From a virus, in the IMG/VR virus record IMGVR_UViG_3300027770_002896, positions 1 through 37,901 of that record: a DNA stretch of 37,901 nt; one strand, given 5' to 3'. Numbering within the stretch: the first letter of the stretch is position 1; every line of letters starts with the position of its first letter. The translations under genes were made by a program, and so were the position numbers. The notes below the pieces were generated by a model. That model was not told the origin of the DNA and did no database searches. It saw only the letters and a list, made by a program, of their open reading frames with translations. Below, one piece after another: positions 1 to 37,901 of the stretch.

Positions 1-2
1 CA

Positions 3-491
3 CAACTGATTAAGGGTGCTTTTAGAATGTTGACTCTTAAGTTGGGTCAGGCAAATATTCCTATGATAGTCACCAATCACACATATGAAAGTATGAGTCT
101 TTATGGTGGTAAGCAAATGTCAGGTGGATCTGGATTGCAATATGCATCATCTACAATCGTATACTTATCAAAGTCAAAAGAAAAAGATGGAACAGAAGTT
201 ATAGGAAATATTATCAAAGCAACAACAAAGAAATCAAGATTAAGTAAAGAAAACAAACAAGTTGAAATTCGGTTATTTTATGATGAACGTGGACTTGATA
301 AGTATTATGGATTACTTGAACTTGGTGAGATTGGTGGATTGTGGAAAAATGTCGCAGGACGTTATGAGATTGGTGGTAAAAAAATCTATGGTAAAGATAT
401 ATTAAAAGATGTAGACAAGTATTTTACTCCAGAAGTAATGCAAGCACTTGACGAAACTGCACAAAAAGAATATTCTTATGGAAGCTCTTAA
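3..491 (+). CDS. uvsX: UvsX RecA-like recombinase, C-terminal part
   Basis: This is the 3' end of a gene that begins before the window; the frame is open from base 3. UvsX is the T4 RecA/Rad51-type strand-exchange protein, which forms filaments on ssDNA for recombination-dependent replication. The visible segment has the RecA-core end (FGQ/LGQ-type strand, then IPMIVTNHTYES and a glycine-rich GGKQMSGGSG loop, then a hydrophobic strand) and a charged C-terminal tail. The Walker A part lies outside the window. The gene directly precedes an oxygenase and the gp41 helicase, so it sits in a replication block. The call relies on the RecA-like core and this synteny. The internal ATG at 27 is not a credible start. 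Confidence 0.85.
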   Translation, partial: QLIKGAFRMLTLKLGQANIPMIVTNHTYESMSLYGGKQMSGGSGLQYASSTIVYLSKSKEKDGTEVIGNIIKATTKKSRLSKENKQVEIRLFYDERGLDKYYGLLELGEIGGLWKNVAGRYEIGGKKIYGKDILKDVDKYFTPEVMQALDETAQKEYSYGSS

Positions 492-1035
492 TGGATTAGT
501 TCAAGTATATGAGAATGCATTAGAAGAAAATGTATGTGATTTTTTGATTGATATGTTCGAAGAACATTCAAATAAACAAGAACGTATAGAAAATGAAAGA
601 AAACCAAACTTTACTCAATTTAATCTTACAGAAAATTGTAAATTAACAAAAGAGATTGAGCAAGTTCACAATCATCTTATTCAAAAAACATTTCAATATC
701 GCAACGAATATTACGAAATGGTAGACAGAAGAGTTTTTCCAAAAGAACACGCATTTGAGCAATTTCGAATTAAACGTTATAATGATGATGGAAATGATGA
801 GTTTGATACTCACGTAGATGTGGTTGATTATGAAACCGCAAGAAGATTTTTATCTTTTATGTGGTATCTTAATGATGTCGAAGAAGGAGGAGAAACAAAA
901 TTTTTAAATATGATGGTCAATCCAAAGAAAGGAAATCTTCTGGTTTTTCCTCCACTTTGGATGTTTCCACATTCTGGACTAATTCCAATTAGTTCGCCAA
1001 AATATATTATTAGTACGTATTTACATTATAAGTAA
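478..1035 (+). CDS. 2OG-Fe(II) oxygenase (prolyl 4-hydroxylase-like)
   Basis: The 185-residue protein resembles phage 2-oxoglutarate/Fe(II) dioxygenases, which hydroxylate proteins, nucleic acids or small molecules. The iron-binding HxD lies in DTHVDVVD, the distal His in FPHSG, and a downstream Lys (SPKYIIST) sits where the family binds 2-oxoglutarate. The WYLNDVEEGGETKF stretch is typical of the P4H-like group. I chose the ATG at 478, which overlaps the end of uvsX by 14 bases; a TTG at 448 would add 10 residues but is a poorer start. The stop overlaps the helicase start (TAATG), so the two are probably co-translated. The substrate is unknown. Confidence 0.85.
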   Translation: MEALNGLVQVYENALEENVCDFLIDMFEEHSNKQERIENERKPNFTQFNLTENCKLTKEIEQVHNHLIQKTFQYRNEYYEMVDRRVFPKEHAFEQFRIKRYNDDGNDEFDTHVDVVDYETARRFLSFMWYLNDVEEGGETKFLNMMVNPKKGNLLVFPPLWMFPHSGLIPISSPKYIISTYLHYK

Positions 1036-2411
1036 TGGAAAAAATTGAAACTACTATTCTTCGCAATCTTCTTTTTAATAATGAATATTGCAGAAAAGTA
1101 TTGCCTTTTATTAAAACGGAGTATTTTGAAAACCTTCACGAGAAAGTAGTTTTTGAAGAGATTTGTAAGTTTATTGTTGCTTATGAAGAACTTGCTACTA
1201 AAGAAGTTCTTTTAATTGAAACTGAAAAAAGAACAGATATTACAGAGGATACTTACAAAACTATTTGTGATTATGTTTCAAAACTTGATGATGGACACGC
1301 AGATTTAGAATGGGTAACTGATACTACCGAAAAATGGTGTCGTGATAGAGCAATTTATCTTGCTTTGATGGAAAGTATCAAAATTGCTGATGGTCAAGAT
1401 GAAAAGAAAAACAGAGATGCAATTCCAAGTATTCTTCAAGAAGCATTAGCAGTTGGTTTTGATAATAATGTTGGGCACGATTATCTAAATGATTTTGAGA
1501 AACGTTATGATTTTTATCACAAAAAACAAGAAAAAATACCATTTGATTTAGATTATTTCAATAAGATTACCAAAGGTGGTATACCAAATAAAACACTCAA
1601 TATCGCTCTTGCCGGAACTGGTGTTGGCAAATCTTTGTTTATGTGCCACGTTGCTGCTTCTGTTCTTTTACAAGGAAAGAATGTTCTTTATATAACTCTT
1701 GAAATGTCAGAAGAAAAGATTGCCGAACGTATTGATGCAAATCTTTTAAATATTAATATCAAAGATATTGAAACACTTCCAAAAATAATGTTTGAAAGTA
1801 AAGTAAATGCTATTGCAAAGAAAACACAAGGAACTTTAATCATTAAAGAATATCCAACTGCTTCAGCACATTCGGGACATTTTAGAGCATTATTAAATGA
1901 ACTGCAATTGAAAAAATCATTTCGTCCTGATATTATTTTTATTGATTATTTAAATATTTGTGCTTCTTCAAGATATAAAGGTAATCTTTCGGTTAATTCT
2001 TATTCTTATATTAAATCAATTGCTGAAGAATTAAGAGGGCTTGCGGTAGAAATGAATGTTCCTATTTTTAGTGCAACACAAACTACTCGTAGTGGTTCTA
2101 CAAATTCTGATCCAGATTTGACTGATACTAGTGAGTCTTTTGGTCTTCCTGCGACTGCTGACCTTATGTTTGCTTTGATTTCTACCGAAGAATTAGAACA
2201 ATTGGGACAGATTATGGTAAAGCAACTTAAGAACAGATATAATGACCCAACATCCAATAAAAGATTTGTTGTTGGAATAGATAGAGCAAAGATGAAACTT
2301 TATGATGTAGAACAAAACGCTCAAGATGGTATACTTGACGCTGGTAAAGATGAAGAGTATAATGATGAAGAAAAGAAACCTAAAAAATCATTTGAGGGAT
2401 TTAAATTCTAA
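1035..2411 (+). CDS. 41: Replicative DNA helicase gp41 (DnaB family)
   Basis: This 458-residue protein matches the size and layout of T4 gp41, the hexameric 5'-3' helicase that unwinds the fork and works with the gp61 primase. An N-terminal helical domain (about 1-150) precedes the RecA-like core. Walker A is GTGVGKS at 194-200 and Walker B is IIFIDY at about 300-305. The YITLEMSEEKIAERIDAN segment is the DnaB-type motif after Walker A. The acidic/lysine-rich tail is phage-typical. Its start overlaps the oxygenase stop by one base. The matching primase lies about 5.5 kb downstream. Confidence 0.93.
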   Translation: MEKIETTILRNLLFNNEYCRKVLPFIKTEYFENLHEKVVFEEICKFIVAYEELATKEVLLIETEKRTDITEDTYKTICDYVSKLDDGHADLEWVTDTTEKWCRDRAIYLALMESIKIADGQDEKKNRDAIPSILQEALAVGFDNNVGHDYLNDFEKRYDFYHKKQEKIPFDLDYFNKITKGGIPNKTLNIALAGTGVGKSLFMCHVAASVLLQGKNVLYITLEMSEEKIAERIDANLLNINIKDIETLPKIMFESKVNAIAKKTQGTLIIKEYPTASAHSGHFRALLNELQLKKSFRPDIIFIDYLNICASSRYKGNLSVNSYSYIKSIAEELRGLAVEMNVPIFSATQTTRSGSTNSDPDLTDTSESFGLPATADLMFALISTEELEQLGQIMVKQLKNRYNDPTSNKRFVVGIDRAKMKLYDVEQNAQDGILDAGKDEEYNDEEKKPKKSFEGFKF

Positions 2412-2412
2412 T

Positions 2413-2823
2413 ATGACCCAAGTTATTGATACAAAAAAATATATTGAGTTCGTTCGTGAAACTACAAGTAAAGCAAGTAGTGATTTTCCTTCTTTGCTTT
2501 CTCGTCTAACTGAATTGGAAATTGGAGATGCAGATGTCCCTCGTCTTATGACTGCTGCATTTGGAGTGAGTGCCGAGGCAGGAGAACTTGTAGAAATTAT
2601 AAAAAAAATATTCTTGCAAGGAAAGCCATATAATGAAGAAAATATCATCCATATGAAAAAAGAGGCAGGAGATATTCTCTGGTATATGTCTCAACTTTGC
2701 ATTGCTCTTGATACTACTTTTGAAGAATTGATGGAAATTAATTACCAAAAACTATCAGCAAGATATCCAGAAGGAACTTTTGATATTCATCGTAGTGAAA
2801 ATAGAGTAGAGGGGGATTTGTAA
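2413..2823 (+). CDS. mazG: MazG-like nucleotide pyrophosphohydrolase
   Basis: The 136-residue all-alpha protein carries the MazG metal-binding pattern: EAGEL in the first helix, then KKEAGDILWYM (ExxD) in the second. MazG enzymes hydrolyse NTPs or alarmones to monophosphates. Cyanophage MazG is widely discussed as altering host (p)ppGpp or dNTP pools, but that role is not visible here. I chose the ATG at 2413, one base after the gp41 stop, instead of an upstream start inside gp41. The gene ends just before a strong terminator, closing the uvsX-gp41-mazG unit. Confidence 0.9.
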   Translation: MTQVIDTKKYIEFVRETTSKASSDFPSLLSRLTELEIGDADVPRLMTAAFGVSAEAGELVEIIKKIFLQGKPYNEENIIHMKKEAGDILWYMSQLCIALDTTFEELMEINYQKLSARYPEGTFDIHRSENRVEGDL

Positions 2824-2830
2824 AACATAC

Positions 2831-2862
2831 ACTCTCTCCTCTTTTGGGGAGAGTTTTTTTTT
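2831..2862 (+). terminator. Rho-independent terminator after mazG
   Basis: A 9-bp stem (2831-2839 with 2846-2854, one G-T pair) with a 6-nt loop is followed by an uninterrupted T run to 2862. It separates the replication genes from the late unit that follows. Confidence 0.88.
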
Positions 2863-2869
2863 ATAAATA
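2862..2869 (+). promoter_or_regulatory. T4-type late promoter (TATAAATA)
   Basis: This is an exact match to the T4 late -10 box TATAAATA, read by a gp55-type sigma factor. It lies directly after a terminator and 35 bases before the next start codon, as expected for a late gene. Confidence 0.75.
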
Positions 2870-2903
2870 TAAGAAAATAAGGTAGAGTAGGATATTTTTT
2901 TAT

Positions 2904-3131
2904 ATGAAAACTTTTAAAATATTTTTAGAGAATGCAGCAGAAAATCTTGCAGCACTAAGAGCAAAAAGCGAAAATCGTAAACAAGAACTAATGCAACAAA
3001 TTGCTACTCAAAGACAACAAAAAAAAGAAGATGAAGAATTAGAAAATACAATAAACAGAGAAATTGAAGAAAGAGAAAAAGCAAAAACAAATAAAAGAAA
3101 ACCCACAAAATTAGAAGACAAAAAAAGATAA
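2904..3131 (+). CDS. Small charged late protein with capsid-targeting-like start
   Basis: The 75-residue protein is highly charged and probably helical (EEREKAKTNKRKP tail), with no recognised domain. It begins MKTFKIFLENA, which lines up with the T4 internal-protein leader MKTYQEFIAEA, although the processing Glu at position 10 is Asn. It is preceded by a perfect late promoter, so it is likely expressed with virion genes. A small internal or scaffold-associated protein is the best guess; the function is unknown. Confidence 0.6.
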   Translation: MKTFKIFLENAAENLAALRAKSENRKQELMQQIATQRQQKKEDEELENTINREIEEREKAKTNKRKPTKLEDKKR

Positions 3132-3139
3132 GATAAATA
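3132..3139 (+). promoter_or_regulatory. Probable late promoter (GATAAATA)
   Basis: GATAAATA matches the late box NATAAATA and lies 20 bases upstream of the ATG at 3159. It overlaps the end of the preceding small gene. Confidence 0.6.
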
Positions 3140-3158
3140 ACTAGAAAACCTAGTATAA

Positions 3159-4352
3159 ATGAAGACATTTGTCCAATTCATCAAAGAAGCCACAGAAACC
3201 CTTGCATCTACTGAAGCAAAGAATAGAGGTCTTGTGGGTGATGGACACGGGGATTGGTTTGATAAGCAAGGGAAGTTAATAGCAAAAACAGTTGGCGGAA
3301 AGTTAAAATATTTTGGACAAGGTGAGAAAAAACAACAACCAGAAGTATCAGTAAAACAAAAAGTATCAACACAACAAGCAACACCTACAACACAACAAGG
3401 ACAAGTAGGACAGCAGGAAACCCAAGAGGAGCAACCAAATGGGATTGTAATTTTACTTGGTAGATTTAATCCTCCATCCAAAAATCACGAAGCATTATTA
3501 GCAGCAGGTTATAATCAATCAATAAGAAAAAAATATGAATATCGTATCTATCCAAGTCGTATTCAGGATGGAGATTTAAATCCACTCAATCCACAATTAA
3601 AGATTTCATATATGAAATCTATGTTCTCCAAGTATGCAGATTATATTGTAGATAGTGATAATATTAAAACTATTTTTGATGTTTTAAGTTCTGTTTATAA
3701 TGATGGTTATACTGATGTAGTAATTGTAACAGGGCAAGATAGACTTGGAGAATTTCAAAGTTTAGCACATAAAGGTGAAGGTCAAAATTATCAGTTCAAT
3801 AATATCGAAGTAGTTTCGTCTGGTGTAAAGGACCCTGATAGTGATGTAGAAACTGCTGGTTCTTCGTCAATGATGAGAACTGCTGCTGCACTTGGTGATT
3901 ATGAAAAGTTTTCTGCTGGATTGCCACCATCTATGAAGATGGGCGAAAAACAAGAAATGTTTAATACTTTATCAAAATCAATTAAGGTAACAGAAAATAC
4001 ACAACTTTGGAAAATTGCACCAGAATTGGATATTAGCGGATTGAGGCAAGATTATAAAAATAATGGTCTTTTTGATGTTGGAGCATTAGTCGAAAATCAA
4101 AATACTGGATTGATTGGAAGAATACTTCGTCGTGGTGCAAATCATTTAATTTGCGTAACGAAAGAAGGTGTAATGTTTAAGAGTTGGTTAAAAGATTTGA
4201 GAGAAGTATATGAAGTTGGAACTTGCTCTTACCGAGCACACGCACAATCAATTACACCAGGCCAACCAGTAGTTTCTTTTACGGATGTAGAGATTAAAGA
4301 AACAATACCAAAGAAAAATATAAATATCAATAAAGCAGCAAAAGTAAAATGA
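3159..4352 (+). CDS. Virion/internal protein with nucleotidyltransferase-like domain
   Basis: The 397-residue protein begins MKTFVQFIKEA, nearly the T4 capsid-targeting sequence, with an IKE/A cleavage-type site after Glu10. Residues 24-53 carry a VGDGHGDWFD...AKTVGGKLKYF element, then a Gln-rich linker (57-92). Residues 96-270 look like an HxGH-family nucleotidyltransferase: GRFNPPSKNH at 101-110 and SSSMMR at 235-240 (compare ISSTxxR). The first His of HxGH is replaced by Ser, so activity is uncertain. Residues about 306-350 resemble a small beta-barrel (KOW/SH3-like). The next gene overlaps by ATGA. A packaged internal protein with an enzyme-like domain is my inference. Confidence 0.7.
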   Translation: MKTFVQFIKEATETLASTEAKNRGLVGDGHGDWFDKQGKLIAKTVGGKLKYFGQGEKKQQPEVSVKQKVSTQQATPTTQQGQVGQQETQEEQPNGIVILLGRFNPPSKNHEALLAAGYNQSIRKKYEYRIYPSRIQDGDLNPLNPQLKISYMKSMFSKYADYIVDSDNIKTIFDVLSSVYNDGYTDVVIVTGQDRLGEFQSLAHKGEGQNYQFNNIEVVSSGVKDPDSDVETAGSSSMMRTAAALGDYEKFSAGLPPSMKMGEKQEMFNTLSKSIKVTENTQLWKIAPELDISGLRQDYKNNGLFDVGALVENQNTGLIGRILRRGANHLICVTKEGVMFKSWLKDLREVYEVGTCSYRAHAQSITPGQPVVSFTDVEIKETIPKKNININKAAKVK

Positions 4353-5428
4353 GAACTTGGAAGGAAGTTATACAAGAAGCAAGTGCTACTGAAATTAAAA
4401 GAGCAGGAGAAGCAGCATTACGAGATGAAAGAAATAAAAATAAAGCAGAAAAAATAACAAAAGGCAAATCTTCTTATCAGGATTATTTGGAAAAACAACT
4501 TGCATTTAAAAAGGACAAATACGAAGCACAAAAAAAAGCACAAATTGAAAGAGCGAAAGAAAAAAATGTCCAAGGACCTTTAGATCAAGCAAAGGCGTCA
4601 CTTAAAGGAATTCAAACCCAAACTATTTCGGACAAAGATAAGGAAGGCACGGCATATTCTAAACTTATGGGAAATGTTGGTTCTACTGCTGTTGGAGTTG
4701 GTGGTGCTGTATTTCACGGTATAAGAGCATTAGCAGCAAGAAAAAAAGCAGAAACAAAAGCAAAGGAGAAACAACAAGAAAAAAGAGAAAGAAAAGCAGC
4801 TGGAAGACCACCTGGAAAAACTGAAAAAAAAGAAAATCCTTCACCCGAAGCACCAACTGCTAAAACAGAAAAATCACAAGAACAACCAAAATTACTTGTT
4901 CCATCTACAAAAAGACTTCCTCCATCTGGAGGTACTGGTGGTCGTGGTGCTAAAAAGCAAACACTTGGACAAAGAGCAAGAAATAATCCAGCAATTAAAG
5001 CAGGATTAATTACTCAACGTATGGAAAGTTATTCTAATTGGAGAGAAGAACTTTTAATTGAAGTAGACGAAAAAGATAAAGGAAAAAAAGAAAAAATTAT
5101 AGATGTGATGAAAGGAAAAAATACAATCATTATCAATCCAGAAGATAAAAAGGTAAATGAAGAATCTGCTGCTTGGCAAAGAAAGGAGGGAAAGAATCCA
5201 GAAGGTGGATTAAATGCAAAAGGAATTGCGTCTTATCGTAAAGAAAATCCTGGTTCAAAACTCTCTCTTGCTGTGACTACTCCACCATCAAAACTTAAAA
5301 AAGGTAGTAAAGCAGCAAATCGTAGAAAGTCTTTTTGTGCTCGTATGGGAGGAATGCCTGGACCTATGAAAGACGAAAAAGGTCGCCCAACCAGAAAGGC
5401 ATTAGCATTAAGAAAGTGGAATTGTTAA
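4349..5428 (+). CDS. Probable virion protein with DUF6321-like C-terminus
   Basis: The 359-residue, very Lys/Ala-rich protein starts MRTWKEVIQEA, with an IQE/A processing-type site after Glu10, as in T4 internal proteins. The middle is a low-complexity basic region with a short Gly/Ala-rich hydrophobic segment (GSTAVGVGGAVFHG). The C-terminal ~90 residues (AAWQRKEGKNPEGGLNAKG ... RKSFCARMGGM ... LRKWNC) match a conserved module of phage virion proteins that I recall as DUF6321. It overlaps the preceding gene by ATGA. The high positive charge would suit DNA association inside the capsid; that is inference. Confidence 0.72.
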   Translation: MRTWKEVIQEASATEIKRAGEAALRDERNKNKAEKITKGKSSYQDYLEKQLAFKKDKYEAQKKAQIERAKEKNVQGPLDQAKASLKGIQTQTISDKDKEGTAYSKLMGNVGSTAVGVGGAVFHGIRALAARKKAETKAKEKQQEKRERKAAGRPPGKTEKKENPSPEAPTAKTEKSQEQPKLLVPSTKRLPPSGGTGGRGAKKQTLGQRARNNPAIKAGLITQRMESYSNWREELLIEVDEKDKGKKEKIIDVMKGKNTIIINPEDKKVNEESAAWQRKEGKNPEGGLNAKGIASYRKENPGSKLSLAVTTPPSKLKKGSKAANRRKSFCARMGGMPGPMKDEKGRPTRKALALRKWNC

Positions 5429-5452
5429 ATTGTGGTAAAATAGATAAATAAA

Positions 5453-5460
5453 ATAGGAAC
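5453..5460 (+). promoter_or_regulatory. Probable late promoter (GATAAATA)
   Basis: GATAAATA lies in the 51-base gap after the DUF6321-like gene, 20 bases before the next ATG, which has its own AGAGG ribosome site. Confidence 0.6.
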
Positions 5461-5479
5461 ATTTCACCTAGAGGTTATT

Positions 5480-5665
5480 ATGTCAGTCGCAATCGTATGG
5501 GCATGGGTATCAGCTAATCAAGCACTTTTAGCAACTGTATTATTTGCAGTTTCGGAAGCACTTGGAGCAAATCCAAAAGTCAAGGCTAACGGTATTCTTT
5601 CACTTATCATTATTCAGGCACAAAATGCTTTGAAAGCAAAAGGCGCAAAAGACATTACTCCTTGA
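5480..5665 (+). CDS. Small hydrophobic protein, unknown function
   Basis: The 61-residue protein has one clear hydrophobic segment at the N-terminus (about 3-28: VAIVWAWVSANQALLATVLF) and an amphipathic Ala/Lys-rich C-terminal half. It has a good ribosome site (AGAGG) and a late promoter upstream, so it is probably expressed late. A membrane-associated or holin-like role is conceivable from size and hydrophobicity, but no family was recognised. Confidence 0.6.
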   Translation: MSVAIVWAWVSANQALLATVLFAVSEALGANPKVKANGILSLIIIQAQNALKAKGAKDITP

Positions 5666-5700
5666 GAGTAATTATAAAAAAACTCAATTTATTAAATTAT

Positions 5701-5724
5701 AGTGAATTTTTCAAAAAATTCACT
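5701..5724 (+). repeat. AT-rich perfect hairpin
   Basis: A perfect 10-bp inverted repeat (5701-5710 with 5715-5724) with a 4-nt loop. It lacks the U run of a terminator and sits 20 bases before a genuine one. It may protect the 3' end of the mRNA, but no function is shown. Confidence 0.5.
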
Positions 5725-5743
5725 AAATATAAAATAGATTTAC

Positions 5744-5770
5744 TGGGGAGTAAATAACTCCCCATTTTTT
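5744..5770 (+). terminator. Rho-independent terminator
   Basis: An 8-bp perfect stem (5744-5751 with 5757-5764, core GGGGAGT/ACTCCCC), a 5-nt loop and six Ts. It ends the small hydrophobic-protein unit and abuts the next late promoter. Confidence 0.87.
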
Positions 5771-5777
5771 ATAAATA
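5770..5777 (+). promoter_or_regulatory. T4-type late promoter (TATAAATA)
   Basis: Perfect TATAAATA starting in the T run of the terminator, 36 bases before the ATG at 5806. The terminator-then-late-promoter arrangement recurs through the window. Confidence 0.75.
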
Positions 5778-5805
5778 CTTTTAGGAAAACTTACGGAAGA
5801 AAAGA

Positions 5806-6840
5806 ATGGCACTCTGGGGCATTTCAACAACAACCGAAACTGCGGCAAATAATTATAACATTCCAAAGTTTATGCACATCGTTGACAAAAACATTACAGG
5901 GCATAATGTTTTTGCTGATGGTCGAGGATGGATACACAGACACTACAAGAGTTCTGAAAACTCTGGAATTAGCACCAGGTATTATGATGAGGTTTTAGTT
6001 CCTGTTGCTGGTCTGAATACTGCTGGTAGTGGTTCTAATAGTACAGGACACGGAAATTCTACTCCAGTAGCAGTTTTCTTCGAAGATCCAAACAAGGCAT
6101 CACCAATCTCTGTTGGTGGTGGCGGAACTACCGGTATTGCTACTAATACTACTGGATATGTTCATCTTGTTTATAATGAACTGGTTTATGTTTCTGCCGG
6201 AGCAACAGTTAGAATTCGTACCTTTGATGCTAATAATGCAAATGAAAGCACTGCAATTGTTGGGACAGCAGCATCAGTTACACCTGGAGCACCAGTTGTT
6301 AATTATGTAAATGTCAATGGATTGACTGTTTTTACAAATTATAACGGACAGATTACAAATAGAGTAGCATTTGCCTTTACTTCACCAAGTACTGTTTTGA
6401 CTGCAAACGTTCCATTCACAACATCAGTAACTACGACAGGACAAACTGTTGCGATTGGTGGAACTAATATCTTTGTTGACTCAGTAACGGGTGTTTCTAT
6501 TGGAAGTTCACTTACAGTAGCAGGTAAACTTACAAATGTTTCTGTTGTTGCTGTTGGAACTACTTCTGTTCAAATTGGAACTGCAAGTACAATTTCTTCA
6601 ACAATTACTGCAGGACTTGGAGTTACATTTAGCACAAGAACAAATGCTACAAAGTTGTTTATTGATATGAGTAGAGGATTTATTGGTGTTGGTACTGATG
6701 GTGCAACTGGCGTTGGTATCATTAGCTCCTTTACTTCTGACATCATTCGTCAAATAGGCGGTGCTGGAACTTATCTTTCTTTACAAAAAGATGGAGTAAC
6801 TGCCGTTGGACTTGGAACAACTACATTAACAGTTAGATAA
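5806..6840 (+). CDS. Probable virion structural protein, beta-rich
   Basis: The 344-residue protein is rich in Thr, Gly, Val and Ser, with repeated beta-strand-like runs (TTGQTVAIGGTNIFVDS, GTTSVQIGTASTISS) typical of tail-fibre, decoration or neck-appendage proteins. The N-terminus MALWGISTTTET resembles the MALWG start of several marine myovirus virion proteins, as I recall them. A perfect late promoter precedes it. No enzymatic motif or transmembrane segment is seen. Its exact place in the particle cannot be told from sequence alone. Confidence 0.65.
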   Translation: MALWGISTTTETAANNYNIPKFMHIVDKNITGHNVFADGRGWIHRHYKSSENSGISTRYYDEVLVPVAGLNTAGSGSNSTGHGNSTPVAVFFEDPNKASPISVGGGGTTGIATNTTGYVHLVYNELVYVSAGATVRIRTFDANNANESTAIVGTAASVTPGAPVVNYVNVNGLTVFTNYNGQITNRVAFAFTSPSTVLTANVPFTTSVTTTGQTVAIGGTNIFVDSVTGVSIGSSLTVAGKLTNVSVVAVGTTSVQIGTASTISSTITAGLGVTFSTRTNATKLFIDMSRGFIGVGTDGATGVGIISSFTSDIIRQIGGAGTYLSLQKDGVTAVGLGTTTLTVR

Positions 6841-6848
6841 TATACAAT

Positions 6849-7220
6849 ATGAGATTTGATGAATTGAATGAAGAAAACTACATAATCTTTGCGATTAAAC
6901 ATTATGAAAATCCACAAGCAATTACGCAAGAGGATTTTTTTGAAGATATGAAAAGATTTAAGTGGATTAAACGACTTCTAAACAAATATAAAAATACCGG
7001 TGATTTAAATACTCATTTAATCATTAATCACTTTATGTCTCTTTATAATGTATTTGGAGAATCTACAACACCTTTATTGTTTTATAAAATTAATAAAGAA
7101 CTTTGGGGTGTTTTAAAGACTTTTGTTTTATATCTTGGAAGACTTCCAGAATATCCAAAAACTACAATACACGATATACCAGTAGACATAGAGTGTCTTA
7201 AGATTTTAAACTCAATCTAA
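6849..7220 (+). CDS. Conserved-looking phage protein, unknown function
   Basis: The 123-residue soluble protein is mostly alpha-helical by composition (EDFFEDMKRFKWIKRLLNKYK, then NHFMSLYNVFGE). It has no catalytic motif. It follows the structural gene after 8 bases and its stop overlaps the next start (TAATG), placing it in a late operon of five genes that runs into the primase. I do not recognise the family with confidence. Confidence 0.6.
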   Translation: MRFDELNEENYIIFAIKHYENPQAITQEDFFEDMKRFKWIKRLLNKYKNTGDLNTHLIINHFMSLYNVFGESTTPLLFYKINKELWGVLKTFVLYLGRLPEYPKTTIHDIPVDIECLKILNSI

Positions 7221-7432
7221 TGAAAGAAGAAGTTCTATTAAAGGTTATTAGTATTATTCGTAATCTTCGAGAAGACGGAATAATATCCTCTGGTGCGCCA
7301 ACAAATAATGCTTCAGGTGAAAATATTGCAGGTCTTCCTCCGGACAACCCACCAGTAGATTTAAGAAAAAAAAAATATAAAGGTATTCCATTTTTTTACA
7401 AAAATATCTTTAGGAGAAAGAAAAATGTTTAA
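7220..7432 (+). CDS. Small late protein, unknown function
   Basis: The 70-residue protein has a helical N-terminus (MKEEVLLKVISIIRNLRED), a Gly/Asn/Pro-rich middle (GAPTNNASGENIAGLPPDNP) and a basic tail ending in RRKKNV. The disordered middle and basic tail fit a small virion or internal protein, but nothing proves it. It is joined by TAATG to the upstream gene, and its end overlaps the next gene's start by 8 bases. Confidence 0.55.
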   Translation: MKEEVLLKVISIIRNLREDGIISSGAPTNNASGENIAGLPPDNPPVDLRKKKYKGIPFFYKNIFRRKKNV

Positions 7433-7904
7433 GCAAACTGGAGCATCAACTGATACTAAAGTTGCAGTTCTTGAAGAAAAAGTTTCTATCTATGAGCAAA
7501 TGATGAAAAAGATTGAAGATGCAATATACGCAATTAGTGAAACAAGTCAAGGTATTTCTAAAATGCTTGCAATACACGAAGAAAGACTAGAGCAAGGCAT
7601 AAGATCTGACGAAGTAATCATTAAAATGATCGATGATCTTAAAAAAACAGTAGAAGCAGAAGATGTCGATTTGAGTGATCGTATTGATGAAGTGATTGAA
7701 AGAGCACAAGAAAAAATAAATGAAATTGATAAAAAAGTAGAAGAAGTCAAAAAAGTCAAATGGATGGTGATTGGAATTGGCACTGCTATTGCGATTGTGG
7801 TAGCATCAGCAACATCATTAATGGGCGGTATATTGACACCTGATAATTTTGGATATAAGATAGAACAGAGAATAGTCCCAAATTCAGAAAACATTAAAAG
7901 ATGA
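7425..7904 (+). CDS. Coiled-coil protein with C-terminal membrane segment
   Basis: The 159-residue protein has a long heptad-like coiled coil (about residues 10-110, rich in E, K, I and L) followed by one hydrophobic segment (about 111-135: WMVIGIGTAIAIVVASATSLMGG) and a short tail. A strong AGGAG ribosome site lies 9 bases upstream. It overlaps the primase gene by ATGA. The topology (cytoplasmic coiled coil plus a tail anchor) could suit a membrane or lysis role; that is inference. Confidence 0.62.
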   Translation: MFKQTGASTDTKVAVLEEKVSIYEQMMKKIEDAIYAISETSQGISKMLAIHEERLEQGIRSDEVIIKMIDDLKKTVEAEDVDLSDRIDEVIERAQEKINEIDKKVEEVKKVKWMVIGIGTAIAIVVASATSLMGGILTPDNFGYKIEQRIVPNSENIKR

Positions 7905-8902
7905 GTTTTATTGATGAGAAATACATTTCGTTAGTTTCATCCAGGCTTCAAAAATTTACAAAGAAAAAATCAGGTTTATATAACTTCCGTTGTAATTATT
8001 GCGGAGACTCTGAAAAGCAAAAAAGTAAAGCAAGGGGATATTTATATCAAATCAAAAATGATTATAATTACAAATGCCACAATTGTGGTGCAACACGAAC
8101 TCTTACAAACTTTTTAAAAGATTTAGATACTGTTCTTTATGATCAGTATGTAATGGAAAGATATAAGAATGGATTAACTGGAAAGAAATCAAATACACCA
8201 GAACCAGAATTTAAATTCGAAGCACCAATATTTAAAAAAAAAAGTTTCAATCTTCCAACTATCCTAGAACTAAATAAAGAACATTTAGCAAGAGTTTATT
8301 TAGAAAAAAGACAGATACCAGAAAAGTTTTTAAGTGAATTATATTACTGTGAAAATTTTAAAGAATGGACAAATACACAAAAAGAAACTTTTAAATCGGT
8401 TCAATATGATGAACCAAGAATTATTATTCCTTTAATTAAGGATGGTGAAATTTTTGGTTATCAAGGTCGTAGTTTAAATAAATCATCAAAAGTTAAATAC
8501 ATTACAATCATTCTTGATGATAGTCAACCCAAAATCTTTGGTTGGGATAATCTTGATTGGAAAAAAACAATTTATATTGTCGAAGGTCCTTTTGATAGTA
8601 TGTTTTTGAATAATGCAATTGCGATGGTTGGTGCTGATATGGATTATATGTTTTTTATTCACCATTATGATGTTGAATTTGTATTTGTTTATGATAATGA
8701 AAAAAGAAATAAAGAAATGATAGCAAGAGTCGAAAAGACAATTGATATGAAATTTCCTGTGGTGATTTGGCCACAAGACTTGAAATATAAGGACATTAAT
8801 GATATGATATTAGAAGGACTTGATGTAGAAAAAATCATAAAAGATAATACTTTTATGGGATTAGTAGCAAAAGCAAAACTTATTGGATGGAAACGAGTAT
8901 GA
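7901..8902 (+). CDS. 61: DNA primase gp61
   Basis: The 333-residue protein has the two halves of T4 gp61. The first is an N-terminal zinc-binding domain with C31, C34, C59 and C62 (CNYC...CHNC). The second is a TOPRIM-like core with the conserved Glu in IVEGPFD (227-232) and an acidic pair near FVYDNE. It synthesises RNA primers for lagging-strand synthesis with the gp41 helicase at 1035-2411. It overlaps neighbours at both ends by ATGA, linking primase translation to nrdA. Confidence 0.92.
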   Translation: MSFIDEKYISLVSSRLQKFTKKKSGLYNFRCNYCGDSEKQKSKARGYLYQIKNDYNYKCHNCGATRTLTNFLKDLDTVLYDQYVMERYKNGLTGKKSNTPEPEFKFEAPIFKKKSFNLPTILELNKEHLARVYLEKRQIPEKFLSELYYCENFKEWTNTQKETFKSVQYDEPRIIIPLIKDGEIFGYQGRSLNKSSKVKYITIILDDSQPKIFGWDNLDWKKTIYIVEGPFDSMFLNNAIAMVGADMDYMFFIHHYDVEFVFVYDNEKRNKEMIARVEKTIDMKFPVVIWPQDLKYKDINDMILEGLDVEKIIKDNTFMGLVAKAKLIGWKRV

Positions 8903-11202
8903 GCAATGGAACAAAGGTTATTAAAAGAAGTGGAACTGCCGAAAGATTAGATTTGGATAAACTTCATATAATGGTAGAGGAAGCTTGCAAAGACCTCTCT
9001 GGGGTTTCTGCATCTCAAGTTGAGATACAGTCTGGCATTCAATTTTATGATGGGATTACAACAGCAGAAATACAAGAAATTTTAATTCGTTCTGCATCAG
9101 ATTTGATTGATTTGGAAACCCCAAACTATCAATATGTTGCTGCCAGACTTTTGTTATTTTCTGTTCGTAAATCTTTATATGGAAAACTTCAAGAGCATCC
9201 AGACTTTTTTACCCATATTCAGTCTTGTGTAAATCTTGGAGTTTACGACTCTGAAATTTTATCATTATACACAGAAGAAGAAATTAATCGTCTTGGTTCT
9301 TTTATCAAACATAGTCGCGATTATCTATTTACTTATGCCGGTCTTCGTCAGGTAGTTGATAAGTATTTGGTACAAGATCGTAGTTCTGGTGGAGTATACG
9401 AAACTCCGCAGTTTATGTATATGATGATTGCAGCAACAATCTTCTCTAAATATCCAAAAGAGATCCGTTTAGATTACATTCGTAAATATTATAATGCAAT
9501 CTCAAGACACCGAATCAACATTCCAACACCAATCATGGCAGGAGTGCGAACACCACTTCGTCAATTTGCATCTTGTGTTCTGGTTGATGTTGATGACACC
9601 CTCGATAGTATCTTTAGCAGCGATATGGCTATTGGCAGGTATGTCTCACAAAGGGCTGGTATCGGCATTAACGCAGGCAGAATCAGGGGCATCAACAGCA
9701 AAATCAGAGGGGGAGAAGTTTCTCATACAGGTGTTATCCCATTCCTCAAAAAGTTTGAATCAACTGTTAGATGTTGTACACAAAACGGGATTCGCGGTGG
9801 AAGTGCTACTGTCCACTTTCCAATCTGGCACCAAGAAATAGAAGACATTCTTGTTCTCAAAAATAACAAAGGAACAGAAGATAATCGTGTTCGTAAACTT
9901 GATTATTCAATTCAACTTAGTAAAATATTTTATGAAAGATTTATTCAAGATGGTGAAATTACGCTTTTCTCCCCGCACGATGTACCTGGATTATATGATT
10001 CTTTCGGAACAATTGAGTTTGATTCTCTCTACCTTGGATATGAAAATAACCCCAATGTTCCAAAGAAAACAATAAAGGCACAAGAACTTATCCTCAATCT
10101 TCTTAAAGAAAGAGCAGAAACAGGTCGTATTTATATTATGAATATGGACCATTGTAATTTTCATAGTTCTTTTAAGGATCAGATTACAATGTCAAATTTG
10201 TGTCAAGAAATAACTTTACCGGTTGTTCCACTTCAGCATATTGATGATGATGGACCAGAAGAAATAGCAACTTGTATTTTAAGCGCATTAAATGTTGGTA
10301 AAATAAAATCAGATGAAGAACTTGAGGAACTTTGTGACCTTACAGTAAGAGCACTTGATGAACTGATTGATTATCAACACTACCCTGTAAAGGCAGCAGA
10401 GAACTTCACAAAGCGTCGTAGAGCTCTTGGTGTGGGATTTATAGGACTCGCACACTATCTTGCAAAACTGGGACTTGCTTATGACTCTCAAGGTGCTTGG
10501 GATGCTGTGCATGGTCTTTCTGAATCGTTTCAGTATTACTTGCTGAAAACATCAAACCAACTCGCAAAAGAAAAAGGACATTGTGAATATTTTGGACGTA
10601 CCAAATATTCTGATGGTATGCTTCCGATTGATACTTATAAAAAAGATGTAGATGAAATCTCCAATATTCCCTTTCAGCACGACTGGGAAGCACTAAGAGC
10701 ATCTATTTTAGAGTATGGGTTGAGACATTCCACACTATCAGCACAGATGCCATCAGAGAGCAGTTCTGTCGTCTCTAATGCAACTAATGGTATCGAACCT
10801 CCTCGTGGTTATCTGTCAGTCAAGCAATCCAAAAAGGGACCACTAAAACAGATTGTACCTCAATACCAAACTCTCAAAAATAATTATACTTTACTTTGGG
10901 ATATGAAATCTAATCGAGGATATATCAATATTGTTGCAGTAATGCAAAAGTTTTTTGATCAGGCAATATCAGGTAATTGGTCTTATAATCCAGAGAATTA
11001 TCCTGATAATGAAGTTCCTGTAAGTGTAATGGCAAATGATTTTCTCACCACATATAAACTAGGTTGGAAAACAAGTTATTACCAAAATACTTATGATGGA
11101 AAGACGGATGATGCAAAAGACGAAAGAGTAAATACTATTGATGATTTAGTAAATGAAATTTTAAATTCAGGAGAAGATGACTGTGAAAGTTGCAAAATTT
11201 AG
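8899..11202 (+). CDS. nrdA: Ribonucleotide reductase class Ia, large subunit NrdA
   Basis: The 767-residue protein aligns along its whole length with E. coli NrdA (761 aa). It includes an N-terminal ATP-cone (IKRSGTAERLDLDKL; QFYDGITTAEI), so it may keep activity-site allosteric control. Catalytic residues are seen: the redox Cys in RQFASCVLV (about 226), the N-C-E triad in SNLCQEI, the second redox Cys in EEIATCILSALN, the radical-path Tyr pair in YYQNT, and the C-terminal shuttle CESCK. I chose the ATG at 8899 (ATGA overlap with the primase) because it matches the E. coli start; an ATG at 8887 would add four residues. It makes dNDPs for phage replication. Confidence 0.96.
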   Translation: MSNGTKVIKRSGTAERLDLDKLHIMVEEACKDLSGVSASQVEIQSGIQFYDGITTAEIQEILIRSASDLIDLETPNYQYVAARLLLFSVRKSLYGKLQEHPDFFTHIQSCVNLGVYDSEILSLYTEEEINRLGSFIKHSRDYLFTYAGLRQVVDKYLVQDRSSGGVYETPQFMYMMIAATIFSKYPKEIRLDYIRKYYNAISRHRINIPTPIMAGVRTPLRQFASCVLVDVDDTLDSIFSSDMAIGRYVSQRAGIGINAGRIRGINSKIRGGEVSHTGVIPFLKKFESTVRCCTQNGIRGGSATVHFPIWHQEIEDILVLKNNKGTEDNRVRKLDYSIQLSKIFYERFIQDGEITLFSPHDVPGLYDSFGTIEFDSLYLGYENNPNVPKKTIKAQELILNLLKERAETGRIYIMNMDHCNFHSSFKDQITMSNLCQEITLPVVPLQHIDDDGPEEIATCILSALNVGKIKSDEELEELCDLTVRALDELIDYQHYPVKAAENFTKRRRALGVGFIGLAHYLAKLGLAYDSQGAWDAVHGLSESFQYYLLKTSNQLAKEKGHCEYFGRTKYSDGMLPIDTYKKDVDEISNIPFQHDWEALRASILEYGLRHSTLSAQMPSESSSVVSNATNGIEPPRGYLSVKQSKKGPLKQIVPQYQTLKNNYTLLWDMKSNRGYINIVAVMQKFFDQAISGNWSYNPENYPDNEVPVSVMANDFLTTYKLGWKTSYYQNTYDGKTDDAKDERVNTIDDLVNEILNSGEDDCESCKI

Positions 11203-11236
11203 AGTTCACTCGCAAGAACCTACAATGCTAAAAGGA

Positions 11237-12367
11237 ATGACCGTCTTTAATACTAATGACGTTGATTCCAAGAAACAACCAATGTTTTTTGGAAAACCAC
11301 TTGGAATTCAAAGATATGACTCCTATAAGTATCCAATTTTTGATAAGTTAACTCAACAACAACTTGGTTTCTTTTGGAGGCCAGAAGAAATTTCTCTACA
11401 AAAAGATCGTGCAGATTACCAAACACTAAGACCAGAACAAAGGCATATCTTTACTTCAAATTTAAAGTATCAAATTATGCTTGATAGTGTTCAAGGTCGT
11501 GGTCCTGGAATGGCATTTACACCTTATTGTTCTCTTCCTGAACTTGAAGCATGTATGACTGTATGGGGATTTATGGAAATGATACATTCTAGATCTTATA
11601 CTTATATTATTAAGAATGTTTATCCAGATCCAGCAGAAGTTTTTGATACTATTCTAAATAATGAAAAGATATTAGAAAGAGCATCATCAGTTACTGGTGC
11701 TTATGATGATTTTATAAATTCTGCACATTCCTATGGAACTTCTAATGATTGGGAGTTTGCAAATGAAGGTGTTCCTTATGGAACTGATGCAAGACTTGAA
11801 TTAAAACGAAAACTATATCGTGCAGTTGCTAATGTAAACATTTTAGAGGGGATTAGATTTTATGTCTCGTTTGCATGTTCTTTTGCGTTTGGGGAACTTA
11901 AACTCATGGAGGGATCTGCCAAAATTATCTCTCTTATCGCAAGAGATGAAAATCAGCATCTTGTCATCACTCAAAACATCCTCAACAAATGGAATGACGG
12001 AGATGATCCAGAGATGCAGAAGATTGCTAAGGAGGAACAAGAATGGGTAAGAGGAGCATTCAAAAAGTGTGTAAATGAAGAAAAACTATGGGCAGAATAT
12101 TTGTTTAAAGATGGTTCTATGATTGGATTGAATGATAAACTACTTGGAAACTATGTTGAGTGGATTGCAAATCGTAGAATGAAAGCAGTTGGATTAAAAC
12201 CTGAATATGATATTGCATCAAAGAACAATCCACTTCCTTGGACTGAACATTGGATTAATTCTAAATCAGTTCAAGTTGCACCCCAGGAAACGGAAATTTC
12301 TAGCTATTTGGTTGGTGGAATTAAACAAGATATGAAAAACGATAGTTTTACTGGATTTAAGTTATAG
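11237..12367 (+). CDS. nrdB: Ribonucleotide reductase class Ia, small subunit NrdB
   Basis: The protein (376 aa from this start) supplies the diferric-tyrosyl radical for NrdA. MTVFNTNDVD and MFFGKPLG match the start of T4 NrdB (388 aa). Metal ligands appear in PELEA, FMEMIH and RDENQH; the radical Tyr is probably in HSRSYTYI. The start is uncertain. The ATG at 11237 best fits T4, but the AAAAGGA beside it is too close to serve as its ribosome site. Alternative ATGs are at 11225 and at 11177, the last having AGGAG and overlapping nrdA. A terminator follows immediately, ending the unit. Confidence 0.93.
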   Translation: MTVFNTNDVDSKKQPMFFGKPLGIQRYDSYKYPIFDKLTQQQLGFFWRPEEISLQKDRADYQTLRPEQRHIFTSNLKYQIMLDSVQGRGPGMAFTPYCSLPELEACMTVWGFMEMIHSRSYTYIIKNVYPDPAEVFDTILNNEKILERASSVTGAYDDFINSAHSYGTSNDWEFANEGVPYGTDARLELKRKLYRAVANVNILEGIRFYVSFACSFAFGELKLMEGSAKIISLIARDENQHLVITQNILNKWNDGDDPEMQKIAKEEQEWVRGAFKKCVNEEKLWAEYLFKDGSMIGLNDKLLGNYVEWIANRRMKAVGLKPEYDIASKNNPLPWTEHWINSKSVQVAPQETEISSYLVGGIKQDMKNDSFTGFKL

Positions 12368-12372
12368 GATTT

Positions 12373-12395
12373 GGGGGCATATGCCCCCTTTTTTT
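12373..12395 (+). terminator. Rho-independent terminator after nrdB
   Basis: A perfect 16-base palindrome, GGGGGCATATGCCCCC (12373-12388), is followed by seven Ts. As a perfect palindrome with no separate loop it must open a few central bases in RNA. It lies six bases after nrdB. Confidence 0.85.
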
Positions 12396-12402
12396 ATAAA
12401 TA
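12395..12402 (+). promoter_or_regulatory. T4-type late promoter (TATAAATA)
   Basis: Perfect TATAAATA overlapping the last T of the terminator; a second overlapping ATAAATA follows. It is 22 bases upstream of the ATG at 12424. Confidence 0.75.
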
Positions 12403-12423
12403 AATAAAAACCGTAGAAATGAT

Positions 12424-13857
12424 ATGTCTAATTTTTACAAAAAAGAAAACATAAATGAAGGTTTGAGTTTTGAAATAAAACCGTCCAGAGGAATTGGAGC
12501 ATTAACACCTGACGCAGCTCAACAACTAGGACCAAAAGCAGTTGAACTACAAAAGAAAAAAGCAGCAGAAGTAGATCTTCCTAACAAGTCGGGCGTTAAA
12601 CTTGCAAATTCATATAAACCGAAAGGAAAAATAGTAAAAGAAGCACACTACAATCCTACGACTGGAAAAATTCAAGCAGAAAAACCATCAGAAGAAGAAA
12701 TTAATACGTTGGCAAAAAAAGCAGCAGCATCTGGACCAAAGAAAAGAAAACCAGTTGGTTCAGTTCGTAAAAATAGTGCGACCTTCAAACCATCATCACC
12801 AGAGCAAGCAAAGGCGGATATGAAAAGTTGGAATGATTATTGGAGTGGAAGTGAAACAATTGATGTAGGTGCTGATGCTGGTTCTACTATTAGCGATTTC
12901 GTCCATTCAAAGAGCAAAACATTCAAGGGTGATAGTACGAAGCAAAGAATTAAGAGAGCACTTGGTGCTTATTATGGAGCACAGAAAGAAGAAATAGAAA
13001 ATAGTTATGAGTGTGTGATAGAAGCACTTGTAGAATATGGATTTGCCGAAGATGCCGAAACTGCAAACGATATGATTATTGGATTAAGTGAAGGTTTTAT
13101 TGGTATGATATTTGAAGAATATTTGGAAGAGAAAGCAAGAGGCACTAGACCAAAAACAACTGCACACGCATATGATATGGACGAAACTTTGTTTGGTCAC
13201 GACCATTCAAAGGTGAATGTCCACGTTCATAATGAAAAAGGAGAGAGAACTCAAAGTTTGAGTAATCAAGAATTCAATACTCATAAACTTCCAAAGGGTC
13301 ATTCTTATAACTTTGATGAGTTTAGAAGTTCAAAGGTTTTTGAAAAGTCAGCAAAACCTTTGAAAAAAATGATTAAGCATTTGAATAAACAAAAAGCACG
13401 AGGATATGATACTCATATTGTAACGGCTCGTAGTGATATGGACGATCAACCTGCATTTGCAAAACATCTTTCTAAGTATGGTATTAATATCAATCCAGGA
13501 GAAAACGGTAAAGGACATACTCACGTTCATCGTACAGGTAATCTTGAAGGTAGTGATGTTGGAGTAAAGAAGAAAGATACACTTCAAGGTTTATCACAAA
13601 AACACGGATATAAGAAAATTCATATGTATGATGATGCTGCAAAGGTCCATAAGGCGGTTCAAAACACACCAGGAGTTGAGGTCAAAACTCATATGGTAAA
13701 ACCAAGAGGGAAGTCAGGTGAAGTGCGACCACGGTCGTTTAGAGCAACCGAAACACAAAAAGAAGAATATTATATTGATTTTGGAATTAATAATATACAA
13801 GAAGTGAAAGAAATAGACATTACGCCTTATGAATACTGGAAAGAAAATATAAGATAA
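12424..13857 (+). CDS. Probable virion protein with HAD phosphatase-like domain
   Basis: The 477-residue protein has a basic, disordered N-terminal part (1-190), a helical EYGFAEDAE module (about 195-235) shared with the next gene, and a HAD-superfamily domain (about 246-430). HAD motif I is YDMDETLF (Asp251/Asp253), motif II is TAR at 334-336, a motif III Lys is in VKKKD (about 381-385), and motif IV is MYDDAA (Asp403/404). All key residues are present, so phosphatase activity is plausible. The N-terminus has an INE/G site after Glu12 that fits the T4 prohead-protease consensus. It is late-promoter driven. The substrate is unknown. Confidence 0.72.
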   Translation: MSNFYKKENINEGLSFEIKPSRGIGALTPDAAQQLGPKAVELQKKKAAEVDLPNKSGVKLANSYKPKGKIVKEAHYNPTTGKIQAEKPSEEEINTLAKKAAASGPKKRKPVGSVRKNSATFKPSSPEQAKADMKSWNDYWSGSETIDVGADAGSTISDFVHSKSKTFKGDSTKQRIKRALGAYYGAQKEEIENSYECVIEALVEYGFAEDAETANDMIIGLSEGFIGMIFEEYLEEKARGTRPKTTAHAYDMDETLFGHDHSKVNVHVHNEKGERTQSLSNQEFNTHKLPKGHSYNFDEFRSSKVFEKSAKPLKKMIKHLNKQKARGYDTHIVTARSDMDDQPAFAKHLSKYGININPGENGKGHTHVHRTGNLEGSDVGVKKKDTLQGLSQKHGYKKIHMYDDAAKVHKAVQNTPGVEVKTHMVKPRGKSGEVRPRSFRATETQKEEYYIDFGINNIQEVKEIDITPYEYWKENIR

Positions 13858-13860
13858 ATA
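13853..13860 (+). promoter_or_regulatory. Probable late promoter (GATAAATA)
   Basis: GATAAATA overlaps the stop codon of the HAD-domain gene and lies 26 bases upstream of the next ATG. Confidence 0.6.
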
Positions 13861-13885
13861 ATAGAAAAAGTACTTTTTTAGTAAA

Positions 13886-15358
13886 ATGAAGCAAGAGAAT
13901 TTAGACGAGCTTAAAAATATCTACTTAGGTTTGGTGACTGGTGGGGAAGGACCGGAAGTGTTGAGTGAGGCACCTACTCAATTTGCTAAAGATTTACAGA
14001 ATAATATAAGAGATACGGCAGCTCAAAAAACAGTTAATAAAGCTCTTAGTGGAGGACTAAAACCTGCTGCAACACCTACAGTTCCGAGACCTGCTGCACC
14101 TACTCAATTTGCTAAAGATTTGCAGAATAATATAAGAGATACGGCAGCTCAAAAAACAGTTAATAAAGCTCTTAGTGGAGGACTAAAACCTGCTGCAACA
14201 CTACCAGCAAAAAAAGTTGGTCCTAAGATTGTAGGTCCTAAGATTGTAGGTCCTGGTGGTGATAATAGTGGAGGAACACCAGCAGGACAAGCACCAAAAC
14301 CTGCTGCTCCAAGACCAGCAGCAGCACCTACAAAACCAATGGGTGGCGCTCCTATGGACCAGTTTGCAAGAGCAAATCCAACTCTTGCCGCCAAAGTAAA
14401 ACCAGGGCAATCTGGATATGATACTATCAACACAAGATTATCTGCCGATAACGATAGAGGACCAAGCACACCAACACCAGCAGCAGAACCTTCTGGTGAA
14501 ACTGATAGGCTCAAAAAGGCACTTGACATCAAAAAGTCAGATGTGACCTCTTCTTATGAATGGTCTTCAGTAAAAACTCTAAAGAATATTGCAGATGCAT
14601 ATTCTAGTGTTTATGAGAAGAAAGAATATGAAACATCCAGAGATAAAGACAAAGATGGTGATAATGACTTTGCTGATAATATGATTGCTCGAATGGTTGC
14701 TTCTGGTATGTCCCGTGAAGAAGCAATTAAGAAAGTAAAGAATAAGTCTTATAATGAAGAAATTGAGTATATTGAAGAAAGAGACGAAGGCAAACCAGGT
14801 TTAATGTTTAAGAAGATTGCTGCAAAAGCAGCAAAGAAATATGGTTCAAAAGAAGCAGGCAATAGAGTTGCTGGAGCAATTCGTAAGAAAGTTCTTGCAA
14901 ATGAAGCAACTGCGATGGCTAAGAGAGGTCTTGATGAACCTGCAATTCGTAATAAGATTGCATCAACAACTCGTGGCGATGAGAGTGCAGACAAAGCAAC
15001 TGCACTAGCAGATCGTGAAACTTATGGTGATAATAAAAAGAAAGAAGGTAGAGAGAAACTTGCAAGAAAGCAAAGAGGCGATTTCCGTGATACGACTTCT
15101 TCAAATCCTGGACTTCACGGATATGCATACAAAGCAACAACCGATGCTGATAAAGAAAAGCAGGCAGCAAGAGGAAAACAAAGAGGTGTCCTAACTCCTA
15201 ATGAAAAGAAGACCCTGAATAGAGAAGAAGTTCATATCTATGATACTATTATATCACACTTACTTGAATATGGTTTCGCAGATACAGAAGAAGGTGCAGA
15301 TGTGATTATTGAAAATATGAGCCAATCTTGGATTAAACAAATCCTAAGTGAAGATTGA
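13886..15358 (+). CDS. Probable virion protein with internal repeats
   Basis: The 490-residue protein has an LSE/A processing-type site after Glu28, then two copies of a 35-residue PTQFAKDLQ...GGLKPAAT unit, a GPKIV tandem repeat and a Pro/Ala-rich stretch. Further on come DQFARANPTLAAKVKPG, an Asp-rich EF-hand-like loop (DKDKDGDNDFAD, possibly Ca2+ binding), basic helices, and a C-terminal module (HIYDTIISHLLEYGFAD...) also found in the preceding HAD-domain protein. No enzymatic motif is seen. The modular, disordered design and late promoter suggest a packaged or structural protein; the exact role is unknown. Confidence 0.68.
   Translation: MKQENLDELKNIYLGLVTGGEGPEVLSEAPTQFAKDLQNNIRDTAAQKTVNKALSGGLKPAATPTVPRPAAPTQFAKDLQNNIRDTAAQKTVNKALSGGLKPAATLPAKKVGPKIVGPKIVGPGGDNSGGTPAGQAPKPAAPRPAAAPTKPMGGAPMDQFARANPTLAAKVKPGQSGYDTINTRLSADNDRGPSTPTPAAEPSGETDRLKKALDIKKSDVTSSYEWSSVKTLKNIADAYSSVYEKKEYETSRDKDKDGDNDFADNMIARMVASGMSREEAIKKVKNKSYNEEIEYIEERDEGKPGLMFKKIAAKAAKKYGSKEAGNRVAGAIRKKVLANEATAMAKRGLDEPAIRNKIASTTRGDESADKATALADRETYGDNKKKEGREKLARKQRGDFRDTTSSNPGLHGYAYKATTDADKEKQAARGKQRGVLTPNEKKTLNREEVHIYDTIISHLLEYGFADTEEGADVIIENMSQSWIKQILSED
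13970..14201 (+). repeat. Two 106-bp near-identical direct repeats inside a gene
   Basis: Copies lie at 13970-14075 and 14096-14201 (offset 126 bp, in frame) and differ at one base that I can see. They encode the duplicated 35-residue unit of the host gene. Near-identity at DNA level suggests a recent duplication. Confidence 0.92.
14219..14248 (+). repeat. 15-bp tandem repeat (two copies)
   Basis: GGTCCTAAGATTGTA occurs twice in tandem, with a partial third copy, encoding the GPKIVGPKIVGP stretch. It is in frame, so copy number can vary without a frameshift. Confidence 0.85.
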
Positions 15359-15380
15359 TTTATAAAAACAAATAAGTAAA

Positions 15381-15406
15381 AGCACCTATTGACTAGGTGC
15401 TTTTTT
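15381..15406 (+). terminator. Rho-independent terminator
   Basis: A perfect 8-bp stem AGCACCTA/TAGGTGCT (15381-15388, 15394-15401), a TTGAC loop and a T run. It ends the two-gene virion-protein block. Confidence 0.88.
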
Positions 15407-15449
15407 ATGACTATAATAACTCTGTGGGTTTTGAGAAAATATCTTAGGT

Positions 15450-15458
15450 TCTAAATAC
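15450..15458 (+). promoter_or_regulatory. Possible late promoter variant (CTAAATAC)
   Basis: TCTAAATAC resembles the late box but differs from TATAAATA at two positions. The same variant occurs upstream of the peptidase gene (37228). It lies about 30 bases before the TTG start at 15482. Confidence 0.35.
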
Positions 15459-15481
15459 ATTAAGATTACTTAAAGGACCTC

Positions 15482-15943
15482 TTGGCGACATATAATAATC
15501 CTTGGTTATATAATGAAGAACCCTTTGAGACAAATGATATCCAAGATTGGTATGGGTTTGTATATCACATACGAAACACTTGTAATACTCGGTGTTATAT
15601 TGGAAGAAAGTACTTTTGGTCTTTTACAAAGGATAAAGGAAAGAAAAGAAAAAGCAAAAAGGAAAGTGATTGGAAAAATTATTATGGAAGCTGTACAGAA
15701 CTCAAAGAAGACATAAAGATATTTGGAAAAGATAAGTTTGAAAGAAAGATTATAAGTCTTCACAAGACATTAGGAAAAACTAATTATGAAGAAACTAAAC
15801 AGTTATTTTTAAATAATGTTTTGATTGAAGCACTTGACGATAATCATCCAAAGTATTATAATTCACAGATACTATCTCGTTATTTTAGGAAAGATTATTT
15901 CAATTATGAATCAAACAAAAACACAAATAATGGTGCAGTGTGA
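15482..15943 (+). CDS. GIY-YIG family endonuclease (Seg-like)
   Basis: The 153-residue protein has the GIY-YIG nuclease pattern in variant form: YGFVYHI and CYIGRKYF near the N-terminus, then WKNYYGSCTELKEDIKIFGKDKF with FERKII, and a Glu (NYEETK) where the family has its catalytic Glu. Such free-standing nucleases in T4-like phages are often homing endonucleases (Seg type); others act in DNA processing. The likely start is TTG at 15482, with AAGGA four bases upstream. It sits between two terminators, consistent with an inserted mobile gene. Confidence 0.72.
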   Translation: MATYNNPWLYNEEPFETNDIQDWYGFVYHIRNTCNTRCYIGRKYFWSFTKDKGKKRKSKKESDWKNYYGSCTELKEDIKIFGKDKFERKIISLHKTLGKTNYEETKQLFLNNVLIEALDDNHPKYYNSQILSRYFRKDYFNYESNKNTNNGAV

Positions 15944-16109
15944 TAGTATTGTTGCATATTATATTGAACGAATAGAACATCATTATAAAAATGGAAGAAA
16001 AAAAGAAGCAAGATGTTTACATAAAGAAATTCAACAATGGATACAGGAAAAAGAAGATTATGAAGTGATTACTTTAGAATACTTAACTGATTATTTTGAC
16101 AAAACCTAA
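15906..16109 (+). CDS. Small protein, unknown function
   Basis: The 67-residue helical protein (ATG at 15906; a second in-frame ATG at 15933) overlaps the end of the GIY-YIG gene in another frame. Its second part (AYYIERIEHHYKNGRKKEARCLHKEI) looks like a genuine amphipathic helical hairpin. A terminator follows. No family was recognised. The next-best reading, starting at 15933, has 58 residues. Confidence 0.5.
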   Translation: MNQTKTQIMVQCDSIVAYYIERIEHHYKNGRKKEARCLHKEIQQWIQEKEDYEVITLEYLTDYFDKT

Positions 16110-16128
16110 ATAATCTCATATAATGATT

Positions 16129-16157
16129 AAGCAATCCTTAAAAAGATTGCTTTTTTT
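16129..16157 (+). terminator. Rho-independent terminator
   Basis: An 8-bp stem AAGCAATC/GATTGCTT (16129-16136, 16145-16152), an 8-nt loop and a T run to 16157. Confidence 0.82.
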
Positions 16158-16189
16158 ATTATGAGATTTTGACGTGACAACCTAGAGCC

Positions 16190-16918
16190 GTGGAAGATGC
16201 CCTTCGAGAGATGTGGTGTACCCCTCTTCTATACGGATGCCGAATTCTATTAAAATTAATGCTACTATCAACAATTGCTACCCTTTCAGTCTTAACTGCG
16301 TTTGCTTCACCACTACTCTTACCGGTGAGTGCTCCACCAGTGCCTGAGAAAGAAAGTTTAGAACTCACAATTCAAGACTTCTCAAATCAGAAAGACACCA
16401 AATCTGAAAAACTAAACATTACAGAAACGAAGGTCGAAAATAAAGAAAAGATTTGGAAATGTAAAGGGTGTAATCAAACAGAAACTTATGCTTTGAGTTA
16501 CTTGCAAAAACAAGGAATCAAAGATAAGAATGCTCTAGCAACCATCATGGGTAATATCAAACAGGAATCAGATTTTGTTCCTAATATCTGTGAGGGTGGG
16601 TCTAGAGTTTCCTACCAAGGATGTGGAAGCGGTGGATATGGATTAATCCAATGGACCGATTCTGCAAGATATGATGGATTAGGAAGACATGCTGCCCGTA
16701 TGGGTGCTAGTGCTTCTACACTTGATACTCAACTCAACTATATGTTGAATGAGGGTGATTGGAAAATGATTGAACCGAGAATGAAAACTCCTGGTAAATC
16801 AATTGACCAGTATATGTACTACGCAAGTAAGTGGATACGCTGGGGACATCACGGAGCAAGAACTGACTTTGCTTATCGTTATGCGAAAAAAATGGTTCTT
16901 ACAGAAGTAGATGCCTAA
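16190..16918 (+). CDS. Membrane-anchored/secreted tail-lysozyme-like murein hydrolase
   Basis: This open frame (242 aa from GTG at 16190) has a hydrophobic segment (MLLSTIATLSVLTAFASPLL) that acts as signal peptide or anchor. A charged linker and a CKGC pair follow, then a domain resembling the phage tail lysozyme family (Phage_lysozyme2). That domain has ALATIMGNIKQESDFVPN with the likely catalytic Glu, GGYGLIQWTDSARYDGL, LDTQLNYML, and the C-terminal KWIRWGHHGARTDFAYRY. Starts at ATG 16211 or 16259 are possible; a basic n-region (CRILLK) before the hydrophobic stretch argues for one upstream of 16259. It probably cleaves peptidoglycan during entry or lysis. Confidence 0.75.
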   Translation: MEDALREMWCTPLLYGCRILLKLMLLSTIATLSVLTAFASPLLLPVSAPPVPEKESLELTIQDFSNQKDTKSEKLNITETKVENKEKIWKCKGCNQTETYALSYLQKQGIKDKNALATIMGNIKQESDFVPNICEGGSRVSYQGCGSGGYGLIQWTDSARYDGLGRHAARMGASASTLDTQLNYMLNEGDWKMIEPRMKTPGKSIDQYMYYASKWIRWGHHGARTDFAYRYAKKMVLTEVDA

Positions 16919-16921
16919 TTG

Positions 16922-16929
16922 AATAAATA
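16922..16929 (+). promoter_or_regulatory. Possible late promoter (AATAAATA)
   Basis: AATAAATA lies just after the lysozyme stop codon and before a hairpin. It would start transcription inside that hairpin. Confidence 0.4.
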
Positions 16930-16930
16930 T

Positions 16931-16953
16931 GGGGGAATGTATCTTCCCCCTTT
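16931..16953 (+). terminator. G/C-rich hairpin, probable terminator
   Basis: A perfect 7-bp stem GGGGGAA/TTCCCCC (16931-16937, 16944-16950) with a 6-nt loop. Only three Ts follow, so termination may be weak. It sits right before the GTG start at 16954. Confidence 0.6.
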
Positions 16954-17361
16954 GTGTTTAACTTTAATTTTGGCAAGAAGAAACCAACTATTTTTAAATA
17001 TGCAATTGTAGGAGTTATATTTACTTCAACTATTACAGTTATATCTCAGTGTACTCGTATACCAGAAGAAAAATTATATGATATTGTAGATCAAGTTCAA
17101 AGAAAAATACCTGGAAAACCTTTGAATGATTATATTATAACTGATCCAATTCTTTTAGATAGAAGAATCAAAAGAGATGTTGATTCTGCAATACTAGAAT
17201 ATGAGAGGTTGACGGGAGATGATGGTAGTGTTAGAATAAGTCCATCATATTTTTCAGAAAAACCACCTGATGGCAGTAAAGCACAAAAATTACTTGGTGG
17301 TGAATTAAGAATATGTGGTTCTTGGGTTCCTGATTGCCCAAAAGAAAATCAAGTTCAATAA
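16954..17361 (+). CDS. Small membrane-anchored protein, unknown function
   Basis: The 135-residue frame starts with GTG. It has a basic N-terminus (FNFGKKKPTIFKY), one membrane segment (about 17-33: AIVGVIFTSTITVISQC) and a soluble, probably periplasmic remainder with two Cys near the end (ICGSWVPDC). The Cys after the hydrophobic stretch (SQC) slightly resembles a lipobox but lacks the usual Leu/Ala pattern. No family was recognised. It follows the lysozyme-like gene and may act with it at the envelope; that is inference. Confidence 0.5.
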   Translation: MFNFNFGKKKPTIFKYAIVGVIFTSTITVISQCTRIPEEKLYDIVDQVQRKIPGKPLNDYIITDPILLDRRIKRDVDSAILEYERLTGDDGSVRISPSYFSEKPPDGSKAQKLLGGELRICGSWVPDCPKENQVQ

Positions 17362-17362
17362 T

Positions 17363-17435
17363 GCGAATGTAGTTCAGTTGGTAGAACGCTATCCTTCCAA
17401 GTTAGATGTCGTCGGTTCGAGTCCGATCATTCGCT
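17363..17435 (+). tRNA. tRNA-Gly (TCC)
   Basis: A full cloverleaf of 73 nt. The acceptor GCGAATG/CATTCGC is perfect, and the D-arm is GTTC...GAAC. The anticodon loop CTTCCAA gives TCC (reads GGA), with one T-T mismatch in the anticodon stem. The T-arm is GTCGG-TTCGAGT-CCGAT. CCA is not encoded. Confidence 0.93.
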
Positions 17436-17457
17436 TTCCCTTTTTGGGATAATTTAT

Positions 17458-17529
17458 TCCACAATAGCTCAGCGGTAGAGTCGGTGACTGTTAATCACTT
17501 GGTCCCTGGTTCGAATCCAGGTTGTGGAG
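17458..17529 (+). tRNA. tRNA-Asn (GTT)
   Basis: A full 72-nt cloverleaf with acceptor TCCACAA/TTGTGGA, anticodon loop CTGTTAA (GTT, Asn) and T-arm CCTGG-TTCGAAT-CCAGG. CCA is not encoded. It lies 22 nt after tRNA-Gly. Confidence 0.94.
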
Positions 17530-17551
17530 TTTCTTATTATAACTATTTAAA

Positions 17552-18196
17552 ATGTTCTGGCAAAAATATCATGATATTTTAATTAAATATCTAACCTTGG
17601 AAAATACATATTCTCAAGAAACTGTACAAAATGATTCTAAATTGGAATCTTTTTTGTATCAAGGAGAATACATTCTTAAATCTAGAGTAACTAATATAAC
17701 AAAAGGCAGCACATCAATCTATAATAATATTCTCTATCCAAAAACTGGAAAAAATCTTCCTTGTCTCGGAATGGATTTGATGGCATTCTTTAAAAATAAA
17801 GTTATCTTAACTTTTGATTTCCAGCATCCAAAAGAAAACTATGATTTTGATCATGAAATTGTGAGAAAAAATATGGGGAAATATTTGGATAATACTAAAG
17901 AAATTCGTTTCTTTGAACCAGGTAATCACTTCTCTCGATATGTATTTGTGCGTAAGTGTCATATGGATGAGGTGGATCAGTATTTACCAGATTTTGAAAA
18001 ATACGTTTCTACATATTCTAAACTTTTGGAGGAATTTCAACCAGAAGAAAATAATACAGAAGAGTTTATTAATTTTGATAATTATATGCTAAAGTTAGAT
18101 CCAGTATCTGGATATATGCAGTCAAATTTTGGTAAAGAATTTGCTGAAAAATATGTGAAAAAATTTTTATTTGAGTACTCTAGTTTCTCATTATAA
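17552..18196 (+). CDS. Ferredoxin-dependent bilin reductase (PebS/PcyX/PcyA family)
   Basis: The 214-residue protein fits the bilin reductase family, which reduces biliverdin IX-alpha to phycobilins with electrons from ferredoxin. Seen features: LKSRVTNI, then YNNILYPKTGKNLPCLGMDLMAFF with the conserved catalytic Asp (Asp75, compare Asp105 of PcyA/PebS), LTFDFQHP, and a C-terminal LDPVSGYMQSNFGKEF with a second Asp (183). An Asn sits near the position of PcyA His88, which points away from PcyA and towards PebS- or PcyX-like enzymes. It is an auxiliary metabolic gene. No heme oxygenase lies in the window to make its biliverdin substrate. The subtype is uncertain. Confidence 0.8.
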   Translation: MFWQKYHDILIKYLTLENTYSQETVQNDSKLESFLYQGEYILKSRVTNITKGSTSIYNNILYPKTGKNLPCLGMDLMAFFKNKVILTFDFQHPKENYDFDHEIVRKNMGKYLDNTKEIRFFEPGNHFSRYVFVRKCHMDEVDQYLPDFEKYVSTYSKLLEEFQPEENNTEEFINFDNYMLKLDPVSGYMQSNFGKEFAEKYVKKFLFEYSSFSL

Positions 18197-18199
18197 ATA
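18192..18199 (+). promoter_or_regulatory. T4-type late promoter (TATAAATA)
   Basis: Perfect TATAAATA overlapping the stop codon of the bilin reductase, 16 bases before the Dps-like gene's ATG. The short distance implies a very short leader. Confidence 0.6.
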
Positions 18200-18214
18200 T
18201 CTAAAAATAGGATA

Positions 18215-18649
18215 ATGGAAAAACTATTTAAACAATTAAGTGATGCTCAGGCATCACTCTTTGTTCTTTTTCAAAAGACTTGGGTATATCATTGGGATGT
18301 AGTGGGACCTGATTTTCACCAATTTCACACATTATTTGGAGAGCAGTATAATACAATGTTTGAAGAGATTGATACTCTTACAGAACATATGAGATATTTG
18401 GGTATGAAACCAGTTAGTACTTTAACTAGAGCAGTTGAAGTATCTATGATTAAAGAGGCAAATAGTTCAATTGGTGCTATAGAAATGGTTTCAGAACTAC
18501 GTGATGATAATAAAAAAATAATTGATATACTTACTGATATATCGGAAGAGGCAGATAGTCAAAGGCAATATGCAACTTCAAATTTAGTTCAGAGTATCAC
18601 AGAAACACACGGTAAATTTGTTTGGATGTTAAGATCCTTTTTAGAATAA
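18215..18649 (+). CDS. Dps-like ferritin
   Basis: The 144-residue four-helix protein has the Dps ferroxidase-site pattern: YHWDVVGPDFHQFHTLF, with His26 and His38, then FEEIDTLTEHMRYLG with Asp53 and Glu57. Dps proteins form 12-mers that oxidise Fe2+ with peroxide and can protect DNA. There is no long basic N-terminal tail, so DNA binding is less certain than iron oxidation. A late promoter lies directly upstream. It probably protects phage DNA or the host from peroxide during late infection, or stores iron. Confidence 0.85.
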   Translation: MEKLFKQLSDAQASLFVLFQKTWVYHWDVVGPDFHQFHTLFGEQYNTMFEEIDTLTEHMRYLGMKPVSTLTRAVEVSMIKEANSSIGAIEMVSELRDDNKKIIDILTDISEEADSQRQYATSNLVQSITETHGKFVWMLRSFLE

Positions 18650-18661
18650 TGGAGAAATTAA

Positions 18662-18913
18662 ATGATTGAAGTACGTTGCAAACTTTGTAATACGGAATTA
18701 AAAAGTCATCCAACACAAACAAGTTGTTGTGGTTGTCCGAATATGGCAACTGTTTGTGGTGATAAAATCACGGCACTTGACCTAAGTAAGGTTGTTATGC
18801 TAAACTCAACAAAAGAAGTCTCAAAATCAGCAGTTCTTACCAGAGAAGATTTACAATTTCAAGAAGAAAGAAGAAATCGTAAGGTTCGTAAACTGGACTT
18901 TGAGATACGATAA
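18662..18913 (+). CDS. Small zinc-ribbon-like protein, unknown function
   Basis: The 83-residue protein has CKLC near the N-terminus and CCGC about 14 residues later, so probably a Zn ribbon (four or more Cys ligands), followed by a charged helix (LQFQEERRNRKVRKLDFEIR). Small proteins of this pattern occur in cyanophages, but I know no established function. Its TAA stop ends exactly at the base before the tRNA-Ser gene, so mRNA and tRNA are probably made on one transcript and cut apart. Confidence 0.65.
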   Translation: MIEVRCKLCNTELKSHPTQTSCCGCPNMATVCGDKITALDLSKVVMLNSTKEVSKSAVLTREDLQFQEERRNRKVRKLDFEIR

Positions 18914-18998
18914 GGAAAGATGGCCGAGTGGTTTAAGGCAACAGTCTTGAAAACTGTCGAGGTGAAAGCCTCCGTGAGTTCGAATCTCACTCTTTCCG
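18914..18998 (+). tRNA. tRNA-Ser (TGA)
   Basis: An 85-nt class II tRNA: acceptor GGAAAGA/TCTTTCC, anticodon loop CTTGAAA (TGA) and a long variable arm as expected for Ser. The T-arm is TGAG-TTCGAAT-CTCA. CCA is not encoded. Confidence 0.95.
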
Positions 18999-19000
18999 TT

Positions 19001-19008
19001 TATAAATA
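19001..19008 (+). promoter_or_regulatory. T4-type late promoter (TATAAATA)
   Basis: Perfect TATAAATA two bases after tRNA-Ser and 23 bases before the ATG of a 53-codon gene. Confidence 0.7.
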
Positions 19009-19031
19009 TACAAACATTTATTTTCGTGTTT

Positions 19032-19193
19032 ATGGACAACCAGACTCGGGAAAATTGGAAAAGAGTAAAGGATGTAATGGAAGAGTCAGGAAATACTAAC
19101 AATATGTATTATAAAAGGGCTTGTGAAATCCTAAGAACTGGTGCGGATCCGATGGAAAAGGTTTGGAAAGATGAGAACTCATCAATCACTTGA
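19032..19193 (+). CDS. Small conserved-looking protein, unknown function
   Basis: A 53-residue ORF (ATG 19032 to TGA 19191-19193). It starts MDNQTRENWKRVKDVMEESG, continues NNMYYKRACEILRTGADPME, and looks helical and well-composed. It has its own perfect late promoter. I recall similar short proteins in cyanophage genomes, but no function is known. The -35 box of a sigma-70 promoter overlaps its stop codon. Confidence 0.6.
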   Translation: MDNQTRENWKRVKDVMEESGNTNNMYYKRACEILRTGADPMEKVWKDENSSIT

Positions 19194-19218
19194 TTTTCAA
19201 TTCAATTTACCCTATAAT
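19190..19218 (+). promoter_or_regulatory. Sigma-70 promoter, copy 1 (TTGATT-N17-TATAAT)
   Basis: -35 TTGATT (19190-19195), a 17-bp spacer and a perfect -10 TATAAT (19213-19218). It should drive the tRNA-Met region using host RNA polymerase, that is, early in infection. It lies in a 48-bp unit repeated 203 bp downstream. Confidence 0.8.
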
Positions 19219-19238
19219 ATCAGAGTCAACAATCATTT

Positions 19239-19304
19239 TTGATTGACGGTGAGTATGGGACATTAGCAATTGTTCCATATGAAGATTATTCTATGCTTCT
19301 TTAG
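19239..19304 (+). pseudogene. Possible gene remnant upstream of tRNA-Met
   Basis: A 21-codon frame from TTG at 19239 reads LIDGEYGTLAIVPYEDYSMLL and stops inside tRNA-Met. The composition is protein-like, but there is no ribosome site and it is very short. It may be the end of a lost gene, or a tiny ORF served by sigma-70 promoter copy 1. Confidence 0.3.
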
Positions 19305-19367
19305 CAATCTGGTGAATGCACCGAACTCATAATTCGGTTGAGGTTGGTTCGATCCCGACAAGGAGCA
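19295..19367 (+). tRNA. tRNA-Met (CAT), possibly tRNA-Ile2
   Basis: A 73-nt cloverleaf: acceptor GCTTCTT/AAGGAGC with one T-G pair, anticodon stem CCGAA/TTCGG, loop CTCATAA (CAT), T-arm GTTGG-TTCGATC-CCGAC. A CAT anticodon can be Met, or Ile if C34 is lysidinylated; sequence alone does not decide. CCA is not encoded. Confidence 0.88.
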
Positions 19368-19392
19368 TGAGACATTTTTAAAATTGTCTCTC

Positions 19393-19421
19393 TTGACTTC
19401 CAATTCAATTCACCCTATAAT
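19393..19421 (+). promoter_or_regulatory. Sigma-70 promoter, copy 2 (TTGACT-N17-TATAAT)
   Basis: -35 TTGACT (five of six consensus), a 17-bp spacer and perfect TATAAT (19416-19421). The start site would be near 19428, about 16 bases before the ATG at 19444. Probably an early promoter for the two small genes downstream. Confidence 0.85.
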
Positions 19422-19443
19422 ATCAGAGTCAACAATCATTACA

Positions 19444-19659
19444 ATGTCAGTCGTTTTAAAGTTCAAAAAAGAAGTCAACACACTTCGTTCTGCCGTAAAT
19501 GGTGAAATCTTCCTTGATGTAAAGAATCCAAAACTTTACAAAAAAGTTCGTCGTTATTATCAAAATGAAGGAGTGATTTTTTCTGAAGATCCATTGGATA
19601 ATTATGACATTCTGATTGAATGTATTGCTCAGGATCTTGAAACTGTTGGAGTGATATGA
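19444..19659 (+). CDS. Small early protein, unknown function
   Basis: The 71-residue protein (MSVVLKFKKEVNTLRSAV ... DNYDILIECIAQDLETVGVI) has no recognised domain. I chose the ATG at 19444 because it follows the promoter's predicted start site; a longer frame from 19384 would cross the promoter. Early expression from a host-type promoter suggests a host-takeover or regulatory role, but this is inference. It overlaps the next gene by ATGA. Confidence 0.62.
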   Translation: MSVVLKFKKEVNTLRSAVNGEIFLDVKNPKLYKKVRRYYQNEGVIFSEDPLDNYDILIECIAQDLETVGVI

Positions 19660-19886
19660 AAAAGGTTATTTTTGAACGAGAAGGGTATCGTTTCGTTGAT
19701 GCAGGTATTCTTGAGATTAATGGATTGATCGACTATAGAATGCAAAAGAAAAATGAATATACCAAACACTGGTATGATATTTATCTTTTTGATAATTCTA
19801 TGCAGTGCTGTACTGCCATGGAAGACATTGAGTATGCCAAATGGTTGGATCCTGATGGTGTTCCTGCTTATCGGCATTATACTTAG
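19656..19886 (+). CDS. Small early protein, unknown function
   Basis: The 76-residue protein (MKKVIFEREGYRFVDAGILE ... YAKWLDPDGVPAYRHYT) is acidic and aromatic-rich, without membrane segments or catalytic motifs that I recognise. It is coupled by ATGA to the preceding small early gene and ends about 50 bases before a strong terminator, so the pair forms an early unit. Confidence 0.62.
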   Translation: MKKVIFEREGYRFVDAGILEINGLIDYRMQKKNEYTKHWYDIYLFDNSMQCCTAMEDIEYAKWLDPDGVPAYRHYT

Positions 19887-19933
19887 TCACGGAAAGACTT
19901 TAAAAGCACTGGTGGAGTCAAATAAGACCCGAA

Positions 19934-19960
19934 AGAGAGTTGTCTAAACTCTCTTTTTTT
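19934..19960 (+). terminator. Rho-independent terminator
   Basis: A perfect 8-bp stem AGAGAGTT/AACTCTCT (19934-19941, 19947-19954), a 5-nt loop and a T run. It isolates the early unit from the glycosylation operon. Confidence 0.88.
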
Positions 19961-19965
19961 GTTAT

Positions 19966-19973
19966 AATAAATA
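19966..19973 (+). promoter_or_regulatory. Probable late promoter for the glycosylation operon (AATAAATA)
   Basis: AATAAATA just after the terminator and 23 bases before the first gene of the 16-kb operon. No comparable intergenic promoter was seen until about 36009, so this may drive the whole run. Confidence 0.5.
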
Positions 19974-19996
19974 ATACAAACATTATTCATTAGTTT

Positions 19997-21046
19997 ATGA
20001 GTCAACATCAGAAAACTGCACTTGTACTTGGTGCAGGTGGTTTTATTGGAAGTCATATGGTTAAAAGACTACGATCCGAAGGTTATTGGGTTCGTGGTGT
20101 AGATTTAAAAAGACCAGAGTTTTCTCCTACGGAAGCAAATGAATTTATTCAAGGTGATTTGAAAGATAAGTCTTTTGTTGAACGAGTAATTCAATTTAAA
20201 GGTGATCGTGGAAACTTTTATAATTTTGTCCCGTCACGATATCTTCAACCCTTTGATGAAATCTATCAGTTTGCTGCCGATATGGGTGGTGCCGGATTTG
20301 TATTCACGGGTGAGAATGATGCAGACATTATGTATAATTCCGTAACCATTAACCTTAATATTCTTGAATCGGTACATCAGTTTAATGACTTAAAGGGTAC
20401 AAATACCACTAAGATTTTCTATTCTGGATCAGCTTGCATGTATCCAGAACATAATCAATTAGATCCAGACAATCCAGATTGCCGTGAAGAATCGGCATAT
20501 CCTGCTGCACCAGACTCAGAATACGGATGGGAAAAACTCTTTTCTGAAAGATTGTATTTTGCCTATCACCGTAATTATGGTATACCTGTTCGTGTATGCA
20601 GGTATCATAATATCTTTGGTCCTGAAGGAACCTGGGAAGGTGGTAGAGAAAAGTCTCCAGCAGCAATCTGTCGTAAGGTAGCATATCTTCCAAAAGAAGG
20701 TGGGACTATTGAAGTGTGGGGTGATGGAAAACAAACTCGTTCATTCCTCTATATTGATGAATGTATTGAGGCAACTCGTCGTTTGATGAATAGTAATTTT
20801 ATTGGGCCAGTAAATATTGGTTCAGAAGAAATGGTGACTATTAACCAACTTGTAGATACTGCTGCAAGGGTTGCTGATAAAAATGTAATCAAAAAACATA
20901 TTAATGGTCCTCTTGGTGTTCGTGGACGCAACTCTAATAATGATGTAGTTCGTAAAGAACTTGGTTGGGATTATTCTCAAACTCTTGAAGAAGGTATTCA
21001 AAAGACTTATACCTGGATTGAAAGTCAAATAAAAGTAAGAGGTTGA
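19997..21046 (+). CDS. GDP-mannose 3,5-epimerase
   Basis: The 349-residue short-chain dehydrogenase/epimerase closely follows plant GDP-mannose 3,5-epimerase. It has LGAGGFIGSH for NAD (11-20), AADMGGAGF, SGSACMYPE with Cys147, YGWEK with Tyr176 and Lys180, RYHNIFGPEGTWEGGREKSP with Lys219, and NIGSEEMVTINQL. The catalytic residues sit two positions after Cys145/Tyr174/Lys178/Lys217 of the plant enzyme. The product would be GDP-L-galactose (or GDP-L-gulose) from host GDP-mannose. It opens an operon that holds GT10- and GT11-type transferases, which use GDP-L-fucose-like donors. Confidence 0.9.
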   Translation: MSQHQKTALVLGAGGFIGSHMVKRLRSEGYWVRGVDLKRPEFSPTEANEFIQGDLKDKSFVERVIQFKGDRGNFYNFVPSRYLQPFDEIYQFAADMGGAGFVFTGENDADIMYNSVTINLNILESVHQFNDLKGTNTTKIFYSGSACMYPEHNQLDPDNPDCREESAYPAAPDSEYGWEKLFSERLYFAYHRNYGIPVRVCRYHNIFGPEGTWEGGREKSPAAICRKVAYLPKEGGTIEVWGDGKQTRSFLYIDECIEATRRLMNSNFIGPVNIGSEEMVTINQLVDTAARVADKNVIKKHINGPLGVRGRNSNNDVVRKELGWDYSQTLEEGIQKTYTWIESQIKVRG

Positions 21047-21048
21047 TT

Positions 21049-21888
21049 ATGGATTTAAGTGTTGTTCTTGGTGGTCGTGATGACAATTACGGGGAAAATT
21101 TTATTCCCAGACTAAAACAGTCCCTAGAAAACAATTTATCTAAATTAGATAAATCTGGATTAGATTATGAAATGATAGTGGTTGATTTTAATCCATTGAA
21201 TAATCAATATCTACATAAAAATAATCTTTTAGAAGAAGTATTATCCCACCCAAAAATCAAAAATATCATCGTTGACAACTCCGTTGTTCTTGCCGAAAAT
21301 TTGGGTCCAACAACATATTACGAGTATTTTGCAAAAAATGTAGGGTGTAAAAATTCTTCTGGTGAATTAATTTTTATTACAAATTCTGATATTCTAATTA
21401 CTGATTGTCTTATTGATGAAATTGTAAAAGAGGTAAAAAATAAAGATAAGAATGACTATTTTTATAGAGTTAGATATCGTGGAGAAATATCTTTGGGTGT
21501 GATTCCAGATGAATCAAATGAACCAGTAGAAGATCTTCATCACCCAGAGTTTCCTGATGCTTGTATTTGCGGACTTTATTCTGGAGATTCTTCAATGTTT
21601 TCTCGTGATGTTTTATTTAATGTTGCTACAGCATACAATGAAGGTGAAATGAGACATAGAACTCATGTTCATCAGTCTGCTATGGATGGAGAAATTCTTT
21701 GGAATGTTTATAGAAAAGGAAAAAAACTTAGATTTTTAGAGGCGCATTATTATCATATTTTTCATGGACCAAGACCACAAAGAGATAATTTTTATCATCA
21801 AGGAACATACGAAAATACTGAAGATTGGGGATTTGTGAAATATCCTAAAGAAAAAATTAAAGAAAATATTGTGTTAATTAGAGCATGA
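21049..21888 (+). CDS. Glycosyltransferase, GT-A fold (GT2-like)
   Basis: The 279-residue protein has a GT-A layout: an N-terminal nucleotide-binding strand (LSVVLGGRDD), EMIVVDFNP, then ELIFITNSDILI with an NSD in place of DxD, and a C-terminal acceptor half (HQSAMDGEILWNVYRKGKKLRFLEAHYYHIFHGP) like the galactosyltransferase C-terminal domain. The start is ATG 21049 (upstream AGAGG), just after the epimerase stop; a TTG at 21043 is less likely. It overlaps the next gene by ATGA. Donor and acceptor are unknown. Confidence 0.75.
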   Translation: MDLSVVLGGRDDNYGENFIPRLKQSLENNLSKLDKSGLDYEMIVVDFNPLNNQYLHKNNLLEEVLSHPKIKNIIVDNSVVLAENLGPTTYYEYFAKNVGCKNSSGELIFITNSDILITDCLIDEIVKEVKNKDKNDYFYRVRYRGEISLGVIPDESNEPVEDLHHPEFPDACICGLYSGDSSMFSRDVLFNVATAYNEGEMRHRTHVHQSAMDGEILWNVYRKGKKLRFLEAHYYHIFHGPRPQRDNFYHQGTYENTEDWGFVKYPKEKIKENIVLIRA

Positions 21889-22802
21889 ATAAGTTTATTG
21901 TAACAACTACAATTAATAGTCCAACAATTGCAACTAGAAAATTTTGTGAATTTAAAGATTGGACTTTTGTAATTGTTGGAGATACTAAAACTCCGCATCA
22001 AGAATATGAAGATCTCGACTGTGTATATTTGTCCCCTGATATACAGGAAAAAATTCATAAAGGATTGTCGGATGTAATTGGATGGAAAAGTATTCAACGA
22101 AGAAATCTTGGATTTCTGTTTGCTTATCAACAAGGTGCTGATATTATTGCAACAGTTGATGATGATAATATTCCTTATGATGATTGGGGTAAAGATGTTT
22201 TAGTTGGTCAAAATATTGAATGTGATTTATATGAATCGAATCATAACGTTTTTGATCCACTTTCTGTAACTTCAAGAAATGAGGTGTGGCACCGTGGATA
22301 TCCAATTGAATATGTTCCAACAAGACATAAAGTGGAATATAAGGGTAAAATAAAAAGAAAAGTCTTAGTTCAGGCGGATTTGTGGGATGGTGATCCAGAT
22401 ATTGATGCTATGGCAAGATTATCAATTAAACCTGTGGTTAAGTATTCTGATATAACAAAACCATATTGTTCGAAACAAATTGCACCATTTAATAGTCAAA
22501 ATACATTTTTAGCAAGAAAAGTTATACCATATTATGCAGTTTTACCTTATGTTGGTAGAATGGATGACATATGGGGCGCGTATATAATGCAGCATTATTT
22601 TCCAAATACTGTTATATATAACAAATCATCAGTTTATCAAGATAGAAATGTTCAAGATTTGGTGACTAATCTTGAAAATGAGATTATAGGATATCGGAAT
22701 ACTTTAAAATTAATTCAGGATTTAAAAAATTATAATTTATATTTACCAGAAAAAACAAAAGAATTTTTTAAAGTATATCAATCTTGTTTTGGAATTATAT
22801 GA
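21885..22802 (+). CDS. STELLO/DUF288-like glycosyltransferase
   Basis: The 305-residue protein starts FIVTTTINSPT and has RRNLGFLFAYQQGADIIATVDDDNIP, with the DDD signature of the STELLO/DUF288 and reversibly-glycosylated-polypeptide type GT-A proteins. NTFLARKVIPYYAVLPYVGRMDDIWGAY follows, which in that family holds the second conserved acidic pair. I favour a STELLO-like transferase; a sugar-mutase relative is the alternative. It overlaps both neighbours by ATGA. Confidence 0.68.
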   Translation: MNKFIVTTTINSPTIATRKFCEFKDWTFVIVGDTKTPHQEYEDLDCVYLSPDIQEKIHKGLSDVIGWKSIQRRNLGFLFAYQQGADIIATVDDDNIPYDDWGKDVLVGQNIECDLYESNHNVFDPLSVTSRNEVWHRGYPIEYVPTRHKVEYKGKIKRKVLVQADLWDGDPDIDAMARLSIKPVVKYSDITKPYCSKQIAPFNSQNTFLARKVIPYYAVLPYVGRMDDIWGAYIMQHYFPNTVIYNKSSVYQDRNVQDLVTNLENEIIGYRNTLKLIQDLKNYNLYLPEKTKEFFKVYQSCFGII

Positions 22803-23605
22803 AAAAAAAATTTAATCTAGTGGGAAATACCTTTACACATCTTACAGATGGTAATAAGGGATATTCTGTTCATGGTAAAGAATCAAAATATATTGAATGG
22901 GTAAAAGATGGAAGTGGAGAAGTAACTTTTTATATTGACTCAACACTTGCTCAGGCTCAAATTGACGAAACCTCTGGACCTAAGTATGGATGGTTGTTAG
23001 AATCGAAATACATCACTCCACAAATTGTCGATTCTGTCAGAATGTTTCCTGAGAAATATTTGGAAACGTTTGATCTTATTTTTACTCATAATCAAGATCT
23101 TTTGAAATTAGATTCAAAATTTAAATGGGTTCCTGCTCAGGGATTTTGGATTAAAGAACCAAAAATTTATGAGAAATCAAAAATGATTTCAATGATTGCT
23201 TCAAACAAAAAAATGTGTGAAGGTCATCGTTTTCGTCTTCAATGGGTAGAAAGATTGTGGGGTCAGGTTGATATGTATGGTCGTGGTTTTAATGAGATTG
23301 CTTTGAAAGAAGAAGGTCTTTGTGATTATATGTTCTCTGTTGCCATTGAAAATGGTCAGTATGAAACTTATTTTACTGAAAAACTTTTAGATTGCTTTGC
23401 TACAGGCACTATTCCTGTTTATCTTGGTGCTCCTGATATTGGAAAAGTATTTAATATTGATGGTATCATTACATTATCCGATGAATTTGATATATCTGAT
23501 GAAGTGTATTATAGTAAAATGGATGCAATTAAAGAAAATCTTGAAATTGCAAAAACAATGGAAATATTAGAAGATTTCATTTATCTTAATTATTTTAATG
23601 AATAG
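22799..23605 (+). CDS. GT10 family (alpha-1,3-fucosyltransferase-like) glycosyltransferase
   Basis: The 268-residue protein carries the GT10 donor-binding signature: ISMIASNKKMCEGHRFRLQW, VDMYGRGFN, then YMFSVAIEN and FTEKLLDCFATGTIPVYLG. GT10 enzymes transfer L-fucose, and in some cases L-galactose, from the GDP sugar. The phage encodes a GDP-mannose 3,5-epimerase but no visible GDP-fucose pathway, so GDP-L-galactose could be the donor (inference). The start at ATG 22799 overlaps the previous stop (ATGA); an upstream frame extension lies inside the preceding gene. Confidence 0.85.
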   Translation: MKKKFNLVGNTFTHLTDGNKGYSVHGKESKYIEWVKDGSGEVTFYIDSTLAQAQIDETSGPKYGWLLESKYITPQIVDSVRMFPEKYLETFDLIFTHNQDLLKLDSKFKWVPAQGFWIKEPKIYEKSKMISMIASNKKMCEGHRFRLQWVERLWGQVDMYGRGFNEIALKEEGLCDYMFSVAIENGQYETYFTEKLLDCFATGTIPVYLGAPDIGKVFNIDGIITLSDEFDISDEVYYSKMDAIKENLEIAKTMEILEDFIYLNYFNE

Positions 23606-24389
23606 ATTATATTTTCATAATCAACAGCATTATGGTGACTGTCTAATCTCACTTCATTTTTTGATTGGATTATCTCAAGTAAATAATATTGAATGTGAAT
23701 TTTATTGCAATCCATCTTATCATTCACAACTTCAAGAATTAATTCCAGAAAATGTGAGTGCATTTTTATCAAATAAAATTAATCAAAATTCTATAGATCT
23801 TTGGGGAGCAAAATTGCTGCATAAAGTTCAAGAAAAATATAAAGATAAATATCCACTTTATTGCGATAATCAACCACAATATCAGGATATTTTTAAGTTG
23901 TGTTTTGAAATGTGGAAATGTCTTTCCAAAGATTTGGAATTGATTTGCCCATTCAATAATAAGTCCCAAATTATGTTTGATGAGCATCCCATCAATATAG
24001 TAGTGAATAAAAAATATGATTGGTTACTTGTAAATAGTTATTGTCTAAGTGGGCAGGTTAGATATAGTCAGAAAGAACAAGATAATATTTTTTTGGAAAT
24101 AATTAACAAACTTAAAGAAAAAAATAAAACTTTTATAACTACTCATAAATTGAAAGATTATCCAAGTACTCAAGATAAAAATTTATCTTTGGTGCAAATT
24201 GCCCAACTATCAAAAAACTGTCAGGTTATAATGGGAGTCCCAACTTCTCCTTTTTGGATATCAATAAATAAGTGGAGTTTTGAAAACTGTGATAAATTTA
24301 TAAATCTAACTCATGATTCCTGTACTTATGATTTGGATAATAAATTTATAACTGTTAATTGTTTAGATGATGTATTGACTTGTATTTAA
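23598..24389 (+). CDS. GT9-like (heptosyltransferase-fold) glycosyltransferase
   Basis: The 263-residue protein opens LYFHNQQHYGDCLISLHFL, the GDxLxSLP-type loop of GT-B heptosyltransferase-like proteins. It has a second Rossmann half with WLLVNSYCLSGQVRYS and CQVIMGVPTSPFWISI near the donor site. It is smaller than LPS heptosyltransferases (about 320-350 aa) and divergent, so the family call is tentative. It overlaps the GT10 gene by 8 bases. It might use the heptose donor made by genes at 29-32 kb, but this is a guess. Confidence 0.55.
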   Translation: MNRLYFHNQQHYGDCLISLHFLIGLSQVNNIECEFYCNPSYHSQLQELIPENVSAFLSNKINQNSIDLWGAKLLHKVQEKYKDKYPLYCDNQPQYQDIFKLCFEMWKCLSKDLELICPFNNKSQIMFDEHPINIVVNKKYDWLLVNSYCLSGQVRYSQKEQDNIFLEIINKLKEKNKTFITTHKLKDYPSTQDKNLSLVQIAQLSKNCQVIMGVPTSPFWISINKWSFENCDKFINLTHDSCTYDLDNKFITVNCLDDVLTCI

Positions 24390-24404
24390 ATTTGGAGGTT
24401 GTAA

Positions 24405-25061
24405 ATGAGCTTTAGAGATGAGTATTTGATTTCAAAAAATATTAAAAATGTTTTACATATTGGTGCTGATAGGGGTGGAGAACTTCCACAATATCAAAAA
24501 ATTGGTGTAGATAAAGTAATATGGGTAGAGGCAAATCCAGAAGTTTATGATGAACTTTTAGAAAATTTAAAAATAATGAACATTACTGAAATTGACAGTC
24601 TTCCTTTCAATTGTTTGATAAGTGATAAAGATGATATTGAAACTGATTTTAATCTTTATTATGGGTGGGATGCTGGGCATCTTGTTGGTAACAAGGGAAT
24701 GTCTTCTATCCTGAAGGCAAAGAATTCTTGGTGGGGTTCTGAATGTTATCGTGGAACTATCAAGTTAAACTCTTTAACTTTAGATACTTTTCTTGAAAGA
24801 AATAATTTGGGATATGACTTTGATCTTTTGAATATGGATACGCAAGGAGCAGAATTGATGATATCTCAAGGTGCTACAAAAGTTTTGGAAAAAGTCAAAT
24901 TTATTAATTCTGAGGTTACTCTTTATAATGCACCTTATCATAGCAATCCTCTTTTTAGTGAGATTAATGAATATTTTCAAAAATTTGGGTTTAAGCATAT
25001 TGAAACAGAACTGAGTGACGATAAAAATTGGGGAGATGCAATATTTGCAAAGGAGATTTAA
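24405..25061 (+). CDS. FkbM-family methyltransferase
   Basis: The 218-residue protein has the SAM-binding motif VLHIGADRGGELPQYQ, the motif II region VIWVEANPEVYDEL, and FDLLNMDTQGAELMI followed by INSEVTLYN, matching FkbM-type O-methyltransferases. FkbM enzymes often methylate sugar hydroxyls in polysaccharide clusters. A strong GGAGG ribosome site precedes the ATG. The context, among glycosyltransferases, suggests O-methylation of a glycan; the exact sugar is unknown. Confidence 0.85.
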   Translation: MSFRDEYLISKNIKNVLHIGADRGGELPQYQKIGVDKVIWVEANPEVYDELLENLKIMNITEIDSLPFNCLISDKDDIETDFNLYYGWDAGHLVGNKGMSSILKAKNSWWGSECYRGTIKLNSLTLDTFLERNNLGYDFDLLNMDTQGAELMISQGATKVLEKVKFINSEVTLYNAPYHSNPLFSEINEYFQKFGFKHIETELSDDKNWGDAIFAKEI

Positions 25062-25772
25062 ATGGGAAAGACAGTTTTAATTAATCAACCTTGTGGAATT
25101 GGCGACATCTTTTTTCTTCAGAAAATTGTTAATCTCAATATAGAAAAAGGGAATAATGTAATTTATCCAATAAATAATAATCTTTTATTTTTAAATGATT
25201 ATATTAAATTTGATAATTTTCAATTTGTTCCTATAGAATCAAATTTTGAATATAAGTTCCTATTCAATAGCACAGACTATATTGAAGATGATAATGTAAT
25301 CTATTACCCATGTTGTGTGGCTGATAGATATGTGAGTGGATGTGTTATGAGAGCAAAGTACAAAAGATTTGGTATTGATTGGGAAGACTGGTCAGATTAT
25401 TTTAAATATGAACGTAATATTGACAAAGAAAATGAATTGTTCTATAATGTATTGGAACTTACTGATGATACAAAGTATAATTTTGTCAATAAAACCTACG
25501 GAACTTTTCCACATTCATTAGTAAAACATGCAGTTCATCCAAAAAAAGATTTGATGAATATTGAAATGAGACTTATTGAAGGTTATACAATCTTTGATTG
25601 GTTAAAAGTGATTGAAAAAGCAACTAATTTTTATTCTGTAGACACTGCAATTTTGTTTCTTATGGAAAATCAAAAATTGGTCTGTGAAAATAATGATATT
25701 GAATTGTGGACAAGACATACTCATTATGGTGATATTGATGGATTGTTCAAAAAAAATTACAAGTACAATTGA
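25062..25772 (+). CDS. GT9-like glycosyltransferase
   Basis: The 236-residue protein starts TVLINQPCGIGDIFFLQKI, a GIGD loop typical of heptosyltransferase-like GT-B N-domains. It has a second half with EGYTIFDWLKVIEKATNFYSVDTAILFL, which resembles the SxDT/TGP-type donor region. It is short for a GT9, and the function is inferred from fold and context only. It starts at the base after the FkbM-type gene ends. Confidence 0.55.
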   Translation: MGKTVLINQPCGIGDIFFLQKIVNLNIEKGNNVIYPINNNLLFLNDYIKFDNFQFVPIESNFEYKFLFNSTDYIEDDNVIYYPCCVADRYVSGCVMRAKYKRFGIDWEDWSDYFKYERNIDKENELFYNVLELTDDTKYNFVNKTYGTFPHSLVKHAVHPKKDLMNIEMRLIEGYTIFDWLKVIEKATNFYSVDTAILFLMENQKLVCENNDIELWTRHTHYGDIDGLFKKNYKYN

Positions 25773-25782
25773 GGATTAATCA

Positions 25783-26406
25783 ATGGGAGCATTACGAGAG
25801 CACGATCTTTCTCCTCTTATAGAGGAGTTTGGTCTTGAGTATTATTTTGAAACTGGAACTGGTAAAGGAGAGTGTCTTTTACATGCTCTTAAGTATCCTT
25901 TCAAAAATTATTATACGGTTGATATTGATGAAGAATTAGTAGAACAAGTTTATAAGAATATTAATAGTTATGCAAAAGATATTAATCTATTAGTTGGAAA
26001 ATCCATAGACATTCTTGGAGAGTATGTTCCACAAATTCCTCAAGAGTCTCCAGTATTATTTTTTCTTGACGCACATTTTCCTGGTGCAGATTTTCACAAA
26101 TGTACATATGAAGAATCTATTCGTGAACATATGAAAGATGCATTTCCCTTGGAAGAAGAAGTTCAAATCATTTCTAAAAATAGAGATGTCTCCAAAGATG
26201 TTTTTATCATTGATGATTTCATTCTTTATGAAGAAGGTGATTATGATTGTATTAATTACAATTGTGTTTGGGAATATGGTTGGTTGCAGGAAGAATTGGA
26301 TTTAAAAACAAATTCACAATTTCTTTACGATATGTTTGAAAAAACACATGATTTGACAAAAGATTTAAGAAGTCAAGGATATTTAATCATCACTCCTAAA
26401 AAATAA
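25783..26406 (+). CDS. SAM-dependent methyltransferase-like protein
   Basis: The 207-residue protein has YYFETGTGKGECLLHAL (motif I), YYTVDIDEELVEQVYKN (motif II) and VLFFLDAHFPGADFH (motif IV region), so a class I methyltransferase fold. The later FIIDDFILYEEGDYD is unusual. The substrate is unknown; the cluster suggests glycan methylation. Its stop overlaps the dehydrogenase start (TAATG). Confidence 0.7.
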   Translation: MGALREHDLSPLIEEFGLEYYFETGTGKGECLLHALKYPFKNYYTVDIDEELVEQVYKNINSYAKDINLLVGKSIDILGEYVPQIPQESPVLFFLDAHFPGADFHKCTYEESIREHMKDAFPLEEEVQIISKNRDVSKDVFIIDDFILYEEGDYDCINYNCVWEYGWLQEELDLKTNSQFLYDMFEKTHDLTKDLRSQGYLIITPKK

Positions 26407-27425
26407 TGAAAGCAGTAGTATTAGAAGCAATTGATGCACCTCTTGTTGTGCGTGATGTTGAATTGACCGAGCTCAAAGTTGGTCAAGTTCTTGTAAAAGT
26501 TTTGGTGAGTGGCCTTTGTGGCGCCCAAATTCATGAAATCAAAGGTTACAAGGGAAATGCTAAGTTCCTTCCACATTTGATGGGACACGAAGGTTGTGGA
26601 GTCGTTGAGGCAGTTGGAGATGGGGTAACGACTGTTAAGGTGGGTGATAAGGTTGTTATGCACTGGAGACTTGGGACTGGAATTGAGGCACCATTTCCTT
26701 CATACATTTTGAATGGAAAAACTATGAGTAGTGGTAAAGTAACTACCCTGAGTGAGTATTCAATCGTATCTGAAAATAGATTAACCAATGTTCCTCAAGA
26801 TACTCCTCCAGAACTTTGTGCTATTCTTGGTTGTGCTCTTACAACTGCGATGGGAATTATTGATAATGAAGTTGATCTAAAATTTGGTGAGAGTGTTGCT
26901 GTTATTGGTTGTGGTGGAGTTGGGTTAAATTTGATTCAAGCATCTGCCATGAAGAGTGCTTGTCCTATTATTGCAGTGGATAATAACCCCACTAAAGAAA
27001 GAATGTGTCTTGATATTGGTGCAAGTAAGTTTTATACTTCCATCGATCAAATTGAAGAAAAGGTTGATATTGTGATTGATACTACTGGTATTCCAGAAGT
27101 TATTAGTCAAGGTATTTCTATCCTATCAAATACTGGTAGAATGATCCTTGTAGGACAACCTGCTCCAGGAAAATTTGTTGAAGTAATGAATGCTGTTAAT
27201 CTTTTTAATGGGATTGGGCAAAGCATTAAAGCAACTCAGGGTGGTAAAACAAATCCTCAGGAAGACATCCCTAGGTATATTAGACTACATAAGGAAGGAC
27301 TATTAGATGTAAGTAAATTAATAACTCATACATTTACATTGGACCAAATTAATGAAGCATTTGACTTGCTTAAATCTGGAAATGCTGGTAGAATTATGAT
27401 TAAAATTGTAGAGGAACTTGTATGA
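26406..27425 (+). CDS. Zinc-type alcohol dehydrogenase (MDR family)
   Basis: The 339-residue protein matches medium-chain dehydrogenases. Catalytic Zn ligands lie in GLCGAQIHE and LMGHEGCGVVE. The NAD-binding GxGGVG loop is in VIGCGGVGLNLIQ. The four-Cys structural zinc loop usual near residues 95-115 is absent; the segment reads WRLGTGIEAPFPSY. It shares an ATGA overlap with the thiamine-diphosphate enzyme gene that follows, so the two probably act in sequence on one small molecule. Substrate unknown; a sugar-derived alcohol or aldehyde is suggested by the setting. Confidence 0.85.
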   Translation: MKAVVLEAIDAPLVVRDVELTELKVGQVLVKVLVSGLCGAQIHEIKGYKGNAKFLPHLMGHEGCGVVEAVGDGVTTVKVGDKVVMHWRLGTGIEAPFPSYILNGKTMSSGKVTTLSEYSIVSENRLTNVPQDTPPELCAILGCALTTAMGIIDNEVDLKFGESVAVIGCGGVGLNLIQASAMKSACPIIAVDNNPTKERMCLDIGASKFYTSIDQIEEKVDIVIDTTGIPEVISQGISILSNTGRMILVGQPAPGKFVEVMNAVNLFNGIGQSIKATQGGKTNPQEDIPRYIRLHKEGLLDVSKLITHTFTLDQINEAFDLLKSGNAGRIMIKIVEELV

Positions 27426-28615
27426 GAAAGAAGTGGACTAAGGAAGAACTAATTTCTTTTGAAGATCATATTGGTGATCTATATCTTGATAATAAACTTC
27501 CATTTCTTTTTCATTTATCTGGTGGAAATGAAGATCAATTGATTGAAATTTTTGAAAATATTAATGAAGGTGATTATGTAATCTCAAATCATCGTAATCA
27601 TTATCATGCCCTTCTTCATGGAGTTCCTCCTGAAGATGTGGAGGATAGAATTTTGAATGGAAGAAGCATGTTTATCTATGATAGACAACGTAATTTTTTT
27701 CTTTCTGCCATTATTGGTGGTACTCCAGCAATTGCTGCCGGTATTGCTTGGGCTTTAAAACGTAAAGGTTCTGCCCAGAAAGTATGGTGTTTTGTTGGTG
27801 ATGGTACTGAAGATAATGGGCATCTTGCAGAAGCAATCAGATATGTTGATGGTTGGGATCTTCCTTGCACTTTTGTAATAGAAAGTAATGATAGGTCTTG
27901 CGAGGCAAGTAATTCTGACCGTTGGGGCAAGACTGCCCATCCTGAATGGAACTCTCCTTCAGTTATTCGGTATAAGTACACTTGCACATATCCTCACTGC
28001 CGTAAACCTGGCATGATTGATCTTTCCAAGGCAGTTAAGAAAACTGATGAGGAATATTTCCCCCTTCTTCAAGAGTTTGTATATCCAGAAATTGAGCAAA
28101 CTGATATTTCATACAAAGATGCTATTGCTCAGTCAATGACAGAACTTGGCGAATTGGGTGCCATTTTTATTGGTTATAATGTTGCATATGGCGATGCAAT
28201 GGGAACTCTTAAAGGTGTGCCTAAAGAACAGAAACTTGAAACCCCTGTTGCCGAAAATCTTATGGCAGGTCTTGCTATTGGAATGTCTTTTGAGGGGTTC
28301 ATTCCTGTTCTGTACTATGAACGTCATGATTTTATGTTAGTTGCTGCAGATGCCATTATCAATCACATTGATAAAATTGAACGTATTTCTCATGGCGAAT
28401 TTAAAGTTCCTGTGATTATTCGTGCTGTGACTGCTGATGCTGGACCTTTCTATTCTGGAATTACACATTCTCAGGACTTTACTGATATGTTTAGATCTGC
28501 AGTGACTTTCCCTGTGATTGATCCTGTAACGGGAATGGATGTACTTAAAGCAGTTAGAGGTGCTAAAGAAAGTGGCAGACCTATGATGCTAATTGAAAGA
28601 AAATCAAGGTATTAA
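27422..28615 (+). CDS. Fused alpha/beta thiamine-diphosphate enzyme (E1/transketolase-like)
   Basis: The 397-residue protein combines a PP-binding half and a Pyr-binding half. The ThDP motif is GDG at 126-128 with ND at 156-157 (VGDGTEDNGHL ... FVIESND). The second half has ETPVAENLMAGLAIGMSFEG, with the likely activating Glu, and a YERHDFML stretch like E1-beta. The third, C-terminal transketolase-type domain is missing, so it is shorter than transketolase or DXS. It resembles fused pyruvate-dehydrogenase E1 subunits. Paired with the upstream dehydrogenase, it may make or extend an unusual sugar by two-carbon transfer (inference). Confidence 0.8.
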   Translation: MRKKWTKEELISFEDHIGDLYLDNKLPFLFHLSGGNEDQLIEIFENINEGDYVISNHRNHYHALLHGVPPEDVEDRILNGRSMFIYDRQRNFFLSAIIGGTPAIAAGIAWALKRKGSAQKVWCFVGDGTEDNGHLAEAIRYVDGWDLPCTFVIESNDRSCEASNSDRWGKTAHPEWNSPSVIRYKYTCTYPHCRKPGMIDLSKAVKKTDEEYFPLLQEFVYPEIEQTDISYKDAIAQSMTELGELGAIFIGYNVAYGDAMGTLKGVPKEQKLETPVAENLMAGLAIGMSFEGFIPVLYYERHDFMLVAADAIINHIDKIERISHGEFKVPVIIRAVTADAGPFYSGITHSQDFTDMFRSAVTFPVIDPVTGMDVLKAVRGAKESGRPMMLIERKSRY

Positions 28616-28616
28616 T

Positions 28617-29429
28617 ATGAAGACATACCTCTCAGTTGGAATTGGTGATATGGTATTTTTGGATTCTATTCTTACTTTAGAAGAAAAGGCAACAATAAGT
28701 GAAATTTATTGGGCGTGTAGATTTGGGAAATGTTTAATTCCTTTAATCGAAAATAATCCAGATTATCCAAATCTTGTTGCTCAACATACTATTCCCGATG
28801 AAGTCGGCCAACAAGCAATGGCATCTCTTGACCCTATTGCTATTCCTTTCTGGCATTTTAGACCAGACTTTCCTAGAAATTTTCAAGTTGGATTGGATTT
28901 ATTTGGGATTAAAGAAAATCAAGTTCAGTCAGTAGATGCTGCTGGATGTTTTACTGATAGAAATAGAAAATTTGTTGGATCTTCTTTTTTGAAAAATGCA
29001 AAACAACTTGACATAGGAAATTATATTCTTTTTCATTATCCAACATCTACTAGACCAAGATCTGATATTGCATCAATTTCTCCTGAAGATTGGAATTTTG
29101 TTGAGAAATTATCAAAAGAAAAAAATCTAAAAGTAATTATAATTTCAGATGTTCCTATTGATATTTCTCTCTCAAATTATGAGCATTTGATTAATCCAGA
29201 TATTTGTTATATTGTTGATTTGGTTTCTTCATGTACATATTATGCTGGATGCGATTCTTTTTGTGCCCATCTTGCATCAAAAACATTACCTAAAGAAAAT
29301 ATTTTTATTAAATCGCACGAATCAAATATCACTGAAAAACTTTTGAATACTACTTTTGCACGAGCATTTCTTCCATATACTCCAGAAGATGTTGCTAGTT
29401 TCTATAAAACATATATTGGATATCCATGA
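28617..29429 (+). CDS. GT9-like glycosyltransferase
   Basis: The 270-residue protein begins MKTYLSVGIGDMVFLDSIL, the GxGD loop of heptosyltransferase-like proteins. The second half has YILFHYPTSTRPRSDIASI (a phosphate-contact strand like GxxxxxK) and CTYYAGCDSFCAHLASK, equivalent to the GPDSGPxHLA donor site of GT9. This is the best GT9 match of the three GT9-like genes. The start is ATG 28617, one base after the previous stop. It overlaps the kinase gene by ATGA. It sits directly before the heptose-activation block, so it is a candidate heptosyltransferase. Confidence 0.65.
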   Translation: MKTYLSVGIGDMVFLDSILTLEEKATISEIYWACRFGKCLIPLIENNPDYPNLVAQHTIPDEVGQQAMASLDPIAIPFWHFRPDFPRNFQVGLDLFGIKENQVQSVDAAGCFTDRNRKFVGSSFLKNAKQLDIGNYILFHYPTSTRPRSDIASISPEDWNFVEKLSKEKNLKVIIISDVPIDISLSNYEHLINPDICYIVDLVSSCTYYAGCDSFCAHLASKTLPKENIFIKSHESNITEKLLNTTFARAFLPYTPEDVASFYKTYIGYP

Positions 29430-30154
29430 ATAGTATTTTAGTTATTGGTGAAAGTTCTAGGGATGTATTTGTTTATTGTAATGCGTTTAGGTTATGTCCG
29501 GATGTCCCTGTGCCAGTCTTAAACATTAAGGACCAATCTGAAAATCCTGGAATGGCAAAGAACGTTCATAGGAATATTCAAAGTCTTATAAAAGATTGTC
29601 AAATCCTAACTAATTCAAATTGGTACGATGTGACTAAGACTAGATATGTGCATGAAAACAGTAATCATATGTTTTTTCGAGTTGACACTCTTCATGAAAT
29701 ATCAAGAATAGATATGAGTAAGATTGACTATGATTATGAAATTATAGTTATCTCTGATTATGATAAGGGATTTTTAAAAAAAGAAGATATAGAAGAAATA
29801 TGCTCCAAACATCCAAATGTTTTTATCGATACAAAAAAGATTTTAGGTTCTTGGGCAGATAAAGCGAGATTCATTAAAATTAATGACTTTGAGTATAAGA
29901 ATTCTGAAAAGTATATTACAGATGATCTTGCCAAAAAAATTATCCATACGATGGGATCTGAGGGGTGCGAATATAGAGGAGTTAATTATTCAGTTGATAA
30001 GGTTGAAGTTAAAGATGTTTCTGGAGCAGGTGATACTTTTATGGCAGGATTAGTTGTAAAATATTTTGAAACAAAGAATATAGAAGAGAGTATAAAATTT
30101 GCAAATAAGTGTGCTTCTAAAGTTGTTAGACAAAAGGGAGTAACTGTGTTATAA
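29426..30154 (+). CDS. HldE kinase-domain-like PfkB sugar kinase
   Basis: The 242-residue protein resembles the HldE/RfaE N-terminal kinase domain, which phosphorylates heptose-7-phosphate at C1. Seen: ILVIGESSRDVFVY, a DVPVPVL stretch matching EAPVPV of HldE, GMAKNVHRNI replacing GGAANVAMNI, FIDTKK, and DVSGAGDTFMAGL with the catalytic base Asp in GAGDTF. It is shorter than the usual 315 residues, with the lid and some loops missing. A matching nucleotidyltransferase lies at 31692 and an HldD-like epimerase at 30907. It may instead act on a related sugar phosphate. Confidence 0.8.
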   Translation: MNSILVIGESSRDVFVYCNAFRLCPDVPVPVLNIKDQSENPGMAKNVHRNIQSLIKDCQILTNSNWYDVTKTRYVHENSNHMFFRVDTLHEISRIDMSKIDYDYEIIVISDYDKGFLKKEDIEEICSKHPNVFIDTKKILGSWADKARFIKINDFEYKNSEKYITDDLAKKIIHTMGSEGCEYRGVNYSVDKVEVKDVSGAGDTFMAGLVVKYFETKNIEESIKFANKCASKVVRQKGVTVL

Positions 30155-30184
30155 TATATAAGCAAACATTTGTATAAGAATAAA

Positions 30185-30922
30185 ATGTTAAAATGCAATA
30201 AAACATTAATCTACGAACAAGTTGAACCAATAACACTTGGAAATTCTCAAAAAGGTCAAGATTCTTTGATTCAATATACCTTTAATTCTGTAGTTGGCAC
30301 TACTGATAAGTATTATGTTGAATTTGGGGCTATGGATGGATATCAATTATCCAATACTTCATATCTTAGACAACACCAAGGATGGAATGGGTTGCTATTG
30401 GAAGGAAATCCCAATGCTTTTAGTGATAATTTAGATATTAATTTGCATATTAAGCAAATTACAAAAGATAATATATGTGATTTATTTAAAGAATTTAATG
30501 TTCCTATCGAACATGATTTTTTATGTATTGATATGGATGGTGTTGATTATTGGATTATGAAATCAATACTTGAAGGTAACTATCGTCCTAGAGTTATCAT
30601 GATAGAAACTAATGTAAGATTTGAACCCGAAGAAAGTTTTGTTTTGAAATATGATGAAAATTGGGTTTGGAATGGAATTGATTGGTACGGAGCGTCTCCA
30701 TATGCATTTAAAAAATTATTTAACGAGCATGATTATGTTCCAGTTTGGATACATATTGATGATATGATTGTTGTAAGAAGAGATGTTTTGGAACAAAATG
30801 GATATGGGGAACCAGATTGGGAATATGTATATCCAAAATCTAATGTTCCACTCTATAGTGATCATAGAAGTAGCGATCGTTTTGTATCTGAATTAGACTT
30901 AAATACGTGGCAAAAAATTTAA
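30185..30922 (+). CDS. FkbM-like methyltransferase
   Basis: The 245-residue protein has YYVEFGAMDGYQLSNTSYL (SAM motif I), GLLLEGNPNAF (motif II) and HDFLCIDMDGVDYWIMKSIL, then VIMIETN, a pattern of FkbM-type and related O-methyltransferases that act on glycans. The start is taken as ATG 30185; an upstream TTG at 30170 is possible. It splits the kinase from the epimerase, inside the heptose block. Its end overlaps the HldD-like gene by 16 bases. Confidence 0.75.
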   Translation: MLKCNKTLIYEQVEPITLGNSQKGQDSLIQYTFNSVVGTTDKYYVEFGAMDGYQLSNTSYLRQHQGWNGLLLEGNPNAFSDNLDINLHIKQITKDNICDLFKEFNVPIEHDFLCIDMDGVDYWIMKSILEGNYRPRVIMIETNVRFEPEESFVLKYDENWVWNGIDWYGASPYAFKKLFNEHDYVPVWIHIDDMIVVRRDVLEQNGYGEPDWEYVYPKSNVPLYSDHRSSDRFVSELDLNTWQKI

Positions 30923-31695
30923 TTATTTTAACTGGTGCAAATGGATTCATTGGAAAAAACTTTAAATCCAAATTAGAAAATGTTATTGGATTGGATCAAC
31001 ATAATTGCTGGCAATTTTTTAAGGAGTTTAAAGAATGGGATAAAGTCTCTCTGATTCTTCATCAGGGAGCAATCTCATCTACAATTGAAACTGACATTAA
31101 TAAAATTCATAAATGGAATGTTGACTATACATTAGTGTTATTTGAATTTGCAATTAAGTATGGTATACCTGTAAAGTATGCGTCATCAGCTTCTGTCTAT
31201 GGCAATCAACAAGGTATTTTTAATCCTTTAAATTACTATGCAATTTCCAAACTTCAAATAGATTATTGGGTTACTGGTAATATTGATAAATTTTCACATA
31301 TTCAAGGATTTAGATATTTTAATGTTTATGGTGATGGTGAGCAAAATAAAGGAGACCAAGCAAGTCCTGTAAGTAAGTTCACTAAACAAATCAAAGAAAC
31401 TGGAACACTAAATCTATTTGAAGGTTCTGATAAGTTTCTTAGAGATTTTATCTGGGTCGATGATTTGGTTAAAGTTGTTCTTAACAATGAGAAACCATCT
31501 GGAATTTATGATTTGGGCACTAGCAATCCTGTAAGTTTTCAGCATGTTGCAGAATGTGTTGCAAGCAAGTATAATGGAAGCATTAATTATGTTCCATTCC
31601 CACAGCATCTAGTAGGAAAGTATCAGGACTATACTTGTGCTAAATCTGAATGGTTGGATTATCAGTTCAAGAGTGTAAAAGAATTTTTATCATGA
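30907..31695 (+). CDS. HldD-like ADP-heptose 6-epimerase
   Basis: The 262-residue epimerase follows E. coli HldD in order: GANGFIG (10-16), LHQGAISSTIETD (HldD: HEGACSSTTEWD), SSASVYG, YYAISK with Tyr111/Lys115, RYFNVYGDGEQNKGDQAS with the second catalytic Lys, LFEGSDKFLRDFIWVDD and VPFPQHLVGKYQ. HldD converts ADP-D-glycero-D-manno-heptose to the L-glycero form. The start is GTG 30907, the usual NAD strand beginning AKNLIILTG. It overlaps the nucleotidyltransferase by ATGA. It is about 45 residues shorter than E. coli HldD. Confidence 0.87.
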   Translation: MAKNLIILTGANGFIGKNFKSKLENVIGLDQHNCWQFFKEFKEWDKVSLILHQGAISSTIETDINKIHKWNVDYTLVLFEFAIKYGIPVKYASSASVYGNQQGIFNPLNYYAISKLQIDYWVTGNIDKFSHIQGFRYFNVYGDGEQNKGDQASPVSKFTKQIKETGTLNLFEGSDKFLRDFIWVDDLVKVVLNNEKPSGIYDLGTSNPVSFQHVAECVASKYNGSINYVPFPQHLVGKYQDYTCAKSEWLDYQFKSVKEFLS

Positions 31696-32093
31696 AAACT
31701 ATTTTTGTAAATGGATGCTTTGATATTGTTCATCCTGGGCATATTGAATTATTTAAAATTGCAAAATCTCTTGGTGATCGTTTAATTGTTGCTATAGATA
31801 CTGACGAAAAAATTAAAATTGATAAGGGAAACTCTAGACCTATTAATACACTATCTTATAGGAAAGTGATGTTAGAATCAATCAGATATATTGACGTTGT
31901 TCTTATTTTCAATACCGATCTTGAACTTGAGAGTTTGATAGAATTGTATAGACCAGATATTTTAGTTAAGGGTAGTGATTGGAGAAATGGTAAAATAGTC
32001 GGTGGCCAGTTTGCAAAAGAAGTAAGATTCTTTGATAGGTATGGTGAATATTCTACTACTAAATTTTTAGAGCAATTGCAAAATCAATCATGA
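31692..32093 (+). CDS. HldE nucleotidyltransferase-domain-like protein
   Basis: The 133-residue protein corresponds to the separate RfaE2/HldE C-terminal domain, which adenylylates heptose-1-phosphate. It has VNGCFDIVHPGHIELF with the HxGH site, and VAIDTDEKIK. The RPDILVKGSDW segment aligns with VLVKGGDY of HldE, and a later EYSTTKFLEQL aligns with CSTTNII. The size is right for a stand-alone domain. It uses an ATGA overlap at both ends. Whether it uses ATP or CTP cannot be told from sequence. Confidence 0.85.
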   Translation: MKTIFVNGCFDIVHPGHIELFKIAKSLGDRLIVAIDTDEKIKIDKGNSRPINTLSYRKVMLESIRYIDVVLIFNTDLELESLIELYRPDILVKGSDWRNGKIVGGQFAKEVRFFDRYGEYSTTKFLEQLQNQS

Positions 32094-32416
32094 AAAAATA
32101 TGTTGTTGATATTGATGGAACTATATGTACATCAGTAACTAGTGGTGAATATTCTGATGCTCTTCCAATTTATGATAGAATAGAGAAAATAAATAAGTTA
32201 TATGATAAAGGAAACTACATCATATACTTAACTGCCAGAGGAATGGGTCGGTATAGTAATAATGCTGACCTGGCAAAAGCAAGATTTTATGAAATTACAA
32301 AACTTCAATTAAAATTGTGGAAATGTAAATATCATGAATTATTTTTAGGAAAACCCTCTGGTGATTTTTACATAGATGATAAGGGGATTAATTCAGATGA
32401 ATTCTTTGCATATTAA
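32090..32416 (+). CDS. Small HAD-superfamily phosphatase
   Basis: The 108-residue HAD protein has motif I VDIDGTICTS, motif II IYLTARG, a candidate motif III Lys in GKPSGDF, and motif IV YIDDKG. It resembles small capsule/LPS-cluster HAD proteins. In the ADP-heptose pathway the phosphatase step (GmhB) is also done by a HAD enzyme of about 190 residues, so this could be its counterpart (inference). It is coupled by ATGA to the nucleotidyltransferase. Confidence 0.75.
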   Translation: MKKYVVDIDGTICTSVTSGEYSDALPIYDRIEKINKLYDKGNYIIYLTARGMGRYSNNADLAKARFYEITKLQLKLWKCKYHELFLGKPSGDFYIDDKGINSDEFFAY

Positions 32417-32753
32417 TTTTGTTCCAAAAGGATGGGGATTTGAAAAGTGGATTGTTAACACAGAAGAATACTGTGGAAAACTTCTTTACTTTGTAAAAAG
32501 TAAAAAGTGTTCTTGGCATTATCATAAACTAAAAGATGAAACTTTTTATATTCAAAGTGGAAAAATACTTCTTAAGTATTCTGATGATGATGAGATAGTA
32601 GATGCCAATGAAATTATTTTAAATAAGGGAGATAATTTTCATATTTATAGAGGATTGAGACATCAGATGTTTGCTCTAGAAGATACTGAACTTTTTGAAT
32701 TTTCTACACAGCATTTTGATGAAGATAGTCATAGATTAGAAAGAGGTGATTGA
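32397..32753 (+). CDS. Cupin-like protein (sugar isomerase or sugar-binding type)
   Basis: The 118-residue protein has a cupin core with metal-ligand pattern WHYHKLKDETFYIQSGKILLKY, then GDNFHIYRGLRHQM with the last His. Related small cupins occur as phosphomannose-isomerase- or lyxose-isomerase-like domains in LPS clusters. No GmhA-type sedoheptulose-7-phosphate isomerase is visible, so it might replace that step, but this is speculative. The start at ATG 32397 overlaps the HAD gene by 20 bases. It abuts the first GT11 gene. Confidence 0.68.
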   Translation: MNSLHINFVPKGWGFEKWIVNTEEYCGKLLYFVKSKKCSWHYHKLKDETFYIQSGKILLKYSDDDEIVDANEIILNKGDNFHIYRGLRHQMFALEDTELFEFSTQHFDEDSHRLERGD

Positions 32754-33602
32754 ATGACAATTTCTTATAATAGATTGGGATCTAATGGTCGTTTGGGAAA
32801 CCAGATGTTTCAGTATGCAGGATTGCGTGGCATTGCTTCCAATCGTAATTTTGAATGGTTAATTCCAAGACCAGATAATTATGGCGATTCAAATTATGGA
32901 TTATTTGATTGTTTTGAAATGTCTTCTGTTAAGGAAGAAAACTTTGGTCAATTAAATGGTCAAAATATTGCGACAGGACAATTTCATTTTAGTCAAGAGT
33001 TTTTTGATAATTGTCCAGACAATATTAATCTTCATGATTATTTTCAGACAGAAAAATATTTTAAAAATATTGAAGATGTAATACGAAATGATTTCTCCTT
33101 TAAAAAAGAAATTGTAAAATCTTGTTTGGAAATATTGAATGAACTAGTAGATCCAATTTTTATTCATATTCGTCGTGGAGATTATGTAAATCAGCCAGAC
33201 AATCACCCAGTTTGTTCCACTTCATATTATGAAAATTCATTAAATCATTTTAAAGACACCTCATCTGTATTAATTTTTTCTGATGACCCAGAATGGTGTA
33301 AATCACAAGAATTATTTTCTGATGATAGATTTTTAATTTCAGAATTTAATTTAAAATATAATCAAACATCAGATACTAATGATGGAAGAGTCAAATCTTT
33401 AATTCCATATTATGATTTGTGTCTGATGAGTATGTGTCAAGGTGGAATTATTGCAAATAGTTCTATGAGTTGGTGGGGAGCATGGATGATTCAAAACCCA
33501 ACTCAACCAATTGTTGCACCGAATCCTTGGTTTGGAAAAAATTATAATCATTATGACATGAGTGATTTGATACCAGAAAGGTGGGTGATTCAAAATGCTT
33601 GA
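32754..33602 (+). CDS. GT11 family glycosyltransferase (alpha-1,2-fucosyltransferase-like)
   Basis: The 282-residue protein shows the GT11 signatures: SNGRLGNQMFQYAGLRGIA (GLGNQMFQYA type), FIHIRRGDYVNQ, LIFSDDPEWCK, and the C-terminal NSSMSWWGAWM. GT11 enzymes transfer L-fucose or a related L-sugar from the GDP form in alpha-1,2 linkage. An AGAGG ribosome site lies upstream. A second GT11 gene lies at 34398. The N-terminus is cytoplasmic with no membrane segment, so it probably acts in the host cytoplasm. Confidence 0.9.
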   Translation: MTISYNRLGSNGRLGNQMFQYAGLRGIASNRNFEWLIPRPDNYGDSNYGLFDCFEMSSVKEENFGQLNGQNIATGQFHFSQEFFDNCPDNINLHDYFQTEKYFKNIEDVIRNDFSFKKEIVKSCLEILNELVDPIFIHIRRGDYVNQPDNHPVCSTSYYENSLNHFKDTSSVLIFSDDPEWCKSQELFSDDRFLISEFNLKYNQTSDTNDGRVKSLIPYYDLCLMSMCQGGIIANSSMSWWGAWMIQNPTQPIVAPNPWFGKNYNHYDMSDLIPERWVIQNA

Positions 33603-34401
33603 CCTTACATTTTTAATTCCTACTCGAATTGAAACTGAAGATCGTTTAAGGAATATTATTTCTTCTGTTTCTTATCTTCTTAAACATATTCCCGCAAAAG
33701 TAATTGTTAAAGAAGTATCTAATTATCCTACTTTTCAATTTAGAGCAATTCCAGAAATTAAAAAGTATGTTGATACCCCAAATTTAATTTATTTGTATGA
33801 AGAAAGTTCAGAGACATGGTTTTGCAAAAGTAAAGTATTGAATGATCTAATTGTTGCATCAAACACAAAAGTCGTAGCAAATTATGATGCGGATACAATT
33901 TTACCCGTTCAATCATATTTTGATGCCTATCAATTGATTAATAAAAATCATGCAGATGTAGTTTATCCTTATCAGTGTGGTGTTTATCAATGGAAAGCAG
34001 AATATAATTCGGACATTTATAATGAATTCATTTTAAATCTGGACACAAGAATATTAGATAAAAATAAAACACTATATAATTCAACAATTGGATGGAGTCA
34101 ATTTATAAACCGTCAAGTTTATATTGACTCCTTTATGATGAATGAAAACTTTATTTCGTGGGGATGTGAAGATGATGAATTTTATTATCGTATGAGTGTC
34201 CTTGGCAATCGTATTGCAAGAATTGATAATTATGCGTATCATTTAGAGCATTCGAGAACCCCAAACTCTTGGTTTAATAATCCAAATTTTAATAATAACT
34301 ATCAGTTATGGAATCAAATCAAGACATTTGACAAAAACCAATTAATACAGTATTATGAGAATCTGGACTATCTAAAAAAACGCAGACAAGAATTAGTATG
34401 A
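33595..34401 (+). CDS. GT2/GT7C-like glycosyltransferase
   Basis: The 268-residue protein has an N-terminal GT-A nucleotide-binding strand (LTFLIPTRIE), VVANYDADTILP with the DxD motif, and FISWGCEDDEFYYRMSVLGNRI, a match to the galactosyltransferase C-terminal WGxEDDE motif. It may add galactose or N-acetylhexosamine from a UDP donor. It overlaps the GT11 gene before it by 8 bases and the GT11 gene after it by ATGA, so it probably works in the same glycan pathway. Confidence 0.8.
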   Translation: MLDLTFLIPTRIETEDRLRNIISSVSYLLKHIPAKVIVKEVSNYPTFQFRAIPEIKKYVDTPNLIYLYEESSETWFCKSKVLNDLIVASNTKVVANYDADTILPVQSYFDAYQLINKNHADVVYPYQCGVYQWKAEYNSDIYNEFILNLDTRILDKNKTLYNSTIGWSQFINRQVYIDSFMMNENFISWGCEDDEFYYRMSVLGNRIARIDNYAYHLEHSRTPNSWFNNPNFNNNYQLWNQIKTFDKNQLIQYYENLDYLKKRRQELV

Positions 34402-35216
34402 TAGGATTTAATGCTCTTGGTAGAATGGGGCGCCTGGCAAACCAAATGTTTCAGTATGCATCTCTCAAAGGTATTGCTAAAAATGTAGGCGCAGATATTA
34501 TTGTTCCTTACTATAAAGATGCAATAGATGATGGAATTGGTAATAAACTACGCTCTGAATTGTTTGATAGTTTTAATCTCAATGTGAATACTGGTCTACT
34601 TAATAATGGAAATGCTCCCGTAGTTCAAGAAAGATTTTTTCATTTTGATGAAGATCTTTTCAAACTCTGTCCAGACCATGTGTCTCTTCATGGATTCTTT
34701 CAATCTGAAAAATATTTCAAACATATTGAGACAGATATTCGTGAAGATTTTATCTTTAAAGATGAAATTTTAAATCCATGTGAGGAGATGATTTCCTCAG
34801 TTGAAAATCCAATTGCACTTCATATTCGCCGCACAGATTATATTGCTAATAGTGAAAATCATTTTAATTTATCTCTTGAATATTATGCGGATGCTTTAAA
34901 ATATTTTGATGATGATCGTAATGTGATTGTTTTTTCTGATGACCCAAAATGGTGTAATGATCAAACATTATTTTCCACTGATCGATTTATGATTTCAGAA
35001 AATATTGATAATAGAGTTGATCTTTGTTTAATGTCTCTTTGCAATGATTTTATTATTGCAAACTCTACATTTTCTTGGTGGGGTGCCTGGTTGTCTTCAA
35101 ATAAAAATAAAAAAGTAATATCACCGAATCAATGGTTTGGTGAAATTGGTTATACTAAAAATCACGATACTAAAGATTTAATTCCCAATGAATGGACAAG
35201 AATTGGTGATGGATAA
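34398..35216 (+). CDS. GT11 family glycosyltransferase, second copy
   Basis: The 272-residue protein shares the GT11 set with the gene at 32754: MGRLANQMFQYASLKGIA, ALHIRRTDYIAN, VIFSDDPKWCN, NSTFSWWGAWL. The two copies are clearly homologous but diverged through most of their length, so they are older paralogues or separately acquired and may differ in acceptor. Its stop lies just after the next start (ATG 35209). Confidence 0.9.
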   Translation: MIGFNALGRMGRLANQMFQYASLKGIAKNVGADIIVPYYKDAIDDGIGNKLRSELFDSFNLNVNTGLLNNGNAPVVQERFFHFDEDLFKLCPDHVSLHGFFQSEKYFKHIETDIREDFIFKDEILNPCEEMISSVENPIALHIRRTDYIANSENHFNLSLEYYADALKYFDDDRNVIVFSDDPKWCNDQTLFSTDRFMISENIDNRVDLCLMSLCNDFIIANSTFSWWGAWLSSNKNKKVISPNQWFGEIGYTKNHDTKDLIPNEWTRIGDG

Positions 35217-36012
35217 GAATAAATCCATCTATAAGTTAGCAAATATCCCCCATATTTACTGGTTGAATCTTGATTCTGATACTGACAGACGCCAGTATAT
35301 GGAGCAACAGTTTGAGTATTGGGAGATTAAAAACCATACAAGAATTTCTGGTTATGATGGAAGAGTTGATGATGTTTCATTATATATTAAGGGGAGAATT
35401 CCTGACAATGTAACTCAAAATGAACTTGGATGTTGCATGTCACATCTCAAAGCAATTAAACATTTTTATGAAAATACTAAGGATGAATATTGTTTAATTG
35501 TAGAGGATGATGTAAGTTTTGATCTTGTAAAGTATTGGAATTTTACTTGGAATGATTTCTTTTCTCATGCTCCATACGATTGGGATTGTCTACAATTAAC
35601 TACAATCTGCACTGGTGATATTCATGTCAAACTCCACATTCGTTTTATTAATGATTTTTCTGCAGCAATTTATTTGATTACTCGTCATCATGCGGCTAAA
35701 GTTATAAAAAATCATGTGCGAAAAGAAAAATATAAACTTGATAATGGAGTAAAACCAAGAGCAGTTTCTGAAGATGTTATTTTGGAGTCTGGAAAAACTT
35801 ACACTATTCCTTTGTTTCTTTATAATTTGAATATGGAATCTACCATTCATCCAGAGCATGTTTCAATATTCCATAAAGCTCCTCATGATGCCCTATCTCA
35901 ATTCTGGGAGCAGAATGGAGCAGGTATTGACATCAAGGATTATATGAACTATGATCCATACCTGGGTCGGATAACCGAAAATTCTGCCGCACAACCCCCA
36001 CCAGAGAGTTGA
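35209..36012 (+). CDS. GT25 family glycosyltransferase
   Basis: The 267-residue protein matches LPS-type family 25: IPHIYWLNLDSDTDRRQYM (LxRxxxR-type start), then NELGCCMSHLKAIKHF (GxxxSH), LIVEDDVSFD with the metal-binding ED, and YDWDCLQL. These enzymes usually add galactose from UDP-galactose. The start at ATG 35209 overlaps the GT11 stop. The protein ends in a low-complexity tail (AAQPPPES), and its stop TGA lies inside the -35 box of the next promoter. Confidence 0.87.
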   Translation: MDKNKSIYKLANIPHIYWLNLDSDTDRRQYMEQQFEYWEIKNHTRISGYDGRVDDVSLYIKGRIPDNVTQNELGCCMSHLKAIKHFYENTKDEYCLIVEDDVSFDLVKYWNFTWNDFFSHAPYDWDCLQLTTICTGDIHVKLHIRFINDFSAAIYLITRHHAAKVIKNHVRKEKYKLDNGVKPRAVSEDVILESGKTYTIPLFLYNLNMESTIHPEHVSIFHKAPHDALSQFWEQNGAGIDIKDYMNYDPYLGRITENSAAQPPPES

Positions 36013-36037
36013 CAGGAAATCCACCCAATGCTAAAAT
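36009..36037 (+). promoter_or_regulatory. Near-consensus sigma-70 promoter (TTGACA-N17-TAAAAT)
   Basis: A perfect -35 TTGACA (36009-36014), a 17-bp spacer and -10 TAAAAT (36032-36037, five of six). The -35 overlaps the stop codon of the GT25 gene. It should be read by host RNA polymerase from the start of infection and drive the SLH/porin-like gene. Confidence 0.82.
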
Positions 36038-36042
36038 AAATA
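36035..36042 (+). promoter_or_regulatory. Possible late promoter (AATAAATA)
   Basis: AATAAATA overlaps the sigma-70 -10 box, so the gene downstream may be expressed both early and late. Confidence 0.45.
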
Positions 36043-36091
36043 GGTATTGAGACACCTGTAAGTCTCTTAACATTTCACATTAAAAATTTTT

Positions 36092-36973
36092 ATGGTTATT
36101 CGTTCATTTCTTGCTGGTGCCGTTGTATTAACTGCCGCACCAGTATTTGCTGCTCCAGCATCCTTCTCTGATGTACAACCCACTGACTGGGCATATCAGG
36201 CAATTCAAAATCTTAATTCACGATATGGATGTCTTGTTGGTTATCCTAACGGCACTCTTAAGCCTGCTGCTGATGCAACTCGCAGTGAAGTTATTGCTCT
36301 GACAAATCATTGTCTGGATAATATCACTCAATTCTATACACAAGCAGATGCCAAACTTGCTGCTGCTCTACGTGCTCAGATTGGTGCTGTAAGTAATCGT
36401 GTAACTAAACTTGAAGTTGCTGCTGTAACTGCGACACAACGTCGTAATCTGGGTGTTGGCAACTATGGTGGTATTGCTTTTGCTGGTAATGCTGCTAACT
36501 ATCCAGGTGTAACACCATTGGGTAATCGTGTATATGAGTCTGGTGTAACACTTCAAGGTCGTCTAAGGGCACTTGATTTGGGTAATCAGTATGCTGTATC
36601 TGCTCGTCCTTATGTAACACTAACCTCTACTCCTAACTATGTAAGTGGTGGTGTATTTGGTGGTGGTCTTGCTACTCTTGATATTCCTCTCTCACGAAGG
36701 ACTCTTGCTGATGGAACTAAAGTATCTGCTGCTAACCTCTATGTTGGTGCTGGCGGTCAGGTGGGTGGCAATCAGAGTGCTGGTGTCGGTGTAGTTGGTG
36801 CCGAAGTATCAGTAGCAAACAACGTTGTTCTATTTGCTGATGCGAAGATTCCTTTCTCTAACACTGGTGCCGAAACCTTTGGTTCTACCAGAGTTGGTCG
36901 TGCTACTTATAACTATGGCAGTGGTCAAGGTTACAATGTAACTGGAACTGTTGGTGTAGGTATCAAGTTCTGA
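36092..36973 (+). CDS. SLH-domain porin-like outer-membrane protein
   Basis: The 293-residue protein has a clear signal peptide (about 1-20, ending PVFA). An SLH domain follows (SFSDVQPTDWAYQAIQNL ... GCLVGYPNGTLKPAADATR, about 25-78), the layout of cyanobacterial SomA-type porins that anchor to peptidoglycan. A short helical linker (about 80-112) leads to a Gly/Val/Thr-rich region with a final Phe (GVGIKF), typical of outer-membrane barrels. The barrel part is about 180 residues against several hundred in cyanobacterial porins. By eye the wording is more codon-regular than the neighbours and looks host-derived. A phage-encoded envelope protein of this type is unexpected. Confidence 0.8.
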   Translation: MVIRSFLAGAVVLTAAPVFAAPASFSDVQPTDWAYQAIQNLNSRYGCLVGYPNGTLKPAADATRSEVIALTNHCLDNITQFYTQADAKLAAALRAQIGAVSNRVTKLEVAAVTATQRRNLGVGNYGGIAFAGNAANYPGVTPLGNRVYESGVTLQGRLRALDLGNQYAVSARPYVTLTSTPNYVSGGVFGGGLATLDIPLSRRTLADGTKVSAANLYVGAGGQVGGNQSAGVGVVGAEVSVANNVVLFADAKIPFSNTGAETFGSTRVGRATYNYGSGQGYNVTGTVGVGIKF

Positions 36974-36980
36974 TAAACTT

Positions 36981-37006
36981 GGGAGGAGCAATCCTCCCTT
37001 TCTTTT
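36981..37006 (+). terminator. Rho-independent terminator
   Basis: A perfect 7-bp stem GGGAGGA/TCCTCCC (36981-36987, 36992-36998), a 4-nt loop and a T-rich tail. It ends the SLH/porin-like transcript. Confidence 0.87.
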
Positions 37007-37016
37007 ATAAAACTAT

Positions 37017-37226
37017 ATGACAATCACAACCGAAGACGGCAATCGTCAAAATATGTTTGCTGTCGAACCAAAAATGTACATTACCGAGGAAGACATGACA
37101 CAACACAAAGAACAAACTTATGCCCAACGTGCAGAAATTCTTAATGGAAGACTGGCAATGCTAGGATTCGTGGTTGCAGTAGGCACATATCTAACTACCG
37201 GACAAATTATCCCTGGAGTATGGTAG
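37017..37226 (+). CDS. hli: High-light-inducible protein
   Basis: The 69-residue protein has the single-helix Hli/LHC-like signature AEILNGRLAMLGFVVAVG (ExxNGRxAMxGF), in which Glu, Asn and Arg support chlorophyll binding. A TTGQIIPGVW end is typical. Cyanophage Hli proteins are thought to protect photosystem II during infection. It sits in the thylakoid membrane by its one hydrophobic helix. It starts 10 bases after the U tract of the upstream terminator, so its own promoter is not obvious; a TATAAAAC just upstream (37006-37013) is a weak late-type candidate. Confidence 0.92.
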   Translation: MTITTEDGNRQNMFAVEPKMYITEEDMTQHKEQTYAQRAEILNGRLAMLGFVVAVGTYLTTGQIIPGVW

Positions 37227-37227
37227 T

Positions 37228-37235
37228 CTAAATAC
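37228..37235 (+). promoter_or_regulatory. Possible late promoter variant (CTAAATAC)
   Basis: CTAAATAC, the same variant as at 15450, lies 25 bases before the ATG at 37261, after the hli stop codon. Confidence 0.35.
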
Positions 37236-37260
37236 AGGGCAAAATAAAAAATAATTCATA

Positions 37261-37901
37261 TGAAAATCGATCTTCATAAGTTTTTTGAATTTTATGATTC
37301 AAAAAATCCAAAACACGTTGCTGCTATTGAGCAACTCGAAAAGGATCTAAACGATTCAGTATTGTTGAATGATGATTCGAATTGGGTTCGTATTTACAGA
37401 ACCAAAATTGAAAAACCTAAATCTGATATTCGTTTAGAAGTTCCTTATTATCCACAGACAGATAACTATACAAATGCAGAACGCACTTGTAATTCCTCTG
37501 CTTGTGCGATGTGTCTTGAGTATTTCAAACCCGGAACTCTTAAAGGAGCAAAAGGAGATGATGCTTATATTCAAAAAGTATTTGCCATCGGTGATACAAC
37601 TGATCATGGAGTGCAGACACAAGTTCTCGCAAATTATGGAATTCAGTCAAATTTTAGTTATAATCTTTCTTTTGCTGATCTTGATAAAAGTCTTAGTGCT
37701 GGCAAACCTGTTGTTATTGGTATCCTACATCGTGGTTCTTTGTCTAATCCTACGGGCGGCCACATGGTTGTAGTAATTGGTAAGACACAAAGTGGTGACT
37801 ATGTTGTAAATGATCCTTATGGGTCTTTGAATGATGGTTATACAGGTGATGTTTATAATGGCAAAGGTGCTATCTATAAGAAATCAGATCTATCTGCTCG
37901 T
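37261..37901 (+). CDS. C39-like cysteine peptidase, 3' end outside the window
   Basis: An open frame from ATG 37261 runs off the window (213 complete codons). It resembles papain-like C39-family peptidases: Cys77 in ERTCNSSACAMC, His168 in TGGHMVVVIG and Asp185 in VVNDPYGSLND form the expected triad. The N-terminus (FFEFYDSKNPKHVAAIEQLE) is charged and lacks a signal peptide. In phages such domains can act as endopeptidases in tail or lysis proteins, and the missing 3' end could hold a cell-wall-binding or lysozyme domain. Whether it cleaves peptidoglycan or protein is not visible here. Confidence 0.75.

Follow-up and report, generated by a model that had tools for sequence, protein, structure and literature searches.

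The window (the whole 37,901-nucleotide viral stretch analysed), a piece of a T4-like cyanophage, contains a heptose-type gene block at 29426-32753; all genes described here lie on the plus strand. Each of the five genes that an earlier note had named is an open frame in its expected place: a compact PfkB-type kinase of 242 aa (29426..30154), an HldD-like NDP-heptose 6-epimerase of 262 aa with a GTG start (30907..31695), an HldE domain II-like nucleotidyltransferase of 133 aa (31692..32093), a small HAD phosphatase (32090..32416) and a cupin (32397..32753). The gene overlaps reported in that note are real, but the kinase and epimerase genes are separated by an ORF absent from its list (30170..30922, TTG start), which has no Pfam match, a related ORF in S-SM2 and 8 other relatives among the ORFs compared. 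Upstream lie two associated genes, encoding a zinc-dependent alcohol dehydrogenase (ADH)-like protein (26406..27425; PF08240, PF00107) and a compact, fused PDH-E1-like thiamine-pyrophosphate enzyme (27422..28615; PF00676 and PF02779; phrog_34187); the ADH-like gene stands upstream of the E1 and kinase genes in several loci. A candidate GT9-like gene follows (28617..29429, from an ATG at 28617; the longest frame opens at a TTG at 28593) and overlaps the kinase gene. Downstream, 32754..36012 is occupied by a run of glycosyltransferase genes assigned by Pfam: GT11 (32754), GT7C-like (33595), GT11 (34398) and GT25 (35188). The genes of the block also occur together in P-TIM68, in a different order, and in S-SM2, with extra genes inserted between them, so their grouping is not due to chance.

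We found that the kinase most resembles heptose-7-phosphate kinases of the HldA / HldE domain I type, as the earlier note had proposed: TIGR02198 was its best NCBIfam match (99.8 bits, 1.6e-28), and its PfkB Pfam score was 64.8 bits. When a profile of 35 relatives was searched against the PDB, HldA (4e84, residues 54-348 of 352) came first at 1.4e-32 and the next family followed at 1.8e-12; in this search, a gap of 20 orders of magnitude separates HldA, the closest relative of known structure, from the rest. The protein combines the PfkB fold, heptose kinases as nearest relatives and the catalytic Asp of GAGD, with G200, A201, G202 and D203 invariant across the 35 sequences; inspection also revealed an R-x-x-P-x-x-PVPV stretch resembling that of HldA. 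Because 99.8 bits lies below the curated full-length cut-off of 345 (242 aa against a 315-position model), we call the kinase HldA-like rather than a certified member.

Similarly, the nucleotidyltransferase, which is of the HxGH type (HPGH), scored best against the HldE-C model TIGR02199, with 119 bits (curated cut-off 181.5) versus 74.6 for TagD. This agrees with its earlier assignment as HldE-like, and its product is probably ADP-heptose. The epimerase matched TIGR02197 at 204.3 bits, below the curated HldD cut-off of 274.6, and aligned with E. coli HldD (1eq2) at 9e-36. In that alignment, the residues facing Ser116, Tyr140 and Lys178, which we take to be the catalytic residues of HldD, are identical, and include the Tyr140 and Lys178 pair that serves as the SDR criterion. 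Score and residues together bear out an HldD-like epimerase.

The assignment of the HAD protein to GmhB did not hold. Its best match was TIGR01689, the EcbF/BcbF type (52.7 bits; PDB 1xpj at 1.6e-12), and no GmhB model matched at E 0.01, which rules out GmhB by NCBIfam. Thus, of the profile types proposed earlier for checking this block (HldE-N, HldE-C, HldD and GmhB), the first three were matched, but GmhB was not. The motifs DxD, K and DD are present on inspection, and the enzyme probably removes the 7-phosphate, the role of GmhB. We also discarded the label 'phosphoheptose isomerase' as a sign of GmhA: in the window, it falls on this HAD (phrog_1238). General Pfam cut-offs were passed by the kinase, epimerase, nucleotidyltransferase and cupin; the heptose-specific NCBIfam cut-offs were reached by none of the window's proteins.

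No Pfam model matched the ORF at 28617..29429 at E up to 1, and a profile of 8 sequences retrieved a single, unrelated PDB match (E 2). Its predicted structure (pLDDT 74) most resembles GT9 ADP-heptose heptosyltransferases: the top six VIA-align rows were GT9 (Z 10.5-11.6), the lower ones tied by a UDP-GlcNAc 2-epimerase (10.4) and NDH-PSI chains (10.2 and 10.1), and Foldseek ranked TibC first and WaaC third. The model thus makes this protein a candidate heptosyltransferase.

These assignments would also suit a block that activates another sugar or polyol phosphate (a pentose, hexose or cyclitol, perhaps via E1 and ADH), with its resemblance to HldE and HldD reflecting ancestry. Every heptose-specific score falls under its curated full-length cut-off, and TagD is the next functional family for the nucleotidyltransferase. 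In addition, an HldD gene lies near the cupin gene in few loci (16/80 at >=120 bits and 23/80 at 55 bits, among the best 80 of 525 viral stretches). Among 80 PfkB-selected loci, 30 had no nucleotidyltransferase, HAD, cupin or SIS gene within 4 kb, and in L120, L124 and L117 the PfkB gene had only ADH and E1 as partners; because such loci exist, the kinase may serve another route. Against this stand the closeness of HldA to the kinase, the retained HldD catalytic residues, the HddA-like, HddC-like or GmhA-like parts of sister cassettes and the GT9-like neighbour, and we consider activation of a sugar other than heptose unlikely. The same HldA match, HldD residues, HddA/HddC-like sister cassettes and GT9-nearest model support heptose activation, as the earlier note had suggested.

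The cupin frame opens at 32376 by ORF calling; we adopted the ATG at 32397 as the putative start, which gives the usual length of its relatives. The protein matches Cupin_2 (PF07883, 32.9 bits), and its AlphaFold model has a pLDDT of 96. Across a 34-member alignment, K28, H41, H43, K46, E48, H89 and E101 are invariant, and position 108 (D108) is Asp or Glu. The active site of D-lyxose isomerase, as listed for the Thermofilum enzyme in the part of PMC8378251 available to us, comprises K62, H75, H77, K86, E88, H143, E156 and D163. In a HMMER alignment to 2y0o, these face K28, H41, H43, K46, E48, H89, E101 and D108 of the cupin, respectively, with low posterior confidence in the C-terminal part, at E101 and D108. 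With that qualification for E101 and D108, the K, H, H, K, E, H, E, D set of cupin aldose-ketose isomerases is kept.

D-lyxose and phosphomannose isomerases are among the nearest folds of the cupin model: the D-lyxose isomerases 7nzo, 7nzp, 7nzq and 2y0o (25-26% identity) and the phosphomannose isomerases 7zvy and 7zvm (24%) span VIA-align Z values of 14.2-14.7, and the E. coli sugar isomerase 3kmh reaches only Z 13.6 at 18% identity. Mannose and fructose have the same C1-C4 stereochemistry as D-glycero-D-manno-heptose and sedoheptulose. Compared with 7nzo, 2y0o and the cupin phosphomannose isomerases, the window cupin shares the fold, and the facing metal ligands and substrate residues are identical; it differs from the D-lyxose isomerases in being shorter, in its identity of about 25% and in scoring 12.9 bits against PF07385, below the gathering cut-off of 20.8. 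Sequence matches to isomerases are weak. A 34-row cupin profile placed isomerases third and fourth in the PDB (0.0024 and 0.0034), and a second profile of 16 more diverse rows placed them second and third (best 2.5e-4). PF07385 was matched by 33/34 members at E up to 1 (best 8.7e-4), with Cupin_1 and JmjC_2 outscoring Lyx_isomer on family members; 57 genomes yielded no D-lyxose isomerase sequences for profile comparison.

GmhA was not found in the window record, as the earlier note had stated: the SIS model TIGR00441 found no match there. The same model had no match in 10/11 named cupin-bearing phage records, SynMITS9220M01 being the only one with a genuine SIS protein. It matched 2/80 cupin-bearing viral records, one of them marginally, and 4 of the 73 PfkB-selected records searched; the remaining 7 of 80 were contigs covered by the cupin-record search. 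The cupin itself occurs in 35 phage records and 525 viral stretches. Within 4 kb of it, the best 80 of those 525 loci carried a nucleotidyltransferase in 75 cases, a HAD in 72, a PfkB kinase in 71 and SIS in 0. The recurrent core is kinase, nucleotidyltransferase, HAD and cupin, with HldD optional. Each large viral set comprised the best 80 by similarity, of 525, at least 582, 129 and 112 confirmed, and is not a random sample; the ORF-based counts overlook genes lying under a longer overlapping ORF (the HAD in L032, the cupin in L122).

Three viral cassettes emerged: a PfkB kinase accompanied by the cupin, an HddA-like kinase likewise accompanied by the cupin, and a different GHMP kinase paired with a GmhA-like SIS protein. 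PfkB plus nucleotidyltransferase loci without GHMP2 carried cupin in 32/42 and SIS in 0/42, GHMP2 loci without PfkB or nucleotidyltransferase carried SIS in 68/71 and cupin in 2/71, and HddA-like loci, with Bellamy as one of the seven, carried cupin in 7/7 and SIS in 0/7. In both cupin-bearing GHMP2 loci, the kinase lies close to a contig end (241 or 516 bases). With kinases thinned at 80% identity, the PfkB loci gave cupin 26/33 and SIS 0/33, and the GHMP2 loci cupin 2/29 and SIS 28/29. A Fisher test of cupin against cassette type gave 4e-17, which is not a true probability because the loci are related. These data indicate that cupin and SIS fill the same cassette slot. Mutual exclusion over whole loci was rejected (a cupin gene lies within 4 kb in 11/80 SIS loci, of which 8 also have PfkB and nucleotidyltransferase); it holds per kinase cassette. 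The idea, speculative in the earlier note, that the cupin substitutes for GmhA thus gains support from the slot and the lyxose-isomerase-like residues, but is still a proposal: the cupin may be a sedoheptulose-7-phosphate isomerase.

NDP-heptose could also be made with heptose 7-phosphate supplied by a host or other GmhA, the cupin acting later as an epimerase or sugar-modifying enzyme. The epimerase CapF ranks first for the cupin in Foldseek (Pac13 in VIA-align, where many cupins tie), and an H-x-H-x-x-K-x-E stretch is common to CapF and the window cupin. The substrate of CapF is a UDP-linked 4-keto sugar, and a 4,6-dehydratase is not a fixed core part of these loci, which argues against such a role. 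By ORF calls, 10/42 PfkB plus nucleotidyltransferase loci lack the cupin; for L138, L144, L145, L147, L170, L172 and L184, tblastn found no cupin in the locus and the GmhA model no match in the record, which may be a fragment, and their pathway may lean on host GmhA. Three tandem PfkB and GHMP2 loci (L104, L137 and L158) hold cupin and SIS in one operon, but there each kinase block has its own cupin or SIS. Moreover, kinases of the PfkB/HldE type and of the HddA/HddC type alike occur with the cupin, and what both need upstream is the isomer and the phosphatase. We therefore regard a later-acting cupin as rather unlikely.

We favor, at a probability of roughly 0.6, a phage-encoded cassette for NDP-heptose activation and transfer in which the cupin takes the GmhA step. 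Host sedoheptulose 7-phosphate would be converted to D-glycero-D-manno-heptose 7-phosphate by the metal-dependent, barrel-shaped cupin, phosphorylated at position 1 by the PfkB kinase and relieved of its 7-phosphate by the EcbF/BcbF-type HAD. The HldE-C-like enzyme would then form NDP-D-glycero-heptose (probably ADP), the HldD-like enzyme would yield the L-glycero epimer, the heptose would be transferred by the GT9-like protein, and the adjoining GT11/GT25 enzymes would extend the glycan; the acceptor might be a small molecule, a protein of the virion or a glycan on the host surface. The data directly establish which genes are present, what families they resemble, which residues are conserved and how the cassettes are built; substrates, nucleotide, step order, cupin chemistry and acceptor are inferred. 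A fuller version, to which we give slightly less than an even chance, is that the cupin is a new sedoheptulose-7-phosphate isomerase, non-homologous to GmhA and common to two chemically distinct heptose-activation routes; it would be widespread among cyanophages and viral contigs related to them, with close forms nearly absent from the bacterial and archaeal genomes scanned, and, with the GT9-like transferase, would serve to heptosylate a glycan or the phage's own tail proteins in a host with heptose-free LPS.

Like the bacterial HldE/HldD ADP-heptose pathway, the window has an HldA/HldE-I-like kinase, an HldE-II-like nucleotidyltransferase, an HldD-like epimerase, a phosphatase and a GT9-like ORF, here in one run. 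Unlike that pathway, it lacks a GmhA match and has the cupin in GmhA's place, its phosphatase is of the EcbF/BcbF type, its kinase is compact, the HldE functions are split over two small proteins whose genes are separated by others, and the whole is phage-borne. The GDP-D-glycero-alpha-D-manno-heptose pathway (GmhA, HddA, GmhB, HddC) differs from the window, which has a PfkB/HldE-type kinase and transferase. In Bellamy and six further viral loci, genes for an HddA-like kinase and an HddC-like transferase surround that of the same cupin (in Bellamy, 279 bits against a cut-off of 600 for the kinase and 63 against 300 for the transferase), and the GmhA model found no match in the Bellamy record.

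Cyanophage clusters with a PfkB kinase, a cupin 'sugar isomerase' and a nucleotidyltransferase are already published. In the portions available to us, PMC7824862 names cyanophage cupin-fold sugar isomerases, PfkB sugar kinases, HIGH nucleotidyltransferases and sugar-dephosphorylating HADs, and PMC7378029 names heptose genes of SynMITS9220M01; the gene families of these LPS or capsule clusters are the same as ours. The main text of PMC7824862, as far as available, does not use the word 'heptose', does not link the cupin with any step, and interprets a carbamoyltransferase/halogenase cluster as serving capsule decoration or a secondary metabolite. Our literature search found no account of the heptose cassette types and logic, the cupin/SIS exchange, a specific GmhA replacement or the GT9-like gene, nor of GmhA in picocyanobacterial hosts. 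That some marine cyanobacterial LPS lacks heptose, as the earlier note had said, is stated in the review text available for Synechococcus WH8102 and CC9311 (PMC4515613) and for cyanobacteria generally (PMC4390846). The phage cassette matters because the LPS of this kind of host is reported to be heptose-free; a heptose appearing in virions or infected Synechococcus cells would be foreign to the host and easy to detect.

If our reading is correct, the cupin would be a second, unrelated enzyme for the first committed step of heptose biosynthesis, for which GmhA is, to our knowledge, the only enzyme so far described. Public labels in phage records would need correction ('cysteine dioxygenase' or 'putative nucleotidyltransferase' for the cupin, 'phosphoheptose isomerase' for the HAD), and the reason for large sugar clusters in lytic cyanophages would become testable.

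Bearing on a possible bacterial origin of the cupin, a scan of bacterial and archaeal genomes, which reaches close relatives only because it used two short patterns, returned 11 cupin loci, all titled MAG. Seven of the 11 carried PfkB, nucleotidyltransferase and cupin, one PfkB and cupin, and three the cupin alone, so some may be phage contigs. A GmhA match was present on some contig in 5/7 of the cupin-bearing MAG genomes searched, which cover 8 of the 11 loci.

The 37,901-base IMG/VR record is a fragment of a T4-like cyanophage whose nrdA/nrdB region resembles cyanomyoviruses, and the five genes named in the earlier note as a heptose-activation block are real open reading frames: a kinase (29426-30154), an epimerase (30907-31695), a nucleotidyltransferase (31692-32093), a HAD protein (32090-32416) and a cupin (32397-32753). 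The sugar island around them also encodes, by Pfam, an FkbM methyltransferase, two GT11, one GT7C-like and one GT25 glycosyltransferase, an alcohol dehydrogenase (ADH) and a compact, fused PDH-E1-like enzyme (E1). The ADH and this TPP enzyme (26406-28615) form a trio with the PfkB (HldA/HldE-type) kinase, and the trio was also seen with no nucleotidyltransferase, HAD or cupin nearby (viral loci L117, L120 and L124); one guess at its product is a two-carbon transfer onto a sugar. Directly downstream of the island, positions 36092-36973 encode what, judged by eye, is an SLH-domain outer-membrane-like protein; the GC content of this gene is higher, at 0.43 versus about 0.30.

In NCBIfam, the top match of the kinase was the heptose-7-phosphate kinase model TIGR02198, against whose 315 positions the protein is short (242 amino acids). 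A profile of 35 phage relatives of the kinase matched Burkholderia HldA nearly end to end (1.4e-32), and its second match (1.8e-12) covered the C-terminal part only. The epimerase matched TIGR02197 with 204 bits, and Ser116, Tyr140 and Lys178 of E. coli HldD, which we take to be the catalytic positions, face identical residues in the alignment. The nucleotidyltransferase scored 119 bits with TIGR02199 versus 74.6 with TagD. The cupin belongs to Cupin_2 (Pfam), with a weak NCBIfam match to WbuC. The predicted profile matches held in part: kinase, epimerase and nucleotidyltransferase each match heptose models, but all fall below the cut-offs, and the HAD, expected to be GmhB, is instead of the EcbF/BcbF type. 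Because none of the five proteins reaches a heptose-specific NCBIfam cut-off, we label each of them '-like' rather than a certified member.

Of 50,697 phage records, 31 carry the kinase and 35 the cupin, counts that contain several duplicates or isolates of one phage; the carriers are all phages of Synechococcus or Prochlorococcus, apart from one 'Cyanophage' and a group of uncultured marine viruses. In 5 of the 11 phage regions read (P-SSM2, S-CAM3, S-SSM7, Sf-FS3 and S-CAM1; loci L003, L004, L005, L006 and L011), the block adjoins annotated tail-fibre and/or neck genes and carbamoyltransferases, with 2OG-Fe(II) oxygenases also present in P-SSM2, S-SSM7 and Sf-FS3. The other six (S-SM2, P-TIM68, Sf-CH5, S-T4, Bellamy and SynMITS9220M01) house it in glycosyltransferase islands. 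The position next to tail-fibre or neck genes hints at glycosylation of virion proteins; one such cluster, the carbamoyltransferase/halogenase cluster of S-SSM6a, is taken in passages of PMC7824862 as capsule decoration or secondary metabolite.

IMG/VR yielded 525 cupin-encoding stretches, and in the best 80 of these we found within 4 kb of the cupin a nucleotidyltransferase in 75, a HAD in 72, a PfkB kinase in 71 and a GmhA-like SIS protein in none, with HldD in 16 of the 80 at 120 bits or more and in 23 at 55 bits. For 70 of 82 cupin reading frames, the HAD end lies no more than 120 bases from the cupin start. From these neighbour counts, we conclude that kinase, nucleotidyltransferase, HAD and cupin form a recurrent core, to which HldD is optional. 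Within it, the cupin is more conserved (72% mean column identity, 34 sequences) than the kinase (39%, 35 sequences).

The GmhA isomerase that had gone unseen was sought with TIGR00441, which matches nothing in the window record, 1 of 11 named phage records (SynMITS9220M01) and 2 of the best 80 of 525 cupin-bearing viral records, one of them marginally (7.8e-4). The SIS protein of SynMITS9220M01 sits in a second operon, together with a GHMP kinase, a HAD-nucleotidyltransferase fusion and an epimerase. We used this GHMP kinase as a query, taking the best 80 loci by similarity with no selection for either isomerase, and found SIS within 4 kb in 76 and cupin in 11; the cassette of GHMP kinase and SIS is therefore common. 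In one such cassette (L010:19006-19755), a single protein joins a HAD phosphatase and an HldE-C-like nucleotidyltransferase.

The partners divide by cassette. Cassettes with PfkB and nucleotidyltransferase and without this GHMP kinase type contained cupin in 32 of 42 and SIS in 0 of 42, and those with the GHMP kinase and without PfkB or nucleotidyltransferase contained SIS in 68 of 71 and cupin in 2 of 71; where both stand in tandem (L104, L137 and L158), each block has its own cupin or SIS. A third type emerged through the Bellamy kinase, whose top match is HddA (7.2e-83) and whose partner best matches HddC (4.2e-17), both under the cut-offs: in all 7 HddA-type loci, Bellamy among them, HddA and HddC flank the cupin, and SIS occurs in none of the 7. 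Upstream, the HldE-type and HddA-type routes have only the isomerase and the phosphatase in common. Since most loci contain a HAD that could serve the phosphatase step, the isomerase of the heptose route is the role for which the cupin is the obvious candidate. Against this assignment, seven loci with PfkB and nucleotidyltransferase (L138, L144, L145, L147, L170, L172 and L184) have no cupin in the locus by tblastn and no GmhA in the record, and 30 of 80 PfkB-selected loci (the best 80 of at least 582) have no partner within 4 kb, some showing ADH and E1 alone. Bellamy also encodes a nucleotidyltransferase domain with an RpiB-type sugar-phosphate isomerase fused behind it (L009:3925-5079); S-SM2 and other loci contain stretches related to this fusion.

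The AlphaFold model of the cupin is confident (pLDDT 96.0), and 830 chains match it at E <=0.001, the first being CapF in Foldseek and Pac13 in VIA-align; the fold alone does not decide its function. The best 50 VIA-align rows include the D-lyxose isomerases 7nzo, 7nzp, 7nzq and 2y0o, at Z 14.2-14.5 and 25-26% identity, as well as phosphomannose isomerases from Thermococcus, at Z 14.7 and 24% identity. Apart from two rows of a cellulose-oxidising cupin, also at 24%, all other rows have lower identity; 3kmh, a sugar isomerase from E. coli, gave 18% and Z 13.6. In a profile search, a cupin of unknown function came first, 2y0o second (2.5e-4) and the L-ribose isomerase 5avp third (3.2e-4), the isomerase matches being weaker with another alignment. 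According to the available text of PMC8378251, K62, H75, H77, K86, E88, H143, E156 and D163 of Thermofilum D-lyxose isomerase bind sugar and metal, and mutating the equivalents of K86, E156 and D163 abolishes activity. In our alignment to 2y0o, with the transfer to Thermofilum numbering made in this analysis, the phage cupin has K28, H41, H43, K46, E48, H89, E101 and D108 at the matching positions (E101 and D108 at low confidence). The spacings K28-H41 and K62-H75 (13) and E101-D108 and E156-D163 (7) are alike, and the others differ by insertions. The first seven residues are invariant in 34 sequences, and D108 is Asp or Glu. Mannose/fructose and heptose/sedoheptulose share their C1-C4 configuration, and the isomerase chemistry therefore fits the cupin.

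Overlapping the kinase start is a reading frame (28617-29429) for which neither Pfam nor a profile of its relatives against the PDB found a sequence family. The six top VIA-align rows for its AlphaFold model (pLDDT 74, 8 sequences) are WaaC (four entries), a Veillonella GT9 and WaaF (Z 10.5-11.6, 211-228 residues, 3.7-4.9 A), followed by a UDP-GlcNAc 2-epimerase (10.4) and two NDH-PSI chains (10.2 and 10.1), with TibC, also a heptosyltransferase, at 9.6; Foldseek ranked TibC first (3.0e-4), a 2-epimerase second and then WaaC (8.6e-4). Because the margin over non-GT9 folds is small, we consider this protein a candidate heptosyltransferase only.

Cyanophage sugar clusters are already known. Passages of PMC7824862 describe clusters with PfkB kinases, cupin-fold sugar isomerases, HIGH nucleotidyltransferases and HADs, and the word 'heptose' is absent from its main text in the form available; excerpts of PMC7378029 name heptose genes in SynMITS9220M01, and excerpts of PMC7029224 name rfaE in pelagimyophages. 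Our literature search found no paper joining cupin isomerase, sedoheptulose and heptose. The earlier note's statement that some marine cyanobacterial LPS lacks heptose agrees with statements in two reviews, in the parts available: PMC4515613 for Synechococcus WH8102 and CC9311, and PMC4390846 for cyanobacterial LPS in general, with PMC4515613 also reporting heptoses from some other cyanobacterial LPS. Some annotations in phrog_1238, phrog_7851 and GenBank seem mistaken: they give the HAD as phosphoheptose isomerase and the cupin as cysteine dioxygenase or nucleotidyltransferase.
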